Part shown: one piece after another, positions 1 through 64,000 of the stretch | How positions within the stretch are numbered: the first letter of the stretch is position 1 | How the letters are laid out: every line of letters starts with the position of its first letter | Assembly (NCBI RefSeq): GCF_000688455.1 | Contig: NZ_JIAL01000001.1 | Coordinates: 3,565,001-3,629,000 of the forward strand | Origin: Pseudacidobacterium ailaaui | GTDB lineage: Bacteria > Acidobacteriota > Terriglobia > Terriglobales > Acidobacteriaceae | Reading direction: 5' to 3' | DNA length: 64,000 nt | The notes under the pieces: generated by a model | The model's input: the letters and a program-made list of their open reading frames with translations, nothing else | Databases searched by the model: none | Told to the model about the DNA's origin: nothing | Translations under genes and position numbers: made by a program

Positions 1-2
1 CG

Positions 3-656
3 CTGCTCCGCCGTATGCTCGCCTCACAGGCCCTGGTCGACTCGCAGAAGATCCAGAAAGGTTTTCTGCTCCGTGAAGACCAGCAGAAACTAACCCATGC
101 GCTGGAGCAACTTGCTGAATCCAAGATCTTTATCGACGACACGCCGGGGATATCCCTCACGGAAATGAGGGCCAAGGCACGCCGCCTGCGGCAGATGCAG
201 GGAGGTCTGGATCTGATTGTAGTCGACTACCTGCAGCTGATGACGGCCAGCGCACCTGGCCCGGGGGCCAAACGTTATGAGAACCGCACCCAGGAAGTTT
301 CAGCCATCTCGCGCGGTTTGAAGGCCCTGGCTAAAGAACTCCAGGTCCCGGTCATTGCGCTCTCACAGTTGAGCCGTGCTTCAGAACAGCGTGGAGGAGA
401 CAAAAAACCCATGCTCTCCGACCTACGGGAATCCGGCTCCATCGAGCAGGACGCCGATGTGGTTGCCTTCATCCATCGCGAGGCCTATTACAACCGCGAT
501 GAAAACGGGAATCCTGACCCGGAGAGTGAAGGCAAAGCAGAAATCATTATCGCCAAACAGCGCAACGGCCCCACCGGATCCGTACATTTGGCATATCTTT
601 CCAAATGCACCCGGTTTGAGAACCTGGCCTTCGGAGGAGAAGGCGGGGAGTACTGA
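3..656 (+). CDS. dnaB: replicative DNA helicase DnaB, C-terminal part (5' end outside the window)
   Basis: This is the RecA-like ATPase half of the replicative helicase that unwinds DNA ahead of the fork. The frame is open from base 3, so the gene begins upstream of the window. Visible motifs are the Walker B segment [12 protein letters not shown], the sensor stretch VIALSQLSR, the loop [16 protein letters not shown] typical of DnaB motif H4, and the C-terminal segment KQRNGPTG that carries the arginine finger. The N-terminal primase-binding domain and Walker A are not in the window. The family assignment is very secure, and no intein is visible in this part. Confidence 0.96.
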
Positions 657-902
657 CAGACTGGCCTTTGACAGCGTAGCCCCGGTTTCATCCTCCACAT
701 AACTCTTTTTGATGAACGCGCTTAGTCCTTGCTCTCTGCCTTCAAGATGTGCAAGCATTGCACACCATAGAAAGGGTGCTGGATGCTTTTGCTTTCTTGC
801 TGTAGAAAATCCTGTCCGGTGAAAGCAATCTCGTTCCCTGCATCTAAGTTGAGGAAACGATGTGTGATGGTCATGCACCATGCATTGTGCTAAGGAGGAG
901 AA

Positions 903-1175
903 ATGCAGGTTTTCTGCTTGGCAACTTCAGAACGCGCCGACATTTCCTGCCCGGTTTGTGGCCAGAGCTATGCCCTTTATTTTGAACGCAAATCCTTGGA
1001 GGAACGTCTGGCTGCGATGCACGCAGTACAGGAAACCCTGACCCACCATCATGCCCGCGGCGGGGCGGCGCCAGATGTACATCCGCAAAAGGCCTTTACC
1101 GTGCCGGAATGGAATGGACCGGCTCATATGTCCGGTGCCGCCATCCTGGGCGGCGCGCCTCCCTGGGCCGCCTGA
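903..1175 (+). CDS. small conserved hypothetical protein with one CPVC pair
   Basis: A 90-residue protein of unknown function. Start choice is supported by a near-perfect ribosome binding site (AAGGAGGAG) a few bases before the ATG. A CxxC pair (CPVCGQSY, about residues 16-19) near the N-terminus suggests half of a zinc knuckle or a redox pair. It is followed by a charged helix (ERKSLEERLAAMHAVQETL) and a low-complexity Gly/Ala/Pro tail. No signal peptide is visible. It converges on rpsA, with a shared terminator between them. I do not recognise a named family. Confidence 0.75.
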   Translation: MQVFCLATSERADISCPVCGQSYALYFERKSLEERLAAMHAVQETLTHHHARGGAAPDVHPQKAFTVPEWNGPAHMSGAAILGGAPPWAA

Positions 1176-1179
1176 AAAG

Positions 1180-1214
1180 AAAAACGCCACCCCGGAAATG
1201 GGATGGCGTTTTTT
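1180..1214. terminator. bidirectional intrinsic terminator between the small CPVC gene and rpsA
   Basis: The stem AAAAACGCCACCC pairs with GGATGGCGTTTTT across a short loop, with one imperfect pair. It has A-runs on the left and T-runs on the right, so it can work for both convergent genes. Confidence 0.8.
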
Positions 1215-1236
1215 AGAGAAAGCTGTGGACCAGAGG

Positions 1237-3120
1237 TTATTGCCGCTTCCAGTTCACCAGATCCCCAAGGGTTGTAGTAGAGCTGGATACTGGCTGCTTG
1301 TAGGCTTCCACATCAGCACGGCTGGCCTCTTCGCCGACAGCACGAAGGCTGAGGCCAATCTTCTTCTCATCTGGATTCATCTTAATGATCTTGAAGTCGT
1401 GCTCCTGCCCTGTTTCCAGCTTCACTGGAACACCATTACTGTCCGTAGCTTCAGAGACGTGGCAGAGTCCTTCAATGCCTTCAGCGATTTCAACAAAAGC
1501 ACCGAACTGCGCCGTACGCAGGACCTTTCCATGTACCACATCGCCAATGCGATGAGTATTGAAGAAGGTCTCCCAAACGTCTGGCTGAAGCTGCTTGATT
1601 CCCAGAGAAAGACGCCGGTTTTCCGGCTCCACTCCCAGAACCACAGCCCGGACCTTCTCGCCTTTTTTCAGGACTTCAGAAGGATGTTTCACACGTTTTG
1701 TCCAGCTCAGATTGCTGACGTGGACCAGACCGTCAATTCCATCCTCAATCTCAACAAAAGCCCCGAAATCTGTCAGGTTCCGCACCCGTCCCTCAACCAC
1801 GGTCCCCGCCGGATATCTCTCAGAGAGATGCTCCCAGGGGTTCTCAAGAAGCTGCTTCATCCCCAGGGAGATACGACGGTCCTGCGGGTTGACGGCCAGA
1901 ATGACGGTTTCAACTTCATCGCCCGGTTTCACGATCTTTGAAGGATGCTTCATCCGCTTTGACCATGTCATTTCTGAGACGTGGACGAGACCTTCAATGC
2001 CTTGTTCCAGTTCCACAAACGCGCCATAATCGGTCACGCTGAGGACGCGGCCGCGCACACGCGCGCCAATCGGATAACGCTCTGCTGCATCCAGCCACGG
2101 ATCAGGGGTCAACTGCTTAAAGCCAAGAGAGACCCGCTGTTTTTCGCGGTCGAACTTGAGCACTTTGACCTGAATCTCGTCCCCCACATTGACCAGATCG
2201 CGCGGATGGGTCAGGCGGCCCCAGGACATGTCCGTGATGTGAAGCAGGCCATCGATTCCACCAAGATCCACAAATGCGCCATAGTCGGTGAGGTTCTTGA
2301 CTGTACCGGTCAGAACGCTGCCTTCTTCCAGGTGCTCCAGGGTCTGAGCACGCTTTGCAGCAATCTCCTCCTCCAGAATCTCTTTGCGAGAGACCACCAC
2401 ATTGCCGCGCTTTTTGTTCAGCTTGATGATCCGGACTTCGATCGGCTGCCCGATATAACCATCCAGATTGCGGACCGGACGGACCTCTACCTGAGAACCC
2501 GGCAAAAAGGCCTTAATGCCTAGATCAACGGTAAGACCGCCTTTCACGCGGCTCAGGACCGTGCCGGTCAGATTGGTCTTCTCATTGTAGGCCCGCTCAA
2601 TGGTGTCCCACACGCGATGCCTGACGGCCTTCTCATAGCTCAGGAGATAGCCACCCTCTGGCTCCTCGCGCTCGATGACGACCTCTACGGTCTCTCCAGG
2701 ATGGAGTTTTGGCTGGCCGGTGTGGTCGAGGACCTGTTCGATAGGAATCAGGCCTTCAGACTTCATGCCAACATCCACAACGACGTGTTTGTCGGTGAGT
2801 TTGATGACCGTGCCCTGCACAATATGTTGGTCATCAAAGGCCTGTGCCGCAGCCTGCTCGGCCTGCTCGCGGTCAAAAGACTCAAGCACGGCGGCAAAAT
2901 CTTCCATACTGTTCAGGTCCGGCTCTTCTTCCTGTTCCTGCTGCACAGCAACCGGATGTTCGGGTTCGGCTGCCTGCTCCGGAGAAGAACTGGCTTCCGG
3001 GTTGTGGGTGGTTTCTAAGGACGGTGCTTCCTGCTCCGTCGCTGCTTCAAGCGTTGGGGTTTCAAGTTCGGTGTTCAGAGGAGTGCTCTCGGTTTGTTCA
3101 GGATTTAAGACGTCTGCCAT
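1237..3120 (-). CDS. rpsA: 30S ribosomal protein S1
   Basis: Ribosomal protein S1 binds mRNA and helps deliver it to the 30S subunit. Six S1 (OB-fold) repeats can be counted, starting near residues 102, 185, 270, 355, 442 and 529. The last four carry the canonical GAFV and GL-H motifs such as TDYGAFVDLGGIDGLLHITD. The acidic first 100 residues, rich in Glu and Pro, form a low-complexity N-terminal extension. I start at the ATG encoding MADVLNPEQ; the frame stays open upstream to a TTG at 3177, which I consider unlikely. The gene is transcribed alone and converges on the CPVC gene. Confidence 0.95.
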   Translation of the reverse strand: MADVLNPEQTESTPLNTELETPTLEAATEQEAPSLETTHNPEASSSPEQAAEPEHPVAVQQEQEEEPDLNSMEDFAAVLESFDREQAEQAAAQAFDDQHIVQGTVIKLTDKHVVVDVGMKSEGLIPIEQVLDHTGQPKLHPGETVEVVIEREEPEGGYLLSYEKAVRHRVWDTIERAYNEKTNLTGTVLSRVKGGLTVDLGIKAFLPGSQVEVRPVRNLDGYIGQPIEVRIIKLNKKRGNVVVSRKEILEEEIAAKRAQTLEHLEEGSVLTGTVKNLTDYGAFVDLGGIDGLLHITDMSWGRLTHPRDLVNVGDEIQVKVLKFDREKQRVSLGFKQLTPDPWLDAAERYPIGARVRGRVLSVTDYGAFVELEQGIEGLVHVSEMTWSKRMKHPSKIVKPGDEVETVILAVNPQDRRISLGMKQLLENPWEHLSERYPAGTVVEGRVRNLTDFGAFVEIEDGIDGLVHVSNLSWTKRVKHPSEVLKKGEKVRAVVLGVEPENRRLSLGIKQLQPDVWETFFNTHRIGDVVHGKVLRTAQFGAFVEIAEGIEGLCHVSEATDSNGVPVKLETGQEHDFKIIKMNPDEKKIGLSLRAVGEEASRADVEAYKQPVSSSTTTLGDLVNWKRQ

Positions 3121-3496
3121 AACAGCCAGCTCAGTGGGATTCACTTTCGGCGGCCCCGGTCCGTGCCCGCCCTGCAAGATGATGCCTGCAGATTAATTCT
3201 CCGCTTTACCTCATAGATTCAGGCAGATGCGGCGAAGATTCGGGAATCGTCTTTCCTTTTTGCACCAGACCGCGCGGAAGATCTCGCAGTGAGACAGGGG
3301 AGTGCTTTTCCACTCGCGTCCATCTCAGTTGGGAACATCCGCCAGGCAGGAACATGCAGGAGCGGCGATTTCGGAACTGTGCTGGAATCCCGCGCACACA
3401 GCCCCGATGAAATCAGGATAGAACTCTGCGCTGGCAGTGTCAAACCAACAGGCCGCTTTTTCATGAATTTGCACAAAATCACCGCTGACCGGCCAG
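3121..3496. other. divergent intergenic region between rpsA and the HIT gene
   Basis: About 375 bases without a convincing gene. Short open frames on both strands lack ribosome binding sites and family-like composition. The region must hold the rpsA promoter and 5' leader, but I could not place a clear -35/-10 pair on the minus strand. Confidence 0.5.
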
Positions 3497-3525
3497 TTGC
3501 ACTGCCGCACTCGCTCCAGTATAGG
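3497..3525 (+). promoter_or_regulatory. sigma-70-like promoter of the HIT gene, predicting a leaderless mRNA
   Basis: TTGCAC and TATAGG are separated by exactly 17 bases. A start point 7 bases after the -10 box falls on the A of the ATG at 3532, so the transcript would have no 5' leader. No Shine-Dalgarno sequence precedes this ATG, which agrees. Confidence 0.65.
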
Positions 3526-3531
3526 TAGCCT

Positions 3532-4122
3532 ATGGACCACCTGTGGACACCCTGGCGATACACTTATGTCACTACGGCCGACCAAGCAAAGCGTCAGGGC
3601 GTGCCGGAAGAGCTCTCGGCCTGGCCAGGAGATACGGGCTGCGTCTTCTGCAATCTTCTTGAGGCCACAAAGTACTCAGAAAACCAGGGCATGGCAACAG
3701 AAGAGGCCGAAAGGGCCGCCCTGATTGTTCACCGGGGCCAGAACACTTTTGTCTGCCTCAACCGTTATCCCTATACCTCAGGCCATGTAATGGTACTGCC
3801 TTATGCGCACGAAAGCTCCCTTGCCGCCCTGCCTCCTGCAGCCGCACATGAAATGATGGATACGGCGCAACGGCTGGAAAAGGTCCTCTTGCACATCTAT
3901 CGCCCGGAAGGTATCAATATGGGGCTCAATCTGGGCAAGGCGGCCGGCGCCGGAGTGGCCGGGCACCTGCATCTGCATGTCCTGCCGCGATGGGTGGGCG
4001 ACACCAACTTCATGACTGTTGTTGGTGAAACACGGGTCCTGCCCGAGGATTTGCAAACCACCTGGCTGCGCATACGGGAGGGGTTTGCTCTCATGTCTGC
4101 AGACCAGCAACTGGAAAGATGA
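3532..4122 (+). CDS. HIT-family (histidine triad) nucleotide hydrolase/phosphorylase
   Basis: A 196-residue histidine triad protein. The active-site triad HLHLHV is at residues 145-150, preceded by the conserved NLG-AAGAGVAGH stretch. A CVFC pair at residues 37-40 probably binds zinc, as in the branch of the family that includes diadenosine tetraphosphate phosphorylases. The expected role is hydrolysis or phosphorolysis of dinucleoside polyphosphates or related nucleotides in the cytoplasm; the substrate is not determinable from sequence. The gene stands alone, and its promoter lies immediately against the start codon. Confidence 0.88.
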   Translation: MDHLWTPWRYTYVTTADQAKRQGVPEELSAWPGDTGCVFCNLLEATKYSENQGMATEEAERAALIVHRGQNTFVCLNRYPYTSGHVMVLPYAHESSLAALPPAAAHEMMDTAQRLEKVLLHIYRPEGINMGLNLGKAAGAGVAGHLHLHVLPRWVGDTNFMTVVGETRVLPEDLQTTWLRIREGFALMSADQQLER

Positions 4123-4245
4123 GCAGACGACCGACCTAGCAAAAAGAGCCCTCTGCCAGACGAAAATGCAAAACGGAATATTTTCTTTCTGACATTCGAT
4201 TGCGCGCATCTAACAGTTTTAAAAGTAGTTTCACCAGGGTGCCGC

Positions 4246-4491
4246 ATGAAAAAGACCGAATCCGAACCTCGGAACCACGAAGAGCATTCCGCAGGAAAGC
4301 GGAGCGCTCCCACCAGCGTACAGTCTCATGCGCCGGTTGAACCTGAGGATGCTCAACTGACCGGGGCCAGCCGCTCCTTACAGCGCCGCCTTTTGGGCCT
4401 GAATGTGGAAAACGGTCATGCACAGCAGCACCCAGATACCCCTGCAGGACAGCATGCAACAGGGTCATTTACTGGCGAAAAGAAGAAGTAA
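4246..4491 (+). CDS. small hydrophilic hypothetical protein
   Basis: An 81-residue ORF rich in Glu, Ser, Gln and Arg, with a Lys-rich tail (GEKKK) and no membrane segment. An AGGGTG sequence lies 6-7 bases before the ATG. It ends 5 bases before the convergent end of rmuC. No known family is recognised. The composition looks disordered and it could be a spurious ORF; I include it because the start context and its exact fit between neighbours are reasonable. Confidence 0.4.
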   Translation: MKKTESEPRNHEEHSAGKRSAPTSVQSHAPVEPEDAQLTGASRSLQRRLLGLNVENGHAQQHPDTPAGQHATGSFTGEKKK

Positions 4492-4496
4492 TCCTG

Positions 4497-5903
4497 CTAC
4501 TCATCTTCTTCCGTCTCCTCGGTCGTCTCCTGATCTAACAGTGGAGAGGAAAGCTCTGGCAATGTTTCCATGGCAGCTTCCACCAAAGGGGTGGGAATAT
4601 TTTTGGATGGCTTGATTCCCAGATCGCGCAGCATCTCCGCCTGACGGATAACATTTCCTCGACCTGTAGAGAGCTTCTTCATGGCTTCGTCATAGCTTTG
4701 GCGTGCCGCATCCAGGCTCCTACCCACATTTGTTAATTCCACTGTGAAGGAAGCAAGCTTCTCATAAAGCTCGCCGCCGCGCCGCACAATTTTTTCGATG
4801 TTGCGTGTCTGGCGTTCCTGTCCCCACAAATAAGCGATCGTGCGCAGCACAAACAATAGGGTCGTCCGGCTTACGAACAAGACATTCTGGTCCCATGCAT
4901 CCTGCCACAACCTGCCATCATTGGCCATAGCGAGCGTAAAGGCCGGCTCGATCGGCACAAACAGAATGACGAAATCCAGTGATTTCAAACCGTAGAGTGC
5001 GTGATAGTTTTTTTGCGACAGGCCTTTGATGTGGGCCCGTATCGAGGCCAGATGTCTCTTAAGGGCCCCCTCTCTGACCACCTCATCGTCCCCGCCGCTA
5101 CAGTATTCACTGTATGCAAGCAAAGAGACTTTCGAGTCAATGACGACCTGTCTTCCTCCCGGCAGTTTCAGAATGACATCAGGACGCGAGCGTTTTCCGT
5201 CCTCACGGTCAAAGCTCTCCTGCACGGAGTATTCATGGCCCTTCTGCAGACCCGCTGCTTCTAGCAGCTGTTCAAGAACCAGCTCGCCCCAGTCTCCCTG
5301 GGTTTTCGAGGAACCCTTCAGAGCATTCACAAGATTTTCCGCGTCCTTGGTAAGCCGCTCATTAAGAGTGCGCAGACCCTCAATCTGGGTCTTCAGCTCC
5401 GAATGCCGGGCAGTACTCTGTGTCTTAAGCGATTCCAAGGTGTCCTTGAATTCCCCAAATTTTTCCCGCACCGGGTCCAGCAGGTGGCCAATTTGCCTTT
5501 CGCTCCATTCATCAAACTCTCGGGCGCGCTTTTTCAGGATGTCATCTGCCAGCAGCTTGAACTTCCCTTCCAGAAGGTCCAGCTTTTCCTGTGCCGACTG
5601 GCGTTCCTTTTCGAGGGCAGTCGAAAGCTGCGCTACCTGCTCGCGCAATGACATCAGATCGGCTTCTGCCCTGGCACACCTGGTTTTTTCGGCCTCAAGG
5701 GCCCGGTTTGATTCGGTCCATTGACCCTGGACCGCTTTCTTTTCAGCTTCCAGACGGGCAATGGTGGTCCGCAGTTCCATCTCCGACTGGCGCAGCCTCT
5801 CCACCTCACCCTGCGCCGGGCGACTCTTGTTGGCCTGGATCCAGAAGCCAAGCACGACACCAACCACCAGGGCCACAACTACAAGCACAGTCATTAGAGG
5901 CAT
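4497..5903 (-). CDS. rmuC: DNA recombination protein RmuC
   Basis: A 468-residue RmuC homologue; the family limits recombination at inverted repeats and has a nuclease-like fold. The N-terminus has one membrane segment (MTVLVVVALVVGVVLGFW), followed by a long coiled coil (about residues 30-180, rich in Glu/Arg/Leu). The conserved core contains GDWGELVLEQLLEAAGL, RPDVILKLPGGRQVVIDSKV and FVPIEPAFTLA. I start at the ATG encoding MPLMTVLVVV because the membrane anchor follows directly; the open frame extends to 6158 but the added residues look non-coding. The C-terminus ends in an acidic Glu/Thr tail. Confidence 0.9.
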   Translation of the reverse strand: MPLMTVLVVVALVVGVVLGFWIQANKSRPAQGEVERLRQSEMELRTTIARLEAEKKAVQGQWTESNRALEAEKTRCARAEADLMSLREQVAQLSTALEKERQSAQEKLDLLEGKFKLLADDILKKRAREFDEWSERQIGHLLDPVREKFGEFKDTLESLKTQSTARHSELKTQIEGLRTLNERLTKDAENLVNALKGSSKTQGDWGELVLEQLLEAAGLQKGHEYSVQESFDREDGKRSRPDVILKLPGGRQVVIDSKVSLLAYSEYCSGGDDEVVREGALKRHLASIRAHIKGLSQKNYHALYGLKSLDFVILFVPIEPAFTLAMANDGRLWQDAWDQNVLFVSRTTLLFVLRTIAYLWGQERQTRNIEKIVRRGGELYEKLASFTVELTNVGRSLDAARQSYDEAMKKLSTGRGNVIRQAEMLRDLGIKPSKNIPTPLVEAAMETLPELSSPLLDQETTEETEEDE

Positions 5904-6123
5904 AGCGATATACTCGCATTGAAAAGGTGGCAAGTAAAAGTGGACGGTGGACTCTGTATTCGTACAAAAAAGCACCGTCCCCCGGACGGCCAGTCCTTGC
6001 CTCGATGGCCAGTCCTCAGTAGACTTGAAATTTCTGAGTACGGTATTCGTGTGCCTTTTCCGACCGTCTGCCGTCCCGGAATGCTCATACAAATTTTGCC
6101 GTAACGACAAACAGGAGAATCGC

Positions 6124-6369
6124 ATGGCAGCAGTAGAAGAAAAAGTAAAGCAGATCATTGTGGAACAACTTCAGGTAGATGAAGCGGAAGTGACACCCAG
6201 CGCATCCTTCCAGGAAGACCTTGGAGCAGACTCGCTCGATGTGGTTGAGCTGGTCATGCAGTTTGAAGAAGCCTTCGACCTTGAGATTCCCGACGAAGAT
6301 GCTGAGAAGATCAAGACGGTGAAGGATGCGATTGATTACATCGAGAAAAACGCGAAAGGTGGCAAGTAA
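6124..6369 (+). CDS. acpP: acyl carrier protein
   Basis: An 81-residue acyl carrier protein that carries fatty-acyl intermediates on phosphopantetheine. The attachment serine lies in the hallmark [12 protein letters not shown] segment. Helix 2 and the acidic helix 3 ([13 protein letters not shown]) are intact. An AGGAGA ribosome binding site precedes the ATG. The open frame begins further upstream (5947), but that part is not ACP-like. The stop is 2 bases before the fabF start, so the two genes are co-transcribed and probably translationally coupled. Confidence 0.97.
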
Positions 6370-6371
6370 CC

Positions 6372-7616
6372 TTGCAGCGGCGCGTCGTTATCACGGGCAT
6401 TGGGCTGTTGTGCGGTGTTGGCAACACAACTCCTGAGGTCTGGAACAATCTGCTAGCAGGCAAGAGCGGGATGGCCCCCATCACAGGCTTCGATACGACG
6501 GGCTTCTCTGTCACCTTCGCTGCTGAAGTGAAAAATTTTGATCCGCTCAATTTCGTGGACAAAAAAGAAGCGCGGAAGATGGCGCGCTTCATTCACTTTG
6601 CCCTCGCCGCCACGCACGAGGCCATGGAGATGTCCGGCCTGAAGGTCACCGATGCGATTGCGGACCGTGTCGGCGTCCACATCGGATCCGGTATCGGCGG
6701 GTTTGACATCATCGAGCGTGAGCACAGCGCTATGCTGCAGGGTGGCCCGCGCAAAATATCACCGTTTTTCATCCCGGCAGCCATCATCAATCTGGCCGCC
6801 GGTCAGGTGAGTATACGGTATGGGGCCAAAGGTCCAAATGAAGCCACAGCGACCGCGTGTACGACCAGCGCACATTCCATTGGCGAAGCCTACCGCATCA
6901 TCCAGCGCGGCGATGCTGATGTGATGATTGCCGGAGGCGCGGAAGCAGCCATTACTCCCATGGGAGTGGGCGGTTTCGCAGCCATGCGTGCCCTCTCGAC
7001 TCGCAACGAAGAACCGGAACGGGCCAGCCGCCCCTTTGACAGGGACCGCGACGGGTTCGTGGTCGGCGAAGGTGCCGGCATTCTCATTCTGGAAGAGCTG
7101 GAGTTTGCCAAAGCCCGCGGCGCACAGATTCTTGCAGAAATCATTGGCTATGGAATGAGCGCGGACGCACACCACATCACCAGCATGGCCCCGGAAGGGG
7201 AAGGTTGTTACCGTGCGATGAAACATGCGCTGGACAGTGCCCAAGTCCAGCCGCATGAAGTGGATTACGTGAATGCTCATGCCACTTCTACCCCGGTGGG
7301 AGATGTGCTGGAAAGCGCGGCGCTGCAAAACCTCTTCGGCGAACACGCCACCAGCGGCAAACTCCTCATCAGCTCGACCAAATCCATGACCGGCCACCTT
7401 CTCGGGGGTGCCGGCGGTCTTGAGGCTGGCATCACTATCAAGGCACTCATGGAACAGGTCGCTCCACCCACGATGAACCTGGAAAATCCCGATCCGGAGT
7501 GCAGGCTGAATTATGTTCCCAACAAGCCTCAGCAGGCAAAGTTAAACGTTGCTTTGTCGAATTCTTTTGGCTTTGGAGGAACGAACGGATCACTTCTCTT
7601 TCGCCGCTGGGAGTAG
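6372..7616 (+). CDS. fabF: 3-oxoacyl-[acyl-carrier-protein] synthase II (KAS II)
   Basis: The condensing enzyme of fatty-acid elongation, using malonyl-ACP. The catalytic triad is visible: Cys163 in TATACTTSAHS, His303 in NAHATSTPVGD and His342 in SMTGHLLGGAGG, with Lys337 in SSTKSMT. Length (414 residues) is normal for the family. The start is a TTG directly after acpP; an upstream AAAGGTGG inside acpP can serve as ribosome binding site. A terminator follows the gene. Confidence 0.96.
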   Translation: MQRRVVITGIGLLCGVGNTTPEVWNNLLAGKSGMAPITGFDTTGFSVTFAAEVKNFDPLNFVDKKEARKMARFIHFALAATHEAMEMSGLKVTDAIADRVGVHIGSGIGGFDIIEREHSAMLQGGPRKISPFFIPAAIINLAAGQVSIRYGAKGPNEATATACTTSAHSIGEAYRIIQRGDADVMIAGGAEAAITPMGVGGFAAMRALSTRNEEPERASRPFDRDRDGFVVGEGAGILILEELEFAKARGAQILAEIIGYGMSADAHHITSMAPEGEGCYRAMKHALDSAQVQPHEVDYVNAHATSTPVGDVLESAALQNLFGEHATSGKLLISSTKSMTGHLLGGAGGLEAGITIKALMEQVAPPTMNLENPDPECRLNYVPNKPQQAKLNVALSNSFGFGGTNGSLLFRRWE

Positions 7617-7642
7617 CTCCCAAGTCGGCACACATTTCATCG

Positions 7643-7668
7643 ATGGGCTGCCCCGCAGCCCATTTTCT
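7643..7668 (+). terminator. intrinsic terminator after fabF
   Basis: The stem ATGGGCTG/CAGCCCAT (8 bp, 5-base loop) is followed by TTTTCTT. It lies between fabF and the convergent tetR-type gene. Confidence 0.8.
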
Positions 7669-8270
7669 TATGTCCGGGGATGCGCCCCCGTTGTCCCGTA
7701 TGCTGCCAGAAACGCATCCACCACGTATGTGGCCAGGTCCGGAGGCACTCTTCCCCCAAGATGCTTCAGCATGATGTGTTGGTACAGCATTGGCCCCAGT
7801 AACAATGGCAGGGCCACATCCGGGTCCACGCTCTCTTTCAGCAGACCGCTCTTAACGCCGCGTTCAATCATTTCGCGCAGTTGACGGCGCGGCTGCTCCA
7901 GAACGCGCTCCCTCCATTGCCTGCCAAACACCGGGTTCCGGGCCGAGTAAGCAATCAGGTGCGGCATGATCCGCTCGCGCATTTTCCTGCGGTGCTCCGC
8001 GGGCTGGTAATTCAGTTGTGCAATCAGGTCCGCGCGGAGGTCACCTGAATCAAAGCGAGGGGGTTCAAGGTTGAGCCCATGCAGATGGACCAGGACCTCA
8101 AGGCACAGCGTGTTTTTGTCGCGCCAGTGCTTATAGATGGTTGCCTTGCTCACACCGGAAGCCTCAGCGATGGCATCCATGCTGGTAGCATCGATTCCAC
8201 GCTCCGCAAAGAGCCGCAGCGCGGCTTCCAGGACCTTCCGATGCGCCATTTCACTCTTGGTTCTTGCCAT
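7668..8270 (-). CDS. TetR/AcrR-family transcriptional regulator
   Basis: A 200-residue TetR-type repressor. The N-terminal helix-turn-helix is clear (AALRLFAERGIDATSMDAIAEASGV, then SKATIYKHW at about residues 41-49). The C-terminal half is a variable ligand-binding domain. It is the last gene of an operon with an ABC ATPase and permease; its start is only 3 bases past the permease stop. The likely role is autoregulation of the exporter in response to a substrate. A palindrome in the operon promoter (9833-9847) is a natural operator candidate. Confidence 0.9.
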   Translation of the reverse strand: MARTKSEMAHRKVLEAALRLFAERGIDATSMDAIAEASGVSKATIYKHWRDKNTLCLEVLVHLHGLNLEPPRFDSGDLRADLIAQLNYQPAEHRRKMRERIMPHLIAYSARNPVFGRQWRERVLEQPRRQLREMIERGVKSGLLKESVDPDVALPLLLGPMLYQHIMLKHLGGRVPPDLATYVVDAFLAAYGTTGAHPRT

Positions 8271-8273
8271 CGT

Positions 8274-9020
8274 CTACATCTGGATCTTCGAAAACATATA
8301 AGACCCCAGGACAAGAAATCCTGCAGCCACCACCACCAGCACCGCAAAGTCATGCAGAAAACTGAAGTACCAAATGCCGGTCAGTGCACCGCGCAATCCA
8401 TCGATCCCATAACTCAAAGGATCCAGATGGGTGACCAGACTCAAGGCCCGGGGCAGGTCCCAGAGCGGAAACAGTGCACCAGAAAGAAAGAACATAGGCA
8501 TGGCCACAAAATTCATGACGAGTGGGAACCCCTGCATATCCTTTATGACAGAACCGAAGGCCGTCCCTAGCGCAGCAAAGTTTATGGCCACAAGGGCCAC
8601 AAAAACGGCCGCCTTGGGCAGTGCCATCCAGCTGTGCGGACGGAACCCAATCATCAGACAGACCAGAAAAACCAGAAGGCCCTGGCTCATGGCCACTGTT
8701 GCTGAACCCAGAGTGCGTCCTACCATAATCTGCATCCGGGATACAGGCGCGACCAGGGTCTCTTTCAGAAAACCAAACTGTCTGTCCCACAGAATCGAAA
8801 TTCCGGAAAAGACACACATGAACAGGACCGACATTCCGATGACGCCAGGAGCTATAAATTGCAGATAGCTTCCGTTCCCGGCGCGCTCAAAGACCGGACC
8901 AAGTCCAAACCCCAGCGCTACCAGATAAAGCACAGGCTGGCCCAGCGAGGCAATGATCTGGACCCGTGATCGGGAATAACGTTTCAGTTCCCGCAGCCAG
9001 AGAATATAGATTGTGCTCAT
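8274..9020 (-). CDS. ABC-2 type transporter permease
   Basis: A 248-residue integral membrane protein with about six hydrophobic segments and the ABC-2 signature region (PLVMNFVAMPMFFLSGALFPLWDLP and LSYGIDGLRG). This matches permeases of the DrrB/NodJ type that pair with DrrA-type ATPases to export drugs or lipid-linked compounds. It sits 1 base after the ATPase gene and 3 bases before the TetR gene. The substrate is unknown. Confidence 0.9.
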   Translation of the reverse strand: MSTIYILWLRELKRYSRSRVQIIASLGQPVLYLVALGFGLGPVFERAGNGSYLQFIAPGVIGMSVLFMCVFSGISILWDRQFGFLKETLVAPVSRMQIMVGRTLGSATVAMSQGLLVFLVCLMIGFRPHSWMALPKAAVFVALVAINFAALGTAFGSVIKDMQGFPLVMNFVAMPMFFLSGALFPLWDLPRALSLVTHLDPLSYGIDGLRGALTGIWYFSFLHDFAVLVVVAAGFLVLGSYMFSKIQM

Positions 9021-9021
9021 A

Positions 9022-9807
9022 CTATCTCCCCCACATTCTGGCTACCGTTCGCATGGCATCTGCGGAGCTTGCATTTTCATCTCGCAGCGACTCACCCGTC
9101 AGCGCCAGAAATGCACCTTCCAGGGAATCGCTTCCGGTCCTGTCTTTCAGCTCGGCCGCAGTTCCCTGGGCAATGATCCTGCCATGATCAATAATCGCGA
9201 TTCGATGGGCCACGCGGTCGGCCTCATCCATGTAATGCGTAGTAAGAAAGACCGTGGTCTTCTCGGTCTCATTCATCTTTTTCACGTGCGTCCAGAGCTG
9301 GTTGCGGCTCTGTGGATCCAACCCGAGCGTCGGTTCATCCAGAAAAAGGATTTTAGGCGTATGCAGAAGTCCGCGGGCAATTTCCAGGCGGCGCTTCATT
9401 CCTCCGGAGAATTGTTTTACAAAATCATTGCGCCTGTCCCATAGTTCAAACTGTTTCAGCAACCTTTCGATGCGCTCCGCCCGGACCTTGCGCGGCACAT
9501 GGTAAAGGATGCCATGCAGCTCCATATTCTCGTAGGCGGTCTGCTCCCCATCCAGGCTTGGGTCCTGAAAGACGATCCCAAAACGCTTTCTGGCTTCCTT
9601 CTGTTGCCGAGCGGGATCCAGACCGTCCAGTTCAATTTTGCCGCTGGTTGGCTGCAGCAACGTTGTCAGCATCTTGATGGTCGTCGTCTTGCCCGCCCCA
9701 TTTGGCCCCAGAAAGGCAAAAATCTCTCCCTGCTGCACTTCAAAGGAAACGTCCTGGACGGCAGTAAATTCTCCAAAGGTTTTTACCAGATTCTGCACCC
9801 GGATCAT
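9022..9807 (-). CDS. ABC transporter ATP-binding protein (DrrA-like)
   Basis: The ATPase subunit of an ABC exporter. Walker A is GPNGAGKTT at about residues 34-42, the signature is FSGGMKRRLEIARG and Walker B is ILFLDEPTLGLDP, followed by the switch histidine in TTHYMDEAD. It begins with MIRVQNLVKTFG; an ATG with a GGAGAAG ribosome binding site supports this start over the in-frame upstream codon at 9831. It is the first gene of a three-gene operon (ATPase, permease, TetR). Confidence 0.93.
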   Translation of the reverse strand: MIRVQNLVKTFGEFTAVQDVSFEVQQGEIFAFLGPNGAGKTTTIKMLTTLLQPTSGKIELDGLDPARQQKEARKRFGIVFQDPSLDGEQTAYENMELHGILYHVPRKVRAERIERLLKQFELWDRRNDFVKQFSGGMKRRLEIARGLLHTPKILFLDEPTLGLDPQSRNQLWTHVKKMNETEKTTVFLTTHYMDEADRVAHRIAIIDHGRIIAQGTAAELKDRTGSDSLEGAFLALTGESLRDENASSADAMRTVARMWGR

Positions 9808-9830
9808 AAGCGCTCTTCTCCGTCGATTCA

Positions 9831-9860
9831 ATACTGAACGGTTTAGTTTAGTTTTGTCAA
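9831..9860 (-). promoter_or_regulatory. promoter of the ABC-TetR operon with embedded palindromic operator candidate
   Basis: On the minus strand a perfect TTGACA (9855-9860) stands 18 bases from CAGTAT (9831-9836). Bases 9833-9847 form a near-perfect palindrome, ACTnAACnGTTnAGT, that fills the spacer and overlaps the -10. A repressor bound there would block RNA polymerase, as expected for the TetR protein encoded at the end of the operon. The pairing of regulator and site is inferred from position. Confidence 0.65.
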
Positions 9861-9918
9861 CCCTGGGTCCGCTTTAGAGTTTGGGCCGCGCAGCGTATCC
9901 TGAAAGAGAGTCGACGTC

Positions 9919-11478
9919 ATGATTGCGGACCATCGCTCCATCTGTCTTCAGAAAAGGAACCGTACCCTGCCGAAGGCGGCCGATACGGCAAAATGCAAAC
10001 TATGGGCGCAATTTCTGCAATTGGCCTGCCTCATCATCCTCTTTCTCTGCACGATGGATGCGCATGGCCACGTTGGCAGTCCGGATATCTATGCGCAAGG
10101 CGAGGCTGGCCCATATCAATTATTTGTTGTCATCCGCCCTCCGCTGACTTTTCCGGGGGTAGCTGAAATCCAGGTAAGGGCGCAGACCTCAGGCATTGAG
10201 GGCATCACGGCCGCTCCCATGCTGCTCTCTGGCGAGGCGTCCAGTCACCCGTCCGTCTCTGAAGTACTGACAAAGTCCTCTAACGATGCCCAGTTCTTCA
10301 CTGGAAAGCTTTGGATCATGGCTACTGGATCGTGGCAGGTGCGTCTGGTGGCCCATGGTGCTCAGGGCGAAGGTGCATTTTCTGTGCCTCTTCCGGCAAC
10401 CGGCGTGGGCACACGCAAAATCTCATGGGGCCTGGTTTTTCTGCTCGTTGCCCTAGCGTCCGCACTGATCATGGGAATTTTTAGCATCATCACAGCGGCC
10501 GTGCGTGATACACAGGTCCAGCCAGACAAAGTCCCGGCGGCACGAAGAACCCGCGCCTACATTGCCATAGCAGCGACGGTCCTCGTGCTGTCTTCCGGTG
10601 TAGCGGTGGGCGGAATGTGGTGGCGCGCTGAGGCCGCAAACGATTCGTCCTATTTGTATCAACCGCTCGCGATGCAAGCGGTTGTACGATCAGGATCTGT
10701 GCTTGATCTGCGCCTGAAAAGCCAGGGCTGGCTTTCTGCGCATAAGCTGGATGATTTTGTTCCCGATCACAATCATCTGATGCACCTCTATGCGATTCGC
10801 TGGCCGGCAATGGATGTGGTGTATCATGTGCACCCGCAGCAGACCACTCCCGGTGACTTTCAATTCAGGCTGCCGAACATGCCCGCGGGCACCTATCGCC
10901 TGTATGCTGACGTCGTCCATGCCAATGGCTTTCCAGAGACGCTGGTTTCCACCATCACGATACCGGAGATTTATGGAAGGCCGCTCTCTGGTGATGACTC
11001 CATGGGAGAGGCCCGTCCAGTTGGTATGGAAAAGGTAACTGTTTATCAGTTGCCTGATGGGTACACGATGGTCTGGAAGCGTCAGGCAGTGTTAAAGGCA
11101 AACACGGCTGAAGACTTTACCTTTGAGCTTCTCGACCCTCAGGGCCGCGCTCCGAAAGACATGGACCTCTATATGGGTATGGGCGGACACGCTGCGTTTG
11201 TGAAGACGGACGGTACCGTCTTTGCGCATATTCATCCCTCAGGAACGGTTTCCATGGCCGCGTTCATGATGGCCGAAGCGCAAAATCCCAAAAGCATGGA
11301 CCATTCAAAAATGACGATGGACGACATGCCAGGAATGGACATGGGCAAGGAGGAGACCGTCCCGAATACTGTCAGCTTTCCGTATGGGTTCCCCCGCCCG
11401 GGAGATTACCGCATTTTCGTGCAGATGAAGCACGGAAATACCATTGAGACAGCAGCCTTCGATGCTGTGGTCCAGTAA
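9919..11478 (+). CDS. membrane-anchored protein with His/Met-rich C-terminus, possibly metal binding
   Basis: A 519-residue protein with a hydrophobic N-terminal segment (about residues 35-50) and two further membrane segments (ISWGLVFLLVALASALIMG and YIAIAATVLVLSSGVAVGG) separated by a short basic loop. The N-terminal periplasmic part resembles immunoglobulin-like FixH/YtkA-type folds. The C-terminal part has many His and Met residues (HNHLMHLYAI, VVYHVHPQ, MGMGGHAAF, FAHIHPSG) and a flexible MDHSKMTMDDMPGMDMGK tract typical of copper-handling proteins. A role in periplasmic copper binding or delivery is an inference from composition. No obvious operon partner is present. Confidence 0.7.
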   Translation: MIADHRSICLQKRNRTLPKAADTAKCKLWAQFLQLACLIILFLCTMDAHGHVGSPDIYAQGEAGPYQLFVVIRPPLTFPGVAEIQVRAQTSGIEGITAAPMLLSGEASSHPSVSEVLTKSSNDAQFFTGKLWIMATGSWQVRLVAHGAQGEGAFSVPLPATGVGTRKISWGLVFLLVALASALIMGIFSIITAAVRDTQVQPDKVPAARRTRAYIAIAATVLVLSSGVAVGGMWWRAEAANDSSYLYQPLAMQAVVRSGSVLDLRLKSQGWLSAHKLDDFVPDHNHLMHLYAIRWPAMDVVYHVHPQQTTPGDFQFRLPNMPAGTYRLYADVVHANGFPETLVSTITIPEIYGRPLSGDDSMGEARPVGMEKVTVYQLPDGYTMVWKRQAVLKANTAEDFTFELLDPQGRAPKDMDLYMGMGGHAAFVKTDGTVFAHIHPSGTVSMAAFMMAEAQNPKSMDHSKMTMDDMPGMDMGKEETVPNTVSFPYGFPRPGDYRIFVQMKHGNTIETAAFDAVVQ

Positions 11479-11502
11479 GGGGCAAACCCGGGACTGCATG
11501 GA

Positions 11503-12378
11503 TTACTGGGGCTTTTGCGGACTAGAGGGTTGCTGCTGGCTGTCATCCCCCTTGCCGATTTCCTGCCCGCCATAGGTGATTTTTACCGACGAACCGAAAC
11601 GCTTGTAGTTCGTATATTTCACCGTTTCACGGATATGCACATCCTGGCTAAGATATCCATTGCCGCCGGAAAAATGCAGGATGCCCTCTCCACGGGTGTA
11701 AACAGGAAACCAGTATTTGCCATCCACCTGCTCACGGTAAGTGATAAAAGGCGGTGACAGGTCTTCGTGTCCCTTTCGCAGATCATCGGGCACGTTTTTT
11801 CCGTTTGTCACAACAATCTGAAGATCTTTCTGGTCGACCCAGATGCGGCCCTGAAAATACCTTTTGTTTTTTTCGATGACCTTGGGTTTTACGTCAAACA
11901 CAAATGTATCGATCTCATCGATTCTTTGCTTACCAACATAGGAGATGTCATATTGACTTGCTCCCTCCTTGGTCAACACAAAAGGCAGCCGGTGTTCAAT
12001 GTCGTCGTAATCTGCCGGACTCATCATGATGCGGGTAAGTGTACTTTCCGGAGCAAAAACCACTTTCTCATACTTGCGCCCTGTCGGGTCCAGCGTGATG
12101 TCGGTCACCTGGTAGTATTGGCCGTCCGTTTTCCCATCATCGTCAATCGTTTCTACTTTCACACTGCGCTCGTAGGTATAGTTTTCCAGCGCCTTTTGGA
12201 ATTCAGACTCTTTCGCCTCAAAATTATCAATGATTTGCTGGACGGGAACAGCAGGCTGGGAAGGATCGAGTTTCCCAAAGCCGGAATCAAGCGGCATTGA
12301 GGTATAGGAAACCTGCGCGCTGACAGAGGTAGCAGCCAAAAATACGAGGGAAGACAAAAAGGCAAAGCGGGGCGGCAT
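11503..12378 (-). CDS. secreted conserved hypothetical protein (possible LolA-like fold)
   Basis: A 291-residue exported protein. The chosen start (MPPRFAFLSSLVFLAATSVSAQ) gives a textbook signal peptide with an AxA-type cleavage site, and a GGAG lies upstream; the open frame extends to 12462 but the added residues lack signal character. The mature part is beta-strand rich, with repeated stretches such as GRKYEKVVF, RIWVDQKDLQIV and YWFPVYTRGEG, reminiscent of outer-membrane lipoprotein-sorting folds. It ends in a Gln/Pro/Ser tail. No function is assigned. Confidence 0.72.
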   Translation of the reverse strand: MPPRFAFLSSLVFLAATSVSAQVSYTSMPLDSGFGKLDPSQPAVPVQQIIDNFEAKESEFQKALENYTYERSVKVETIDDDGKTDGQYYQVTDITLDPTGRKYEKVVFAPESTLTRIMMSPADYDDIEHRLPFVLTKEGASQYDISYVGKQRIDEIDTFVFDVKPKVIEKNKRYFQGRIWVDQKDLQIVVTNGKNVPDDLRKGHEDLSPPFITYREQVDGKYWFPVYTRGEGILHFSGGNGYLSQDVHIRETVKYTNYKRFGSSVKITYGGQEIGKGDDSQQQPSSPQKPQ

Positions 12379-12460
12379 CACGGAAGCATCTCCATTACTA
12401 GGATAGACGCTGAAGCGCGCAAAGGGGCGCACAGAGAGGCTACTATGTTTAAGGAGCGTC

Positions 12461-13006
12461 ATGTCATCCCATCCTCTCTATCGCAGAAAGCTGCCGCTGG
12501 ATGAAGCTGGCCTGTATGAATACGCCATCAGCGCCCTGGGTCGTCGGATGCGCACAGTGGCCGAACTCAAGCGCCTGATGCGCAGCCGCGTGGAAGAGGG
12601 CGAGTCTGGCGAAGCAAAGCTTCGCGCTGTTATTGAGCGGCTGAAAGCGCAGCGCTATCTGGACGATACGGATTTTGCCACAGAATACGCCCGACTGCGA
12701 CAGGAAAATTCCAGTTTCGGCAAGCGCCGCGTGCGCCTGGACCTTGCCCAAAGAGGCATCCATGCAGATGTTATTGCTCGCACTCTCGATGCTGCCTACG
12801 AAAACGTGAATGAAGAAGAATTGGCGCGCAGACATCTAGAGCGCAAGCGCGTCCGCAAGCCTGGTAATGAAAAAGAGGCGGCCAGGATCATGAGAATGCT
12901 CATCCGGGCAGGCTTTTCTTCCAGCACAATTTTTAAAATCCTGAAAAACTGGGCGGTGGATGAGGACCTTCTCTCCCGGCTGGATAACACGGCTGAAAAT
13001 GATTAG
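12461..13006 (+). CDS. recX: regulatory protein RecX
   Basis: A 181-residue RecX homologue. RecX binds RecA filaments and inhibits strand exchange and ATPase activity. Characteristic segments are YAISALGRRMRTVAELKRLM at the N-terminus, RYLDDTDFATEYARLR and FGKRRVRLDLAQRGI; the three-helix repeats extend to the C-terminus. AAGGAG lies 4 bases before the ATG. recA is not next to it in this window, so this is a stand-alone recX. Confidence 0.88.
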   Translation: MSSHPLYRRKLPLDEAGLYEYAISALGRRMRTVAELKRLMRSRVEEGESGEAKLRAVIERLKAQRYLDDTDFATEYARLRQENSSFGKRRVRLDLAQRGIHADVIARTLDAAYENVNEEELARRHLERKRVRKPGNEKEAARIMRMLIRAGFSSSTIFKILKNWAVDEDLLSRLDNTAEND

Positions 13007-13016
13007 CTGATGCAGG

Positions 13017-14252
13017 TCAGCGCAATACCAGCAGGCTTAAGAGCAAGGACACCGGCATCAGCAGTGCTCCAGCCTTCAGGAATTGGCCCGGGGTGATTTC
13101 AACCTTTTCTCTCCGCAACGCAATCAGCCAGAGAATCGTGGCCAAAGAACCCGTCACAGAAAGATTCGGCCCCAGGTCAATCCCGATCAATGCTGCGTGT
13201 ATCAGCATCCCCGGACTACGCAATTGCTGCAGCGCCGTCCCGCTGGCCAGCCCCACCGGAAGGTTATTCATGATATTGGAAAGCAAAGCCACGGAACTTC
13301 CGGCAACCAGTTTTCCCCACCCATCCGGAAGCTGCATGAGCCAGTTGAGACCACGCTGCGTCATGGAAAGCATCCCTGCCTGGTTCAGTGCCTCCACAAT
13401 CGTAAACAGTCCGGCAACCAGCAGCAGCACACTCCAGGAAACACTCTTCACAATGGTCGCCGGAGCTTTTCGATCGCGCAATGCAAGAAGCCCCAGGGCC
13501 AGACCTCCCACTGCACATGTCGGAGCGCCAAGAGGCCGCCCGAATCCGGAGGCCATCAGGAGTGCCAACCCAGCGATGCAAATGCATGCGAGCGTCATCC
13601 GCCCTCCGCCAGACAGCTCCATACGCTGCGTCAATGGCGCAACCTGTTCTTGTAGGTCTTTTTTCTCTATGATGCGCAGAATACAATATGTAACAATAAT
13701 GGATACAATTGAAGGCAACAGAAACATGCGCAGCCAGGGCAGGAGTGCAGGCAGCTTTTTGCCGAAAATCACCAGATTGGCCGGGTTCGAAATTGGCAGC
13801 ACAAAACTTGCCGCATTCGCGATAAAAGCGCAGCTCAGCAGGTAAGGCCTCGGCTCTACCCGTGCGCGCCGCACCGCTGCCAACACTGCGGGGGTCAGCA
13901 CAACAGCCGTAGCATCGTTGGAAAGAAGGACCGTGACCACGGTGCCAGCCAGATACATCAGAAGAAACAGCCGCTTGGCAGAGCGATCTGCATGTTGCAC
14001 GGCGATACCGGCCACCCAGTCAAACACACCCTCGTAGCGGGCCATCTCTGCCAGCAACATCATACCGGTCAGAAAGAGATAGACATCCAACCCTTCATAT
14101 ACTGCTTGGATTGCGTTCCGCCAGGATAAAAGCCCTGTCACTACCAGCAGCAGCGCCCCACCGCAGACCCAGACATATTCCGCAATCCTCTTGGGCCGCA
14201 ACAGCATGAGAACGATACTGGCCAGACAAATACCCCATACAAGAAAAACCAT
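13017..14252 (-). CDS. ArsB/SLC13-type anion (arsenite-like) transporter
   Basis: A membrane protein of about 411 residues with 10-12 hydrophobic segments, of the ArsB/NhaD/SLC13 superfamily. Diagnostic segments are LLSNDATAVVLTPAVLAA and SFVLPISNPANLVIF, the two conserved hairpin-like motifs around substrate and cation. A second repeat motif occurs near GSSVALLSNIMNNLPVGL. Arsenite efflux is one option, but no ArsR or ArsC gene is adjacent and ion specificity cannot be read from sequence. The start is the ATG of MVFLVWGICLA; a TTG two codons upstream is also possible. It lies 13 bases downstream of ligD on the same strand and may be its last co-transcribed gene. Confidence 0.8.
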   Translation of the reverse strand: MVFLVWGICLASIVLMLLRPKRIAEYVWVCGGALLLVVTGLLSWRNAIQAVYEGLDVYLFLTGMMLLAEMARYEGVFDWVAGIAVQHADRSAKRLFLLMYLAGTVVTVLLSNDATAVVLTPAVLAAVRRARVEPRPYLLSCAFIANAASFVLPISNPANLVIFGKKLPALLPWLRMFLLPSIVSIIVTYCILRIIEKKDLQEQVAPLTQRMELSGGGRMTLACICIAGLALLMASGFGRPLGAPTCAVGGLALGLLALRDRKAPATIVKSVSWSVLLLVAGLFTIVEALNQAGMLSMTQRGLNWLMQLPDGWGKLVAGSSVALLSNIMNNLPVGLASGTALQQLRSPGMLIHAALIGIDLGPNLSVTGSLATILWLIALRREKVEITPGQFLKAGALLMPVSLLLSLLVLR

Positions 14253-14265
14253 CCGCAAGATTTCC

Positions 14266-16995
14266 TTATGTTGATTTCGGGGCCAGAGAAGCTGCTGCCC
14301 GTATCGCTTTCTTTGTCAATGGCTGCTTTAACGTCAAAAGCTCGGCCCAGGGGTCCTGTTCCAAGCGCTTTTTCCATTGCCTGAAGCTGGCCACGGTCAC
14401 ATCTTCCGGATTGCCTTTCCCGATTTCATCCCACCGCAGTGGAAGGGCCACACGCACGCCTTTTCTGGCCCGCGGAGACCACGCAGCAACCGCGGTGGCC
14501 CCGCGCTCATTGCGCAGGTAATCCAGGAAAATGCGCCCACGGCGCGCCGATTTTGTCATTCTTGTCAGATATCGATCCGGCCGCCATTGCTCAAGCGCCA
14601 GCACAACATTGTGCGTAAACCTTTTCACTTCTGCCCATTCGTGGTCGGGAAGGATGGGTGCAACCACATGCAGTCCTTTCCCCCCAGTCGATTTTACGAA
14701 TGCAGTTAGCCCCAGTTCTTTGAGTACATCGCGGACCTCACAAGCGCTCTCCACCACCACCTTCCAGTCGACAGCGGGACCAGGATCGAGGTCGAAGATG
14801 ATTCTGTCCGGCATTTCCAGCGAGCTGTTTTGCGAACCCCAGGGATGGACTTCGAGCACCCCCATCTGCGCCAGTCCCGTGAGTCCCTCTTTTCCGGAAA
14901 TGGTGAGATATGGCTGTAGGCTTCCCTTCTTTCCTGGCACATCTACACGATCCATTCCTCGTGGCAACCCGGACCCGATATGCTTCTGGAAAAAGCATGG
15001 CTTGCCGCTGCCCTCTGGACAACGCACAATGCTCAGGGGCCGGTTTACGATATGGGGAAGAAGATGCTCGGCCACGGCCTCGTAATATTCCGCCAGTTGC
15101 CGTTTGGTCAGGCCAGTTTCTTCGTCGAGTAGCTTGTCTGGATGTGTCAGGTGGACCATGGCAGCGGCAGACTTCCTTTCCTTACCGTGGCCGGCATCCG
15201 ATGCGACTTCACCAGAAGTTCCTGAGGTTTTGTGATCTTCTTTGGCACGACGCGATGGGATGGTTGCTTGTGAAACCCTTGGGATGGCGGCCATATTTTC
15301 GCGCTGCACCTCTTCTGCCGGTTTGTCCTCTCTCAGTCCCTGAAAAGAGGCCTGTCTGACGCGATGGTCCCCTGTCCAGGTAGCAAACTGCACAGCCGCT
15401 ACGAGTTCAGGTCTGACCCAGACAGCACCTTTGCTCTCCTCGCGATGAATTCCCTGAAATGGCGTCTTTGCCTGTCGCAGGGGATCCAGCTGTTTTCGCA
15501 GTGCCCGTCTTGAAGCCTGGGTAAACCCAGTGCCTGTACGGCCGGCATAAAGCAATTTGCCGTCTTGAAAATAGCCTAGAAGTAATGAGCCGATTCCATG
15601 GCTTCCATCTGAGGACGGCGTAAATCCTCCGATGACAAACTCCTGTTGCAGAACGCACTTTGCTTTCACCCAGTTTTTACCGCGAGCAGATTCGTATTCT
15701 GATGCAGCCAGTTTGGAGATGATCCCTTCAGCGCCGAGCTTGCAGGCGTGGCGGAAGGCCTCATCGCCGTTTCCACGGATGTGCTCAGAATAAAGAATCG
15801 TATCGCTTTGCGGCATTTCATCCAGCAACGCCTTCAGCAGGACCTTTCGCCGTTCGAGCGGAAGACGGCGTAAATTGTGGCCATCCAGATGAAGAAGATC
15901 AAAAGCAAAGTATTTCAACCGGGCCAGCTTTTGTTCCTCCAGAGCTTTCTGAAGTCCAGCAAAACTGCTCTTCCCGGAGGAATCCAGCACGACTGCCTCG
16001 CCGTCCACCAATGCTGTTTTAACTGGCAGCCGGGCGGCCTCTCCGGCAAGGCCCGAAAAGCGATGTGTCCAGTCCAGACCTTTGCGCGTGAGTGTCTGCA
16101 CGCTTCGTTTGCCGTTCCCGCGCTGTTCAATGCGAAGCTGAATGCGGTAGCCGTCCAGTTTTAATTCATGCAGCCACTGTTCACCACGAGGTGGATCGGC
16201 TACCGGAGCCGCTAGTTGTGGGGAGATGAACCTGGGAAGGGCCTCACGGGGAACGTCACGCAAAGCACTTTCTCTGCGCGAAGCCGCCAACGCTTCGCTC
16301 CGCAAACGGGCCGGCCGCGAACGGTTTGGTCTTAGTCTGGATGGCTTGCTCTGCCAAATATGATCTTCTTGTGCAGCAATCTCCTCGATACTGCGACCAG
16401 TAATCACACTGTTCGGTGCGGTCTCCGTAATCGGAGGGTCTTCGGCAGAGGCTTCATATTCGTCATGCTCTTTCATCAGTAGCCAGTTCGGTTTGGATTC
16501 GTGCGAAGCGCGGCCACCCATTCGGACCAGTGTCCACTTCCCTTTGAGTTTTTTCCCATAGAGAATAAACTTCAACCGCCCCTTTTTTAACCCCTCATCC
16601 ACGTCTTCCCCGGGCTGTGGCTGCCAGCTTCCCTGGTCCCATACCATCACCGTTCCCCCGCCATACTGGCCTTTGGGGATCGTGCCTTCAAAGCCGCCAT
16701 ATTCGATGGGATGGTCTTCCACCTCAACTGCCAGACGTTTGTTTCTGGTGGAATAGCTTGGTCCTTTTGCCACAGCCCAGCTCTTCAAAACACCGCGCCA
16801 GCCTAGCCGGAAATCATAGTGCAGACGTGCGGCGTCATGTTTCTGCACCACAAAAGGCAGTTCCGCCGTACTGGTGCTTTGAGCAGCGCCGCTGGGTTCC
16901 GTGGTCAGAGAAAAATCACGCATGGCACGGTAACGCGCCAGTTGCTCGTCCACGGCCCGAGCAGCAGAAACCTGCTTTTTTATGCGTTTCGGCAT
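14266..16995 (-). CDS. ligD: multifunctional non-homologous end-joining DNA ligase LigD
   Basis: A 909-residue LigD with all three modules in the order phosphoesterase, ligase, polymerase. The N-terminal 3'-phosphoesterase (about residues 45-175) has FVVQKHDAARLHYDFRL and FEGTIPKGQYGGG. The ATP-dependent ligase has the nucleotidyl lysine in ELKLDGYRIQLR (about residue 279) and the OB region near GGFTPSSDGSHGIGSLLLGY. The C-terminal AEP primase-polymerase (about residues 630-905) has IFDLDPGPAVDWKVV with the metal-binding aspartates and KSTGGKGLHVV. No ku gene is visible here, although LigD normally works with Ku. It starts 3 bases after the sirtuin stop. Confidence 0.96.
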   Translation of the reverse strand: MPKRIKKQVSAARAVDEQLARYRAMRDFSLTTEPSGAAQSTSTAELPFVVQKHDAARLHYDFRLGWRGVLKSWAVAKGPSYSTRNKRLAVEVEDHPIEYGGFEGTIPKGQYGGGTVMVWDQGSWQPQPGEDVDEGLKKGRLKFILYGKKLKGKWTLVRMGGRASHESKPNWLLMKEHDEYEASAEDPPITETAPNSVITGRSIEEIAAQEDHIWQSKPSRLRPNRSRPARLRSEALAASRRESALRDVPREALPRFISPQLAAPVADPPRGEQWLHELKLDGYRIQLRIEQRGNGKRSVQTLTRKGLDWTHRFSGLAGEAARLPVKTALVDGEAVVLDSSGKSSFAGLQKALEEQKLARLKYFAFDLLHLDGHNLRRLPLERRKVLLKALLDEMPQSDTILYSEHIRGNGDEAFRHACKLGAEGIISKLAASEYESARGKNWVKAKCVLQQEFVIGGFTPSSDGSHGIGSLLLGYFQDGKLLYAGRTGTGFTQASRRALRKQLDPLRQAKTPFQGIHREESKGAVWVRPELVAAVQFATWTGDHRVRQASFQGLREDKPAEEVQRENMAAIPRVSQATIPSRRAKEDHKTSGTSGEVASDAGHGKERKSAAAMVHLTHPDKLLDEETGLTKRQLAEYYEAVAEHLLPHIVNRPLSIVRCPEGSGKPCFFQKHIGSGLPRGMDRVDVPGKKGSLQPYLTISGKEGLTGLAQMGVLEVHPWGSQNSSLEMPDRIIFDLDPGPAVDWKVVVESACEVRDVLKELGLTAFVKSTGGKGLHVVAPILPDHEWAEVKRFTHNVVLALEQWRPDRYLTRMTKSARRGRIFLDYLRNERGATAVAAWSPRARKGVRVALPLRWDEIGKGNPEDVTVASFRQWKKRLEQDPWAELLTLKQPLTKKAIRAAASLAPKST

Positions 16996-16998
16996 GAA

Positions 16999-17724
16999 TT
17001 ATTTTTCTCGCAGGCAATCCGGAAGGACTTCTCCGGCCCTGCCTTGGATGACCTCGGTGAAAGCGGCGGCGTTTGCCGGTAGCTCCGGACCGACATAATA
17101 GGTACGCACCCACGGACCTCTTTGCCGGGCCCAATGCACAAAACTGGCCGCTGGATGCACATTGCCTGATGTGCCGATGACAATCATCACATGGCAGCGG
17201 TCGATTTCATGCATGATGCGGTCCATTCCCAGCGGGCATTCGCCAAACCAGACAATGTGGGGACGTAACCTTGCCCCGCATTTACAGCGGGGAATCACGC
17301 TTTCTGATTCATACAAATTCTGGTCAGGAAAAACGGGCTCGCCGCAATCGTCTTCACAACGCGAAGAAAACAGCTCTCCGTGCATATGGAGAAGATTGCG
17401 TGATCCGGCACGTTCATGCAGATCATCCACATTCTGGGTGCAAAGAAAGAAATTCTGACCCAACCTTGATTCCAGCACGGCCAATGCGTGATGGGCGGGA
17501 TTCGGAACAGCTTGCATCGCCTCGCGGCGGCGCATGGAATAAAACCGCCACACAAGCTCCGGATTCTTCTTCCAGGCCTCGGGAGTAGCAACCTCGTCGA
17601 CTCGATGTCCACTCCACAGACCGTTGCTGTCGCGAAAGGTGGGCAGCCCGCTTTCCGCACTGATACCAGCCCCGGTCAGCACAAACACTCTTTCCTCAGC
17701 ACCGATGTCAATTTTTGCGCTCAT
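16999..17724 (-). CDS. cobB: Sir2-family NAD-dependent protein deacetylase/deacylase
   Basis: A sirtuin of about 241 residues. NAD-binding motifs are VFVLTGAGISAESGLPTFRD and FFLCTQNVDDLHERAGS with the catalytic histidine in LLHMHGEL. The zinc site is CEDDC and CKCGARLRPHIVWFGE. The start MSAKIDIG is an ATG 9 bases after the multicopper oxidase stop; the frame is open further upstream inside that gene, but this start is the natural one. It precedes ligD with a 3-base gap, so coordinated expression with NHEJ is likely. Sirtuins remove acyl groups from lysine using NAD; the target here is unknown. Confidence 0.9.
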   Translation of the reverse strand: MSAKIDIGAEERVFVLTGAGISAESGLPTFRDSNGLWSGHRVDEVATPEAWKKNPELVWRFYSMRRREAMQAVPNPAHHALAVLESRLGQNFFLCTQNVDDLHERAGSRNLLHMHGELFSSRCEDDCGEPVFPDQNLYESESVIPRCKCGARLRPHIVWFGECPLGMDRIMHEIDRCHVMIVIGTSGNVHPAASFVHWARQRGPWVRTYYVGPELPANAAAFTEVIQGRAGEVLPDCLREK

Positions 17725-17732
17725 CGCATCAA

Positions 17733-19064
17733 TCAAACGTAACGGAACAACATCATAAAACCGAAGTCCATATGGCTCTGCTGGTGGCAATGAAACAGCG
17801 TCAACCCAGGATTGGATGCGACAAAGTCCACTTCAGCAGTGCTTCCGGCCTTCACCACGAGGACGTCCTTTGTCAGGCCACTCAAAGCAGTCCCCTCCAA
17901 TCTGGTGACTTCAAAACTGTGCCGGTGAAGATGTACCGGATGATCGTCCATGCTTTGGTTTTCCATCACCAGACGATATCGCTTGCCTTCCCTGAGGGCG
18001 ACTGAATCTGTTTTTGGCCAGGACTTCCCATTGATCGTCCAGGCATCGAAGTCCCCGTGCCCTCTGAATCTGGAATGAAAGGTAAGCTGAATTCGCTCGT
18101 CTGGATCTTGGGCCTTCTCCAAGCGCGCAAAGCGTTTGTAGTCCCACAAGGTCTCCGCCGGATCCGTCCATTGTGGTTTTCCCTGCTGTCCGGCATACTC
18201 GATAACGATTCCCATACCTGCTTTGCGATAGTCCTCGCGGGTCTCTCCCAGGATCCATGTCCCCGGCTGCGTCATTTCGATAAAAACATCCATCCGCTCT
18301 GCAGGGGCCAGTCTCACCGCTTGTACAGTTTTCGATACAGGAACAGGATTGCCATCCATCGCCATCACCTGCATGAGATGCCCGGAACATGCCAGCCAGT
18401 GCGTAAGGGTTGCGCTTGCATTCAGGATATGAAACAGAACGCGCTGCCCTTTCCGTACCCGGACAGGCTCTCCCGCACCTAGCATCTTGTCATTGATCGT
18501 AGCGTAGTCATAATTCACGTCCATCGAAGCATCTCCGCCTCCGCCCATATGGCCGTTCCAGTCGTGCAGGGTAAGAAAGATCTCCTGGTCATAATTGCCG
18601 GAATCGACTTTGGGAACAACATAGAAGCAGCCAAACTGTCCGGTGTACATGGCCTTCTTAAGGTTGTGTCCGGCAAAAGTATGCGTGTGATACCATCGAA
18701 ACCCCGCTGGCTGCGGGGTGAAGTGATAACGCTGGCGGCCCTGCGGCGGGATCATCGGCGAGCCTTCTTCCATCGCGCCATCTGCACTTGCCGGGACCCA
18801 AAGTCCATGCCAATGCACAATCTCCGGCGTATCGGTCTGGTTCTCTACATCAATCGTAATGGGTCTGCCCTCAGGCCAGCGAATCAACGGGCCCGGGACC
18901 TGGCCGTTGTAGGCAACCGTATGGATGATCTTGCCCGGAGCAATTTCTAACTGCGTAGGAGCAATCTTCAGCGCAACGTCAGCGGTCTGCTCCTCGCCCA
19001 GACAGTGCAATGCCGAGGCAGCACTCAGAGCGGCGCATCCGCGAAGAAAACTGCGTCGATTCAT
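17733..19064 (-). CDS. exported multicopper oxidase
   Basis: A 443-residue multicopper oxidase with an N-terminal export signal (MNRRSFLRGCAALSAASAL, with an RR pair suggesting Tat). All four copper-binding segments are present: HWHGLW, WYHTHTFAGH, HPVHLHRHSF and HCHQQSHMDFGFM. These place a T1 copper and a T2/T3 trinuclear cluster in a periplasmic enzyme that oxidises metals or phenolics with O2. Its start overlaps the stop of the upstream outer-membrane gene by 4 bases (ATGA), and the sirtuin follows 9 bases later. The substrate is not evident. Confidence 0.93.
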   Translation of the reverse strand: MNRRSFLRGCAALSAASALHCLGEEQTADVALKIAPTQLEIAPGKIIHTVAYNGQVPGPLIRWPEGRPITIDVENQTDTPEIVHWHGLWVPASADGAMEEGSPMIPPQGRQRYHFTPQPAGFRWYHTHTFAGHNLKKAMYTGQFGCFYVVPKVDSGNYDQEIFLTLHDWNGHMGGGGDASMDVNYDYATINDKMLGAGEPVRVRKGQRVLFHILNASATLTHWLACSGHLMQVMAMDGNPVPVSKTVQAVRLAPAERMDVFIEMTQPGTWILGETREDYRKAGMGIVIEYAGQQGKPQWTDPAETLWDYKRFARLEKAQDPDERIQLTFHSRFRGHGDFDAWTINGKSWPKTDSVALREGKRYRLVMENQSMDDHPVHLHRHSFEVTRLEGTALSGLTKDVLVVKAGSTAEVDFVASNPGLTLFHCHQQSHMDFGFMMLFRYV

Positions 19065-19888
19065 TGTGTACTCGCTGAGCTGCCACGTTCATGATGGCCT
19101 GACCAATCAAATCTTCTGCCGATAATGGCCTTCACAATCAGATGGTCCGTACTGGCCGTGGGCCCGATCCCAACACCAAAGTTAATTTCCCAGTTGGGAG
19201 AGACGTTCAGATCGACTGCTGGAAAGAACTGCTGCTGCTGGTCATGGAAGTTATCAAAATCCCCCAGTCTTCCATAAGAAGCATAGTATTCCAGCCCGCC
19301 CGTAATGACGCGGGTAAAGTCATAGCTGATCTTGGCGTTGGGAGAAAAACCCACCCCCTGGGAAACATCCGGCCCATGCCAGGTCCGCTCAAGGGCAGGA
19401 TTCAGAGCAAAATACCAGCGCCCGATCTGCTTATCGATAATCGGCCTTATCTCCCAGGTCCAGGTATCCGGAGAAAACCGCGGTCGAACGTAACCAAATT
19501 CTGTAGAAAGGCTCACGCCCACCGGCCAGTGCCAACTGTCCGGCACGCGCACACGCGGGCGAATGTGGTCACCCACCCACTGGATTCCCTGTCCGCTTCG
19601 CTCGCTGGTAAATACATAGAAGCCAATTTCAGACCAACTGGTCAGTCCCTGTGTAATTTCAATCGTTTCATGCTCTGCATGGTTGGTCGGAAAGGTTCCG
19701 TCGGCAGCATATCGTGAGCCAGGAAGCGGCTTGGACCCATCCACCGTGAAATTGCTATGTAGCTCTACCATCGTGTTTTTAGGAGCAACGGTTTCGGAAC
19801 CATAAACCTGAATCTCGTAATTGTCCTGCGCAGCCAATGGCCTGGCGATGATGGCCCAGAGGATCAACAACAGGGCCGCAGCGATCAT
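19061..19888 (-). CDS. outer-membrane-type conserved hypothetical protein
   Basis: About 275 residues with a signal peptide (MIAAALLLILWAIIARPLAAQ) and a mature part rich in alternating aromatic and polar residues, typical of outer-membrane beta-barrels (EIGFYVFTSERSG, VSLSTEFGYVRP, GLEYYASYGRLG). I use the ATG at 19888; an in-frame TTG at 19933 has a strong GGGAGGGGAA just before it and is a real alternative. The gene is translationally coupled to the multicopper oxidase by an ATGA overlap. A role in metal or phenolic transport is speculation from its neighbour. Confidence 0.75.
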   Translation of the reverse strand: MIAAALLLILWAIIARPLAAQDNYEIQVYGSETVAPKNTMVELHSNFTVDGSKPLPGSRYAADGTFPTNHAEHETIEITQGLTSWSEIGFYVFTSERSGQGIQWVGDHIRPRVRVPDSWHWPVGVSLSTEFGYVRPRFSPDTWTWEIRPIIDKQIGRWYFALNPALERTWHGPDVSQGVGFSPNAKISYDFTRVITGGLEYYASYGRLGDFDNFHDQQQQFFPAVDLNVSPNWEINFGVGIGPTASTDHLIVKAIIGRRFDWSGHHERGSSASTQ

Positions 19889-20204
19889 CCTGACTTTGCA
19901 CTCTGGCTTTCGGCAGAATCGTAAAAAAGGCAATTCCCCTCCCTGACAACGTGAAAGCCACGGGCGGACTGAATGGTTCCACCAGCGGCAGTTTCTTGTG
20001 CAACGCTTCGAAAATCTCGCACGAAAGACTTTGCGCCATTTACCGGCTATTCCTAATCCTACAAATTCGCCGCGCTCATCGATTCCTTCTTTTGCAAATT
20101 TTCTGAAAAGACAATCCTGGCCTTAATTTTTTTGTTAAATTCTTCTTTTCAAAGAAGTTAACAGATTTCCCCGACCTCGCACCGGTCATCAGGAAGAACA
20201 GCAA
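19889..20204. other. intergenic region upstream of the oxidase/sirtuin/ligD run
   Basis: About 315 bases between this run and the gltB terminator. It is AT-rich in the right half and holds an inverted repeat at 20134-20162. It should contain the promoter for the minus-strand run; no convincing -35/-10 pair was found. Confidence 0.4.
20134..20162. repeat. AT-rich inverted repeat, possible operator
   Basis: GTTAAaTTCTT and AAGAAgTTAAC face each other across 7 bases with one mismatch. It is not followed by a T-run in the direction of the only nearby transcription, so it looks more like a protein-binding site or mRNA hairpin than a terminator. Confidence 0.4.
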
Positions 20205-20239
20205 AGAAGAAGGGCGTGATCGGGATTCGACCACGCCCT
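20205..20239 (-). terminator. intrinsic terminator after gltB
   Basis: AGGGCGTGATCG pairs with CGACCACGCCCT across a short loop, with one wobble pair. On the minus strand it is followed by the T-rich TCTTCTTTG. It lies just downstream of the gltB stop. Confidence 0.75.
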
Positions 20240-20262
20240 GCATTTTTAGTATAGCGGTGCCG

Positions 20263-23200
20263 TCAAGCTTGGGGTTTCGGGGTGAGGCGGATAAACCGCT
20301 CACTGAATCGCTCCCACTCAGAAAGCAGCCATTTGGCGCGCGTGCTCCCGGTTTTTTCGGCGTGAAGGGCAATCAGGTCGCGAAGCTCCTGCTGCGCTGC
20401 TGCGTCGAGTGTGGAGCAAAGCTCAGCCAACAGGAAATCGTCGTGGTAGCGTTTTTGGCGGAGGAACTTGCCATCTTCGTCGAAGACCCAGGCCAGGCCC
20501 CCGGTCATTCCCGCACCAAAGTTGATCCCGGTGCTGCCGAGAATCACTGCGGTGCCACCAGTCATGTATTCGCAGCCGTGATCTCCTACTCCTTCAACCA
20601 CTGCCAGCGCGCCCGAGTTGCGAACAGCAAAGCGCTCACCTGCGCGGCCCGCAGCGAAGAGGCGGCCGCTGGTTGCGCCATAAAGGGCGACATTCCCCAA
20701 AATCACGTGCCGTTCGCTCTCAACAGCTGCGCGGCCCTGTCCGCGAAGGATGATTTCTCCGCCGCAGAGTCCCTTGCCGACGAAATCATTGGCGACACCA
20801 TCGAGCGTGAGGGTCATACCGGGAACGGCGAATGCTCCGAAGGACTGTCCAGCCACGCCTTTCAGATGAAAGACCACTGGGGCCTTTGGTTCGACGCCAT
20901 GGTCCTGAAGGAGGGCAAGCTCGCCGGCAATTCTGGCTCCGAGAGTGCGGTTTTCATTCGTGATTGTGGCGTTGATCTCAAAGGGTTTCCCGTCTTTATA
21001 GGCAGCCACGGCGGGCGAGACCCATGCATCGTCGATTTCAGAGCGTTCCTGGGGGCGAAGATTCCGCTGGCCCTGCCAGCAGCGTACCGAACCGTTGACG
21101 GGAGCGGCCAGCAGCGGTTTGAGGTCGAGTCCTCCGTCGTAGCGCACCTGTTCGAGCAGGTCAGTACGGCCGATGGCGGCTTCAAGTGAGGGCAATCCAA
21201 GTTTGGCGAGCCAGAGCTGGATGTCGCGCGCGAGTTCTTCGAAGAACTTCACCAGATTTTCTGGGCGTCCGCGGAATTTGGCGCGCAGGTCTGGCCGTTG
21301 TGTAGCGATTCCGGTGGGACAGGTATTGAGGTGGCACTGGCGGGCCATGTCACAGCCGAGTGCAACAAGGACTGCGGTACCGAAAGCGTACTCGTCAGCG
21401 CCAAGCATGGCGGCGTAGAGAACATCTTTTGCCGTGCGCAGGCCGCCATCGGTACGGAGGCGGACTCGCCCACGGAGACCGTTGCGGATGAGGACCTGCT
21501 GCGATTCAGCCAGTCCAAGCTCCCAGGGATTGCCGGCGTATTTAATGCTCGATAGCGGCGAGGCTCCGGTGCCGCCGTTATGTCCGGCAATGACGATGTA
21601 GTCAGCGTAGGCCTTTGCTACCCCTGCGGCCACGGTGCCGACCCCCAGCTCAGAGACTAGTTTGACGCCGATCGCAGCATTCGGGTTGACGCGGCGCAGG
21701 TCATGGATGAGCTGGGCAAGGTCTTCAATCGAATAAATATCGTGATGGGGCGGAGGGCTGATGAGCTGGATGCCAGGCTGTGCGTGGCGCAGCCGTGCAA
21801 TGAGCTCAGTGACCTTGTGACCGGGGAGCTGTCCGCCTTCGCCGGGTTTGGATCCCTGAGCAATCTTAATTTCTATCTCTTCGGCGTTCATCAGGTATTC
21901 CGCAGTGACGCCAAAGCGGGCAGAAGCAACCTGCTTGATTTTGTTGTTGAGCAGAGGTGCGGGGTAGCTCACGCCATTGAGGGTGAGTTCACCCTTAGGA
22001 TTATAGACAGCGCGGTCTTCCCCGCCTTCACCCGTGTTGGAGCGGCCGCCGAGCATGTTCATGGCAGCAGTGATGGTCTGGTGTGCCTCCGGGCTGAGCG
22101 AACCGAGCGACATGGCGCTGGCAATAAATCGCTTGTAGTAATTCTGCGGAGGCTCGACCTGCTCCAGCGCAAGGGGGGAGCCAGCGGGTTTGATTTCGAG
22201 AAGGTCGCGGAGGACTGCGGGCTCTTTTTCAACCGCAATACTGGCAAAGGCGTTCCACGCTTGCCCGGGCTCGGTTGCCGTCGCGGCTGCTCCGCGTGCA
22301 GTACCGACTACGGTCTGCAGCAGACGAACGGTCTGCGGCTGCCATCCGTGAGGCTCGGATTTTTCGGCCTTGCGGAAGCGGACCCAGCCGTAGTCAGGCA
22401 GGTCTTTTACAGCAGTCGTAATGCCTTCGCCCTCGCCGGAGGCGCCCTCTTCGTTGAAACTCGCTGTCCAAAGATCGCGCACCATACTTTCCAGTGCGGT
22501 AAAACCAATGCCGCCAAGCGGCGCCGGAGTTCCAAAGAAGCACTTGTCGACGACTTCCTGGCTAAGACCAATGGAATCAAAGAGGTGTGCGCCACGATAG
22601 CTGTCCACGACAGAGATGCCCATCTTGGACATGATTTTTGCTAAGCCCAGGTCTAAGGCGTGCAGCAGGTTGGCTTCTCCCTTTTCCGGGTTGGCAGCGC
22701 GTGCAGTTTCCAGCGCCAACCACGGGCAGACTGCACCTGCTCCCATCCCGAGAAGCACGGCCCCGTGATGAAGGTCACGGCAATCGCCTGCTTCAACGGC
22801 AAGGCCGACCCGAGTGCGCTCCCCGGCACGGATGAGCGCGTGATGCACGGCGCCTGTGGCCAGGGCCATCGGAATGGGGATGGCGTTCTGGTTGCAGGTA
22901 CGGTCAGTAAGCAGAAGAATGGCCGCGCCTCCGCGGACAAGATCAATGGCCTTGGCACAGAGGTCGTCCAAGGCCGAGAGTAGATTGCACGTAGGATGAA
23001 AGACGCAATCGAGGACAGCAAGAGGAAGCTCATCAGTCAGGCCATGCTGACGGCTGCGCAATGCTTCCATCTGGCCGAGCGAGAGAAAAGGCGAAGACAA
23101 TGAGAGCCCGGGCAGAGGCGCTTTCTTATTGAGCAGATCTGGCCAGGGACCGAGGCGTGTGTGCAATTGCACGACGCAGGCCTCGCGCAGCGAGTCAATC

Positions 23201-24711
23201 GGCGGATTGGTGACCTGCGCAAAGCGTTGGCGAAAGTAGGCATAGACTGGGCGCGGCGTGCGCGCAAGCGGGGCCAGGGGTGTGTCATCGCCCATCGACC
23301 AGACGGCATCCTTGCCATCGTTGGCCATCGGCTGCAGAATCATTTTCACGTCTTCCCGCGTATATCCAAAGCCTAGCTGCAGACGCAGGAGTTCGGCGGA
23401 ATCGAGGGTCGCAACTGGAGTGCCGGGGTCGAGGGTAGTCTCTTCAAGAAGATTCTCATACTGCGGCGCAGCGTTATCGAAGATTTGCAGGAGCTCTTCG
23501 TTCTCGTAGAGCCGCTGCTTTTCGATGTCAGCAACGATCATTTCACCGGGACCGAGACGTCCACTGTGAATGACGTGCTCCGGATCCAGGTCTACGAGAC
23601 CGGCCTCTGAGCCGACAACGACTATGTCTTCGGTGACGAAAAAGCGGCAAGGACGCAGGCCATTGCGATCGAGTGCTGCTCCAATAAAACGCCCATCTGT
23701 AAAAGAGATGGCAGCAGGGCCGTCCCACGGTTCGAGTGCATCTTCGTTATAGGCGAAAAAGGCTGAATTGCCTTTTTCCTGTGCCGGAGGCAGCAGCAGG
23801 CGCACGGATTCAGCGATGGTCCGTCCGTTGTGCGCCAGCAGCTCCAGCATTTCATCCAGACTGGTGGAGTCTGAACCATCGGGGGTAAAGATGGGCTTCA
23901 GCTCTTCAGGCAGGGTGGCAGCGCGCGCATCCATGCGGGCGCGGTTGCCCCACACGGTATTAATCTCACCATTGTGAGCCAGCATCCGGAAGGGCTGTGC
24001 ACGGTCCCAGGAAGGGGCCACGTTGGTGGCATAGCGCTGATGGAAGAGGGCAAAGGGTGTGATGAAGCGCGGGTCCTTGAGGTCCGGATAAAACTCCGGC
24101 AGCAGCCTCCCGGCACACATGCTTTTGTAGACCATGGTGGTCGAGGAGAGTGAGCAGATATATCCGGGCGCGCCGCTGCGCTCAAACTGCTTGCGAGCGA
24201 GATAGAGACGACGGTTCAGGTGCTCTTCACTATCAGCGGTAAGAAGCACGTGCCGGATGACGGGCATAGTAGAGAGGGCAATTTCTCCGAGGACTTCCGG
24301 GCGGGTAGGCACATCCCGCCATGCCAGCACGCGACAGCCCTGGGCGGCAAGGGCCTGCTCAATTTCACTGTGAGATTCGGCCACATCCTGCGGGAAGAAG
24401 ACTACGCCGACGGCTAAAGGGGCTTCCGGAGCAAGCGTAATGCTACAGGATGCAAGCAGAAATTCACGCGGAATGCCGGTACAGATACCGATGCCGTCGC
24501 TCGACTTGCCATCAGCAGCGACTGCGCCGCGATGGGCGAGACGGGAAAGGGCCGTGAGCGCCTTGTCCAAAATGTCATGCGAAGGGCTGTTTTTGAGGGT
24601 GGCGATAAAGCCCACTCCGCAGGATTCATGCTCGAAGCGAGGATCCACAAGGGAAGAGACACCATTGCGTCCCGCCGGCACCGGCGAATCAGAGGATTTT
24701 ATGTAGCCCAT
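20263..24711 (-). CDS. gltB: glutamate synthase, large subunit
   Basis: A 1482-residue GOGAT large subunit that makes glutamate from glutamine and 2-oxoglutarate. The N-terminal glutaminase domain begins after a propeptide of about 30 residues at Cys31 in HESCGVGFIATL. The central and FMN-binding synthase domains include GGRSNTGEGGED and ISPPPHHDIYSIEDLAQLI. The 3Fe-4S cluster motif is CDMARQCHLNTCPTGIATQ. The C-terminal beta-helix (GGxxxLxG-type repeats) is present. Length is normal. No small-subunit gltD lies next to it, so the electron-donor subunit is encoded elsewhere or this is a ferredoxin-type enzyme. A TATAGT box ends 5 bases before the start codon. Confidence 0.96.
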   Translation of the reverse strand: MGYIKSSDSPVPAGRNGVSSLVDPRFEHESCGVGFIATLKNSPSHDILDKALTALSRLAHRGAVAADGKSSDGIGICTGIPREFLLASCSITLAPEAPLAVGVVFFPQDVAESHSEIEQALAAQGCRVLAWRDVPTRPEVLGEIALSTMPVIRHVLLTADSEEHLNRRLYLARKQFERSGAPGYICSLSSTTMVYKSMCAGRLLPEFYPDLKDPRFITPFALFHQRYATNVAPSWDRAQPFRMLAHNGEINTVWGNRARMDARAATLPEELKPIFTPDGSDSTSLDEMLELLAHNGRTIAESVRLLLPPAQEKGNSAFFAYNEDALEPWDGPAAISFTDGRFIGAALDRNGLRPCRFFVTEDIVVVGSEAGLVDLDPEHVIHSGRLGPGEMIVADIEKQRLYENEELLQIFDNAAPQYENLLEETTLDPGTPVATLDSAELLRLQLGFGYTREDVKMILQPMANDGKDAVWSMGDDTPLAPLARTPRPVYAYFRQRFAQVTNPPIDSLREACVVQLHTRLGPWPDLLNKKAPLPGLSLSSPFLSLGQMEALRSRQHGLTDELPLAVLDCVFHPTCNLLSALDDLCAKAIDLVRGGAAILLLTDRTCNQNAIPIPMALATGAVHHALIRAGERTRVGLAVEAGDCRDLHHGAVLLGMGAGAVCPWLALETARAANPEKGEANLLHALDLGLAKIMSKMGISVVDSYRGAHLFDSIGLSQEVVDKCFFGTPAPLGGIGFTALESMVRDLWTASFNEEGASGEGEGITTAVKDLPDYGWVRFRKAEKSEPHGWQPQTVRLLQTVVGTARGAAATATEPGQAWNAFASIAVEKEPAVLRDLLEIKPAGSPLALEQVEPPQNYYKRFIASAMSLGSLSPEAHQTITAAMNMLGGRSNTGEGGEDRAVYNPKGELTLNGVSYPAPLLNNKIKQVASARFGVTAEYLMNAEEIEIKIAQGSKPGEGGQLPGHKVTELIARLRHAQPGIQLISPPPHHDIYSIEDLAQLIHDLRRVNPNAAIGVKLVSELGVGTVAAGVAKAYADYIVIAGHNGGTGASPLSSIKYAGNPWELGLAESQQVLIRNGLRGRVRLRTDGGLRTAKDVLYAAMLGADEYAFGTAVLVALGCDMARQCHLNTCPTGIATQRPDLRAKFRGRPENLVKFFEELARDIQLWLAKLGLPSLEAAIGRTDLLEQVRYDGGLDLKPLLAAPVNGSVRCWQGQRNLRPQERSEIDDAWVSPAVAAYKDGKPFEINATITNENRTLGARIAGELALLQDHGVEPKAPVVFHLKGVAGQSFGAFAVPGMTLTLDGVANDFVGKGLCGGEIILRGQGRAAVESERHVILGNVALYGATSGRLFAAGRAGERFAVRNSGALAVVEGVGDHGCEYMTGGTAVILGSTGINFGAGMTGGLAWVFDEDGKFLRQKRYHDDFLLAELCSTLDAAAQQELRDLIALHAEKTGSTRAKWLLSEWERFSERFIRLTPKPQA

Positions 24712-24716
24712 AACTA

Positions 24717-24722
24717 ACTATA
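24717..24722 (-). promoter_or_regulatory. possible -10 box of gltB almost touching the start codon
   Basis: TATAGT on the minus strand lies 5 bases before the gltB ATG, so initiation would fall on or near the ATG (leaderless). The -35 element is weak (TGCTTG at 16 bases), so this call is tentative. Confidence 0.35.
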
Positions 24723-24922
24723 CTTCGGTTTTCTTTGGCAAGCAGCAAAAAATTTAACGGAAATGCAATGAAACATCGCATAAAACGGCCTTATGCAAGT
24801 TTTGCTTATGCATCAGAGAAAAAAGATTTATCGCATGACTTGCAATCCTTTTCAGGTGTAGGGTTCTCGACGTGGGAAGGTGTGTGATAGTCTTCATGGC
24901 GGAGAAAACGATTTCCTAAACC

Positions 24923-25957
24923 ATGACGATCTGCCAATCTCTTACTTCCTTATTTGCTTCTTTCCTGCTGATGGCCTCTTCTGTCGAACGGCCAAGGGCC
25001 ATTCCGCTGACGGGCGACTTCTGGGGCACGCATGATCCTTCCATCATGCGCGAGGCAGGCACCTGGTATGTCTTTGCTACGGGGAAGGCCTCCGACGGAG
25101 GGCAATTTCAGGTCCGCTGCTCGAAAGACCTGCAAGAGTGGAAGCTATGCGGCCATGTTTTTGATCAGATTCCAGAGTGGATCCAGAAGGACAGTTCAGG
25201 CACCAAAGAGCTCTGGGCCCCGGACATCTCTTATGAAAACGGCGAATACCGGCTGTACTATGCCTATTCCCTCTTTGGAAAGAACCTCTCAGGCATCGCC
25301 CTCGCCACCAACAAGACCCTCGACCCTACGAGAAAAGACTACAAATGGATAGACCGGGGACTGGTGCTCAAATCCACAGCGGCGGATGATTTCAATGCTA
25401 TCGATCCGAATTTTGTCCGCGACGCGGAAGGTCATGCATGGCTGGCCTTTGGAAGCTTTTGGAGCGGAATCAAGATGCGCCGCCTGGACGACAAGACCGG
25501 GTTGCTGTCTTCGACAGATACCAGACTGTACTCGTTGGCATCGCGTCGCAAACCGGAAAACCCGCCGGCACCCCGACCTGATCTACCGCCGGACTGGCAG
25601 GCAGTGGAAGCACCTTTCGTGGTGTATCACGGAGGTCATTATTATCTCTTCGTCTCCTGGGACCTGTGCTGCAGAGGAATCCACAGTACCTACCGGACGA
25701 TGGTGGGACGTGCGGAGCGGATTACCGGTCCCTATGTAGACAAAAACGGAACGCCGATGACAGAGGGTGGAGGGACAGAGCTGCTCCATGGAAACTCGCG
25801 GTGGCTGGGACCGGGAGGGGAGTCCGTGTGGATGGGCAAAGATGGACAGGACCTGATGGTCTTCCATGCCTATGATGCTCAAAGCGGGAAGCCTGCGCTG
25901 CAGATTTCCACCATTGTCTGGCGAGATGGCTGGCCGGAGGTGACGCTGGGGCAGTGA
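24923..25957 (+). CDS. secreted glycoside hydrolase family 43 (arabinanase-like)
   Basis: A 344-residue GH43 enzyme with a signal-like N-terminus. The five-bladed propeller motifs are visible: the base aspartate in THDPSIMREAGTWYVFATG, ELWAPDISYENGEYRLYYAYS, the pKa-modulating aspartate in AIDPNFVRDAEGHAWLAFGSFWSG, and the acid glutamate in VEAPFVVYHGGHYYLFVSWD. The SFWSGI motif and the late GNSRWLGPGG loop favour endo-1,5-alpha-L-arabinanase over xylosidase. It is divergent from, and near, the CE15-like esterase, so plant cell-wall degradation is the likely setting. Confidence 0.88.
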   Translation: MTICQSLTSLFASFLLMASSVERPRAIPLTGDFWGTHDPSIMREAGTWYVFATGKASDGGQFQVRCSKDLQEWKLCGHVFDQIPEWIQKDSSGTKELWAPDISYENGEYRLYYAYSLFGKNLSGIALATNKTLDPTRKDYKWIDRGLVLKSTAADDFNAIDPNFVRDAEGHAWLAFGSFWSGIKMRRLDDKTGLLSSTDTRLYSLASRRKPENPPAPRPDLPPDWQAVEAPFVVYHGGHYYLFVSWDLCCRGIHSTYRTMVGRAERITGPYVDKNGTPMTEGGGTELLHGNSRWLGPGGESVWMGKDGQDLMVFHAYDAQSGKPALQISTIVWRDGWPEVTLGQ

Positions 25958-25990
25958 GGGCTGCTGAACACGCGAGGAACAGACAAAATC

Positions 25991-26013
25991 AAAGCGCCGC
26001 AAACCGCAGCGCC
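25991..26013 (-). terminator. intrinsic terminator after the DUF2934 gene
   Basis: On the minus strand GCGCTGC and GCGGCGC form a stem with one G-U pair and a 5-base loop, followed by TTTGATTTTG. Confidence 0.55.
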
Positions 26014-26042
26014 GGAGGGTGAAAAGCAAACAAACGTGGATT

Positions 26043-26255
26043 TTACGAGGCGCGCATCAGCTCCTGCTCAGCGCGGTACCAGTCTTCTTCGTGCTTTCCA
26101 TGCGTGCGTCCGCGTTCCACCCAGAGCTGGTGCGCACGCCGTGCAATTTCTTCGTGCGTAGGACGGATCGGAACCGGCTCAGAGGCAGTCTGGGTCTTTT
26201 TTCTGGCCGAAGTCTTACGCGGTTTTGAGGTTTTCTCAGCTTTCGGAGTTGGCAT
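26043..26255 (-). CDS. DUF2934 domain protein
   Basis: A 70-residue protein with a Lys/Thr/Ala-rich basic N-terminus (about 30 residues) followed by the DUF2934 core: PTHEEIARRAHQLWVERG, then GKHEEDWYRAEQEL. The domain is small, helical and of unknown function, often in several copies in acidobacterial and proteobacterial genomes. AGGAGG lies upstream of the ATG at a somewhat long distance. It has no operon partner. Confidence 0.88.
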   Translation of the reverse strand: MPTPKAEKTSKPRKTSARKKTQTASEPVPIRPTHEEIARRAHQLWVERGRTHGKHEEDWYRAEQELMRAS

Positions 26256-26357
26256 GGGGGCGATGTTTTCCTCCTAAAGAATGGTTTCTTTTATGATACG
26301 AAGCCTTCAGAAACGCTGAAAGCCGTTTTTCCCGAAAGGATTGACCAAAGAGGAACA

Positions 26358-27719
26358 TCATCTGCCCCAGAACTTGCTGGCAAACTCAAGGAAAGCAGGC
26401 CAGTTGGGTAACGGTGTATGTCCGTCGCTGTGCTGTCGGAAGCCCAGGGATCCGTCCAGCAGCGCTTTGCCGATGGGCGGGAACTGATTGGTACCCAGTC
26501 CCTGCTTGCCGAGCAACTGGTAGACCGGCCCTGCGGCAACCTCGGCCAGAAACATGCCACGGGCATCAGCCCATCCATCACCCTCTGCTGATCCGGCGCC
26601 GATGAATACGGGGCGAGGAGCACACAAAGCAATCAATTCATGGGCGTCTACGGGCAAGTCCTTCACGGTGAGAGGGCCGGCATATTTGAGGAAGTTTCCC
26701 GCCATCCAGTGGTATTCGTTGGGAGCGGCGACGTTTTCGAGCGGCTCGCCAAAATTGTGCCGGAAGAGCTTGGCGCCGCCTGCTCCAGATGAACTGATGT
26801 AAGCAATGGAGAAGCGCTGGTCGTAAGCCATGGTGACCAGTGCGGCCTTGCCATAGCGGGAATGTCCGCTGATGCCGACGCGCGTGGCATCCACGGCTTT
26901 GTCGGTCTTCAGGTAATCCAGGACGCGGCCCGCCCCCCAGGCCCAGGCGCGAAGCGTACCCCAGTCATCGGGCCTGCGAGGCTGGCCTTTGTTCATGAGT
27001 CCGATGATGCCACTGGTGAGTCCGGCACCCTGATCAGCCTGATAGCTGGTCGGGATGAGGATGGCGTATCCCCAGCCTCGGGCCAGGACCTGCTCCTGCC
27101 AGGTTGGACCGGGAGGCGGTGGAGGGAGTTTGATACCGTGTTTTGCCAGTTCAGCCATGAAGACCGGATCAAATGTGAACTCGATTATGACAGGGACTCG
27201 GGCTTTTGCCTGGGCCGGAAGCGTAAGAGTGAGCGGAATGGAGACCTGGATCGCGGGATAAAAAGCATTGTCTACGTGGCCGATGAGCTTCTTTGTGACC
27301 ACCGGTATGCCACCGATGCTTTCGCGTGTTGTGCTCTTTAACTCCCATGTAACTCGGGGCAGATGGGAGGGCAAGCAGCCGTAGATCTCGCGGTCAAATA
27401 CTTCTACCAGTTCGGGACGGCGCTGTTTCCACCACATTCCAGCGGTGGTCACAGGCTTTCCATTGTCCAGGACCAGCGGATTGGGTAAAGGAGAAAATGG
27501 TCCGGCCTTGGATTCGTCATAGTTGGCTGCATTGGGGGCCGCGGGATTTCCACTCACACCATGCCGTAGGGAATGGATGTGCAGCAGGTCCATCATACGC
27601 TGATGGTCCTGCTCGGAAGTAAGCTGCACAGGAGCAACCGTCTGCGCGGTCCAGGCCATACCAGAGCCAACACAAAAGACCGCAACCGTCCAGCAAAGAG
27701 AATGGCGGAAAACTGACAA
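26358..27719 (-). CDS. secreted CE15-like glucuronoyl esterase
   Basis: An alpha/beta hydrolase of about 453 residues resembling bacterial glucuronoyl esterases (CE15), which cleave ester links between lignin and glucuronoxylan. The nucleophile is in VGISGHSRYGKAALV, the acidic region in GAGSAEGDGWADARG and the catalytic His in SDGHTPLPNWPAF. I propose a TTG start (27719): AAAAGGTGG lies 7 bases upstream, and it gives a good signal peptide (SVFRHSLCWTVAVFCVGSG). The longer open frame to 27806 has no such support. It lies downstream of the NamZ fusion gene on the same strand with a gap of about 125 bases. Confidence 0.85.
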   Translation of the reverse strand: MSVFRHSLCWTVAVFCVGSGMAWTAQTVAPVQLTSEQDHQRMMDLLHIHSLRHGVSGNPAAPNAANYDESKAGPFSPLPNPLVLDNGKPVTTAGMWWKQRRPELVEVFDREIYGCLPSHLPRVTWELKSTTRESIGGIPVVTKKLIGHVDNAFYPAIQVSIPLTLTLPAQAKARVPVIIEFTFDPVFMAELAKHGIKLPPPPPGPTWQEQVLARGWGYAILIPTSYQADQGAGLTSGIIGLMNKGQPRRPDDWGTLRAWAWGAGRVLDYLKTDKAVDATRVGISGHSRYGKAALVTMAYDQRFSIAYISSSGAGGAKLFRHNFGEPLENVAAPNEYHWMAGNFLKYAGPLTVKDLPVDAHELIALCAPRPVFIGAGSAEGDGWADARGMFLAEVAAGPVYQLLGKQGLGTNQFPPIGKALLDGSLGFRQHSDGHTPLPNWPAFLEFASKFWGR

Positions 27720-27844
27720 GCGAAACCACCTTTTTGAACCAAGATAAAGATACCGAAAAAGTACGGTGGCGGAAGGCAAAAACCAACCAGGAATGATGAG
27801 ACACAAAGGGCCCTATGGTTTCGGTAGAGAAAAACAAAGGCAAG

Positions 27845-30223
27845 TTAATACAGAAGTGCCTGTTTCCTCCGGCTTTCAAACTGCTGGAGTGAAGCACGCC
27901 AGTCTTCGGCGATATGTTGCGGATCACTTCCCTGCCGCAGCATCTCAAAGACATGCTGGTTGGCGAGCAGGGTCTGGATGCGGTCGATCCTGTATTGTTC
28001 CGGATAAAGCTTATGCAGGGCGGCTGCAATTTCAATTCCCAGCTCCGGAGAATCGAGTACATCGCGTGAGGTCAACAGGATGCGGACTCCCTGGCAGAGC
28101 TCGTCGCCATAAGGGTAGGGCTTTTGCGGAGTAAACAGAACAGGAACAAAACGCACTCCGGGGATAAACCTGCGGTTCAGATACCGTGCCAGCGAATGGG
28201 CGTGGATCCATGGCGCGCCCAGAATCTCAAAGGGGGTATCGGTCCCGCGTCCCACGGAAATATTTGTTGTTTCAATCAGTCCCAGGGCAGGATAGAGCGT
28301 GGCCTCTTCCAGGTCCCTCAGGTTCGGTGAGGGATGGATCCATGTGAGCCCGGTGGAATCATACCAATCACCTCGCTGCCACCCCTGCATTCGGACCACA
28401 GTGAGCGGAGCGTGGAGGTCTCGTTGCTGATTGAAATAACGTGCAAGTTCGCCCATGGTCATCCCGTGCCGTACGGGCAATGGCATGTAATGGACGTAGC
28501 TTTCGTCTCCTTCATCTGACAAAGGCCCCTGAACGAATGCTCCATTGATAGGATTGGGCCGATCGAGAACAACGATGTCTGTTCCGGTTTTACCGGCGAC
28601 CTCAAGAAAATAGGCCATGGCCGTCTCATAGGTGTAAAACCGCACTCCAGCATCTTGTAAATCAATGATGACAGCATCCAAATCACGCATCATTTCGGGC
28701 GAAGGACGCCGCTGCGCCTCCGTTGCACCATAAAGGCTCACTACGTGAATTCCGGTCTGCGGATCGATAGAGTTGCCGATGCTGGTCGTGTCCTGCCGGC
28801 CCTGAATGCCATGTTCTGGACTGAAGATGGTCTTCAGTTCGATCCCGGGGGCGTGCGCCAGAACATCGATGGTCCGCCGACCGTCCGCGTCCACGCCGGT
28901 CTGGTTAGTGAGCAAGCCGATCCGGAGGCGCCCGCCATGTTTGCTGGCCAACTCGCGCAACTGGGCAAAGCGGGTGGATTCGAGGACGTCGATGCCTGTC
29001 CTGACTTCAGCGTTGCGGGCTATCCAGCGACGCATCCCACTCAGCGATTCGTTATAACCGGTCAGTGTCGCCGAAAGCCTTCCCTGGTCTGGAGCAACGC
29101 CCAGCGCAATCGCGACGGCATCAGCAATCCTGCTGCGCAGTGCAGTAATGCCGGTAGGACCATTGGGGTGCACGGCATTCGCGAGAAGGATGACATAAGT
29201 ATCAGAGATCGGGTCAATCCAGAGCGAGGTCCCTGTGAATCCGGTATGACCGAAGGAACCGACCGGAAAAATGGTGCCGCGATTGCTGGAGAAGGGCGAT
29301 TCAATGTCCCAGCCGAAGCCACGGAGTGCCGTACCGGTCGCAGGCTGCTCAGGCGTGACCATTTTCATCAGGGCCGCGCGTGACACCGGAAAGCGGCTGG
29401 GCCTTCCTGCAAGCTTATCCAGTAAAGCCTGTGCGTAGAGCGCGACATCGTCCGCAGTGCTGAAAAGGCCGGCATGACCAGCAACGCCTCCCATACGGCG
29501 GGCTGTGGGATCATGCACGATGCCGCGCAACATCACTCCATACTCATATTGCGTAGGGGCAATCTGTGGTCTCCATGCCGCAGGAGGAAGATAGCGGGTA
29601 TGCTTCAGTCCAAGGGGCCGAATGATGTTGCTGAGCACGTACTGGTCTTCGGTCATGCCGGAGAGCTTTTCCACCAGAGCGCCCAGCACAATGAAGTTGA
29701 TGTCACTATACAAAAAGCGCACACCGGCCGGGTAATCCGGCTGGACAGCAAAGGCACGTCGAAAGGCCTCGGCCTTCCCTTCCCACGGAGTGGAGAGGGA
29801 AAGATCGGGTGGCAATCCGGAGTAGTGGGTCAGCAACTGGCGTATTGTGATCTCTGCTTTGCCATTTGCAGCAAATTCCGGAAGGTACCTGGCGACGGGA
29901 TCATCAAAGCGCAGCTTGCCTTGATCAAAAAGCTGCATGATGGCGGTTGCGGTCATGAGCGGCTTGGTAAGTGAAGCCATGTCGAAGACGGTATCCGGAG
30001 TCATTGGCTCGCGGGTGGGTTCGAGTGAACGTGCACCGTAAGCCTTACGGAAGACCACATGGCCGCCATGTCCGACCTCGACGACAGCGCCAGGGAGACG
30101 ATGCTCGGCAATGGCCTGCTGAACGAGTGCGTCGATAGCCGAAAAACTTTCTGACTGCTGGGCAAAGGCGCTGGCACAACTGAGACACAACAGAACGAGC
30201 CAGAGCTTTACGAGTGCGCGCAT
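27845..30223 (-). CDS. serine beta-lactamase-fold hydrolase fused to NamZ (DUF1343) exo-N-acetylmuramidase
   Basis: A 792-residue exported two-domain protein (signal peptide MRALVKLWLVLLCLSCASAFAQ). Residues about 27-370 are a class C beta-lactamase-fold hydrolase with the SxxK motif in ASLTKPLMTA, the YSD tyrosine motif and the HTGFTG motif in place of KTG. Residues about 425-790 are DUF1343, now known as NamZ: LLTNQTGVDADG, FSPEHGIQG, DLQDAGVRFYTY and NPINGAFVQGPL. NamZ of Bacillus removes terminal MurNAc from peptidoglycan. The gene starts directly at the end of the symporter gene (no gap). The joint role is likely peptide and MurNAc removal from muropeptides. Confidence 0.9.
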   Translation of the reverse strand: MRALVKLWLVLLCLSCASAFAQQSESFSAIDALVQQAIAEHRLPGAVVEVGHGGHVVFRKAYGARSLEPTREPMTPDTVFDMASLTKPLMTATAIMQLFDQGKLRFDDPVARYLPEFAANGKAEITIRQLLTHYSGLPPDLSLSTPWEGKAEAFRRAFAVQPDYPAGVRFLYSDINFIVLGALVEKLSGMTEDQYVLSNIIRPLGLKHTRYLPPAAWRPQIAPTQYEYGVMLRGIVHDPTARRMGGVAGHAGLFSTADDVALYAQALLDKLAGRPSRFPVSRAALMKMVTPEQPATGTALRGFGWDIESPFSSNRGTIFPVGSFGHTGFTGTSLWIDPISDTYVILLANAVHPNGPTGITALRSRIADAVAIALGVAPDQGRLSATLTGYNESLSGMRRWIARNAEVRTGIDVLESTRFAQLRELASKHGGRLRIGLLTNQTGVDADGRRTIDVLAHAPGIELKTIFSPEHGIQGRQDTTSIGNSIDPQTGIHVVSLYGATEAQRRPSPEMMRDLDAVIIDLQDAGVRFYTYETAMAYFLEVAGKTGTDIVVLDRPNPINGAFVQGPLSDEGDESYVHYMPLPVRHGMTMGELARYFNQQRDLHAPLTVVRMQGWQRGDWYDSTGLTWIHPSPNLRDLEEATLYPALGLIETTNISVGRGTDTPFEILGAPWIHAHSLARYLNRRFIPGVRFVPVLFTPQKPYPYGDELCQGVRILLTSRDVLDSPELGIEIAAALHKLYPEQYRIDRIQTLLANQHVFEMLRQGSDPQHIAEDWRASLQQFESRRKQALLY

Positions 30224-31714
30224 TTAGATCCTGCTCCTTGCTGCTTGGTTTCCACCGCCCCGACTGAAGAAGTATCCGAGAACGAACGTAACTGTAGAAC
30301 CAATCAGTACATACCAGGTCCACGCAATTTTGGGCAGAACAAACCCGTACACAGAAAGAGGCCCGCTTTGCCTCCACAACATGACATTCACGACGCAGCC
30401 AGCAATCAGGCCAATCATGGCGCCGGTTTCTGTGGCCCGTCGGGTAACAGTCCCCAGCAGGAAGACGCCAAGCATTCCACCATACAAAACCGATGCGATG
30501 GAGAGACCAATCTCCAGCACGTGGCCTCCGCTACGGGAAAGAATGGCCAGAAACAGAAGTACGGCCGCCCACCCGAATGTCATCCAGCGTGAGATTTTCG
30601 TCTTCTGCTCTTCACCTTGCTGCTGATGACGAGGGAGATAGAAATCGACCATGGAGGTAGAGGCCAGCGAATTGAGCGCAGCGCTGAGGTTGGACATGGC
30701 CGCGGCAAGGATGGCGGCAATCATAAGACCGGCAATCCCAACCGGCATCTGATGCACAATGTAGAGCGGAAATATGCGGTCAGGGCTGGCCGCATGCGGC
30801 GGTCCTCCTGCGATGCGGTAGTAGACAAACAGACCGGCCCCGATCAAAAGAAAGAGCGAGAACTGGATGAAGATGACCAGACCGCTGGACAGGAGGGCCA
30901 GCCGCGATTCGCGCAGATTTTTTGCAGCGAGCAGCCGTTGCACCATTAACTGGTCAGTGCCGTGACTTGCCATAGTCAGGAAACATCCGCCAAGCAGGCC
31001 GGCCCAGAAAGTATAGGTTTCTGTAACGGACACCGCGAAGTGAAAGACAGTGAATTTGTGCGCGGACGAGGCCACTGCAATCAATGAATGCAGACCGCCG
31101 GGAATGTGATGCGTTATGCTCCAAAGACTCACAAGCGTGCCCAGGACGTAAAGACACATCTGCAGGACATCGGTCCAGATGACGGCCTTCATTCCGCCCT
31201 CAAAGGTATAGAGTAGCGTGAGCAGGGACAAGATCATGATGGAGGCAATGTCTCCCGTACCGAATGCAACCCCCACGACGATTGCTACGGCAAAAACACG
31301 GACCCCCTCAGCCGCTGCGCGCATCAGCAGAAACAGGAAGGCCGTAGTGCGATGCAAGCGACTGCCAAAACGTTCGCCGATAATCTGATAGGCCGTCATC
31401 AGCTCTCCGCGGAAGTATCGCGGCAAAAAAAGGACGCAGATGACGCCGCGCCCCAGAAGATATCCCATAACGAGCTGCAGAAAACCAAAGTCTGTGGTGT
31501 AAGCGATGCCGGGAACGCTGATAATGGTCAGCGTGCTGGTCTCAGCAGCAACAATTGAGAGTGCAATCGCCCACCAGGGAATGTTTCGGTCTGCCAGAAA
31601 ATAGCTTCGGATGGAGCGCTCGCCGCGGCTGCGGAAGCGCAGTCCGAACCAGGTGATACCCAACAGATACAAAACAACAATGATGAGGTCTGGGGTACGC
31701 AGAGGAATGTGCAT
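30224..31714 (-). CDS. sodium/solute symporter (SSS family)
   Basis: A 496-residue membrane protein with about 13 hydrophobic segments of the SSS family. The sodium-site region WAIALSIVAAETSTLTIISVPG and the TM8 region LAAAMSNLSAALNSLASTSMVDFYLP are conserved. It overlaps the upstream GH20 stop by 1 base (TGATG) and abuts the NamZ fusion, so all three are co-translated. The likely substrate is an amino sugar or disaccharide released by the two neighbouring hydrolases; this follows from context only. Confidence 0.9.
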   Translation of the reverse strand: MHIPLRTPDLIIVVLYLLGITWFGLRFRSRGERSIRSYFLADRNIPWWAIALSIVAAETSTLTIISVPGIAYTTDFGFLQLVMGYLLGRGVICVLFLPRYFRGELMTAYQIIGERFGSRLHRTTAFLFLLMRAAAEGVRVFAVAIVVGVAFGTGDIASIMILSLLTLLYTFEGGMKAVIWTDVLQMCLYVLGTLVSLWSITHHIPGGLHSLIAVASSAHKFTVFHFAVSVTETYTFWAGLLGGCFLTMASHGTDQLMVQRLLAAKNLRESRLALLSSGLVIFIQFSLFLLIGAGLFVYYRIAGGPPHAASPDRIFPLYIVHQMPVGIAGLMIAAILAAAMSNLSAALNSLASTSMVDFYLPRHQQQGEEQKTKISRWMTFGWAAVLLFLAILSRSGGHVLEIGLSIASVLYGGMLGVFLLGTVTRRATETGAMIGLIAGCVVNVMLWRQSGPLSVYGFVLPKIAWTWYVLIGSTVTFVLGYFFSRGGGNQAARSRI

Positions 31715-33795
31715 CAGTTGACCTGCTCAATTCCGATGGACCCGGGAGAGGGCAGGGTATGCGAGTTGACCCATTGCTCCCGCGCGGTCCGGATTTTGTC
31801 TGCGCGGGCTATCCATAACTGCATGGCCATATCGTACTGGGCGAGTACATTGTCGAGCCAATAAGGGCGGTTTTCTTTGAGCCAGGCCTCCCGGTAAAGG
31901 TCGCGGAGGTAGCCATATCCGTCACGCAAATCCTGGCAGCGGCCATTCACACCCGAGAGGTTCCACAAATCGCGCGACATATGCCTGCTTACTTGAGGGT
32001 CCTGCTGTCCGTTGTATAAGCGAAGGTATTGCTGGGCAATGCTGCTGGCCGTCTGAAACTTGAAGGCAAGAAAATCCATTCGGCGCGCCCCAAGTTCCAT
32101 GGCGTCAATGGCGTCCTGCTCCTCAAGATTTCCCGCGCGCCGCGCCGCGGCAATGAGCGTCAGGGCCCGCTCGGCATTCTGGCGCACCTCAGCCAGTGCT
32201 GGCTGGATTTTGGCCATCACTCGCTGGCCTTCGGCACTCCATGGGTCGAGCCAAAAAAGAGAATCGCGCAGATCTCCGATTCCCGTCTTTTCCATGGCCT
32301 GGTGCGCAGCAATCAGAGCAAGCTGTGCCTGACTGAGGTCTCCTGTGGTGTCGTGATGAAAGACAGCTCCGTAATTGTTCTCAAAATCTGTGATGCTGCT
32401 CTGACCCGGCTGCCATGCCGCCGCTGCGCCGAACAAGACCCCATACCAGTCTTCTGCAAAGAGGCCCTCGCCATCATCGTTCCAGATGGTATTTAACATG
32501 CCGGTACTACCGGCCTTCTGGCCGTCTGCCACAAAGCCTTGAATATTGCCAAGCGCAAGCTCGTTATTGGGATATACCCGGTTCCAGTTATTGACGCCAG
32601 GAGCGACCCATGTTTCCATGCCAGCACTTGTATATGGGTCAAGCCACCTGCTGAAGCCACCAGGCTCCGGCTCATAATGCCATGCGACAGCTACCATGTC
32701 CCGGGGAAGATCTTTCACACGTGCAGGATCGTTCATGGCCACGTCCCCCCAGAAGAGCAGCCTGCGGTGCAGCGGTGCAAGTTCGTCGTGGATCTGCTTC
32801 AGGAAGTCTACATAGACCGCCCCAAGGCCACGCTGCTTTACGTCCTGAGCGGTCCTGCCCTGGCCCAGTTCAAAGGTCTCGTCCGCGCCAATATGGAGAA
32901 ACGGACCGGGAAAGATTGCCGCAAGCTCCGTAAACCATTGCCGAATTAAAGCAAGCGAACCAGGATCTCCAGGCGCGAGAACAGCTCCATCCGGGACTTC
33001 TGCCAATGATGCGTACTGCTGCCAGGTAAGTACATGATGCAAATGCCCAAAGGCCTCCTGCTCCGGGACAATCGTGATGTGATATTGCTTTGCATACTCG
33101 ACAAGTTCTTTTGCCTCGGCCTGCGACATGGACCCGCCGGGAAGGGCAGGCAGCGGATGAGACGCATACTGCATCGTGTTCTCAAAATAGGGTGAGTACA
33201 CGTTGAGCTTGAACGCAGCAAAAGTGCGGACCTGCTTCTTCTGAAATTCGAGCGTTGGGACCGGGCCCCGCGAGAGATCATCATGCACGCCGCGATACTT
33301 CATCGCTGGCCAGTCACGGATGACGCAACCGCGAAGTACGGCGTTCTCTCCAGTGCCGGAAGTCAACTGCTTGATGGTTTGAACGCCATAAAAGACGCCG
33401 GCCGAGCTGTGCCCTATGACATACACGTCTCTGCGGGAGGTCACCAGAACATACCCTTCCTCGTACATTTGGGGCAGAAAAGACTGTCCGGACTGGGAGA
33501 GAATACGCCGGGCAGACGGGTCAGAGTCCCGCAGAAGATGAATGCGAACAGAAGACGCTTTTGCAGCGAAAGGAACTCCCCGGGCCTTCAGGTCATCGGA
33601 AAGATCTCGGGCCGCGAATTTATCGTCTTGTTGGTTTCCGGGCACAGAAACCTGCACACCGTGTGCCAGAGAAATATCTTCCCTGCTCTGAAATTCACGA
33701 GGTTCCGGGATGAGCGCAGGGCGTTTGGACTGGCAGAATCCAGCAAAAACAGCAACGGACAAAAACACGAAGAGAACGGCAGTATGTCTTCTCAC
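31714..33795 (-). CDS. exported beta-N-acetylhexosaminidase (GH20)
   Basis: A 693-residue GH20 enzyme with an N-terminal signal (MRRHTAVLFVFLSVAVFAGFC). A GH20b-type domain (about residues 25-150) precedes the TIM barrel. The catalytic Asp-Glu pair is in FLHIGADETFELGQG, and KYRGVHDDLSRG begins the barrel. The C-terminal 200 residues are helical. The start is GTG with AGAGGA 7 bases upstream. It is the first gene of the GH20/symporter/NamZ operon and is driven by the promoter at 33909-33937. It should release terminal GlcNAc from muropeptides or chitin-like oligosaccharides. Confidence 0.92.
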   Translation of the reverse strand: MRRHTAVLFVFLSVAVFAGFCQSKRPALIPEPREFQSREDISLAHGVQVSVPGNQQDDKFAARDLSDDLKARGVPFAAKASSVRIHLLRDSDPSARRILSQSGQSFLPQMYEEGYVLVTSRRDVYVIGHSSAGVFYGVQTIKQLTSGTGENAVLRGCVIRDWPAMKYRGVHDDLSRGPVPTLEFQKKQVRTFAAFKLNVYSPYFENTMQYASHPLPALPGGSMSQAEAKELVEYAKQYHITIVPEQEAFGHLHHVLTWQQYASLAEVPDGAVLAPGDPGSLALIRQWFTELAAIFPGPFLHIGADETFELGQGRTAQDVKQRGLGAVYVDFLKQIHDELAPLHRRLLFWGDVAMNDPARVKDLPRDMVAVAWHYEPEPGGFSRWLDPYTSAGMETWVAPGVNNWNRVYPNNELALGNIQGFVADGQKAGSTGMLNTIWNDDGEGLFAEDWYGVLFGAAAAWQPGQSSITDFENNYGAVFHHDTTGDLSQAQLALIAAHQAMEKTGIGDLRDSLFWLDPWSAEGQRVMAKIQPALAEVRQNAERALTLIAAARRAGNLEEQDAIDAMELGARRMDFLAFKFQTASSIAQQYLRLYNGQQDPQVSRHMSRDLWNLSGVNGRCQDLRDGYGYLRDLYREAWLKENRPYWLDNVLAQYDMAMQLWIARADKIRTAREQWVNSHTLPSPGSIGIEQVN

Positions 33796-33908
33796 GTAAG
33801 GTCCTCTGGAACTTCCTCAGACCATCCGAAGATGGAAGGAAGGGGAAGCAAAACCGGATGCTGAATCAAGAAAACAAGAAATTCCGTGCTTGATTACTTT
33901 GATAGAAG

Positions 33909-33937
33909 ACTATACTGCCGATGGCAGAGCAAGTCAA
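33909..33937 (-). promoter_or_regulatory. near-consensus sigma-70 promoter of the GH20 operon
   Basis: TTGACT (33932-33937) and TATAGT (33909-33914) are separated by exactly 17 bases on the minus strand. It begins within the T-run of the preceding gene's terminator. Confidence 0.8.
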
Positions 33938-33967
33938 GAAAAAGGCGCCGCTGATCTGACGGCGCCT
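33938..33967 (-). terminator. intrinsic terminator after the YVTN lipoprotein gene
   Basis: AGGCGCCG and CGGCGCCT (8 bp, 9-base loop) are followed on the minus strand by TTTTTC. It separates the lipoprotein gene from the GH20 promoter. Confidence 0.85.
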
Positions 33968-34004
33968 CACGCAGATGCCTCTTGAGAGGCTTGCCTGTCC
34001 TCAC

Positions 34005-35543
34005 TCACGGGGCCCCAGAACCTGCGGAACGACTTTGTGTGATGCTGTTGGCGCTCGTACCGCTGGTACCGGCATATTGGGTCGTGGTCCGCAGATCTAC
34101 CCCATAGCCCTGAAGAAGGATGGATGAGGACACAATATCCGTATCTGTGCGGATCACGGTCACATAGGGACTGTCCTGGGCAACCGTGTAGACCTTGCCC
34201 GCGGGGTAATTATAAGTAGAAGCGATAGACCGCGGGTGGCCATTGACAGTAAGGGTCTTTTCTACTGTAAAGCTCGACAGATTGATGACGCTTACAGTGC
34301 CGTTCCCTTCATTGGCTGTATATGCGCGGCTACCGTCCTGCAATACTGTCACCGCCGCAGGATGGCTTCCTGACGGCAATTTCACCGTTGCTAGGACATG
34401 GCCGAAGTTGGCTGTGTCGGTGTAGCCCTGCACCGCCCCGTTGATGCTCACATCGATGATGCTGACCGAGTCATCATCGTAGTTTGCAGTCACCAGAAGC
34501 GCAGATGGGCTGTAAATGTCCGCGTGCACCGGGCCGGCGCCGACTGTGATGGTGGCATTTTTTAGATAAGTGCTGGGAGAATTTGTGTCCAGCGCGTTTT
34601 TGTAGCTGTCAATCACAGTAATTGTTCCGCTGCCGCGGTTCAGAATAAATGTTCTGCGGCCATCCGAGGTCATCAGGCCATAGACCGGACAGACCCCCAA
34701 GGGAAGCTGACTGGTTACAGTATTGGTCGCAAAATCGATTCCATCTGCTTCGCCCGTAGTTGTCACCGAAGAAGGGGTATCACATGCTCCCCACTTGAGG
34801 TTACCGCCCTGTAAGTTACCCTGGCTGATGGCATAGAGTCGCTGTGCATTCGAGTTTCCGACGGCCACTGCATTGATCAAGCCAGGAGCGACGGGGATCT
34901 CCAGCTTGAGCGAAGGCGGACTTCCAGTCAAAACTCCAATCGCGGGGCTCCCATTCAGGTCAGAAGTGAAAGGCTCCACGACATACTGCCCGGAGGTGGT
35001 GGTTAGGATATTGGTCGGAACCGTGGCCACTTGATTGCTTTCAGGCAAAGTGGTGTTCTGGACCTTGTTGGTCTGAAGGCTGGTGCTAAGAGGCACCGTG
35101 CTGAGAGTACTGGTGCAGGTCCCGGTGGGGTTACCGCTGCTGTCCGTGGCTTCTGTGACGTTTACGCTGTAAGCAGTAGAGCCTGAAGGATCAAGAGCAA
35201 AGGTCAAGGGGCCAGGACCCACATTGGCCTGGGCCATGATGCTGTCACCGGAGAAGTCAATCAGGGTGACTACGCCTCCATTGTCGTAAGTTGAAGCTGT
35301 GGCCGGACACAACGACTGTGGAAAGGCCAGACCAGACGTCTGCCCATACCTCACTAGATTTGGCTGGGAAAATGCCACCAGATAAGCCGTCGGTTGCGGG
35401 GCCGGACCCGATGGCGTGACCGGCGTCACAACGGGGCGATATTGGTTTCCGCATCCTGCCGCAGCAAACAAGGCAAGCAGCGCCCCGGCGGCAAACCACG
35501 GGCGCTCAGGCCCTGTCAGACTTCGCACTCTTTGATACCTCAC
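34005..35543 (-). CDS. YVTN-type beta-propeller lipoprotein
   Basis: A 512-residue protein with a lipobox (LLALFAAAGC, Cys near residue 31) indicating a lipid-anchored exported protein. The body is a repeat protein of the YVTN/seven-bladed propeller type: segments such as GTITVIDSYKNAL, SVSIIDVSINGAV, GSRAYTANEGNGTVSVINLSS and GKVYTVAQDSPYVTVI recur about every 45-60 residues. Ser, Thr and Gly are abundant. The function is probably binding or scaffolding at the envelope; no enzymatic motif is seen. The start is a GTG with AGGA about 12 bases upstream, so it is less certain than the rest. Confidence 0.82.
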   Translation of the reverse strand: MRYQRVRSLTGPERPWFAAGALLALFAAAGCGNQYRPVVTPVTPSGPAPQPTAYLVAFSQPNLVRYGQTSGLAFPQSLCPATASTYDNGGVVTLIDFSGDSIMAQANVGPGPLTFALDPSGSTAYSVNVTEATDSSGNPTGTCTSTLSTVPLSTSLQTNKVQNTTLPESNQVATVPTNILTTTSGQYVVEPFTSDLNGSPAIGVLTGSPPSLKLEIPVAPGLINAVAVGNSNAQRLYAISQGNLQGGNLKWGACDTPSSVTTTGEADGIDFATNTVTSQLPLGVCPVYGLMTSDGRRTFILNRGSGTITVIDSYKNALDTNSPSTYLKNATITVGAGPVHADIYSPSALLVTANYDDDSVSIIDVSINGAVQGYTDTANFGHVLATVKLPSGSHPAAVTVLQDGSRAYTANEGNGTVSVINLSSFTVEKTLTVNGHPRSIASTYNYPAGKVYTVAQDSPYVTVIRTDTDIVSSSILLQGYGVDLRTTTQYAGTSGTSANSITQSRSAGSGAP

Positions 35544-35620
35544 TCAGCAACAAATCCTATCGTTAAGAAAGCTGGGCAGTCCTGTAAGAATTAGATTGTA
35601 AATCACAGAGCCCCATTCAC

Positions 35621-36454
35621 ATGAGACAGGAAACTCGGTTCCGCCCGCCGCTCTATTGGCAGTCACAACTGCTCCTCCTGATTGTAGTGCCTGTTTGTTG
35701 CATATGGATATTCTTTCAGACGGTGGAAGCCTGGGAACGTCGCGATCCAGTCCTGGTGCAAACCGCAGGAATCTGCATATTTTTTGGTCTCGCGGTTTGG
35801 ATTGCACGTGCAGGAACGGTCCCGGCCATTTTCACCGGCGTTCTGGTTACAGCATGCCTGTACCTGCGCTTTCCTGGCCGGGAAACCGCGCTCTGGTGTC
35901 TGGTGGCAATGCTGACGCTGACGCTGGCAGCAACGCGATTCGGACGCAAACACAAGGAAAAGCTGGGAGTAGCGGAGAGGCCTTCCGGACGCTCGGCAGC
36001 GCAGGTAGCAGCAAACCTGGGCGTGGCCGCGCTGGCCTGTCTTCCTGCCCATGCGCCGTGGGTGGCGGCGGCTGGTGTTTGCGCCGCGTTGAGTGAAAGC
36101 ACTGCCGACACCTTGTCTTCTGAGCTTGGGCAAGTCTTCGGAGGTAGACCACGCCTGATGACCACCTTCCGTCCAGTTGCCACCGGGACCGATGGCGGAA
36201 TCACCCTTGCTGGAACTGCCTGCGGGTGCCTGGGCGCGGCCACCATTGCAGCTGTCTCAGCGTGGACTTTTCATTTCAATCTGAAATCCGGAATCAATGT
36301 TTTCTCCTGCGGCGCGCTGGGCCTGTTTTTAGACAGCCTTCTGGGAGCGACGCTGGAAAGACGCGGCCTGTTGAACAATGATGCGGTCAATTTTCTCTCG
36401 ACTCTGGCTTCGGCCCTGTGTGCGGAACGGATAGCGGGGTTGCTTGGAAGGTAA
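35621..36454 (+). CDS. DUF92 (TIGR00297-type) integral membrane protein
   Basis: A 277-residue membrane protein with about six hydrophobic segments. The DUF92 signature is clear: GRSAAQVAANLGVAAL, SESTADTLSSELGQVFG, TTFRPVATGTDGGITLAGT and the late GLFLDSLLGATLERRG. The plant relative VTE6 is a phytyl-phosphate kinase, so a polyprenyl-phosphate kinase role is possible, but the bacterial function is not established. The gene is single and diverges from the YVTN lipoprotein gene. Confidence 0.85.
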   Translation: MRQETRFRPPLYWQSQLLLLIVVPVCCIWIFFQTVEAWERRDPVLVQTAGICIFFGLAVWIARAGTVPAIFTGVLVTACLYLRFPGRETALWCLVAMLTLTLAATRFGRKHKEKLGVAERPSGRSAAQVAANLGVAALACLPAHAPWVAAAGVCAALSESTADTLSSELGQVFGGRPRLMTTFRPVATGTDGGITLAGTACGCLGAATIAAVSAWTFHFNLKSGINVFSCGALGLFLDSLLGATLERRGLLNNDAVNFLSTLASALCAERIAGLLGR

Positions 36455-36543
36455 GAACAATTTCTCAATTTCTAGCTTTATGGCCACTTTTTTGTGCAGA
36501 GGTGCATCATCACGCATAAATTTGGTGGTGGTGGTGATGAACC

Positions 36544-37482
36544 ATGAGCTCACCCAATCGTTTAGGAAAAGTTCCATGCTTGTTTCCCGTGTTTCTGCTG
36601 TTGGGGATGACTTCGTGTGGCAATCCGTCCTATCAAAATGCGCCCCCTCAGGGGCATATCCAGAATGTTTTCATCATTATGATGGAAAACCACAACTGGA
36701 CTGGCGCAGGCGCCAATAGCATCGAGAACAACCCAAATGCTCCCTACATCAACCAAGTCCTGATTCCTATGGGGGCGCATCCGAGCAACTATAACAATCC
36801 TCCTCATATGCACCCCAGCCTGCCGAATTATCTTTGGCTGGAAGCCGGAACCAATTTTGGCATTCTTACGGACGGGCCAGCAGTGGCTGGTCTGAGTCAA
36901 ACGACCACCCTGCACCTGGTTACCCTTCTGAAAAATGCCGGGATTTCCTGGAAGGCCTATGACGAAGCCGCGGATGGGAAGACTTGCCCCCTTACACACT
37001 GGCATACGCCCTTTGTTTTCTTCGACGACGTTACCGACAACATGAATCCGCAATCCTCTTATTGCATTTCCCACATCCGGCCACTGAGCGAACTCACGGA
37101 TGATCTAAAAAGCGACAGCACCGCTCGTTACAACTTCATTGTGCCGAATGACTGTCATAGCATGCACAGTCCCTGCAATGGAGGAAACCAGATTGCCCAG
37201 GGAGACGAGTGGCTGAGCGAAATTGTTCCCCAGATCCTGGGGTCCAGCGCTTACAAAAACGGCGTGCTTTTCATTGTGTGGGACGAAGCAAAAAAAGGAG
37301 ATGGGCCGATTCCTATGCTGGTGCTCTCACCTTTTGCCAAGACCGGCGGATATACAAACCTTACGTATTACAATCACGGATCCACTTTGCGAACTGTGGA
37401 AGAAATTTTTGGAGTGCAGCCCTTGCTGAGAGACGCAGCCAAAGAAACGGACCTGAGCGATTTCTTCAACCAATTTCCGTGA
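36544..37482 (+). CDS. phosphoesterase-family lipoprotein (acid phosphatase/phospholipase C superfamily)
   Basis: A 312-residue exported protein with a lipobox-like N-terminus (PVFLLLGMTSCGN). The core matches the bacterial phosphoesterase family related to AcpA and phospholipase C: the metal-binding VFIIMMENHNWTG, HPSLPNYLWLEAG and VLFIVWDEAKKGDG, with the late YNHGSTLRTVEEIFG. It should hydrolyse phosphomonoesters or phospholipid head groups in the periplasm. No clear Shine-Dalgarno sequence precedes the ATG. It is followed by tRNA-Cys on the opposite strand. Confidence 0.87.
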   Translation: MSSPNRLGKVPCLFPVFLLLGMTSCGNPSYQNAPPQGHIQNVFIIMMENHNWTGAGANSIENNPNAPYINQVLIPMGAHPSNYNNPPHMHPSLPNYLWLEAGTNFGILTDGPAVAGLSQTTTLHLVTLLKNAGISWKAYDEAADGKTCPLTHWHTPFVFFDDVTDNMNPQSSYCISHIRPLSELTDDLKSDSTARYNFIVPNDCHSMHSPCNGGNQIAQGDEWLSEIVPQILGSSAYKNGVLFIVWDEAKKGDGPIPMLVLSPFAKTGGYTNLTYYNHGSTLRTVEEIFGVQPLLRDAAKETDLSDFFNQFP

Positions 37483-37539
37483 TTCGCTGCTGGTGGCGCC
37501 GAGTTCCTACTCTTTCTCTTTGAGTCAAGCGAGGAATAC

Positions 37540-37615
37540 TGGAGCACCGGGCGGGAATTGAACCCGCGAATACTGGTTTTGCAGACCAGCGCGTTAGCCA
37601 CTTCGCCACCGGTGC
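37540..37615 (-). tRNA. tRNA-Cys (GCA)
   Basis: The cloverleaf folds completely: acceptor GCACCGG/CCGGTGC, D-stem GCG/CGC, anticodon stem CTGGT/ACCAG with loop CTGCAAA (anticodon GCA), variable loop TATTC, T-stem GCGGG/CCCGC with loop TTCAATT, discriminator T, and an encoded CCA. It lies 43 bases downstream of the peroxiredoxin stop on the same strand, with a hairpin lacking a T-run between them. It is therefore probably on the transcript that starts with the Cys-rich leader. Confidence 0.95.
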
Positions 37616-37621
37616 CCATTT

Positions 37622-37645
37622 TCCGCCGCAGTCTCCCGCGGCGGA
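37622..37645 (-). other. GC-rich hairpin between the peroxiredoxin gene and tRNA-Cys
   Basis: TCCGCCGC and GCGGCGGA form a perfect 8-bp stem with an 8-base loop. No T-run follows on the minus strand (AAAATGG), so it is unlikely to terminate and may be a processing or stability element before the tRNA. Confidence 0.6.
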
Positions 37646-37658
37646 GGCTGACCTAAGT

Positions 37659-38315
37659 TTACTGCGGCTGTGAAGCGACGCGCAGATAAGGCTTCACCGT
37701 CCTGTATCCCGGGAAGAGCTTATTTGCTTCTTCATTGGAAACGGCACCGCTGATGATGATGTCCTCGCCCTGCTTCCAGTTGGCCGGGGTAGAGACCTTG
37801 TGTCTGGTGGTGAGCTGGAGAGCATCAATCACGCGCAGAATCTCATCAAAATTGCGGCCCGTGGCCATCGGATAGGAAAGGGTCAGCTTGATGCGCTTAT
37901 CCGGACCGATCACAAAAACAGTACGGACAGGAGCATTATCGGCAGGCGTACGTCCGGCCGCTGTGTCTCCGGCTGAGGCCGGCAGCATGTCATACAGCTT
38001 GGCAATTTTCAGCTCCGGGTCTCCAACCAGAGGATATTTCACCGGATGGCCGCCTACGTCCTCAATGTCCTTTGCCCATTTCTTGTGGTCTTCCACAGAA
38101 TCCACGCTCAGGCCCAGAACTTTTACACCGCGCCGAGCAAACTCATCCTGAAGGCTGGCCACTGCTCCCAATTCGGTAGTGCAGACAGGGGTGAAATCCT
38201 TTGGGTGTGAAAAGAAGATGACCCAGCTGTCTCCAATCCACTCATGAAAGCGGATGGTGCCCTCAGTGGTTTCGGCTGTGAAGTCCGGCGCAATATCGTT
38301 AATACGGAGTGACAT
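37659..38315 (-). CDS. 1-Cys peroxiredoxin (Prx6-type AhpC/TSA)
   Basis: A 218-residue peroxiredoxin that reduces peroxides with one thiol. The peroxidatic Cys45 is in HPKDFTPVCTTELG; it is the only cysteine in the protein, so no resolving cysteine is present. The C-terminal domain (NWKQGEDIIISGAVSNEEANKLFPGY) is typical of the Prx6 branch. The ATG of MSLRIND is preceded by GGGAGAA; the longer open frame runs back through the terminator and is not real. Expression appears controlled by the Cys-rich leader and terminator immediately upstream. Confidence 0.94.
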   Translation of the reverse strand: MSLRINDIAPDFTAETTEGTIRFHEWIGDSWVIFFSHPKDFTPVCTTELGAVASLQDEFARRGVKVLGLSVDSVEDHKKWAKDIEDVGGHPVKYPLVGDPELKIAKLYDMLPASAGDTAAGRTPADNAPVRTVFVIGPDKRIKLTLSYPMATGRNFDEILRVIDALQLTTRHKVSTPANWKQGEDIIISGAVSNEEANKLFPGYRTVKPYLRVASQPQ

Positions 38316-38337
38316 ACGATTCTCCCAATCTTTGTCT

Positions 38338-38377
38338 AAAAATAGAAAACCCACCCGGCAGGTCGCTGCGGGTGGGT
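38338..38377 (-). terminator. intrinsic terminator of the Cys-leader attenuator
   Basis: On the minus strand ACCCACCC-GCA pairs with TGC-C-GGGTGGGT (one bulge), followed by TTTCTATTTTT. It lies between the leader ORF and the peroxiredoxin ribosome binding site. Its 5' arm (38367-38379) is also complementary to the end of the leader ORF, so an antiterminator can form instead. Confidence 0.8.
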
Positions 38378-38399
38378 ATCTGAGCTTGGTTTTTCCGGC

Positions 38400-38480
38400 T
38401 TAGCTCCAGCAATACACCCGCACGGTGCGGCAGCAACAGCAGCAGCAGAGACACATGCAGGTTGGAGCAAGATGTTCCAT
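38400..38480 (-). CDS. poly-cysteine leader peptide of the peroxiredoxin operon
   Basis: A 26-codon ORF beginning MEHLAPTCMCL and ending RTVRVYCWS. Nine of 26 codons are Cys, including six in a row at codons 12-17 (TGC or TGT). The start codon lies 4-5 bases from the predicted transcription start, so no Shine-Dalgarno is possible. Codons 18-23, just after the Cys run, encode RNA that can pair either with itself (38418-38430) or with the terminator 5' arm. This is the layout of an amino-acid attenuator: ribosomes stalled on Cys codons would favour the antiterminator. Mycobacterial leaderless poly-Cys ORFs are a functional parallel. The alternative is that the nascent peptide senses thiol oxidation or metal. 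Confidence 0.8.
   Translation of the reverse strand: MEHLAPTCMCLCCCCCCRTVRVYCWS
38412..38430 (-). promoter_or_regulatory. attenuator segments 1 and 2 inside the leader ORF
   Basis: Segment 1 (CCGCA, 38426-38430) can pair with TGCGG (38418-38422) across a 3-base loop. The longer segment 2, TGCGGGTGTAT (38412-38422), is complementary to the terminator 5' arm ATACCCACCCGCA (38367-38379): 8 perfect pairs, then 3 more after a 2-base bulge. The two pairings exclude each other, and the second excludes the terminator. Confidence 0.7.
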
Positions 38481-38491
38481 TACTGAGTTAG

Positions 38492-38521
38492 ACTATAAGC
38501 GCATACTCCGCATTGTGTCAA
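38492..38521 (-). promoter_or_regulatory. sigma-70-like promoter of the Cys-leader/peroxiredoxin operon
   Basis: TTGACA (38516-38521) and TATAGT (38492-38497) are 18 bases apart on the minus strand. The start point should fall near 38484-38485, only 4-5 bases before the leader ATG at 38480. The insertion sequence ends about 8 bases upstream of the -35 once its target duplication is counted. Confidence 0.78.
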
Positions 38522-38528
38522 ATCTCCC

Positions 38529-38537
38529 TCTGGCCGG
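38529..38537. repeat. left target-site duplication of the IS256-family element
   Basis: TCTGGCCGG, repeated exactly at 39827-39835. A 9-bp duplication fits the 8-9 bp known for IS256-family elements. Confidence 0.85.
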
Positions 38538-39826
38538 GGTGACGTCAAGCTGCTTGTGTAAATACGCGGAGGGTGCGGTTTTTCCATTCCAGATTGAATC
38601 TCTGGAAGATGGAGTAGATGATTCGGTCCACGGACTGCACGTTGACGAAGCAAACCATGGGCCTGGTTCTTCGACGCACTTCGACGAAGCAGCGTTCAAT
38701 GATGTTGGTGGTGCGCAGCTTGCGCCACAGGTGCTTGGGAAAATGGTAGAAGACCAGCAGGTCGGGCAGATCGCGTTCCAGTTGCCGCACCATGGTGGGA
38801 TATTCCCGGCGCCAGCGGCGGCTGAAGGCGCGCGCGGCAGCCTCGGCCTGACGGCGGCTATCGGCCAGATAGATGGCCTGGGCATCCAGCTTGACGGCAT
38901 CATGGTCGCGCTTGCGCACCTTGTCGAGGATATTGCGCATCTTGTGCACCCAGCAGCGTTGATGGGCTACGCGGGGATAGACGGTCTGGATGGCGGCAGC
39001 CAATCCGGGGCAGCCGTCGGTGACGATCAGCAGCAGCTTGTCGCCCTTCAGACCGCGCCGGTAGAGATCCTCAAGCAACGCCTCCCAGTGAGCCTGACCC
39101 TCACCCTGGGTGCGCAGAAAGCCGAGCAGTTGCCGGGTGCCGTCCCGGCGCACGCCGTAGGCCACCAGCATCTGCACATGCTGCCGTCCCGCCGGCCGGC
39201 GCACCTTCAACGCCACGCCATCCAGAAACAGGTAAGCCCATTCGTCCTGCAGGGCGGCTCGATGAAACTCCCGCACCGCCTGATCCAGATCACGCGTCAG
39301 CCGCGAGACGGTCTGGGCACTGATCGTCTCGCCCGTCAAAGTGGCCACCAGCCGACCCACCTGGCGGGTAGAGATGCCGCGCAGAAACGCCTCCCGGATG
39401 AGTATGGCCAGCTCCGGCGCCCGGCGTTGGAACTTCTCCATCGCCCGGGGAAGAAAGCTCTTGCCGCGGGCCCGCGCCACGCGCAGCCGGATGGTGCCGA
39501 AGCGGGTCACAAAATCCCTCTCGTAATAGCCGTTACGGTACTGTCCCGGCTTGCGCGTTCCCCGTTCGTAGCTGTCCCAAACTGCATACTGATCGCGCAA
39601 CCGCTCCGATTCCGCTTCCAGAAATCGCTTCCAGGCCACCTGCGTCTTCTGCTCCAGGTCGCCCCAGAAGCTCTCCTTCAGGTTGGTCAAGAAGTGCTGA
39701 AAATGCTCGGTGATCGATACAATCTTCGCCATGGGTGTAAGGCTCCTTTTCAAGTTCGGCTTTAGCTCGTCAGGCCAAAGCCACCTTACACCCTCCTGCC
39801 TTTTACACAATCGAAGTTACGTCACC
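38538..39826 (-). mobile_element. complete IS256-family insertion sequence
   Basis: A 1289-bp element bounded by imperfect terminal inverted repeats and 9-bp direct repeats. Both ends read GGTGACGT, then after 8 diverged bases TTGTGTAAA, then after 5 more GGAGGGTG (left end 38538 onward; right end read backwards from 39826). TTGTGTAAA is a common core of IS256-family ends. It carries one intact transposase gene on the minus strand, so it may still be active. It is inserted in the last codons of a decayed sigma-factor fragment. Confidence 0.9.
38545..39732 (-). CDS. IS256-family (mutator-type) transposase
   Basis: A 395-residue transposase with the DDE triad in the expected context: LFLDGVALKVR, LLIVTDGCPGLAAAI and TTNIIERCFVEVRRRTR. 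The segment CWVHKMRNILDKVRK after the second Asp is also typical. The start is the ATG of MAKIVSITEHFQ with AAGGAGCC upstream; the frame is open further but runs into the terminal repeat. The gene is full length and uninterrupted. Confidence 0.95.
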   Translation of the reverse strand: MAKIVSITEHFQHFLTNLKESFWGDLEQKTQVAWKRFLEAESERLRDQYAVWDSYERGTRKPGQYRNGYYERDFVTRFGTIRLRVARARGKSFLPRAMEKFQRRAPELAILIREAFLRGISTRQVGRLVATLTGETISAQTVSRLTRDLDQAVREFHRAALQDEWAYLFLDGVALKVRRPAGRQHVQMLVAYGVRRDGTRQLLGFLRTQGEGQAHWEALLEDLYRRGLKGDKLLLIVTDGCPGLAAAIQTVYPRVAHQRCWVHKMRNILDKVRKRDHDAVKLDAQAIYLADSRRQAEAAARAFSRRWRREYPTMVRQLERDLPDLLVFYHFPKHLWRKLRTTNIIERCFVEVRRRTRPMVCFVNVQSVDRIIYSIFQRFNLEWKNRTLRVFTQAA

Positions 39827-39835
39827 TCTGGCCGG
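39827..39835. repeat. right target-site duplication of the IS256-family element
   Basis: TCTGGCCGG, identical to 38529-38537. Confidence 0.85.
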
Positions 39836-39998
39836 GCAGCTTATCAGGGTTTGCGACTAAAAAAATGTTCGTAATTTTGCCCGATTCATCCATATCCAGG
39901 GTGATTACATCCGCCAGAGACCCATTTCTGTAAATTAAAGCGCCAGGTTCTCCGTTGACCTGGACCATTCGCGCGGAAAAATTGTCCAACTCATGCTT
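39827..39998 (-). pseudogene. C-terminal remnant of an ECF41-type sigma factor, cut by the IS element
   Basis: About 57 codons without an own start. They read VQVNGEPGALIYRNG, VITLDMDESGKIT and IFLVANPDKLPGQR, which match the end of the SnoaL-like C-terminal domain of ECF41 (SigJ-like) sigma factors (VNGEPGxxxYRDG ... NPDKL). Removing the IS and one target copy restores a frame that ends REI-stop at 38518-38520, overlapping the -35 of the leader promoter. Upstream the frame meets a TGA at 39999-40001, where it is joined to unrelated sequence. The gene is a dead fragment. Confidence 0.65.
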
Positions 39999-40045
39999 TC
40001 AGTCAGTCCTGCCAGTCCTCCACCCACAACGATGTAGAAACCCAT
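39935..40045 (-). pseudogene. start of a flavin-dependent oxidoreductase gene joined out of frame to the sigma remnant
   Basis: A strong ribosome binding site (GGAGGAAATCAG) precedes an ATG encoding MGFYIVVGGGLAGLTES, the nucleotide-binding beta-strand and GxGxxG-like turn with which FAD-dependent oxidoreductases begin. After about 15-18 codons the homology stops and the DNA continues as the sigma-factor fragment in another frame. The residual ORF is 36 codons. This looks like a deletion scar linking two neighbouring genes. Confidence 0.5.
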
Positions 40046-40199
40046 ATCTGATTTCCTCCACGGTCAGGACGAAGCAGACGCAGGATTTGTGACAAGGGAT
40101 TTCGGGGACAGGCTTCCACAGACGCACTCGCAACTGCTCCCGTCCGGACTGAAGTGCGGACAGAAGAATGATCAGAATTGCGTCGAGGCCACAGCAGTC
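40046..40199. other. spacer downstream of the radical SAM gene
   Basis: About 150 bases with no ORF of interest. A short inverted repeat GTCCG...CGGAC occurs near 40140-40163 but has no T-run. Confidence 0.4.
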
Positions 40200-41222
40200 C
40201 TATAGCTGAATGTTGACCAGGCCGGCGGTGCTGCCAGGGGCGGCTGGACGCTGGGGAGAGCGCCAGTGATCAATATAGGAAACCTGATGGACGCAACTGA
40301 TCGTGCAGTGCGGAGCACAGCTCTTTTCGGTAAAAAACTCCCGGCGAAGGTCATCCTTTGTGTATTCGGCCAGTGGTTTCCCGGGATATCCGCGTTGCTG
40401 GGAGCAGTAGTGGACCAGGCCGTTCTCACAGATGTAAAGGTAACGTGCGCCGGCGCGGCAACGCCAGTCATTGGGCTGCCCGTTGGCGATGGCTTCCTGA
40501 AACTGATTGAAGCGGGAATAGTTCTTCTTTTTCCAGCTCCGCATCTCGTTCCAGACGGCACGCTCCTCCCCTCCTAGAGGTTTAAGCTGGCCTTCGCCAT
40601 CATGAATAATTCCGATGGTCGAGGTAAAGCCGAGTTCGAGAGCGCGTCTGCCGATAATGAGGGCGTCCTGCGGGTTCTTGATACCTCCTCCCACGACAGA
40701 ATTGATATTGACGTGAAAGTCGGCGTATTCAGAAAGCCATTGCAGCTTTTTGTCCAGCACCTTAAGGCTCTTCTTGGAGATTTCATCCGGCTGCACATTG
40801 TCGATGGAAATCTGAAGATGGTCGAGTCCTGCCCGATTGAGACGCTGAATGCGCTCCGGCACAAGCAGATAGCCATTCGTGATCATTCCGGCCAGGCTGC
40901 CATGATGACGGATACGGGCAATAATCTGGTCCAGGTCCGGATGCAGCAGGGGCTCTCCCCCCGAGATGGTGATGATGCTCGTACCGAGCCGGGCGAGATG
41001 GTCGATGCGGCGCAGCATTTCATCGACCGGCACAGGCTTGGAGACCTCGTCATATTCATTGCAGTAAGCGCAGGAAAGGTTACAGCGGCGCATGGGCACA
41101 ATCTGTGCCATCACCGGATGCCGTGTGGAAAGCAAGGCATGACCGACAATGGCAAGCTCTCTTACCCGGCGACGGGTCGCTTTCATGCGATAACTCAATC
41201 TCTTTTGACGGGCTGCTGGCAT
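40200..41222 (-). CDS. radical SAM protein with C-terminal SPASM-like cysteines
   Basis: A 340-residue radical SAM enzyme. The SAM 4Fe-4S motif is [12 protein letters not shown] (Cys near residues 47, 51 and 54), followed by the GGEPLLHPD motif. The C-terminus has further cysteines in [24 protein letters not shown] and [12 protein letters not shown], suggesting an auxiliary cluster like SPASM/twitch proteins. The family includes peptide-modifying and cofactor-making enzymes; no precursor peptide gene is evident next to it. A second ATG (MKATRRRV, 41186) is a possible start. The substrate is unknown. Confidence 0.87.
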
Positions 41223-41337
41223 GTGCTTTTCTTATTGAAACACAGAGAGATAGCACAAGGCGAACCGGCTGGGTGGAAATGCCCTCGCCCCGGAGCGAAT
41301 GGAGACCGATGCGGGTTGAATGGGTATGCTCAAGAAC

Positions 41338-42477
41338 TTAATTCATTTCTTGGCCTAGCTGGTCCAGCCTTTCTGTAAGCTGCTCCAGTTGCTTTTGCAT
41401 CTGCTGAAACTCCTTCGACTGGACCTGCTTCTGGACCTCATCAGAGAGCTTTGACAAGTCCTGACGACGGGCAAGGAGTTCGGCCTCTGCCTTGGAGGCG
41501 GCCTCGGCTGCACTGCGGGTTTCACGGGACATCTGGTCCCAGGGAACAGCAGCAAAATCGCTTTCGAGTTGTGCCCGCAACTGCCCCGGATCCGGGAACA
41601 TACAGGGTGGATTGACCTCGCCCTTCTTTTTCGCCTCGCCAGCCTGCATCGTCAGCTTCTGCTCTTTTTTGTCTCGCATGACAGTGAGCTGGACCTGCTT
41701 ACCGCGATTATTGTGCAGGCTGCGAAACCAGTCAGCACGAGAGGCAACTCGCTCGTTGTTCACCTTTGTGATGACATCGCCGGCCTTCAATCCCGCGGCT
41801 GCAGCCGGACTATTATCATCCACGCTTTTGACCAAAAGACCGGTTCCATCCGTCACCCCGAAATAATTGGCCAACTGCGTGCTGATAACATCCACGTCAG
41901 CGCCAACATACAAACTATTTCCAGTAAAAATGCCGAAGAACCCATTTCCGAAGCCATGCGAAGTAGACGGGGCCAGAAAGCCATCAGGAAGCGGCGTCTG
42001 TTCCGGATCGGGAACGGAGAAGTGCTTGGACCATGCCTCCGCCTCCACTTTTGAGCGGTCGGCCAGTTCTACGGAGACCTCTTTCTGCTGGCCATCCCGA
42101 AACACAAGAAAATGCACTGTACGGCCGGCCGGCGTCTCACGCAGCATACGCTTTAATTGCTCGGCACCCTCAATCCGCTGGCCATTCATCTCCAGAATCA
42201 CGTCGTGAGGCTTCAGACCGGCCTTGCTGGCGGGGCCGTCGTGGTCCAGGGTAGCAATCTCAGCACCGTGTGGATCTTTCAGATGCAAAGCAGCCGCGCG
42301 GTCATTGTCAATTTCATGCAGCTCAACGCCCAGATATCCCTGCGAACTGTGCGCCAGATAAGCCGCCGTATCACTGACTACGCTGACGGGTTGCGCAAGA
42401 CCCCAGTTTGTTTGCAAAACAAGCCCCGCCCCACCTGCCACGAGAATCGTCCAACCCAGCCTCAAAACCTGTTTCAT
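41338..42477 (-). CDS. exported protein with two PDZ domains and a C-terminal coiled coil
   Basis: A 379-residue protein with a signal peptide (MKQVLRLGWTILVAGGAGLVLQTNWGLAQ). The first PDZ domain is about residues 45-135 (GYLGVELHEI, AGLKPHDVILEMNGQRI), the second about residues 185-275 (LANYFGVTDGTGLLVKSV, AAGLKAGDVITKVNNERV). No protease domain precedes them, unlike HtrA or CtpA. The last 60 residues form a Gln/Leu/Glu coiled coil. AAGAGGCGG precedes the ATG. A likely role is an envelope scaffold or protease adaptor; this is inferred. Confidence 0.85.
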   Translation of the reverse strand: MKQVLRLGWTILVAGGAGLVLQTNWGLAQPVSVVSDTAAYLAHSSQGYLGVELHEIDNDRAAALHLKDPHGAEIATLDHDGPASKAGLKPHDVILEMNGQRIEGAEQLKRMLRETPAGRTVHFLVFRDGQQKEVSVELADRSKVEAEAWSKHFSVPDPEQTPLPDGFLAPSTSHGFGNGFFGIFTGNSLYVGADVDVISTQLANYFGVTDGTGLLVKSVDDNSPAAAAGLKAGDVITKVNNERVASRADWFRSLHNNRGKQVQLTVMRDKKEQKLTMQAGEAKKKGEVNPPCMFPDPGQLRAQLESDFAAVPWDQMSRETRSAAEAASKAEAELLARRQDLSKLSDEVQKQVQSKEFQQMQKQLEQLTERLDQLGQEMN

Positions 42478-42674
42478 CGGAACCGCCTCTTGTTCTTTTT
42501 ACTTACTGGTATGTAAGACTTTTCGGCTGTGGAAAAGTCACCTCCAGCATCGCACAGAAAAATGAAATTTTGGAAGATTTGAAGCAAATTCGGGGCCTGC
42601 TCAAGGCCGGACATGAGCAAAAGCTGATGGGTGCCAGGTAGACGGGTGGATTGCCGGAGACATCCAAAGACGGC

Positions 42675-43067
42675 ATGAGCTTCGATCTGTCTCCCTACGT
42701 CAACTGGAGCCTGCTTCTGCTACGTTTCATGGTCGGGATGGTCTTTCTAGCCAGTGGTTTTCTGCATCTGAAGGCACCCGAAGAGCGTGCCAGGAGTATT
42801 GGAATGAGCAAAGGGTTTACCGTCTTTCTGGGTGCAGCTGAGCTTTTGGGCGGCGCAGCCGTCATCGCAGGTGTTCTGACGCAGTGGGCGGCCATCGGCC
42901 TGAATCTGGTTCTGCTCGGGGCAATTTATATGAAAGTCGTGAAGTGGAAAACCGGATTCTGGGGAGAAAAGTCTTCGGGATGGCACTATGATCTGATGTT
43001 CTTTGTCATGAATCTGGTGATTCTGTGCACCAATGGGGGCACCATATCGCTGATGCACGGACGATAA
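42675..43067 (+). CDS. DoxX-family membrane protein
   Basis: A 130-residue protein with four hydrophobic segments and the DoxX pattern: LLLRFMVGMVFLASGFLHL at the start and GAAELLGGAAVIAGVLTQWAAIGL in the middle. DoxX proteins are small quinone-linked or redox-associated membrane proteins of mostly unknown role. The ATG of MSFDLSPYVNW is my choice; a TTG eight codons upstream is an alternative. It ends 84 bases before the lpxD start on the same strand. Confidence 0.82.
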   Translation: MSFDLSPYVNWSLLLLRFMVGMVFLASGFLHLKAPEERARSIGMSKGFTVFLGAAELLGGAAVIAGVLTQWAAIGLNLVLLGAIYMKVVKWKTGFWGEKSSGWHYDLMFFVMNLVILCTNGGTISLMHGR

Positions 43068-43151
43068 ATGGAATATCGGGAGTATCCAACAAAAAAGAAA
43101 GCGGGAATGGAAGTATCAAAGCTCGGGCCAAGCTTCCGATACAATCAGCGC

Positions 43152-44159
43152 ATGAAGTCTGGGGAGCTTGCGGAGCGTCTGGGTGCAGCCTGCCATGGCA
43201 ACGCGGATCTTGAGCTGACCGGAGTTGCAGCCATTGAGAATGCCGGTCCTGGAGATGTAACGTTTGTTGCGAATCCACGATATACGGCCTTGGCCAGGAA
43301 CACGAGAGCGGGGGCGGTCCTGGTGGCGCCAGACTTTCCGGAAATTCAAGCCACAACACTGCGCATTGAGAATCCTTATTTGGCCTGGGCACGTGTTCTT
43401 GAGATGTTTCACCCCGCACCCAAATATCCTCCCGGGATTCATCCCACCGCTGTGATTGCTGCTTCTGCGCAAATCGGCGAAGGGGCCTCGATTGGGCCCT
43501 ACGCCGTGATCGGAGACAACTGCGTCATCGGAAAACGCGCCACACTGCTTCCTCACGTGGTGATTTATCCAAATGTGCGAATCGGGGACGATTTCCTTGC
43601 CCATGCTCACTCGGTCGTGCGTGAAGGATGCGTGCTGGGAGACCGTGTGGTGCTGCAAAATGGCGTGATCGTGGGAGGCGACGGTTTCGGCTTTGCCAAA
43701 GACCAGGCGGGACACTGGCAGAAGATTGTCCAGCCCGGACCAGTAGTACTGGAAGATGATGTTGAAATCCAGTCTAATTCGTGCATTGACCGCGCCAGCG
43801 TGGGAGAAACACGCATTGCAAGAGGGGCAAAAATCGACAACCTGGTACAGGTGGGGCACAGTTCTACTGTGGGCGAGGACACTCTGCTATGCGCACAGGT
43901 TGGGTTGGCCGGTTCCACGCATATCGGTAAAAGCGCCATTCTGGCCGGTCAGGTAGGGGTGGCGGGGCATTGCCATCTTGGCGACCGGGTGATTGTGACG
44001 GCACAGTCCGGTATTGGCGGAGACGTTGAGGAAGGAAAGGTGGTCAGCGGATCACCTGCGTATGACAATAAGCAGTGGCTTCGGGTTTCAGCCTTGATGC
44101 CGAGGCTGCCGGAGATTCTTAAACGGCTGGAGCGTGCCGTGAAAAAAACAGCCGAATAA
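43152..44159 (+). CDS. lpxD: UDP-3-O-(3-hydroxyacyl)glucosamine N-acyltransferase
   Basis: A protein of about 335 residues that adds the N-linked hydroxyacyl chain in lipid A synthesis. The N-terminal uridine-binding domain is followed by left-handed beta-helix hexapeptide repeats (IHPTAVIAASAQIGEGASIGPYAVIGDNCVIG). The catalytic His is in NLVQVGHSSTVGE and a second conserved His in GVAGHCHLGDRV. The segment GGDGFGFAKD is diagnostic for LpxD. I start at MKSGELAERLG, the family's usual beginning; the open frame extends 28 codons upstream, where another ATG occurs (MEVSKLG). Its presence implies a lipopolysaccharide outer membrane. Confidence 0.94.
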   Translation: MKSGELAERLGAACHGNADLELTGVAAIENAGPGDVTFVANPRYTALARNTRAGAVLVAPDFPEIQATTLRIENPYLAWARVLEMFHPAPKYPPGIHPTAVIAASAQIGEGASIGPYAVIGDNCVIGKRATLLPHVVIYPNVRIGDDFLAHAHSVVREGCVLGDRVVLQNGVIVGGDGFGFAKDQAGHWQKIVQPGPVVLEDDVEIQSNSCIDRASVGETRIARGAKIDNLVQVGHSSTVGEDTLLCAQVGLAGSTHIGKSAILAGQVGVAGHCHLGDRVIVTAQSGIGGDVEEGKVVSGSPAYDNKQWLRVSALMPRLPEILKRLERAVKKTAE

Positions 44160-44253
44160 GAAGGCTCCTATAGTTCTATAGAACGGAAGAAAACGGTGAG
44201 GGAACGCTGGAAAGATTGCAGCTTTCCACGCGAGAACCGCATCCCACCTAACA

Positions 44254-45057
44254 ATGCCACCAGAAGAGACAGAGATCAAAGAGGTTGGCGTGCAGACGCC
44301 GACTGAAACTCCCGTCCGCGTGCTGCTGCTGGACGATCAGGAGGAAAACCTCCTGCTGCGCTCCACAATTCTGCGCAAGTACGGATATATGACCCAGACT
44401 GCTTCCACAATTGAAGAAGCGGAATCCTTGCTGGACACGATTGATATTGCAGTGCTGGACTATCATCTGGGGGCGGGAAAATTCGGCACATCCGTAGCAG
44501 CAGTCCTGCGAGAACGCCATCCGGAGGTCCCGATTATTATCCTTTCAGCAACACTGGAAAGGCGCTTTGGTGGTCCGGAGGACATGCACCTGCTGAAAGG
44601 ACACAGCTCTATCGATGACCTAGTAGCCGCGCTCCGCACTTTCGAAGCAAAAATGCGCGGGAAACCGGTTGTGGTGGATGCGCGAGAGTTTTTCTATTCC
44701 CGCATCAACATGGCCATGGGCGATGATGTGGTCTTGGAGGTCCTGGACGCAAACGGCATCTGGCAGTATGTGAATGAAACCTGCGCACGCCTGCTGGAGC
44801 ATCCGCGTGAATGGTTTCCAGGACGCAACATGTTTGAAGAAATGCCCGATCTGGCCTCCGACTGGCGAGAGATCCTCCGCACGGTAGCAGAGGCACGCGA
44901 AACCTATATTGACCGTACGTATCGCGGGCTGCTGAACCTTCCGCGCAAGGGTGAGGAATGGGTCTGGAATGTAGTCGCGTTTCCCCTGACTCTGCATTCG
45001 GGCAAAACCGGAGTTGTGCTAACTGCGCGGATCCTGGAGCGGAAGACTACGTTATAA
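44254..45057 (+). CDS. response regulator with REC and PAS domains
   Basis: A 267-residue protein. The REC domain (about residues 20-130) has acidic pocket residues in LLLDDQEE, the phospho-acceptor Asp in IAVLDYHLG and the conserved Ser in IIILSATLE; the usual late Lys is in LLKGHSS. A PAS domain follows (about residues 148-260: EVLDANGIWQYVNETCARLLEH, then the PAC-like EWVWNVVAFPLTLHSG). No output domain such as DNA binding or kinase is visible, so it may act by protein contact. No histidine kinase lies nearby. Confidence 0.85.
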   Translation: MPPEETEIKEVGVQTPTETPVRVLLLDDQEENLLLRSTILRKYGYMTQTASTIEEAESLLDTIDIAVLDYHLGAGKFGTSVAAVLRERHPEVPIIILSATLERRFGGPEDMHLLKGHSSIDDLVAALRTFEAKMRGKPVVVDAREFFYSRINMAMGDDVVLEVLDANGIWQYVNETCARLLEHPREWFPGRNMFEEMPDLASDWREILRTVAEARETYIDRTYRGLLNLPRKGEEWVWNVVAFPLTLHSGKTGVVLTARILERKTTL

Positions 45058-45388
45058 GGAACAGCGCCAGACCCCCCTTTTAGGCCTGGGATATTCAGAC
45101 GAACGTGTTGCAAAATCCACATCTCTTCAAGATGTAGGGCACCCGTTATACGCTGTAATTTGCGACAACTTTGATTATCTGTCCCCTTGAATCGAATTCC
45201 ATGTACTCCCCGGTTTCTGTTCCCTTTTGATTGGCGTCATCGAGGATGATGGAAGACGGTCCCCGCATTCCATCTACCAACTCAAACTTCAGGTTTGGAT
45301 ATGCTTCATTTCTCCAGTTGCCTGAGGATCGCGTTTTATCAGAGATTCTCCGAACCAGCAGAAGTATTTACTATAAGACGGTGTGAAA
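45058..45388. other. intergenic region holding a gene remnant
   Basis: About 330 bases. The right half encodes a SnoaL-like fragment on the minus strand; the remainder has no recognisable content. A promoter for the small lipoprotein gene may lie near 45369-45376 (ACTATAAG), unconfirmed. Confidence 0.5.
45146..45300 (-). pseudogene. SnoaL/NTF2-like protein, C-terminal remnant
   Basis: About 51 codons ending in TAA read NEAYPNLKFELVDG, GPSSIILDDANQKGTETGEY and GQIIKVVANYSV. This is the end of a SnoaL-like nuclear transport factor 2 fold. No start codon is available in frame: a stop occurs upstream and the N-terminal helices are missing. It is probably debris of a deleted gene. Confidence 0.55.
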
Positions 45389-45775
45389 ATGCGCATGAAC
45401 AGTTGGATCTCTTGGACACGGCGGACAGCAGCCACCCTCTTCCTGGTTCTTATCGCTTGTTTCATAGCGGGATGTCGTTCCCCCTATATAACGGCCACGA
45501 TTACAAACCAAAGTGGTGGCCCACTTTCTCTCATTGAAGTGGATTACCCCAGTGCGAGCTTCGGTGTCGGCTCGCTGGCTCCGGGGGCGCAATACCACTA
45601 TCGCTTTAAGATTCTGGGGAGTGGTCCGGTCAAAATCCAATTTACGGACGCATCGGGAAAAGAACATGCTTTCTCAGGACCAGCGTTGAGGGAGAGACAG
45701 GAAGGCAATCTGGCAATTACTGTCGAAAAGAATGCAGAGGTCTCGTGGGGGCTCAAACTCACCGCATCCAAATAA
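45389..45775 (+). CDS. small exported lipoprotein
   Basis: A protein of about 128 residues with a basic start, a hydrophobic stretch and a lipobox (LVLIACFIAGCRSP). The mature part (about 95 residues) is beta-strand rich (ITATITNQSGGPLSLIEVDYP, YHYRFKILGSGPVKIQF). I do not recognise a family. Possible starts are GTG 45383, ATG 45389 and ATG 45395. The proline-rich ORF follows 2 bases after its stop. Confidence 0.65.
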   Translation: MRMNSWISWTRRTAATLFLVLIACFIAGCRSPYITATITNQSGGPLSLIEVDYPSASFGVGSLAPGAQYHYRFKILGSGPVKIQFTDASGKEHAFSGPALRERQEGNLAITVEKNAEVSWGLKLTASK

Positions 45776-45777
45776 AC

Positions 45778-46026
45778 ATGCAAACTTTTAACCTAGATCC
45801 AGTACTGCTTGCCAAAGCTTCCGCCCCTGGCGAAAAACCCTATCCTCCTGTAACTCCAGACCCTGATCCGAAGCCAAGGCCCGATCCAGAGCCAGAACCA
45901 GGATTTGGACCGGACGTTGTCCCTGTGAAAGAGCCTGAGCCGGAAGATGTACCAGACGTAACGCCACCCTCACCAGAACCTTTACACGCGCTGCGTTACA
46001 CCAACGAGGTTATTGCAGCAGACTGA
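45778..46026 (+). CDS. small proline- and acid-rich hypothetical protein
   Basis: An 82-residue ORF starting MQTFNLDPVLLAKASA. Its centre is a run of Pro-Asp, Pro-Lys and Pro-Glu units (PDPDPKPRPDPEPEP), giving an extended, rod-like or disordered segment. It starts 2 bases after the lipoprotein stop, suggesting coupling, and its last 31 bases overlap the convergent end of the nitrate transporter gene. There is no signal peptide. Real but of unknown function, or an ORF by chance; I lean towards real because of the spacing. Confidence 0.45.
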   Translation: MQTFNLDPVLLAKASAPGEKPYPPVTPDPDPKPRPDPEPEPGFGPDVVPVKEPEPEDVPDVTPPSPEPLHALRYTNEVIAAD

Positions 46027-47240
46027 GCTTCCACCGGATGCAAGGCGCGGCCGCCCGCACCTACCCAGGAGCGGGTCCACTGGCGGGCGACGATTCGCAT
46101 CATGGCGAACACGAGAAACGCGATTCCGATATAGAGAAGAAACCCTGGCGCATAGGAGCCAAAATGTTGCCTGGACTGTCCCAGCAGGTTGGGGAGGATG
46201 GAGCCGCCCAGTGCACCGATTTCGCCAATCATGCCGCCGGCTACAGCAGTCGTCACAGGCCAGCGGAGGGGAACAAGCTGAAAGGTTGCTCCATTTCCTG
46301 CTCCAAGCGCCGCAAAGCAAAGCATGAAGAGCAGAGTGGTAACCGTGAGTGAAGGGGACGCTGTCAGTCCCAGCAGTCCGGCAATTGCGATTACAAAAAC
46401 ATAGGTCAAAGTGGTGATTCCGCCCAGGCGGTCTGCAAGCCATCCGCCGACGACGCGCGTCATGCTTCCGGTAAGTGTGGCAAGCACGGTAAGCGATCCA
46501 GCCTCTACCTTGGAGACGTGAAACTGCTTGAAGTAAAACGAAGGCAGGAATGTGGCAAGGCCTAGGAACCCACCAAAGGTGATGATGTAAATAAGATTGA
46601 AGGCCCAGCCGTCTTTTTCCCAGAGGCAGCTTAAGTGCTCTTTCAGGCTCTGGTGCTCAATGTCTGGAGGCTCTTTTGCAAAAAAGATCATGACCAGAAG
46701 CGGGAGCATCATAAAGAGCGCGGCGAACCCATAAACATGCTGCCATCCAAAATGCTGCGCGAGGCGTGGCGCAAATAATGCGGCAACCGCAGTACCACTG
46801 TTCCCCGCCCCCGCGATGCCCATCGCAAGACCTTTGTACTTTTTAGGAAACCAGCCCGAACCCAGAGAAAGCGCTACGCCAAAACTTGCTCCGGCAATGC
46901 CAAGAAGCACACCCATGGCGAGAACATCGTGGTATGTTTTTACAAAAAGAAAACCATAGAGAAGCGCCAACACGATGGCTGACATCTCTACGATTGCAGC
47001 ACTTTTTCGCCCGATGTACTGCGAAAGCACACCAAGAGGAAAGCGCATCAGCGCGCCTGCAAAAGTGGGAATGGAAACCATCAGTCCAACCTGGCCCTGC
47101 GTGAGGTGAAACTGCTCGGAGATGAATGGTCCCATCGCTCCATTCAGCACCCATACGGCAAAGCTGAAATCGAAATATAGAAATGCAGCAAACAATGTAG
47201 GAATATGACCTGATTCACGAAATGCTTTCAGTCCTGCCAT
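45996..47240 (-). CDS. nitrate/nitrite transporter, NNP family of MFS
   Basis: A 414-residue MFS protein with about 12 membrane segments. The two nitrate signatures are present in variant form: GASFGVALSLGSGWFPKKYKGLAMGIAGAGNSGTAVA in TM5 and GAGNGATFQLVPLRWP in the second half. The arginine in ALMRFPLGVLSQ corresponds to the substrate arginine of TM2. GGAGG precedes the ATG. It is the last gene of the nitrate-assimilation run and should bring in nitrate. Confidence 0.92.
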   Translation of the reverse strand: MAGLKAFRESGHIPTLFAAFLYFDFSFAVWVLNGAMGPFISEQFHLTQGQVGLMVSIPTFAGALMRFPLGVLSQYIGRKSAAIVEMSAIVLALLYGFLFVKTYHDVLAMGVLLGIAGASFGVALSLGSGWFPKKYKGLAMGIAGAGNSGTAVAALFAPRLAQHFGWQHVYGFAALFMMLPLLVMIFFAKEPPDIEHQSLKEHLSCLWEKDGWAFNLIYIITFGGFLGLATFLPSFYFKQFHVSKVEAGSLTVLATLTGSMTRVVGGWLADRLGGITTLTYVFVIAIAGLLGLTASPSLTVTTLLFMLCFAALGAGNGATFQLVPLRWPVTTAVAGGMIGEIGALGGSILPNLLGQSRQHFGSYAPGFLLYIGIAFLVFAMMRIVARQWTRSWVGAGGRALHPVEAQSAAITSLV

Positions 47241-47306
47241 GATGTTCCTCCCAAAGACATGTATTGGAATACCTCATCGAAGCTTTTTCGCCGCTGGGCC
47301 TGGGGG

Positions 47307-49484
47307 TCATCGGCGGCCTTCGTTTGGTGCAGACCGCTCCACGCGCACGGCGCATTGTTTAAAGTTTGGTTCCCGTGAAATGGGATCGTAGGCTCCGAGC
47401 GTGACCAGATTCGAGTTGGATTCTGCAAAGTGAAAGGGCATGAATACCTGCCCCGGTGCAACAATACCGGTGATTCGCAGTTCGACATTCTTTACGCTGC
47501 TACGGCGTGAAATGATGGTGACACGATCGTATGGCTTCAGGCGCAGGCGCGATGCGTCGGCGGGATTCATCTCCAGCCATGCATTGGGGACCATGTTCTG
47601 CAGCAGGGCAACCTGGGCCGTTTTTGTGCGAGTGTGCCAGTGTTCCACCGTGCGTCCGGTATTGAGAATGAACGGATATTCTTCGTCAGGCTGTTCAACA
47701 AATGGCTCCCAGGGAACGGCATGGAAGCGCGCTTTACCGTCCGGATACTGGAAGACTCCGTCCTGATAGAGACGCGGACCACCCCACTGGATTCCGCCGC
47801 GCTCTTCGATCTCTTTCCAGGTGAATTTGCTGTAATCACAAAGTCGACCCTCTGAGACGCGCTGCCATTCCCGGAACGCGTCTTCCGGGCCTTGCCAACC
47901 AGGATAGAGTTCATCACGCACGCCCAGACGTTCAGCAAGATCAAGAAAGATGTCAAAGTCCGGCCGCGCTTCGCCCGGGGGCGAAACAAGGCGATTTACT
48001 TTGCTGACTCTCCGCTCAGAGTTTGTGAAGGTCCCTTCCTTCTCGCCCCAGATCGCAGCAGGCAATACCAGATGAGCAAATTCAGCGGTGGGCGTAGGAT
48101 AAAAACCATCCTGCACTACAAGAAAATCAAGACGGCGCATTGCATCTTCAAACAGTCCGTAATTCGGAAAGGAGACGGCAGGGTTGGTTGCGATGATCCA
48201 CAAGGCCTTGATTTTTCCTGCAACCGCGGCCTCGATCAAATCAGGATAAGCAAGACCCCTCGCTGCAGGAATGCGGTCCACAGGGATGTTCCAGATGCGC
48301 GCAAGCTCTTCGCGGTCTGCAGGATTTTCAAATTTGCGATATCCAGGCAATCCTGAAGTAAAGCCGCTTTCCCGAGTGCCCATCGCATTGCACTGTCCTG
48401 TAATAGAAAAGGGAGCGGCCCCAATGCGGCCGATGTTCCCCGTCATTAAAGCAAGATTATTGATGGCGGCAACCGTGACCGCGCCCTGCGTCGAGTGGTT
48501 GACCCCCATCGTCCATCCGATCCATGCTGCTTTTGCGCGTCCATAAAGGCGCGCCACGCGAAGGATGGTTTCCTGGTCCAAGCCAGTGATTGAAGCCACG
48601 CGCTCTGGGGTGTATTCCTGCACATGTGCCGAGAAGGCCTCATATCCTGAAGTGTGCTGCGCGATGTAGTTTTCATCCACCATACCTTCACGGATGAGGA
48701 CATGCGCGATGCCATTGAGCAAAGCGATGTCACTCCGGGGCTTGATGGGCAGATGGATGTCGGCCATCATCGCAGTCTTGGTTACGCGCGGGTCCACGAC
48801 AATGAGGGTGCGCTGATGGTTGCGGTCCAGGCGCTGGCAAAGCAGCGGATGATTGTCGGCAATGTTGGCGCCAATGAGAAAAATAACATCGGCGTGCTCC
48901 AAATCCGCATAAGCTCCGGGCGGCCCATCGCTACCGAAGGAAAGCTTGTATCCGCTGACTGCGCTGGCCATGCAAAGCGTAGTGTTGCCATCATAGTTCG
49001 GGGTCCGGAAGCCAAGCTGCACGAGCTTACCCAGGGTATAAAACTCCTCGGTAACAAGCTGACCGGTGCTGATGACGGCAAAGGCCCCCGGTCCATACTT
49101 CTCCTGGACAGAGCGCACACGCCGAACCATGGTACTCAGCGCCTCATCCCAGCTGATGCGGGCCATGGCGCCTTTTTTGCGCAACAGCGGATAGCGCGCG
49201 CGGCCTGGGGCGGTGAGGATATGATGCTCACTCAGTCCTTTGGGACATAGCTTTCCGGAATTTACGGGGTGTTCCGGATTTCCTCGCACTGCAACGGCTT
49301 TGCCCTTGCGAATGCCAACCAGCATCCCACATCCGACCGAGCAGTATCCGCAGGTGGTCTTTATCCAGTGTTCAGCAATTCGAGAGGCCGAGATCATACC
49401 GGCTTCTGCATCGTAGCCATAGGCATATTTCCCCCGCAAAGTATCCAGTCCCAACATCTGGCGGAGGCGCGCAATGGTGCTCAT
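47307..49484 (-). CDS. molybdopterin nitrate reductase, assimilatory type
   Basis: A 725-residue molybdoenzyme of the NasC/NarB/NapA group that reduces nitrate to nitrite. A 4Fe-4S cluster is bound by Cys45, Cys48, Cys52 and Cys80 (CGYCSVGCG ... LCPKG). The molybdenum ligand is Cys171 in NTTLCMASAVSGYKLSFGSDGPPG. The C-terminal MGD-binding domain is complete (ILNTGRTVEHWHTRTKT). No Tat signal is present, so it is cytoplasmic, as expected for assimilation. The start overlaps the stop of the DmsBC-type gene by 4 bases (ATGA). Confidence 0.94.
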   Translation of the reverse strand: MSTIARLRQMLGLDTLRGKYAYGYDAEAGMISASRIAEHWIKTTCGYCSVGCGMLVGIRKGKAVAVRGNPEHPVNSGKLCPKGLSEHHILTAPGRARYPLLRKKGAMARISWDEALSTMVRRVRSVQEKYGPGAFAVISTGQLVTEEFYTLGKLVQLGFRTPNYDGNTTLCMASAVSGYKLSFGSDGPPGAYADLEHADVIFLIGANIADNHPLLCQRLDRNHQRTLIVVDPRVTKTAMMADIHLPIKPRSDIALLNGIAHVLIREGMVDENYIAQHTSGYEAFSAHVQEYTPERVASITGLDQETILRVARLYGRAKAAWIGWTMGVNHSTQGAVTVAAINNLALMTGNIGRIGAAPFSITGQCNAMGTRESGFTSGLPGYRKFENPADREELARIWNIPVDRIPAARGLAYPDLIEAAVAGKIKALWIIATNPAVSFPNYGLFEDAMRRLDFLVVQDGFYPTPTAEFAHLVLPAAIWGEKEGTFTNSERRVSKVNRLVSPPGEARPDFDIFLDLAERLGVRDELYPGWQGPEDAFREWQRVSEGRLCDYSKFTWKEIEERGGIQWGGPRLYQDGVFQYPDGKARFHAVPWEPFVEQPDEEYPFILNTGRTVEHWHTRTKTAQVALLQNMVPNAWLEMNPADASRLRLKPYDRVTIISRRSSVKNVELRITGIVAPGQVFMPFHFAESNSNLVTLGAYDPISREPNFKQCAVRVERSAPNEGRR

Positions 49485-50986
49485 TCATGTCCTCCGCGAA
49501 CAAAAGTAAGGGCCATGTTGAGCGGCACGACAGAAACAAAGAACAGATAACGGGAGAGTAGAACTCCACATACCGCAAAGGCGGAAGCCAGAGCAGCATG
49601 ATTGCCGGCACACAGCATGGCCAGCCCAACCAGAGCAAAGGACATGAGTAGCAGCGCACGCAGTCTGGGAGTACATAACAAAGCTGCACTCGCCCGCTTT
49701 TCAAAGAGGTTGGCGTGATAGAGGCGCAGCAATTTGATTCCCAGGTTCGCAGTCCAGGAAAAACCAGACAGCCACAGCAGACGCGCGTTCCATGGAAGGC
49801 CTGTTTGTATCATTAGCGGTGTGCAGGCAAACCCAAGCAGGGCGGCGCTCAAAAGGAAATCCGTCGGAGTATGGACCATGTTCCAAGCTGGTCGCGCCGG
49901 CACAAGATAAATGAAAGCGCTGGCCACAATACCGGACAAGCCAGCGATGAGCGCCAACCAGCCAAGGACCACAGGAGCGCCCTGCGGAAATATACGCACC
50001 CAGGAAGTCGCGGTGGCGAGCGCAAGTGCTCCGGAAAACAGCCCAAACAGCAACACCTCACGGCTCAGCCAGGAGCGCCGCCACATCTTAAGAGCACGCC
50101 ACGCATAGGCTGGCCTGCCAAGATGAAAGACCGATATGTTCAGTGCGATACTGGTGGCGAAAAGAAGGATTGTCAGGACACCTTTCCCCGCCGCATGAAA
50201 TAGCAGAACCCCGAAAAGTGAGCCAACGACCATCTGCATCAGGACGGTCATCAAAACAAGCGAAAGATGGGCATGTTCGGGACGGATACGGTCTGTATCC
50301 ACGCGCTCCAGGACCACCGAAGTATTTTTGGGCAAGGTAATGCGGGTGGTAGAAAGCGTCTGTCCAGCCGCGGGCATTCCTGGGGATTCGGCGGCGGAGT
50401 AGTCGGCCCGCCACTCGGCAATGTTCACGATCTCCACTTCAATGGCACGTTCTGGACAAGCGTTGACACAGGCTGGCTCAAATCCTTCCGCTAGGCGGCC
50501 GTAACACATGTCGCACTTGCCTACGACACCCCGTTCAGGATTGAACTGCGGAACACTGTAAGGACAGTTCCAGACGCAATACTGACAGCCGATGCACGCT
50601 TCAGCCGAATGCAGGACAATGCCGGTGAGCGGATCTTTGGTATATGCATTGACGGGACATCCGCGCAGACAATCAGGATCGAGACAGTGGTTACAACCCA
50701 TCGAGAGATAGTGCCGTCTGGTATGCGGCCATTCACCTCCCTCAATTTCACCAATGCGCCGCCAATGAATTGTGGCCGGATTGCCGTTCTGCTCGTTACA
50801 GGCGACTTCACAGGAACGGCAACCGATGCACTTTGTCATGTCGAAGTGAAAGCGGTATTGCTCACCGGCGCGCGGGAAGCGATCAGGTATCAGAGGAGCG
50901 CTTTGTGTCGCTGCGTCCGCATCCCCGGTCGTCACGCGTACAAAGCTGTCGCTGGTTCCAATGCGCTCATGTAGCGGCAAAGACAC
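49481..50986 (-). CDS. fused DmsB-type 4Fe-4S ferredoxin and DmsC-type membrane anchor
   Basis: A protein of about 500 residues joining two subunits. The N-terminal part (to about residue 190) has four Cys clusters of the DmsB/NrfC type: CIGCRSCEVACNEQNG, CNHCLDPDCLRGCP, CIGCQYCVWNCP and CDMC ... CVNACP. The C-terminal part has about eight hydrophobic segments of the DmsC/NrfD type (LVLMTVLMQMVVGSLFGVLLF onward). It would carry electrons from membrane quinol to the nitrate reductase encoded next to it. I start at a GTG (VSLPLHERIG) with GAGGGAA upstream; the frame is open to 51043. Confidence 0.88.
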   Translation of the reverse strand: MSLPLHERIGTSDSFVRVTTGDADAATQSAPLIPDRFPRAGEQYRFHFDMTKCIGCRSCEVACNEQNGNPATIHWRRIGEIEGGEWPHTRRHYLSMGCNHCLDPDCLRGCPVNAYTKDPLTGIVLHSAEACIGCQYCVWNCPYSVPQFNPERGVVGKCDMCYGRLAEGFEPACVNACPERAIEVEIVNIAEWRADYSAAESPGMPAAGQTLSTTRITLPKNTSVVLERVDTDRIRPEHAHLSLVLMTVLMQMVVGSLFGVLLFHAAGKGVLTILLFATSIALNISVFHLGRPAYAWRALKMWRRSWLSREVLLFGLFSGALALATATSWVRIFPQGAPVVLGWLALIAGLSGIVASAFIYLVPARPAWNMVHTPTDFLLSAALLGFACTPLMIQTGLPWNARLLWLSGFSWTANLGIKLLRLYHANLFEKRASAALLCTPRLRALLLMSFALVGLAMLCAGNHAALASAFAVCGVLLSRYLFFVSVVPLNMALTFVRGGHE

Positions 50987-51059
50987 GTATCGGTTCCCTC
51001 TTGTTTGAAAGGTCTGATGGTTGCAACTTTTTGTGAACGGCAAGCGGCCAGTGTTTCCG

Positions 51060-52844
51060 CTAATACACGTCCCGGTGATAGCGATGGTCTTCTTTCAACT
51101 GCCGGACATATTCTTTCGCGCCTTCCTGGTCCAGGTTTCCATGCCTGGCGACGATGGCGTGCAAAGCTGCATCCACGTCCTTGGCCATACGCGAAGCATC
51201 CCCACAGACATAGAGACTTGCACCATCCTGAAGCCAGGACCAAAACAGTGGCGCGTTCTCCATCATCCTGTCCTGTACATAGACTTTGTGCTCCTGGTCC
51301 CGCGAGAAGGCCGTATCGAGACGGGTGAGATGGCCATCGGCCGCCATGCTTTCCAATTCTTCGCGGTACAGAAAATCATTGGCTGCATTCCGCTCTCCAA
51401 AGAAGAGCCAATTTCGGCCCTTCGCGCCTCGCGCACGGCGTTCGTGCAGAAAGGCACGGAAGGGTGCAATCCCTGTACCAGGGCCAATCATGATGACCGG
51501 GGTATCCGGATCTTCCGGAAGGCGAAACTTCTTATTGGGCTGGATGTAAATCGGCAGCCTTTCGCCGACCGGGACCCGATCTGCAACGAGAGTAGAGCAT
51601 ACGCCGCCGCGCTCGCGGTTCAGGGAACGGTACCGGACCACGGCAATCGTGGTATGTACTTCGCCTGTATGCACGGATGGGCTGGACGAGATCGAATAAA
51701 GTCGGGGGGTAAGCCGGGGCAGCATTTCCACCAGCTCTGACGGATGATGGATGACGCCGGGACATTCTTCCAGAATGTCGATCAGTCCACGCTCGTAAAC
51801 GTATTGCTCCAGATGCGATTGCTGTTCGGGGGCGAGAAGGGCGAGAAGCCGCTTGCACTGGCCCATTTTGGCATAGCGCTCAATCAGCTTGCGGTTTAGA
51901 CGGGTGATGACCAGGTATTTTTCCAGTGCCTTCTTCAAAGGCATGGCACCGGCTTTGGACAACTCCACCTGCTCTTCTCCGCTGAAGCGCAGTAAGTTAA
52001 GGATTTCTTCTACCAGAACGGGATCATTGTGTGGGATGATGCCGCAGGCGTCGCCGGGCTCATATCGAATACCAGACTCGGCAATCGACCAAGTAAGATG
52101 CAGCGTGAGTTTTGTCGAACCGTTGCGTGTGAGCGGACGCTTTTCCTTAAGCGGAGCAAGATAAGGATGCTCACGTGTGGCCGCAGCCGATGATACGGGA
52201 GCTGCCATGGCAATCGAGGGAGGCAGCACCGGCGAGGCAGGAGGAAGAGAATCAGGCGGCTCTTCTTTGGAGATGGCTTCCAGACGCCGGAACAATTGCT
52301 CCTTCCATGCTGCAAAAGGGCCGTCGATTTCGACATCGCACTCGACCCGGTCCAGAATCCGGGTAGCACCGAGAGAAGCCAGCTTGTTGTCAAGATCAAT
52401 CCCGAATTTACAGAACGTCTCATAGTGGCGGTCTCCAAGGGCGAAGACGGCATACTGCAAATTCTCATATCGAGGAAAGTGCTCGACACAGACCTGCTCA
52501 TAGAAAAATTGTGCGCTATCCGGGGCCTCTCCCTGGCCATAAGTGCTGGCAATAAAGATGGCGTACCGCTCGGCTGCAAGAGCGGCGGAGGTATAGGCCT
52601 CCAGGGATGTCAGAGTTGCATCGAAACCTTTGCTCTTCAGGTCCTTTGTCAGCTTGCGCGCCAGCCCTTCTGCTGTTCCGGTCTGCGAGGCATAAAAGAC
52701 GGAGATCTTCAGCGGTGCGGGCTTTACTGCAATTTCCTTTGCGGGCGCACTCGAAAACATTCCGGCCAGAAAACCGTTCAGCCATGCGCGCTGTTCTTTT
52801 GAAAATGGTGCATCGTCGGGAACAAATGGGACCATCTGTGTCAT
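51060..52844 (-). CDS. CysJ-like diflavin reductase of the nitrite/sulfite reductase
   Basis: A 594-residue flavoprotein with a flavodoxin domain (about residues 45-190: FYASQTGTAEGLA, STYGQGEAPDSA) and an FNR-type FAD/NADPH domain (PRLYSISSSP, GGVCSTLVAD, MIGPGTGIAPFRAF, LYVCGDASRMAKDV, ending in VY). It should pass NADPH electrons to the siroheme enzyme encoded 6 bases upstream. The first 30 residues (FSKEQRAWLNGFLAG) resemble the start of that partner. Both sulfite and nitrite reduction are possible; the gene neighbourhood points to nitrite. Confidence 0.9.
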   Translation of the reverse strand: MTQMVPFVPDDAPFSKEQRAWLNGFLAGMFSSAPAKEIAVKPAPLKISVFYASQTGTAEGLARKLTKDLKSKGFDATLTSLEAYTSAALAAERYAIFIASTYGQGEAPDSAQFFYEQVCVEHFPRYENLQYAVFALGDRHYETFCKFGIDLDNKLASLGATRILDRVECDVEIDGPFAAWKEQLFRRLEAISKEEPPDSLPPASPVLPPSIAMAAPVSSAAATREHPYLAPLKEKRPLTRNGSTKLTLHLTWSIAESGIRYEPGDACGIIPHNDPVLVEEILNLLRFSGEEQVELSKAGAMPLKKALEKYLVITRLNRKLIERYAKMGQCKRLLALLAPEQQSHLEQYVYERGLIDILEECPGVIHHPSELVEMLPRLTPRLYSISSSPSVHTGEVHTTIAVVRYRSLNRERGGVCSTLVADRVPVGERLPIYIQPNKKFRLPEDPDTPVIMIGPGTGIAPFRAFLHERRARGAKGRNWLFFGERNAANDFLYREELESMAADGHLTRLDTAFSRDQEHKVYVQDRMMENAPLFWSWLQDGASLYVCGDASRMAKDVDAALHAIVARHGNLDQEGAKEYVRQLKEDHRYHRDVY

Positions 52845-52850
52845 TCTGGT

Positions 52851-54629
52851 TTAAACCGCCCTTTCTATACAGAATGATTGGAGTGTTTGAACGTCGTGCC
52901 TCCGGGTGAAGGAGAGAAAGGACTCGCCCGGAGTGCGCCGCTCAAGATAGGCTCGAAACAACCGTTCCATCACTGCAGGCAGATCGCTGGCTTTGATGGC
53001 CGGAACCAATTCGCGGGCCAGCCCCTGAGTATCATCGGCCCCGCCGCCAATGACTACCTGATATCCTTCCTCGCCCTCGACCCTGGTTCCGAGAAGTCCG
53101 ATGTCTCCGATATAGTGCTGGGCGCAGGAGTGGGGGCAGCCGGTAACATGCAGATTCACCGGCTGCTCGATGACAAAGCGCTCATCCAGATAATTGGCCA
53201 GCTCGACCGCATGGCGTTTGGTATCGGTAGCAGCATAACGACAACCTTGATTTCCTGTGCAGGCCACGGTGCCGCGCAAAACGGTGCCTGCGGAAACCTT
53301 CAGCCCTGCTGCATGGATGGCCTCCAGGGCGGCCTCCACATCATTGGTACGAATATTGGGAAGAATCAGGTTCTGCCAGACCGTCAATCGCATCTCTCCG
53401 CTGCCGAAGCGGTCTGCAATGTCAGCCAGGGCGCGCATCTGGCCAACAGGCAGCCTGCCCACGGGGACGGAAATGCCGATATAGTGCAGTCCTGGCTGCT
53501 TTTGGGGATGAACACCGAGATGACCCGCGCGATCGATTGGCTTACGGGGCAAACATTTTTCCGCCGGAAACCGCAGCAGGGGAAAAGCGAGCAGCTTTTC
53601 GGTCTCTTGAAGAAACCGCTCAACGCCCCAGCGGTCTACCAAATACTTGAGCCGGGCCTTCTTACGGTCTGTACGGTCTCCGTTTGCAATGAAAACGCGG
53701 ACCATGGCCGCGGCCACCGCAACTGTCTGCTCTGGCGTCAGCAGCAGACCACAATCGGCAGCGAATTGTTTGTGCCCGGTGATTCCGCAGAGCAGAGTAC
53801 GGAAGTAGACGCCGGCCGGAACATCCTTTCCCTCCTCCACCCTGGTAGCGACAAAACCGATGTCATTCGTATCGGCCAGCACACTGAGTGATCCGCCATT
53901 ATCGAAAGCCACGTTAAACTTGCGCGGGAGACCATAGAGATCGCGCGAGTTGAGAATGTAGAAATGCAAAGCATCGGCCAGCGGACCAACATCGTACAGC
54001 TCGTCAGGATCAATCCCGGTGAGAGGCGATGCCGTGATGTTACGGATGTTGTCTGCGCCGGATCCACGGGAGGTCAACCCGAGACTTTGCAGCTTCATGA
54101 GCACGCGGACAATATCTTTTGGCTGGAATTCGCGGATCTGAATGTTGCCGCGCGTCGTTATGTCGGCGCGTCCTGAACCCCAATCGGCGGCCATCTCCGC
54201 AAGACCACGCATCTGATGGGACCGCAGAATGCAGCCAGGAATCCGCAGACGCAACATGAAGGAGTCCTGCGCTGGAGCAACATAAAACAACCCATGAAAT
54301 TTAAAGCGGAAGACATCACCCCCGGCAGGGGGCCGGTTCTCGCGGGCGTGTTCGAGAATCTTGTCCCAAATATCGAGGGGATTTTCTTCATATTTCAGCC
54401 GTTCTTCCTTGCACAGGTCCGCGATGGGAGTGCCGAACCAAGTTTCTTCCTCGGGCTCGGCGGCCTGGTTTGAGCCACCCGACCCAGGATCGTGTGTCAT
54501 CAGCCCAGTTGGGGTCTGACCAACATAAGGAAGCTTGCCGCGCTGCATGACTCCCGCAAAAAATCCCTGGAGATAAAACTTCTGCTCCTCTGTAAAATCA
54601 ACTGCCGGAGAAAACGTCCCTGTTGCCAT
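52851..54629 (-). CDS. siroheme nitrite/sulfite reductase (NirA/CysI type)
   Basis: A 592-residue hemoprotein with two ferredoxin-like half-domains and the siroheme/4Fe-4S site: VACTGNQGCRYA and VTGCPHSCAQHYIGDIGLLG supply the four cysteines. Segments RGNIQIREFQP and MRLTVWQNLILPNI are the two sulfite/nitrite reductase half-domain motifs. It reduces nitrite to ammonia (or sulfite to sulfide) by six electrons. The start MATGTFSPAVDF is supported by AAGGA upstream; the frame is open to 54740. CysJ-like and nitrate reductase genes follow, so nitrite is the likely substrate. Confidence 0.9.
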   Translation of the reverse strand: MATGTFSPAVDFTEEQKFYLQGFFAGVMQRGKLPYVGQTPTGLMTHDPGSGGSNQAAEPEEETWFGTPIADLCKEERLKYEENPLDIWDKILEHARENRPPAGGDVFRFKFHGLFYVAPAQDSFMLRLRIPGCILRSHQMRGLAEMAADWGSGRADITTRGNIQIREFQPKDIVRVLMKLQSLGLTSRGSGADNIRNITASPLTGIDPDELYDVGPLADALHFYILNSRDLYGLPRKFNVAFDNGGSLSVLADTNDIGFVATRVEEGKDVPAGVYFRTLLCGITGHKQFAADCGLLLTPEQTVAVAAAMVRVFIANGDRTDRKKARLKYLVDRWGVERFLQETEKLLAFPLLRFPAEKCLPRKPIDRAGHLGVHPQKQPGLHYIGISVPVGRLPVGQMRALADIADRFGSGEMRLTVWQNLILPNIRTNDVEAALEAIHAAGLKVSAGTVLRGTVACTGNQGCRYAATDTKRHAVELANYLDERFVIEQPVNLHVTGCPHSCAQHYIGDIGLLGTRVEGEEGYQVVIGGGADDTQGLARELVPAIKASDLPAVMERLFRAYLERRTPGESFLSFTRRHDVQTLQSFCIERAV

Positions 54630-54729
54630 GACAGAAATCCTTGTTAAGAGATGAATGTGAGTTCGCCAGATGGAACTGCCGTTCAGTGCTCTTCGCGGAG
54701 CGTGAGAAATTTTCGAGGATTTTCTGCCA

Positions 54730-54747
54730 TGGCACGGCATGGTGCCA
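54730..54747 (-). other. 6-bp hairpin with hexaloop upstream of the nitrite reductase gene
   Basis: TGGCAC and GTGCCA enclose a 6-base loop (CATGCC on the minus strand). It is one of two hairpins in the 196-base gap before the reductase gene; a regulatory role is possible. Confidence 0.45.
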
Positions 54748-54772
54748 GGCGAGCGCGACTGGTTAGATCATA

Positions 54773-54802
54773 CTTCGGCCGGTCTTCCCAGACAAGCCGA
54801 AG
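54773..54802 (-). other. bulged hairpin with GNRA-type tetraloop after the porin gene
   Basis: On the minus strand CTTCGGC/GCCGAAG (7 bp) encloses an internal loop and a second stem GTCT/AGAC capped by GGGA. No T-run follows, so it is more likely a stabiliser or processing site than a terminator. Confidence 0.5.
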
Positions 54803-54825
54803 CGGGCAGAGAGATGCGCCTTTTT

Positions 54826-56319
54826 TCATTTTTTCTGGCCACCTCTCTGTTCGATATCGAAGCGATATACCAGCTCTGCGTATCCGTATTGAGCATCATG
54901 ATTTGCTGGATAAATCTTTTCTATGACCTGTTTTCCCCAGGTGTGCGCATAGTAGAAGTTCAGCGCCACGTTTCTTGTGGTCTGCCAATCAGCGCTGATA
55001 TCGGCCATGGAAGCAAAGGAGGTGCTGTTGTTGGCTGGCCGTCCTTGAAAGCCAAAGACTTTGTTGTCATACGCGCCGCCCCCCAAATACCAGAGATCTT
55101 TGCCTGACGTAAGCTGGAGCCAATGCAGATCAGCACGAAGGGCGAGCTTCCCTACAGGCTTTTCCGCAACCTGGAGGAAGGTGTCTGTATTGTTCATCAG
55201 GTTATAGAACGGCATCCGAGCATAAACACGCGGCGTCGGCAATACCTGAAAGAATGTGCCATGCTTCGCATCCGTCGGGTTGTTGTCACCGCTGCCGCGA
55301 AACCATCCGGCACGGAGCCAGGGTGAAGAGGCGGCGCGAGTAAACTTATAGCCACCTTCAAGTGCCGCAGCACCGGCTTTGTGGTCCAGCACTCCCCAGC
55401 TTCCGTTCTGGATGGCCCCCCAGAAGAGGAAATCAAATTGGCCAGGGCCGAGCGGGACCGCAGCCAGCAGGTCTCCACCATAGGTGCCAATGCGGATATT
55501 CCGATGGTCTGCCGAACGGACGGAGAGGGCACGGTTGTCCGTTTTCGTGATGCCAGTCCGGCCATCGTGATAACCCAGCGCGAAGGCGCGCCAGAGCAGA
55601 TGCTGCTTTGCCGTGGATTGCGTAAAGGCCAGATACTGAACATCAACATTCAGCTCCGGATTGCCGTTCATATTGAATACTCCCTGATCGGCGCGCGCAG
55701 CAAAGGCCGTGATGTCCCAATTGCCTGAGCCAAGATGCCCATCCACACCATCAAAACTGCGCTGTGCGGTGGAAAAACCAAAGTTGCCTACCAGCCGCTG
55801 TGCTACTCGATTGGTCTGAAGCCAGGCGATGGTTGCATTTTTGGGCTGTATCTCCTGGCCCTCCAGAAATTCGAAGCGTCCAAGACGAAGGTTCCTGTCC
55901 GCACCATGAAAGTGATAGCGCAAGTATCCCTGTTTGAAAAATGCAGCAGCGGCGTTGCTGTTATTACTGTTTGAAGCATAGTACGTCGCCCCCAGGCCTA
56001 ATTGCCCCTGTGCGGTCACAGGAGACACGGCGTGGTCCGGTGCCCAAAGAACAGATGGCTGGGCCAATTCAAGCTGCCAGTCCCAATGCTGGAGATGCTG
56101 CGCCATACCAATACGGAGCAGATTTTCCAGATACCCATAAGTCTCGGTCTCTGGTGGAGCAGCAAACCACTGCCATGCGTTGACACGGGCGCGATCGTAG
56201 ACAGAGACACTGACAGGCAGACCGCTGGCAGGCGCGTTCTGCGCCCGCAGGCATTGCGGAACTGATAGCCATATCGGCAGAACCAGGAGAAAGGTTGTAA
56301 TTTTCCATCGACTCGTCAT
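54826..56319 (-). CDS. outer-membrane porin of the alginate-export/nitrate-associated type
   Basis: A 497-residue outer-membrane barrel with a signal peptide (MTSRWKITTFLLVLPIWLSVPQCLRAQ) and a C-terminal strand ending near YAELVYRF. The body has many short amphipathic strands with Gly/Asn turns (LRLGRFEFLEGQEI, RNIRIGTYGGDLLA, YNLMNNTDTFLQV). It resembles the alginate_exp family. Between the nitrite channel and nitrite reductase genes it probably admits nitrate or nitrite through the outer membrane. GGAGGC lies upstream of the ATG at about 10 bases. Confidence 0.82.
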   Translation of the reverse strand: MTSRWKITTFLLVLPIWLSVPQCLRAQNAPASGLPVSVSVYDRARVNAWQWFAAPPETETYGYLENLLRIGMAQHLQHWDWQLELAQPSVLWAPDHAVSPVTAQGQLGLGATYYASNSNNSNAAAAFFKQGYLRYHFHGADRNLRLGRFEFLEGQEIQPKNATIAWLQTNRVAQRLVGNFGFSTAQRSFDGVDGHLGSGNWDITAFAARADQGVFNMNGNPELNVDVQYLAFTQSTAKQHLLWRAFALGYHDGRTGITKTDNRALSVRSADHRNIRIGTYGGDLLAAVPLGPGQFDFLFWGAIQNGSWGVLDHKAGAAALEGGYKFTRAASSPWLRAGWFRGSGDNNPTDAKHGTFFQVLPTPRVYARMPFYNLMNNTDTFLQVAEKPVGKLALRADLHWLQLTSGKDLWYLGGGAYDNKVFGFQGRPANNSTSFASMADISADWQTTRNVALNFYYAHTWGKQVIEKIYPANHDAQYGYAELVYRFDIEQRGGQKK

Positions 56320-56398
56320 ATGAGCTTTGCCTCCACGTTTTTGAAATTGTTTTTGATCGATTTCTTCCCATGCTGTCTGGGCCGGGCGTTCTTTTACT

Positions 56399-57241
56399 TC
56401 AGGCCTCTACAGCCTCCGGCTGGGTGGTCGGTATTCGCTCTTCCCCACGCTTTGTCTCCCTGATGCCGCTCATCCAGAGCATGGGCAAGCCTACAAACAA
56501 TAGGCCGCCAAACAGGTTTCCAAAGGTGACAGGAAGCTGGTTCCACAGCCACCAGTCCCGCAAGGAAACAGGCGCACCCAGCAAAATACCGGCAGGCAGA
56601 ATGAACATGTTCACAACGGAGTGCTCGTATCCGAGAGCAAAGAAAGTGAAGATGGGCAGCCAGCAGGCGGCGATCTTTCCCAAAGTCGAGCGCGACGTCA
56701 GCCCCATGACGACACCCATACAAACCATCCAGTTACAGAGCATGGCCTTGATGACAGAAAGGCCAAGGCCAGCCATGCCGAGCTTTTGATAAGCCAGTGT
56801 CTTGGCCTGCGCCGCTGCGATGAGAAGAGTCCCTGCTCCTGCGGCTGGTACATGATGAAACTGGGTAAGGACCATGGCATAAAGCCATGCATAGAGACAG
56901 CCGCCGATGAGATTTCCCAGAAAGACCAGGGCCAGATTCACCAGAACACGGGGCAGAGTTACTCCGCCCGCAATCCAGGCAGCGGGCAGCATGGCGAAGC
57001 TTCCGGTCACCAGTTCAAGACCGAGGACAACGATCATGGCAAATCCCACAGGGAAAAGAATGGCGCCCAGGATGGGAGGCAGGTTCTGCGCTGTCGCGGT
57101 AAAGGCAACCGTCGTGGCAAAACCGAGCAGGGCCCCGGAAAGGAAGCCACGCAACAATAGCTGCCCGACAGACAACCGGGACTTGCTTACAGCATTCGCT
57201 AAAAAGGTTTCCGCAACTTCCAACGGCTTGACGTAATCCAT
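56399..57241 (-). CDS. nirC: formate/nitrite transporter (FNT family), NirC-like
   Basis: A 280-residue FNT channel with six membrane segments. Family signatures include LLRGFLSGALLGFAT, PVGFAMIVVLGLELVTGSFAMLP and NWMVCMGVVMGLTSRSTLGKI, with the conserved central histidine region in LGYEHSVVNMFILPAG. It starts at MDYVKPLEVAE with AGGAGC upstream; the longer frame to 57424 is not FNT-like. It is the first gene of the nitrate run, divergent from the HemD-GAF-ANTAR regulator. Its job is nitrite passage across the inner membrane. Confidence 0.92.
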   Translation of the reverse strand: MDYVKPLEVAETFLANAVSKSRLSVGQLLLRGFLSGALLGFATTVAFTATAQNLPPILGAILFPVGFAMIVVLGLELVTGSFAMLPAAWIAGGVTLPRVLVNLALVFLGNLIGGCLYAWLYAMVLTQFHHVPAAGAGTLLIAAAQAKTLAYQKLGMAGLGLSVIKAMLCNWMVCMGVVMGLTSRSTLGKIAACWLPIFTFFALGYEHSVVNMFILPAGILLGAPVSLRDWWLWNQLPVTFGNLFGGLLFVGLPMLWMSGIRETKRGEERIPTTQPEAVEA

Positions 57242-57572
57242 AGGACGCTCCTGAGTCTGGGTAGTGATATGCGCATACGCTGGCATGGCCGCGTAAAATG
57301 AATCTGCAATTGTTTGGGTTTGCTCAGCGGAGAGCAGGTGGGAAAGCAGCGGACACTGCGTGGTGTCTTGTGAAAAGGTTGCTTTGATAGAGCAATACCA
57401 TGAGGTGCACTGGAATGCAATCAAGTTCGCACTGCTAAATCCGCAATGAAAAGACTTTTATCGATGCAATAAACAAATTCAATTCCAGAACGCCTTTCTG
57501 AAGTTCCATGTCAAGATAGAAATCATCAACCGGCCACAGCGCCGTCTGTGAGCAAGCCCGCAGGAGGAACCT
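57242..57572. promoter_or_regulatory. divergent control region between nirC and the HemD-GAF-ANTAR gene
   Basis: About 330 bases. A TTGACA on the minus strand at 57509-57514 has no good -10 at the right distance. A 5-bp hairpin TGCTC/GAGCA with a 6-base loop (minus strand TCCGCT) lies at 57321-57336 in the nirC leader. An ANTAR protein could act on RNA hairpins here, but the loop lacks the first-position A known for that motif. Confidence 0.45.
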
Positions 57573-59232
57573 ATGGCGCACGCAAGCTTTCAAGGACTGC
57601 GCGTCCTGTCGCTTGAGTCACGCCGCGCCACGGAAGTTGCCAAGCTCATCCGTACTTACGACGGCAACCCGATTGTTGTGCCTTCCATGCGGGAAGTGCC
57701 TGCATCGTCCAACAAGCAGGCTTTTGAATTTGCGGAACGGCTGATCCACCGCGACTTTGATCTTGTGGTCTTTCTTACCGGAGTTGGCGTCCGCACACTT
57801 TTGAACGTAGTGGAAACCAGATATGACCGGACAGCCTTTCTGGATGCGCTTCGTTCTGTGAAAGTCGCCAGCCGCGGCCCAAAGCCTTCCGGTGTCTTGA
57901 AAGAGCTGAAAATCCCGATTGCCGTCTCTGCTCCGGAACCATGCACCTGGCGCGAGGTCCTTTCCTCGCTGGACAATGCTTTCGGCGACGAGTTGAAACA
58001 GTTTCATGTGGCAGTGCAGGAATACGGCGCATCGAACCCGGAATTGCTTACCGGACTGACGGAACGAAGCAAAGAGGTCACCAAAGTGCCGGTCTATCAG
58101 TGGGCACTCCCGGAAGACCTGCAACCCCTGCGCGAATGCGTCCTGGGCATCGCCAATGGAAGCGTAGATGTAGCGCTCTTTATGACGGCCGTGCAGGTCA
58201 TCCACTTGTTTCAGGTAGCTGAACAGATGAATTTTGTGGAAGACCTTCGACGTGGCCTGGAATCCATCGCCGTGATTTCCATTGGCCCTACCACATCGGA
58301 AGAGCTGCGGCATTATGGCATTGTTCCGGACTTTGAGCCGTCGCACCCCAAAATGGGCTTCCTTGTCAATGAAGCGGCGCAATACGCAGGACGCATCCTG
58401 GAGGAGAAACGCAGTCGCTCCACGTCAGCCTCAGCCGGGATCGAAATGGTCCGGCCTGTGCGCCGCATCGCGCCCTCCTCTCCAGCCATGGCTGGTTTTC
58501 GCGATGGACTGACGGCCTTTGATTTTCTGCATGAAATTTCAAGCCGCATCGCCTCTGCGGATGCCTTCCATGCCGTTCTGGACCGGATCGTAGACTTCGT
58601 CTCAAATGTCATCCCCTGCGATTCCTGCTTTATCTATGTGCTGGAACAGGACAAACTGGTGCTGCGCGCCTCAAAAAATCCGCATACTGACGTGGTTGAC
58701 AGGCTGGATGTACGCCTGGGACAAGGGATTACTGGATGGGTAGCACAGCATCGCGAGCCGGTGGCCATTGCTTCCAATGCATCGCAGGACCCCCGCTTTC
58801 AGGTCTTTCAGAACCTTCCGGAAGACCATTTCGAAGCAATTCTTTGTGTACCGGTGCTGTGTGCCAGCAAGGTTGTGGGGGGTCATCACGCTTCAGCACC
58901 GCCAACCCTATCACCACACTTCGCAGGAAGTGCGTTTGCTCTCCATGCTCGGCTTTCTTGTAGGGGCCGAGATTGAGCGCGCGCGTCTGGAAAATGAAAA
59001 CGAAGAACTCTCGGATCGACTGGAAACCCGCATCGCAGTAGACCGCGCCAAAGGAATTCTGCAACGGGACCTTGGCATTGGAGAAGAGGAAGCCTATCGG
59101 ATGATGCAGCGGGAAAGCCGGCAGCGCCGCAAGTCTATGCGTGAAATTGCAGAGGCAATTCTTCTGAGCGAAGAATTCAGGAAAAGCCGGCCAGCTGCGG
59201 AAGAACGGCCAGCAAAGCAGCCTGCGGTGTGA
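57573..59232 (+). pseudogene. HemD-GAF-ANTAR regulator interrupted by a frameshift in a G6 run
   Basis: Residues 1-270 resemble uroporphyrinogen-III synthase (HemD: RVLSLESRRATEVAKLI, FDLVVFLTGVGVRTLL, GPTTSEELRHYGIVPDFEP). A GAF domain follows (about residues 315-430: ASADAFHAVLDRIVDFVS, LGQGITGWVAQHREPVAI). Here the frame breaks at six Gs (58877-58882) and the reading stops at 58976. In the other frame GAF resumes (GVITLQHRQPY) and leads to an ANTAR domain (RIAVDRAKGILQRDLGIGEEEAYRMMQRESRQ). Losing one G would give one continuous protein of about 550 residues. AGGAGG precedes the ATG. Its position divergent from the nitrate genes fits a regulator acting by RNA antitermination. Confidence 0.8.
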
Positions 59233-59265
59233 AGACTGCATGGTTCCAGACGACCACGTCCGGCT

Positions 59266-60456
59266 TTATTCAGGTAAGTCTGCCTCTTTTTGTTGATTAT
59301 CCCCGGTTTCTACACGCATGTCGTGAAAAATCTTTCGTAATTTTTCCTTCATATCTTTGTATTTTTTATATTCCTCCAGTTCATGATTTGCGGCCTGAAT
59401 GTTGCCCTGCTGGCGATACAGCGTGTTCAAGCGGTAGTGCGCCACGTAGTCTGTAGGATCCAACTGAATGGCCCGTTCAAGCCATTGCTGTGCTTTGGCG
59501 CGATCATTCATCAGCAAAAGGGTTTTGGCCAGTTCTGTACATGCATCACTGCTGTTGGGCTGCAATGCGGCAGCACGCATCTCATGCTCATACGCGGCCT
59601 GGAGATCTCCGCGACGCGCTGCGATTTCACCCAGCATCAGCTCAGCACGTCCATCGTCTGGATTCACAGCGAGAGCAGCCTTGAACTCAGCTTCTGCTGC
59701 CTGTCGGTTGTTTTCCTCCTGAGAATTGAACAAAAGGTCTCCCAGTTCTGTATGCAGGCCGGGCAGCCTGGGGTCTATCTGAATTGCTTCACGATAGTTT
59801 GCAATGGCGGCAGTTTCCTCTCCGTGACGCGCCAGCTCACGTGCCATCACCTGATGCATCTCCGCGCTATGCGGTGCAGCCAGCGCAAGCGTGATCATGG
59901 CTTTGCCTGCCAGATCGGAATTAATTCGATAGCTCATGTAAAGCAGTGCGGGATCGGTCGGCTGGATTGCCAACAGGCTGGAAACTACTGCGGCCGCTTT
60001 CTCCAGGTCCCCACTCGCTGTGTCCTCATCAATCAGTACGCGACCCACTTCGTTTTTGAATTTGCTTTCATCCAGATGAGGAAAGGCCGCCTCAAGGTCG
60101 GCACGGCTATTGGCAGCATCGTTGACTCTGGCTTCTGCAAGCCCCAGCAGGGCCTGGATCTTCCACAATCCTGGTTGCAAGTGCACCGCGGAGCGCAGGT
60201 GGGGTACGGCGGCAGCGTAGTCTCCGCGAAAAAACAGCAGCACCCCCAGATTGCCCTGAGCATCGGCATTGTTAGGATCGAGAGAAAGGATGGCCTGAAA
60301 TTCAGGGATGGCCAGATCTGGGCGCTTCTGCTCTAGATACGCGTGGGCCCTCCGGCTGTGGGCTTCAATTTTCTGTTGCGCAGTTGCACCGGATTGGGCA
60401 AAGGCCAGAGAGTACAACCACAACAGCCCAAATCCAAAAATAATGTTTTTTCTCAT
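59266..60456 (-). CDS. exported tetratricopeptide-repeat protein
   Basis: A 396-residue protein with a signal peptide (MRKNIIFGFGLLWLYSLAFAQ). At least seven TPR units follow, for example AIPEFQAILSLDPNNADAQ, AIANYREAIQIDPRLPGL, EFKAALAVNPDDGRAELMLG and WLERAIQLDPTDYVAHYRL. The C-terminus is a Lys/Glu-rich helix. TPR proteins are scaffolds for protein contacts; this one sits downstream of the TonB-dependent receptor, separated by a terminator, so functional linkage is uncertain. The ribosome binding site is weak. Confidence 0.87.
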   Translation of the reverse strand: MRKNIIFGFGLLWLYSLAFAQSGATAQQKIEAHSRRAHAYLEQKRPDLAIPEFQAILSLDPNNADAQGNLGVLLFFRGDYAAAVPHLRSAVHLQPGLWKIQALLGLAEARVNDAANSRADLEAAFPHLDESKFKNEVGRVLIDEDTASGDLEKAAAVVSSLLAIQPTDPALLYMSYRINSDLAGKAMITLALAAPHSAEMHQVMARELARHGEETAAIANYREAIQIDPRLPGLHTELGDLLFNSQEENNRQAAEAEFKAALAVNPDDGRAELMLGEIAARRGDLQAAYEHEMRAAALQPNSSDACTELAKTLLLMNDRAKAQQWLERAIQLDPTDYVAHYRLNTLYRQQGNIQAANHELEEYKKYKDMKEKLRKIFHDMRVETGDNQQKEADLPE

Positions 60457-60480
60457 AACGCTGAGCGTACTCTTTTTTGA

Positions 60481-60510
60481 AAGAAAAAGAGACGGCCCAA
60501 GGCCGTCTCT
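60481..60510 (-). terminator. intrinsic terminator after the TonB-dependent receptor
   Basis: AGAGACGGCC and GGCCGTCTCT form a perfect 10-bp stem with a 3-base loop. On the minus strand it is followed by TTTTTCTT. Confidence 0.88.
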
Positions 60511-60531
60511 GAAACAAGCATTGCATTCTGC

Positions 60532-63500
60532 TTAGAAGGTGAAGTGCGCGCTAAGCTGCATGTTGCGCCCACCCACGGTGGTTGAGCTGATCTGCTGCGA
60601 GAACAGATTTTCAGGATATGCCTGCCCCGCCCCCACATTCGGCAGATTGTTCTGTGGGACCCCGAAGCTGGGATGGTTGAATGCGTTCGTAGCGTCAGCA
60701 CGGATCTGCAACTTGACCTGCTCCGTCATGGAGAATGTCTTGCCAAGGGAGAGATTGACGACGTTCAGCCCTGGTCCATAAAGGCTATTGCGACGCACGT
60801 TCCCCCATTGACCGGGTACTGGCTGCGAGAAGGCCGCAGGGTTATACCATTCCTGAATCGTGCGGTGACGAGGAATCGGACTGACTCCGGTTGCATTGGG
60901 ATAGATGGAACCAGACAGAGCATAGTTTGGGCCGCTCGTTGTCACGGTAAATGGATTGCCCGTGGAAAGCACCATCGTGCCGCCAAGCTGCCACCCTCCA
61001 ACCACTCCATCCAAGAGCCGATTATGGTTGAGATATGCCCTGCCGATACCAAATGGAAGCTCATAGACAGCGTATCCTTTGAAGGCATTCCGCACATCAA
61101 AATTCGAGCTTCCGTAATTGGCCGATGGATTGTAGGCATTCTGGTAAGGCTGGCTTCCAGCACGGCTTCCCCACCCAGATGAGTCCTGATCGTCCAGCAT
61201 GTGCGACCAGACGTAGTTAAAGTTAAAGCTTAGTCCTGAAGTGAAGCGCTTCGTGATAGAAGCCTGCAGCGAGTTGTAGTTGGAGATGGCATTGTTCGTG
61301 CTTCCGTTGATGCTGCCATAAATTGGATAGGGCCGATCGGCGCTATCATTCGACGAGAACTTCGATTCCGGAACCTGATTAATATCTACCGGAAATGCGA
61401 GGTTCTGACCGTGGCTTGCAACATAGGCAATTTCTCCGACCATATTGGTGCCCAGCGAACGCTGGACCGCCAGTGTCCACTGATAGATTTTGGGCACTGG
61501 TGTGTGATAAGCGTTGTAATTCACATTTTGCCCATTACGCGCAGCCGGGTCCGTCGAGGCGGTGGTGTAAGGCAGGTTGGACCCGGTTCCACCAATCAGC
61601 ACTACCGGAGTAATGCCATTGGTCTGGTCGGTGACACTGCCAGAAGAGCTAATAGCGTCACCCATACCGGCACCATATGTATCCAGGCTCCAGTTGTATG
61701 CATAGATTCCGAAGCCACCGCGGATCGTGGTATTCGGAACCGGGAGCCATGAGAAGCCCACCCGAGGCAGTACCGTATCATAAACATCCGCCTGTAGGGA
61801 GTGCCGGCCATGTGCTCCTGTAGTGCCATACCACATCGCGCCCGGGGTGTCCGTGGCAGGATTGATCACTTCCGGATCAAAATCTGCCATGTTGTTCTTT
61901 ACCTCATTCCATCCATGTCGAATCTGATACCTCAAGCCCAGGTTCAGGGTAAGGTTAGGACGGACTTTGTAATCGTCCTGAATGAATACATGCGCATCCT
62001 TCAACCGACCGCCATACTCCGGTGAAACACTTGCGTTCCAGGATTGCGCATATCCCAGCAGAAAGTCCGCATAATTCAGGCCAGTAGAAGTATTGGGCTG
62101 GGCCACACCATTGGAATCCAGTGTCCACTGTTGCGTATATTGCCCAGAGAAATTCATGGTGCCTGCATTGGTATTGCCCCAGGCAGTAGAGTCATCGCGA
62201 TAGATCAGTACCTCTCCACCGAAGTGAAGGATGTGCTTGCCGCGGATCATTGTCACGACATCTGAGGGGTCAAACACATGCTCTTTGTAGACGGCATTGG
62301 AACTCGGCTGGATCCACGCATAGGGATAAGGTGGCCCAAATTGGACAGCAGGAATCGTATCGGCCTTGGCAAACTGCCAGCCGAGCTTGGCCGGATAGCC
62401 TTTGCCCAGTGACAGATCTGCAAAAAAGTTTCCCTGCCAGGTATAGCCGAGGCGTGCCTCGTTGATGGTAGTCGAGCTAATGTTCCAGACGTCGGTAATC
62501 TGTGCGTTGTTGTTGTCCACGTCGCCGGACTGACATCCAATCGGACAGGCCGTCACAGAATTGGGATAGATGACCGGCGTGTCACTCTGGGTGTCTGACA
62601 TGGTCAGGCGGTTATTCGGCGTAATGTCATAATCGAGACGACCAAAAAACTTCCTGTACGGCGTCGACTGCGGCAGGCTTGAGTAGAAGTTGTTCTGCAA
62701 CAATCCAACAGAATTCAGGCTCCCGGCAACAAACTTTCCACCCGGAATGTGATTGGAAGGAGTGGGATAAAACTGCTGGAAGGCCGCTGCAACTTTATCG
62801 AACATGGCCTGCGGAATGGCATTCGATCCATATTCTTCAAGAAATGACTTGCGAATCGGGTAGGGATTTCCTTTTGCATCGTGCCCGATGGTTTGCGTCG
62901 TCGGATCGTAAATCAACGGCTGTCCAGAGAAGTCGCCCGCCATGACCTGCGTAGTGGGCACCGTGTTGAAGGAGTTGCTGGCCGATCCGTGGTCGACAAT
63001 CTGATCGTAGTTAAAAAAGAAGAACATCCTGCGGCGAAGAATCGGACCGCCGATGGAACCGCCAAATTCGTTATAGCGAAGGAATGGCACTGTAACTTTA
63101 TTTCCAAAGCCATAATTGGCAGCATTCAATGCATCATTCTGAAAATAGTCGTAGGCCGAACCGTGAAACTCGTTTGTGCCACCTTTGCTGATCTGGTTGA
63201 AGATGACACCACCGATTCCATACTGTGCGGAAAAGGTAGAGGTATTGACCTGAAGCTCAGAGACGGTCTCAAAGATTGCGGGGTTGGCATTCTGGCTGTG
63301 GGACAGGGTCGTGGAAGCCCCATCGGCGAGAATGTTGCTATAGGGTAGGTTGCCATTGATGGCTACTTCCTGGCCGGGATTGGACGCTCCCTGGGACCCA
63401 CCTGGCGTTCCACTCGCGCCAGGAAGCAAAATTGTAAAGCTCTCCCAGCTTGTGCCTGCCGTTGCTGCCACCTGCGGCAACTGGGACATGGATTTGGCAT

Positions 63501-63912
63501 CCAGCGTGGTGGATTGTTCGGCCGAGTCAGTGTTGAGCAATGGCACATCGGAATTTACTACGACCGATTGTGTGGCCGAACCGACCTTCATCTGGCCGTT
63601 GACGGTCATAAACCCTACCTGGACAGTAATAGGGCCTCGAATCAGCTCTTCAAAACCATCTTTTGAGAACGTGACTTTATAGTTGCCGGTAACGATGGAC
63701 GATGTGTCATAAATGCCATCGTTGTTAGTGACAAACTCTTTTGAAACACCCGTGTCCACATTCAGGACCGTCACCTTTACACCGGGAATCACCGCACCAG
63801 AGGGGTCTGTAACCGTACCTCGAATGTCGCCGGAATTTGTGCTTTGCGCAGAAACCACGACGGCCGACAGAATACCTGCGGCGGCCAGGGTCCTGAAGAC
63901 TGCTTTCCACAT
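60532..63912 (-). CDS. TonB-dependent receptor, Oar-like, with carboxypeptidase-regulatory N-terminus
   Basis: A protein of about 1126 residues in the outer membrane. A signal peptide (MWKAVFRTLAAAGILSAVVVSAQ) is followed by a carboxypeptidase-regulatory-like domain (GDIRGTVTDPSGAVIPGVKVTVLN), a plug domain (LDAKSMSQLPQVAATAGTSWESF, GANSNGLP-like IDGASTTL region) and a large beta-barrel ending in an aromatic residue (NMQLSAHFTF). This architecture is abundant in Acidobacteria and is thought to take up complex glycans or other large substrates. AGGAGG precedes the ATG; the open frame to 63963 is not needed. Confidence 0.93.
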   Translation of the reverse strand: MWKAVFRTLAAAGILSAVVVSAQSTNSGDIRGTVTDPSGAVIPGVKVTVLNVDTGVSKEFVTNNDGIYDTSSIVTGNYKVTFSKDGFEELIRGPITVQVGFMTVNGQMKVGSATQSVVVNSDVPLLNTDSAEQSTTLDAKSMSQLPQVAATAGTSWESFTILLPGASGTPGGSQGASNPGQEVAINGNLPYSNILADGASTTLSHSQNANPAIFETVSELQVNTSTFSAQYGIGGVIFNQISKGGTNEFHGSAYDYFQNDALNAANYGFGNKVTVPFLRYNEFGGSIGGPILRRRMFFFFNYDQIVDHGSASNSFNTVPTTQVMAGDFSGQPLIYDPTTQTIGHDAKGNPYPIRKSFLEEYGSNAIPQAMFDKVAAAFQQFYPTPSNHIPGGKFVAGSLNSVGLLQNNFYSSLPQSTPYRKFFGRLDYDITPNNRLTMSDTQSDTPVIYPNSVTACPIGCQSGDVDNNNAQITDVWNISSTTINEARLGYTWQGNFFADLSLGKGYPAKLGWQFAKADTIPAVQFGPPYPYAWIQPSSNAVYKEHVFDPSDVVTMIRGKHILHFGGEVLIYRDDSTAWGNTNAGTMNFSGQYTQQWTLDSNGVAQPNTSTGLNYADFLLGYAQSWNASVSPEYGGRLKDAHVFIQDDYKVRPNLTLNLGLRYQIRHGWNEVKNNMADFDPEVINPATDTPGAMWYGTTGAHGRHSLQADVYDTVLPRVGFSWLPVPNTTIRGGFGIYAYNWSLDTYGAGMGDAISSSGSVTDQTNGITPVVLIGGTGSNLPYTTASTDPAARNGQNVNYNAYHTPVPKIYQWTLAVQRSLGTNMVGEIAYVASHGQNLAFPVDINQVPESKFSSNDSADRPYPIYGSINGSTNNAISNYNSLQASITKRFTSGLSFNFNYVWSHMLDDQDSSGWGSRAGSQPYQNAYNPSANYGSSNFDVRNAFKGYAVYELPFGIGRAYLNHNRLLDGVVGGWQLGGTMVLSTGNPFTVTTSGPNYALSGSIYPNATGVSPIPRHRTIQEWYNPAAFSQPVPGQWGNVRRNSLYGPGLNVVNLSLGKTFSMTEQVKLQIRADATNAFNHPSFGVPQNNLPNVGAGQAYPENLFSQQISSTTVGGRNMQLSAHFTF

Positions 63913-64000
63913 AAAAGCCTCCTGAAGCTCTTTCTGCTGTCTGTTTCGCGATGCCGTGTACATCGTGAGGCTTCATCCCAACAGACAAGCGTTTGTTTTC
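63913..64000. other. upstream region of the TonB-dependent receptor gene
   Basis: The last 88 bases contain the AGGAGG ribosome binding site at the left edge. No promoter was identified before the window ends. Confidence 0.4.

Follow-up and report, generated by a model that had tools for sequence, protein, structure and literature searches.

A putative cysteine attenuator upstream of a 1-Cys peroxiredoxin gene in Acidobacteriota

The window, that is, the whole stretch of 64,000 nucleotides of Pseudacidobacterium ailaaui DNA analyzed here, contains a gene for a 218-residue peroxiredoxin (37659–38315; minus strand, as are all parts of the locus described in this and the next paragraph). The protein contains the AhpC-TSA, Redoxin, and 1-cysPrx_C domains, which meets the criterion for a Prx6, or 1-Cys, peroxiredoxin, and its relatives in the PDB include Prx6 chains. 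The ATG is at 38315, and a Shine-Dalgarno sequence, GGGAGA (38321–38326), is found closely 5' of it. Further upstream, a sigma70-type promoter, TTGACA-18-TATAGT (38492–38521; 11 of 12 matches), is followed by a leader open reading frame (ORF) of 26 codons and a stop (38400–38480; MEHLAPTCMCLCCCCCCRTVRVYCWS). Nine of its codons specify cysteine, and six of these are consecutive (38430–38447) and constitute the proposed stall site. The leader start codon is 11 nt past the −10 hexamer; judging from this spacing, the 5' untranslated region would be only a few nucleotides long, with the transcription start site itself being a prediction.

Between the leader and the Shine-Dalgarno sequence there is an intrinsic terminator with a U tract (ACCCACCC...GGGTGGGTTTTCTATTTTT; 38338–38377), formed by segments 3 and 4. 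It is the last hairpin in the predicted fold of 38340–38485, the energy of which is 3 standard deviations below that of dinucleotide shuffles (2 of 200 were as stable). Segment 3 (38367–38379) is a potential partner of segment 4 or of segment 2 (38412–38422), the 5' half of an antiterminator, which lies within the leader ORF: TGCGGGTG (38422–38415) is complementary to CACCCGCA (38374–38367) over 8 pairs and, past a 2-nt bulge, 38414–38412 can form 3 more pairs with 38379–38377. The sequence CCGCACCGTGCGG (38418–38430) could form a 1:2 (anti-antiterminator) hairpin. A first-pass annotation, made from the sequence alone, had claimed the promoter, the almost leaderless poly-cysteine ORF, the pairing of its end with the terminator 5' arm, the terminator, the ribosome binding site, and the 1-Cys peroxiredoxin, and each of these was recovered; its competing hairpin was confirmed only insofar as the sequence is present. 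A search of 38200–38700 against Rfam returned a single match, to the S15 leader, which was dismissed because it scored 15 bits against a cutoff of 39.5.

An insertion of the IS256 family (38538–39826, minus strand), with imperfect inverted ends and flanked on both sides by the 9-bp repeat CCGGCCAGA (38529–38537 and 39827–39835), lies outside the attenuator. The possibility that this element donated the promoter was rejected: the −35 hexamer is separated by 16 nt from the end of the element and by 7 nt from the target duplication, both of which lie upstream of it. As neither reaches into the promoter, the promoter is native. Four other places in the genome match the end of the element over 23 to 25 nt. 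A separate 138-residue ORF in the window (42651–43067, plus strand) seems, by eye, to be the counterpart of the gene located directly before the leader in a congener (genome G001, locus L007), and the neighborhood may therefore be rearranged in the window genome.

The comparison drew on 61 related genomes, 42 of which had a peroxiredoxin match at E ≤ 1e-40, and on 120 members of the family, 65 of which had one at E ≤ 1e-60; the DNA upstream of the matches was fetched. A rule-based caller, which requires a dense-cysteine upstream ORF (uORF) plus a terminator in the upstream region, was given 90 loci, and the peroxiredoxin motif was readable in 89, with one locus having only 124 nt upstream. Both parts were detected before 45 of the 89 related acidobacterial peroxiredoxin genes (for example, MTHMCCCCCCCCDRQPMCG in L121, MRQHSMPSALCCCTWTPVCG in L017, and MNHTAPTCMCLCCCCRCCTMRVCS in L075). 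Read on the reverse strand, the same loci gave 0 of 89, and dinucleotide-shuffled upstream regions gave 9 of 1,780. Thus, according to the caller, about half of the peroxiredoxin relatives lack the leader; leaders that it missed were seen by eye in L007, L013, L077, L081, L102, L105, and L134. Four peroxiredoxin loci (L082, L089, L090, and L104) have kept the cysteine uORF without the terminator 3' arm; regulation of these may depend on Rho or may have disappeared. In 80 peroxiredoxin loci from named genomes, mostly of other phyla by title, the caller found two cases, both acidobacterial (4 of 1,600 shuffles were positive). Ten of the others among these 80 loci were read by eye: the element is present in L134, which is the locus of Terriglobus albidus DSM 26559, and in L138, and L133 has a short cysteine uORF without a terminator. 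The element occurs in two peroxiredoxin lineages that are approximately 45% identical to each other. A search of 396 genomes of the phylum with model R1 gave matches in 23, several of which were terminator-only and were dropped on reading; all cysteine leaders of the expected layout in this search precede peroxiredoxin genes. In the window genome itself, five TGY codons in a row were matched 10 times at nine sites (two matches overlap at the peroxiredoxin site), and the peroxiredoxin site is the only one where the stop-to-stop frame is shorter than 50 residues.

The peroxiredoxin gene is not the only target. The window genome contains a second poly-cysteine leader (MIHSFTFPVMCCACCCARAGLVSE, then a stop codon) with a terminator, and its stop lies 94 nt before a gene for a NirA-like protein with an NIR_SIR domain. 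Next comes a gene that resembles, and is identified only by its resemblance to, the siroheme synthase gene of L375. In NCBIfam, the NIR_SIR reductases match the NirA family best, though with scores under its cutoff, and they also fall below the cutoffs of the sulfite reductase models; our reading of them as sulfite reductases rests on the poly-cysteine leader and the siroheme neighbor, and the family matches leave nitrite versus sulfite unsettled. R2, a covariance model of the peroxiredoxin leaders, matched 28 of 299 genomes of the class (Terriglobia), some of them at terminators only; outside the peroxiredoxins, it pointed to NIR_SIR proteins in f5 and f7 and, in family f8, to a TauE permease. 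Among the NIR_SIR genes of other families that are most similar to the query, 27 of 30 could be scored, leaving 3 unscored, and 18 of the 27 have a leader. At 23 further NIR_SIR loci, comprising those 3 and 20 others, no leader was found in the 18 that could be scored (5 were unscored; L287 has a CC-containing uORF without a terminator). With model R3, leaders later turned up ahead of some NIR_SIR genes that are more distant (L362, L372, L374, and L386). Within the window's own family, the NIR_SIR gene was located in 30 of 41 genomes, and 17 of these 30 loci have a leader plus a terminator.

Model R3 was built from the NIR_SIR and TauE leaders and matched 152 of 349 genomes of the class, in up to six places per genome. 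We read the best 30 loci, 14 of which are training places, and 40 others picked among the matches listed outside the training set; the resulting list of targets is not a census. At least three cysteines within eight leader codons were found in 29 of the best 30 loci and in 33 of the 40 others. Because R3 was trained on cysteine leaders, part of this enrichment is built in, but the downstream genes played no role in the training. The ten downstream proteins that were scanned include CysD (L403; a partial match below the cutoff in L389), rhodanese-type sulfurtransferases (L390 and L412), a sulfate-binding protein (L404), an SsuA-family sulfonate-binding protein (L406), TauE (L400), siroheme synthase (L375), a TonB-receptor-like protein (L380), and an aspartate kinase (L417). 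The remaining 7 of the 40 loci comprise L387, which has a weaker cysteine leader, and six loci before aspartokinase-type ORFs, of which only L417 was scanned. All six have similar terminators. Four of them (L411, L414, L417, and L419) have a threonine-rich uORF, such as MSTTSTTTTSTILASGAWRNS, and are probably threonine attenuators of the same design; the uORF of L410 is not clearly threonine-rich, and none was read in L415. Codon and pathway thus seem to match, with the peroxiredoxin in the cysteine set.

Some expected places were empty. When R2 and R3 were run on the window genome at relaxed thresholds, the peroxiredoxin element was recovered and the NIR_SIR leader was missed, which shows that the models do not provide a census. 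The cysS gene was rejected as a target, as the caller detected no leader in any of 19 cysS upstream regions (three have a CC-containing uORF without a terminator). No poly-cysteine uORF was seen in the 460 bases read upstream of the window's NirA-family gene that scores above the family cutoff and is located beside a CysJ-like flavoprotein gene (51060–54740, minus strand). Near an R2 match on the minus strand of L232, a leader-like ORF with many Trp, Tyr, and Phe codons is followed by a terminator and an ORF that looks like a DAHP synthase gene; it is possibly an aromatic attenuator.

How translation of the leaders begins can be approached from promoter spacing. A permissive search that allowed all in-frame starts detected a promoter-like match in 57 of the 58 peroxiredoxin leaders used in the stall model below (39 score at least 9 of 12), and in these 57 the start codon is a median of 9 nt past the −10 hexamer. 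A Shine-Dalgarno-like string precedes only 4 leaders. This spacing and the scarcity of Shine-Dalgarno sequences fit leaderless or near-leaderless translation, with all transcription starts being predicted. Cysteine codon choice is less uniform. In 19 NIR_SIR leaders, UGU accounts for 78 of 98 cysteine codons, but for only 22 of 219 in the genes that these leaders precede. This bias points to decoding rather than to peptide chemistry where it holds. Peroxiredoxin leaders of group B have 80 UGU and 24 UGC codons. However, the signature is absent from the window's clade (24 UGU and 55 UGC, i.e., 55 of 79), and the window leader itself has TGC at 7 of its 9 cysteine codons, which counts against the codon argument there.

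If segments 2 and 3 form an antiterminator, each leader should pair better with its own terminator arm than with others. For 56 leaders, the mean energy of the 2:3 duplex is −18.9 kcal/mol for cognate partners, −16.2 kcal/mol for partners from other loci, and −14.8 kcal/mol for shuffled segment 2, and none of 20,000 permutations in a swap test reached the observed sum. None of 10,000 permutations did so when the test was stratified within four groups, where the signal is carried by group B (1 of 10,000) and group F2 (2 of 10,000). Taken alone, the window's group A (2,345 of 10,000) and group E (1,762 of 10,000) are not significant, and stratification does not remove kinship inside the groups. 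Permutations within families of NIR_SIR leaders gave 1 of 10,000 for f5/f7 and 28 of 10,000 for f1 (15 leaders each). In alignment A4, which contains 22 group B sequences, 81.8% of antiterminator cells and 96.0% of terminator cells are paired, compared with 35.2 to 46.2% and 29.3 to 54.5%, respectively, when the partners are slid. Many leaders in this alignment have a U-rich stretch between the stop codon and the terminator (columns 43–55).

The first-pass annotation had proposed an alignment of orthologous loci in search of compensatory changes and named the lack of a conserved leader or pairing as grounds for refutation. The outcome does not refute it, as the leader, the terminator, and the 2:3 pairing are all conserved, and individual compensatory examples exist. 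In L085, for example, GCCAG faces CTGGC, whereas GCCGG faces CCGGC in most of its group, and several f1 NIR_SIR leaders have CTGGCG/CGCCAG versus CCGGCG/CGTCGG in several f5/f7 leaders. These changes may be single events. However, in A4, the one well-aligned group, pairwise covariation does not exceed shuffles, either for the terminator or for the antiterminator (209 of 500 shuffles reach the score), the columns of which hardly vary.

To model the effect of ribosome position, the RNA was folded from a point 13 nt after the first base of the codon in the A site as far as the beginning of segment 4. The 58 peroxiredoxin leaders used here were preselected for having a leader and a terminator, so they test pairing and not frequency; L013 and L102 were added by hand, and L007 and L134, although seen by eye, were left out. 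The mean probability that segment 3 is paired with upstream RNA is predicted to be 0.74 for a ribosome at the run's first codon, 0.13 for one at the stop codon, and 0.51 for ribosome-free RNA; for the window leader, the values are 0.64, 0.01, and 0.63. The difference between the first two states is at least 0.3 in 50 of 58 leaders, compared with 227 of 580 controls made by shuffling the sequence between the run and the terminator. The claim that stalling at the cysteine codons frees segment 2 thus stands in the model, which favors antitermination upon stalling in these 50 leaders, albeit only in silico. Another 35 leaders (34 NIR_SIR and one TauE) gave 0.70, 0.20, and 0.49, with 32 of 35 passing the same difference test versus 94 of 350 controls. 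In the complete RNA at equilibrium, the terminator is favored on average in every ribosome state, and the switch must therefore be kinetic. Several group A leaders in alignment A5 have a GAGC...GCTC hairpin in a longer spacer, and this hairpin may bring segments 2 and 3 together.

We consider it very probable that this element is a trp-type, ribosome-mediated attenuator that reads the supply of cysteinyl-tRNA and that it belongs to a cysteine/sulfur regulon of the class, with the peroxiredoxin as one target. The parts, their conservation, their complementarity, and the companion targets were all observed in silico, without experiment. A short leader ORF with a run of codons for one amino acid is present, as is an intrinsic terminator between leader and gene (by sequence and fold), and the antiterminator that uses the terminator 5' arm would be exposed, in silico, by a stall in the run. 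The codon run fits the pathway of the companion targets; the peroxiredoxin is not itself a cysteine-making enzyme. As we infer it, RNA polymerase would begin a few nucleotides before the leader ATG, and a ribosome would load at or near the 5' end. When charged Cys-tRNA is ample, the ribosome would pass the cysteine codons, reach the stop, and mask segment 2, allowing the 3:4 terminator to form. When it is scarce, the ribosome is predicted to stall in the run, leaving segment 2, just downstream, free to capture segment 3 while segment 4 has yet to be synthesized; transcription would then continue into the peroxiredoxin gene. Stalling, dependence on cysteine, and the direction of control are likewise inferred. 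The cysteine attenuator proposed in the first-pass annotation is supported and is strengthened by the second element in the same genome and the sulfur genes of the class; there are no data on expression, termination, or stalling.

Several other explanations deserve consideration. Attenuation could be translational or Rho-dependent, as proposed for the mycobacterial poly-cysteine leaders, with the hairpin being secondary. The near-leaderless poly-cysteine design is similar, and the four peroxiredoxin leaders that keep the uORF and have lost the terminator 3' arm would agree with such a mechanism. We regard it as unlikely, however, because the locus has an intrinsic terminator between leader and gene, the peroxiredoxin Shine-Dalgarno sequence is downstream of that terminator, and the complement of the leader end is the terminator arm. 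A switch of opposite sign, in which stalling on the cysteine codons promotes termination, seems very improbable: segment 2 is downstream of the run and would be covered with the ribosome at the stop codon, and no evidence in favor of this sign was found.

It is also conceivable that the signal is not Cys-tRNA but an oxidant or a metal, sensed by the nascent cysteine-rich peptide, which would then halt the ribosome or let it go, as in a copper-type uORF. That the target is an antioxidant enzyme would suit such a sensor, and a copper-responsive uORF with a CXXC motif, CruR, does exist, according to the portion of the source available to us (PMC9426467). Yet the number and spacing of cysteines vary widely among the leaders, the UGU bias of the NIR_SIR leaders points elsewhere, the companion targets checked are mostly sulfur genes, and a similar layout is found with threonine-rich leaders before aspartokinase-type genes; nor is the 26-codon leader, with its cysteine runs of variable number, a DUF2946-type protein with an invariant CXXC, which is the mark of CruR. 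We therefore judge a peptide sensor to be quite improbable. Finally, a constitutive terminator of an upstream transcript next to a chance cysteine-rich ORF is barely conceivable. TGY repeats do occur elsewhere in the genome, at the nine sites described above, but the conservation in 45 of 89 loci versus the reverse-strand and shuffle controls contradicts chance, as far as sequence can tell, and a near-consensus promoter lies directly before the leader.

With trp-type attenuation by cysteinyl-tRNA as the preferred reading, the locus would be part of an acidobacterial regulon in which transcription attenuation is specific for cysteine and uses intrinsic terminators, and it would place a detoxifying enzyme directly under a tRNA-charging switch, the coupling being a short, mutable RNA. 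Cells probably switch on peroxide defense when cysteine is scarce, which is inferred and has no experimental support. The signal may be sulfur shortage alone or also oxidation of the cysteine pool. A tentative extension, which we find possible though doubtful, is that much of the cysteine regulon is run by near-leaderless poly-cysteine attenuators and that the one at the peroxiredoxin gene acts as a sensor of oxidative stress made of RNA only: peroxide or disulfide stress would cut free cysteine or Cys-tRNA charging even with ample sulfur, and the resulting stall of the leader ribosome would directly increase peroxide defense.

In trp-type attenuation, the leader contains a run of codons for the relevant amino acid, segment 2 lies at the end of the ORF, and the 2:3 and 3:4 pairings are mutually exclusive. 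The element described here shares all of these properties and differs in its predicted near-leaderless start, in cysteine as the amino acid, and in having one target that is not biosynthetic. Mycobacteria reportedly have polycysteine leaderless uORFs, a description attributed to Canestrari in 2020. From the accessible parts of the sources, cysteine leader peptides were predicted in Actinobacteria, without conserved terminator hairpins in Mycobacterium (PMC1262725), and mycobacterial cysteine-rich uORFs were found (PMC4633059). These uORFs resemble ours in being short, near-leaderless (in our case judging from promoter spacing), endowed with a cysteine codon run, and located upstream of sulfur or cysteine genes. 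The promoter spacing here fits a start at the transcription start without a Shine-Dalgarno sequence, as in the mycobacterial type, the start site being only predicted. In contrast, the absence of an intrinsic terminator, which characterizes that type as far as the available text of PMC1262725 goes, does not apply here, where an intrinsic terminator and an antiterminator are combined with another phylum and a peroxiredoxin target.

In Rhodobacterales (Alphaproteobacteria), uORFC-8-2 is a predicted cysteine attenuator of cysS (PMC8632094, available in part). It is similar in having a uORF with tandem cysteine codons and an intrinsic terminator; however, it has two tandem cysteine codons and, in the part available, is described only upstream of cysS, whereas our element precedes a peroxiredoxin gene and was called at none of the 19 cysS genes. 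From the same partial source, the PBC-28-3 motif found upstream of AhpC-like genes is a long stem adjoining the start codon, a structure different from that of the peroxiredoxin attenuator.

A physiological parallel exists in Pseudomonas, where the 1-Cys Prx6 protein LsfA is strongly induced under sulfur starvation (PMC12581299 and PMC4199769, both available in part). This is the same kind of protein (the sequences were not compared) in the same physiological grouping with sulfur scavenging, and it offers a reason why a peroxiredoxin would be a target: a similar output would be achieved here via RNA alone. The regulation of lsfA, in contrast, is described at the promoter, to which OxyR binds, and the portions of the two papers available to us mention no attenuator. 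A search of the open-access literature returned no report of such a regulon or of a peroxiredoxin attenuator; subscription papers were mostly not covered, and absence is therefore unproven. The kind of element is already known, as cysteine-codon attenuators have been reported or predicted in mycobacteria and at cysS of Rhodobacterales. As far as we have searched, the novelty lies in the phylum and the regulon, in the joint presence of a near-leaderless start and an intrinsic terminator, and in having a peroxiredoxin as a target.
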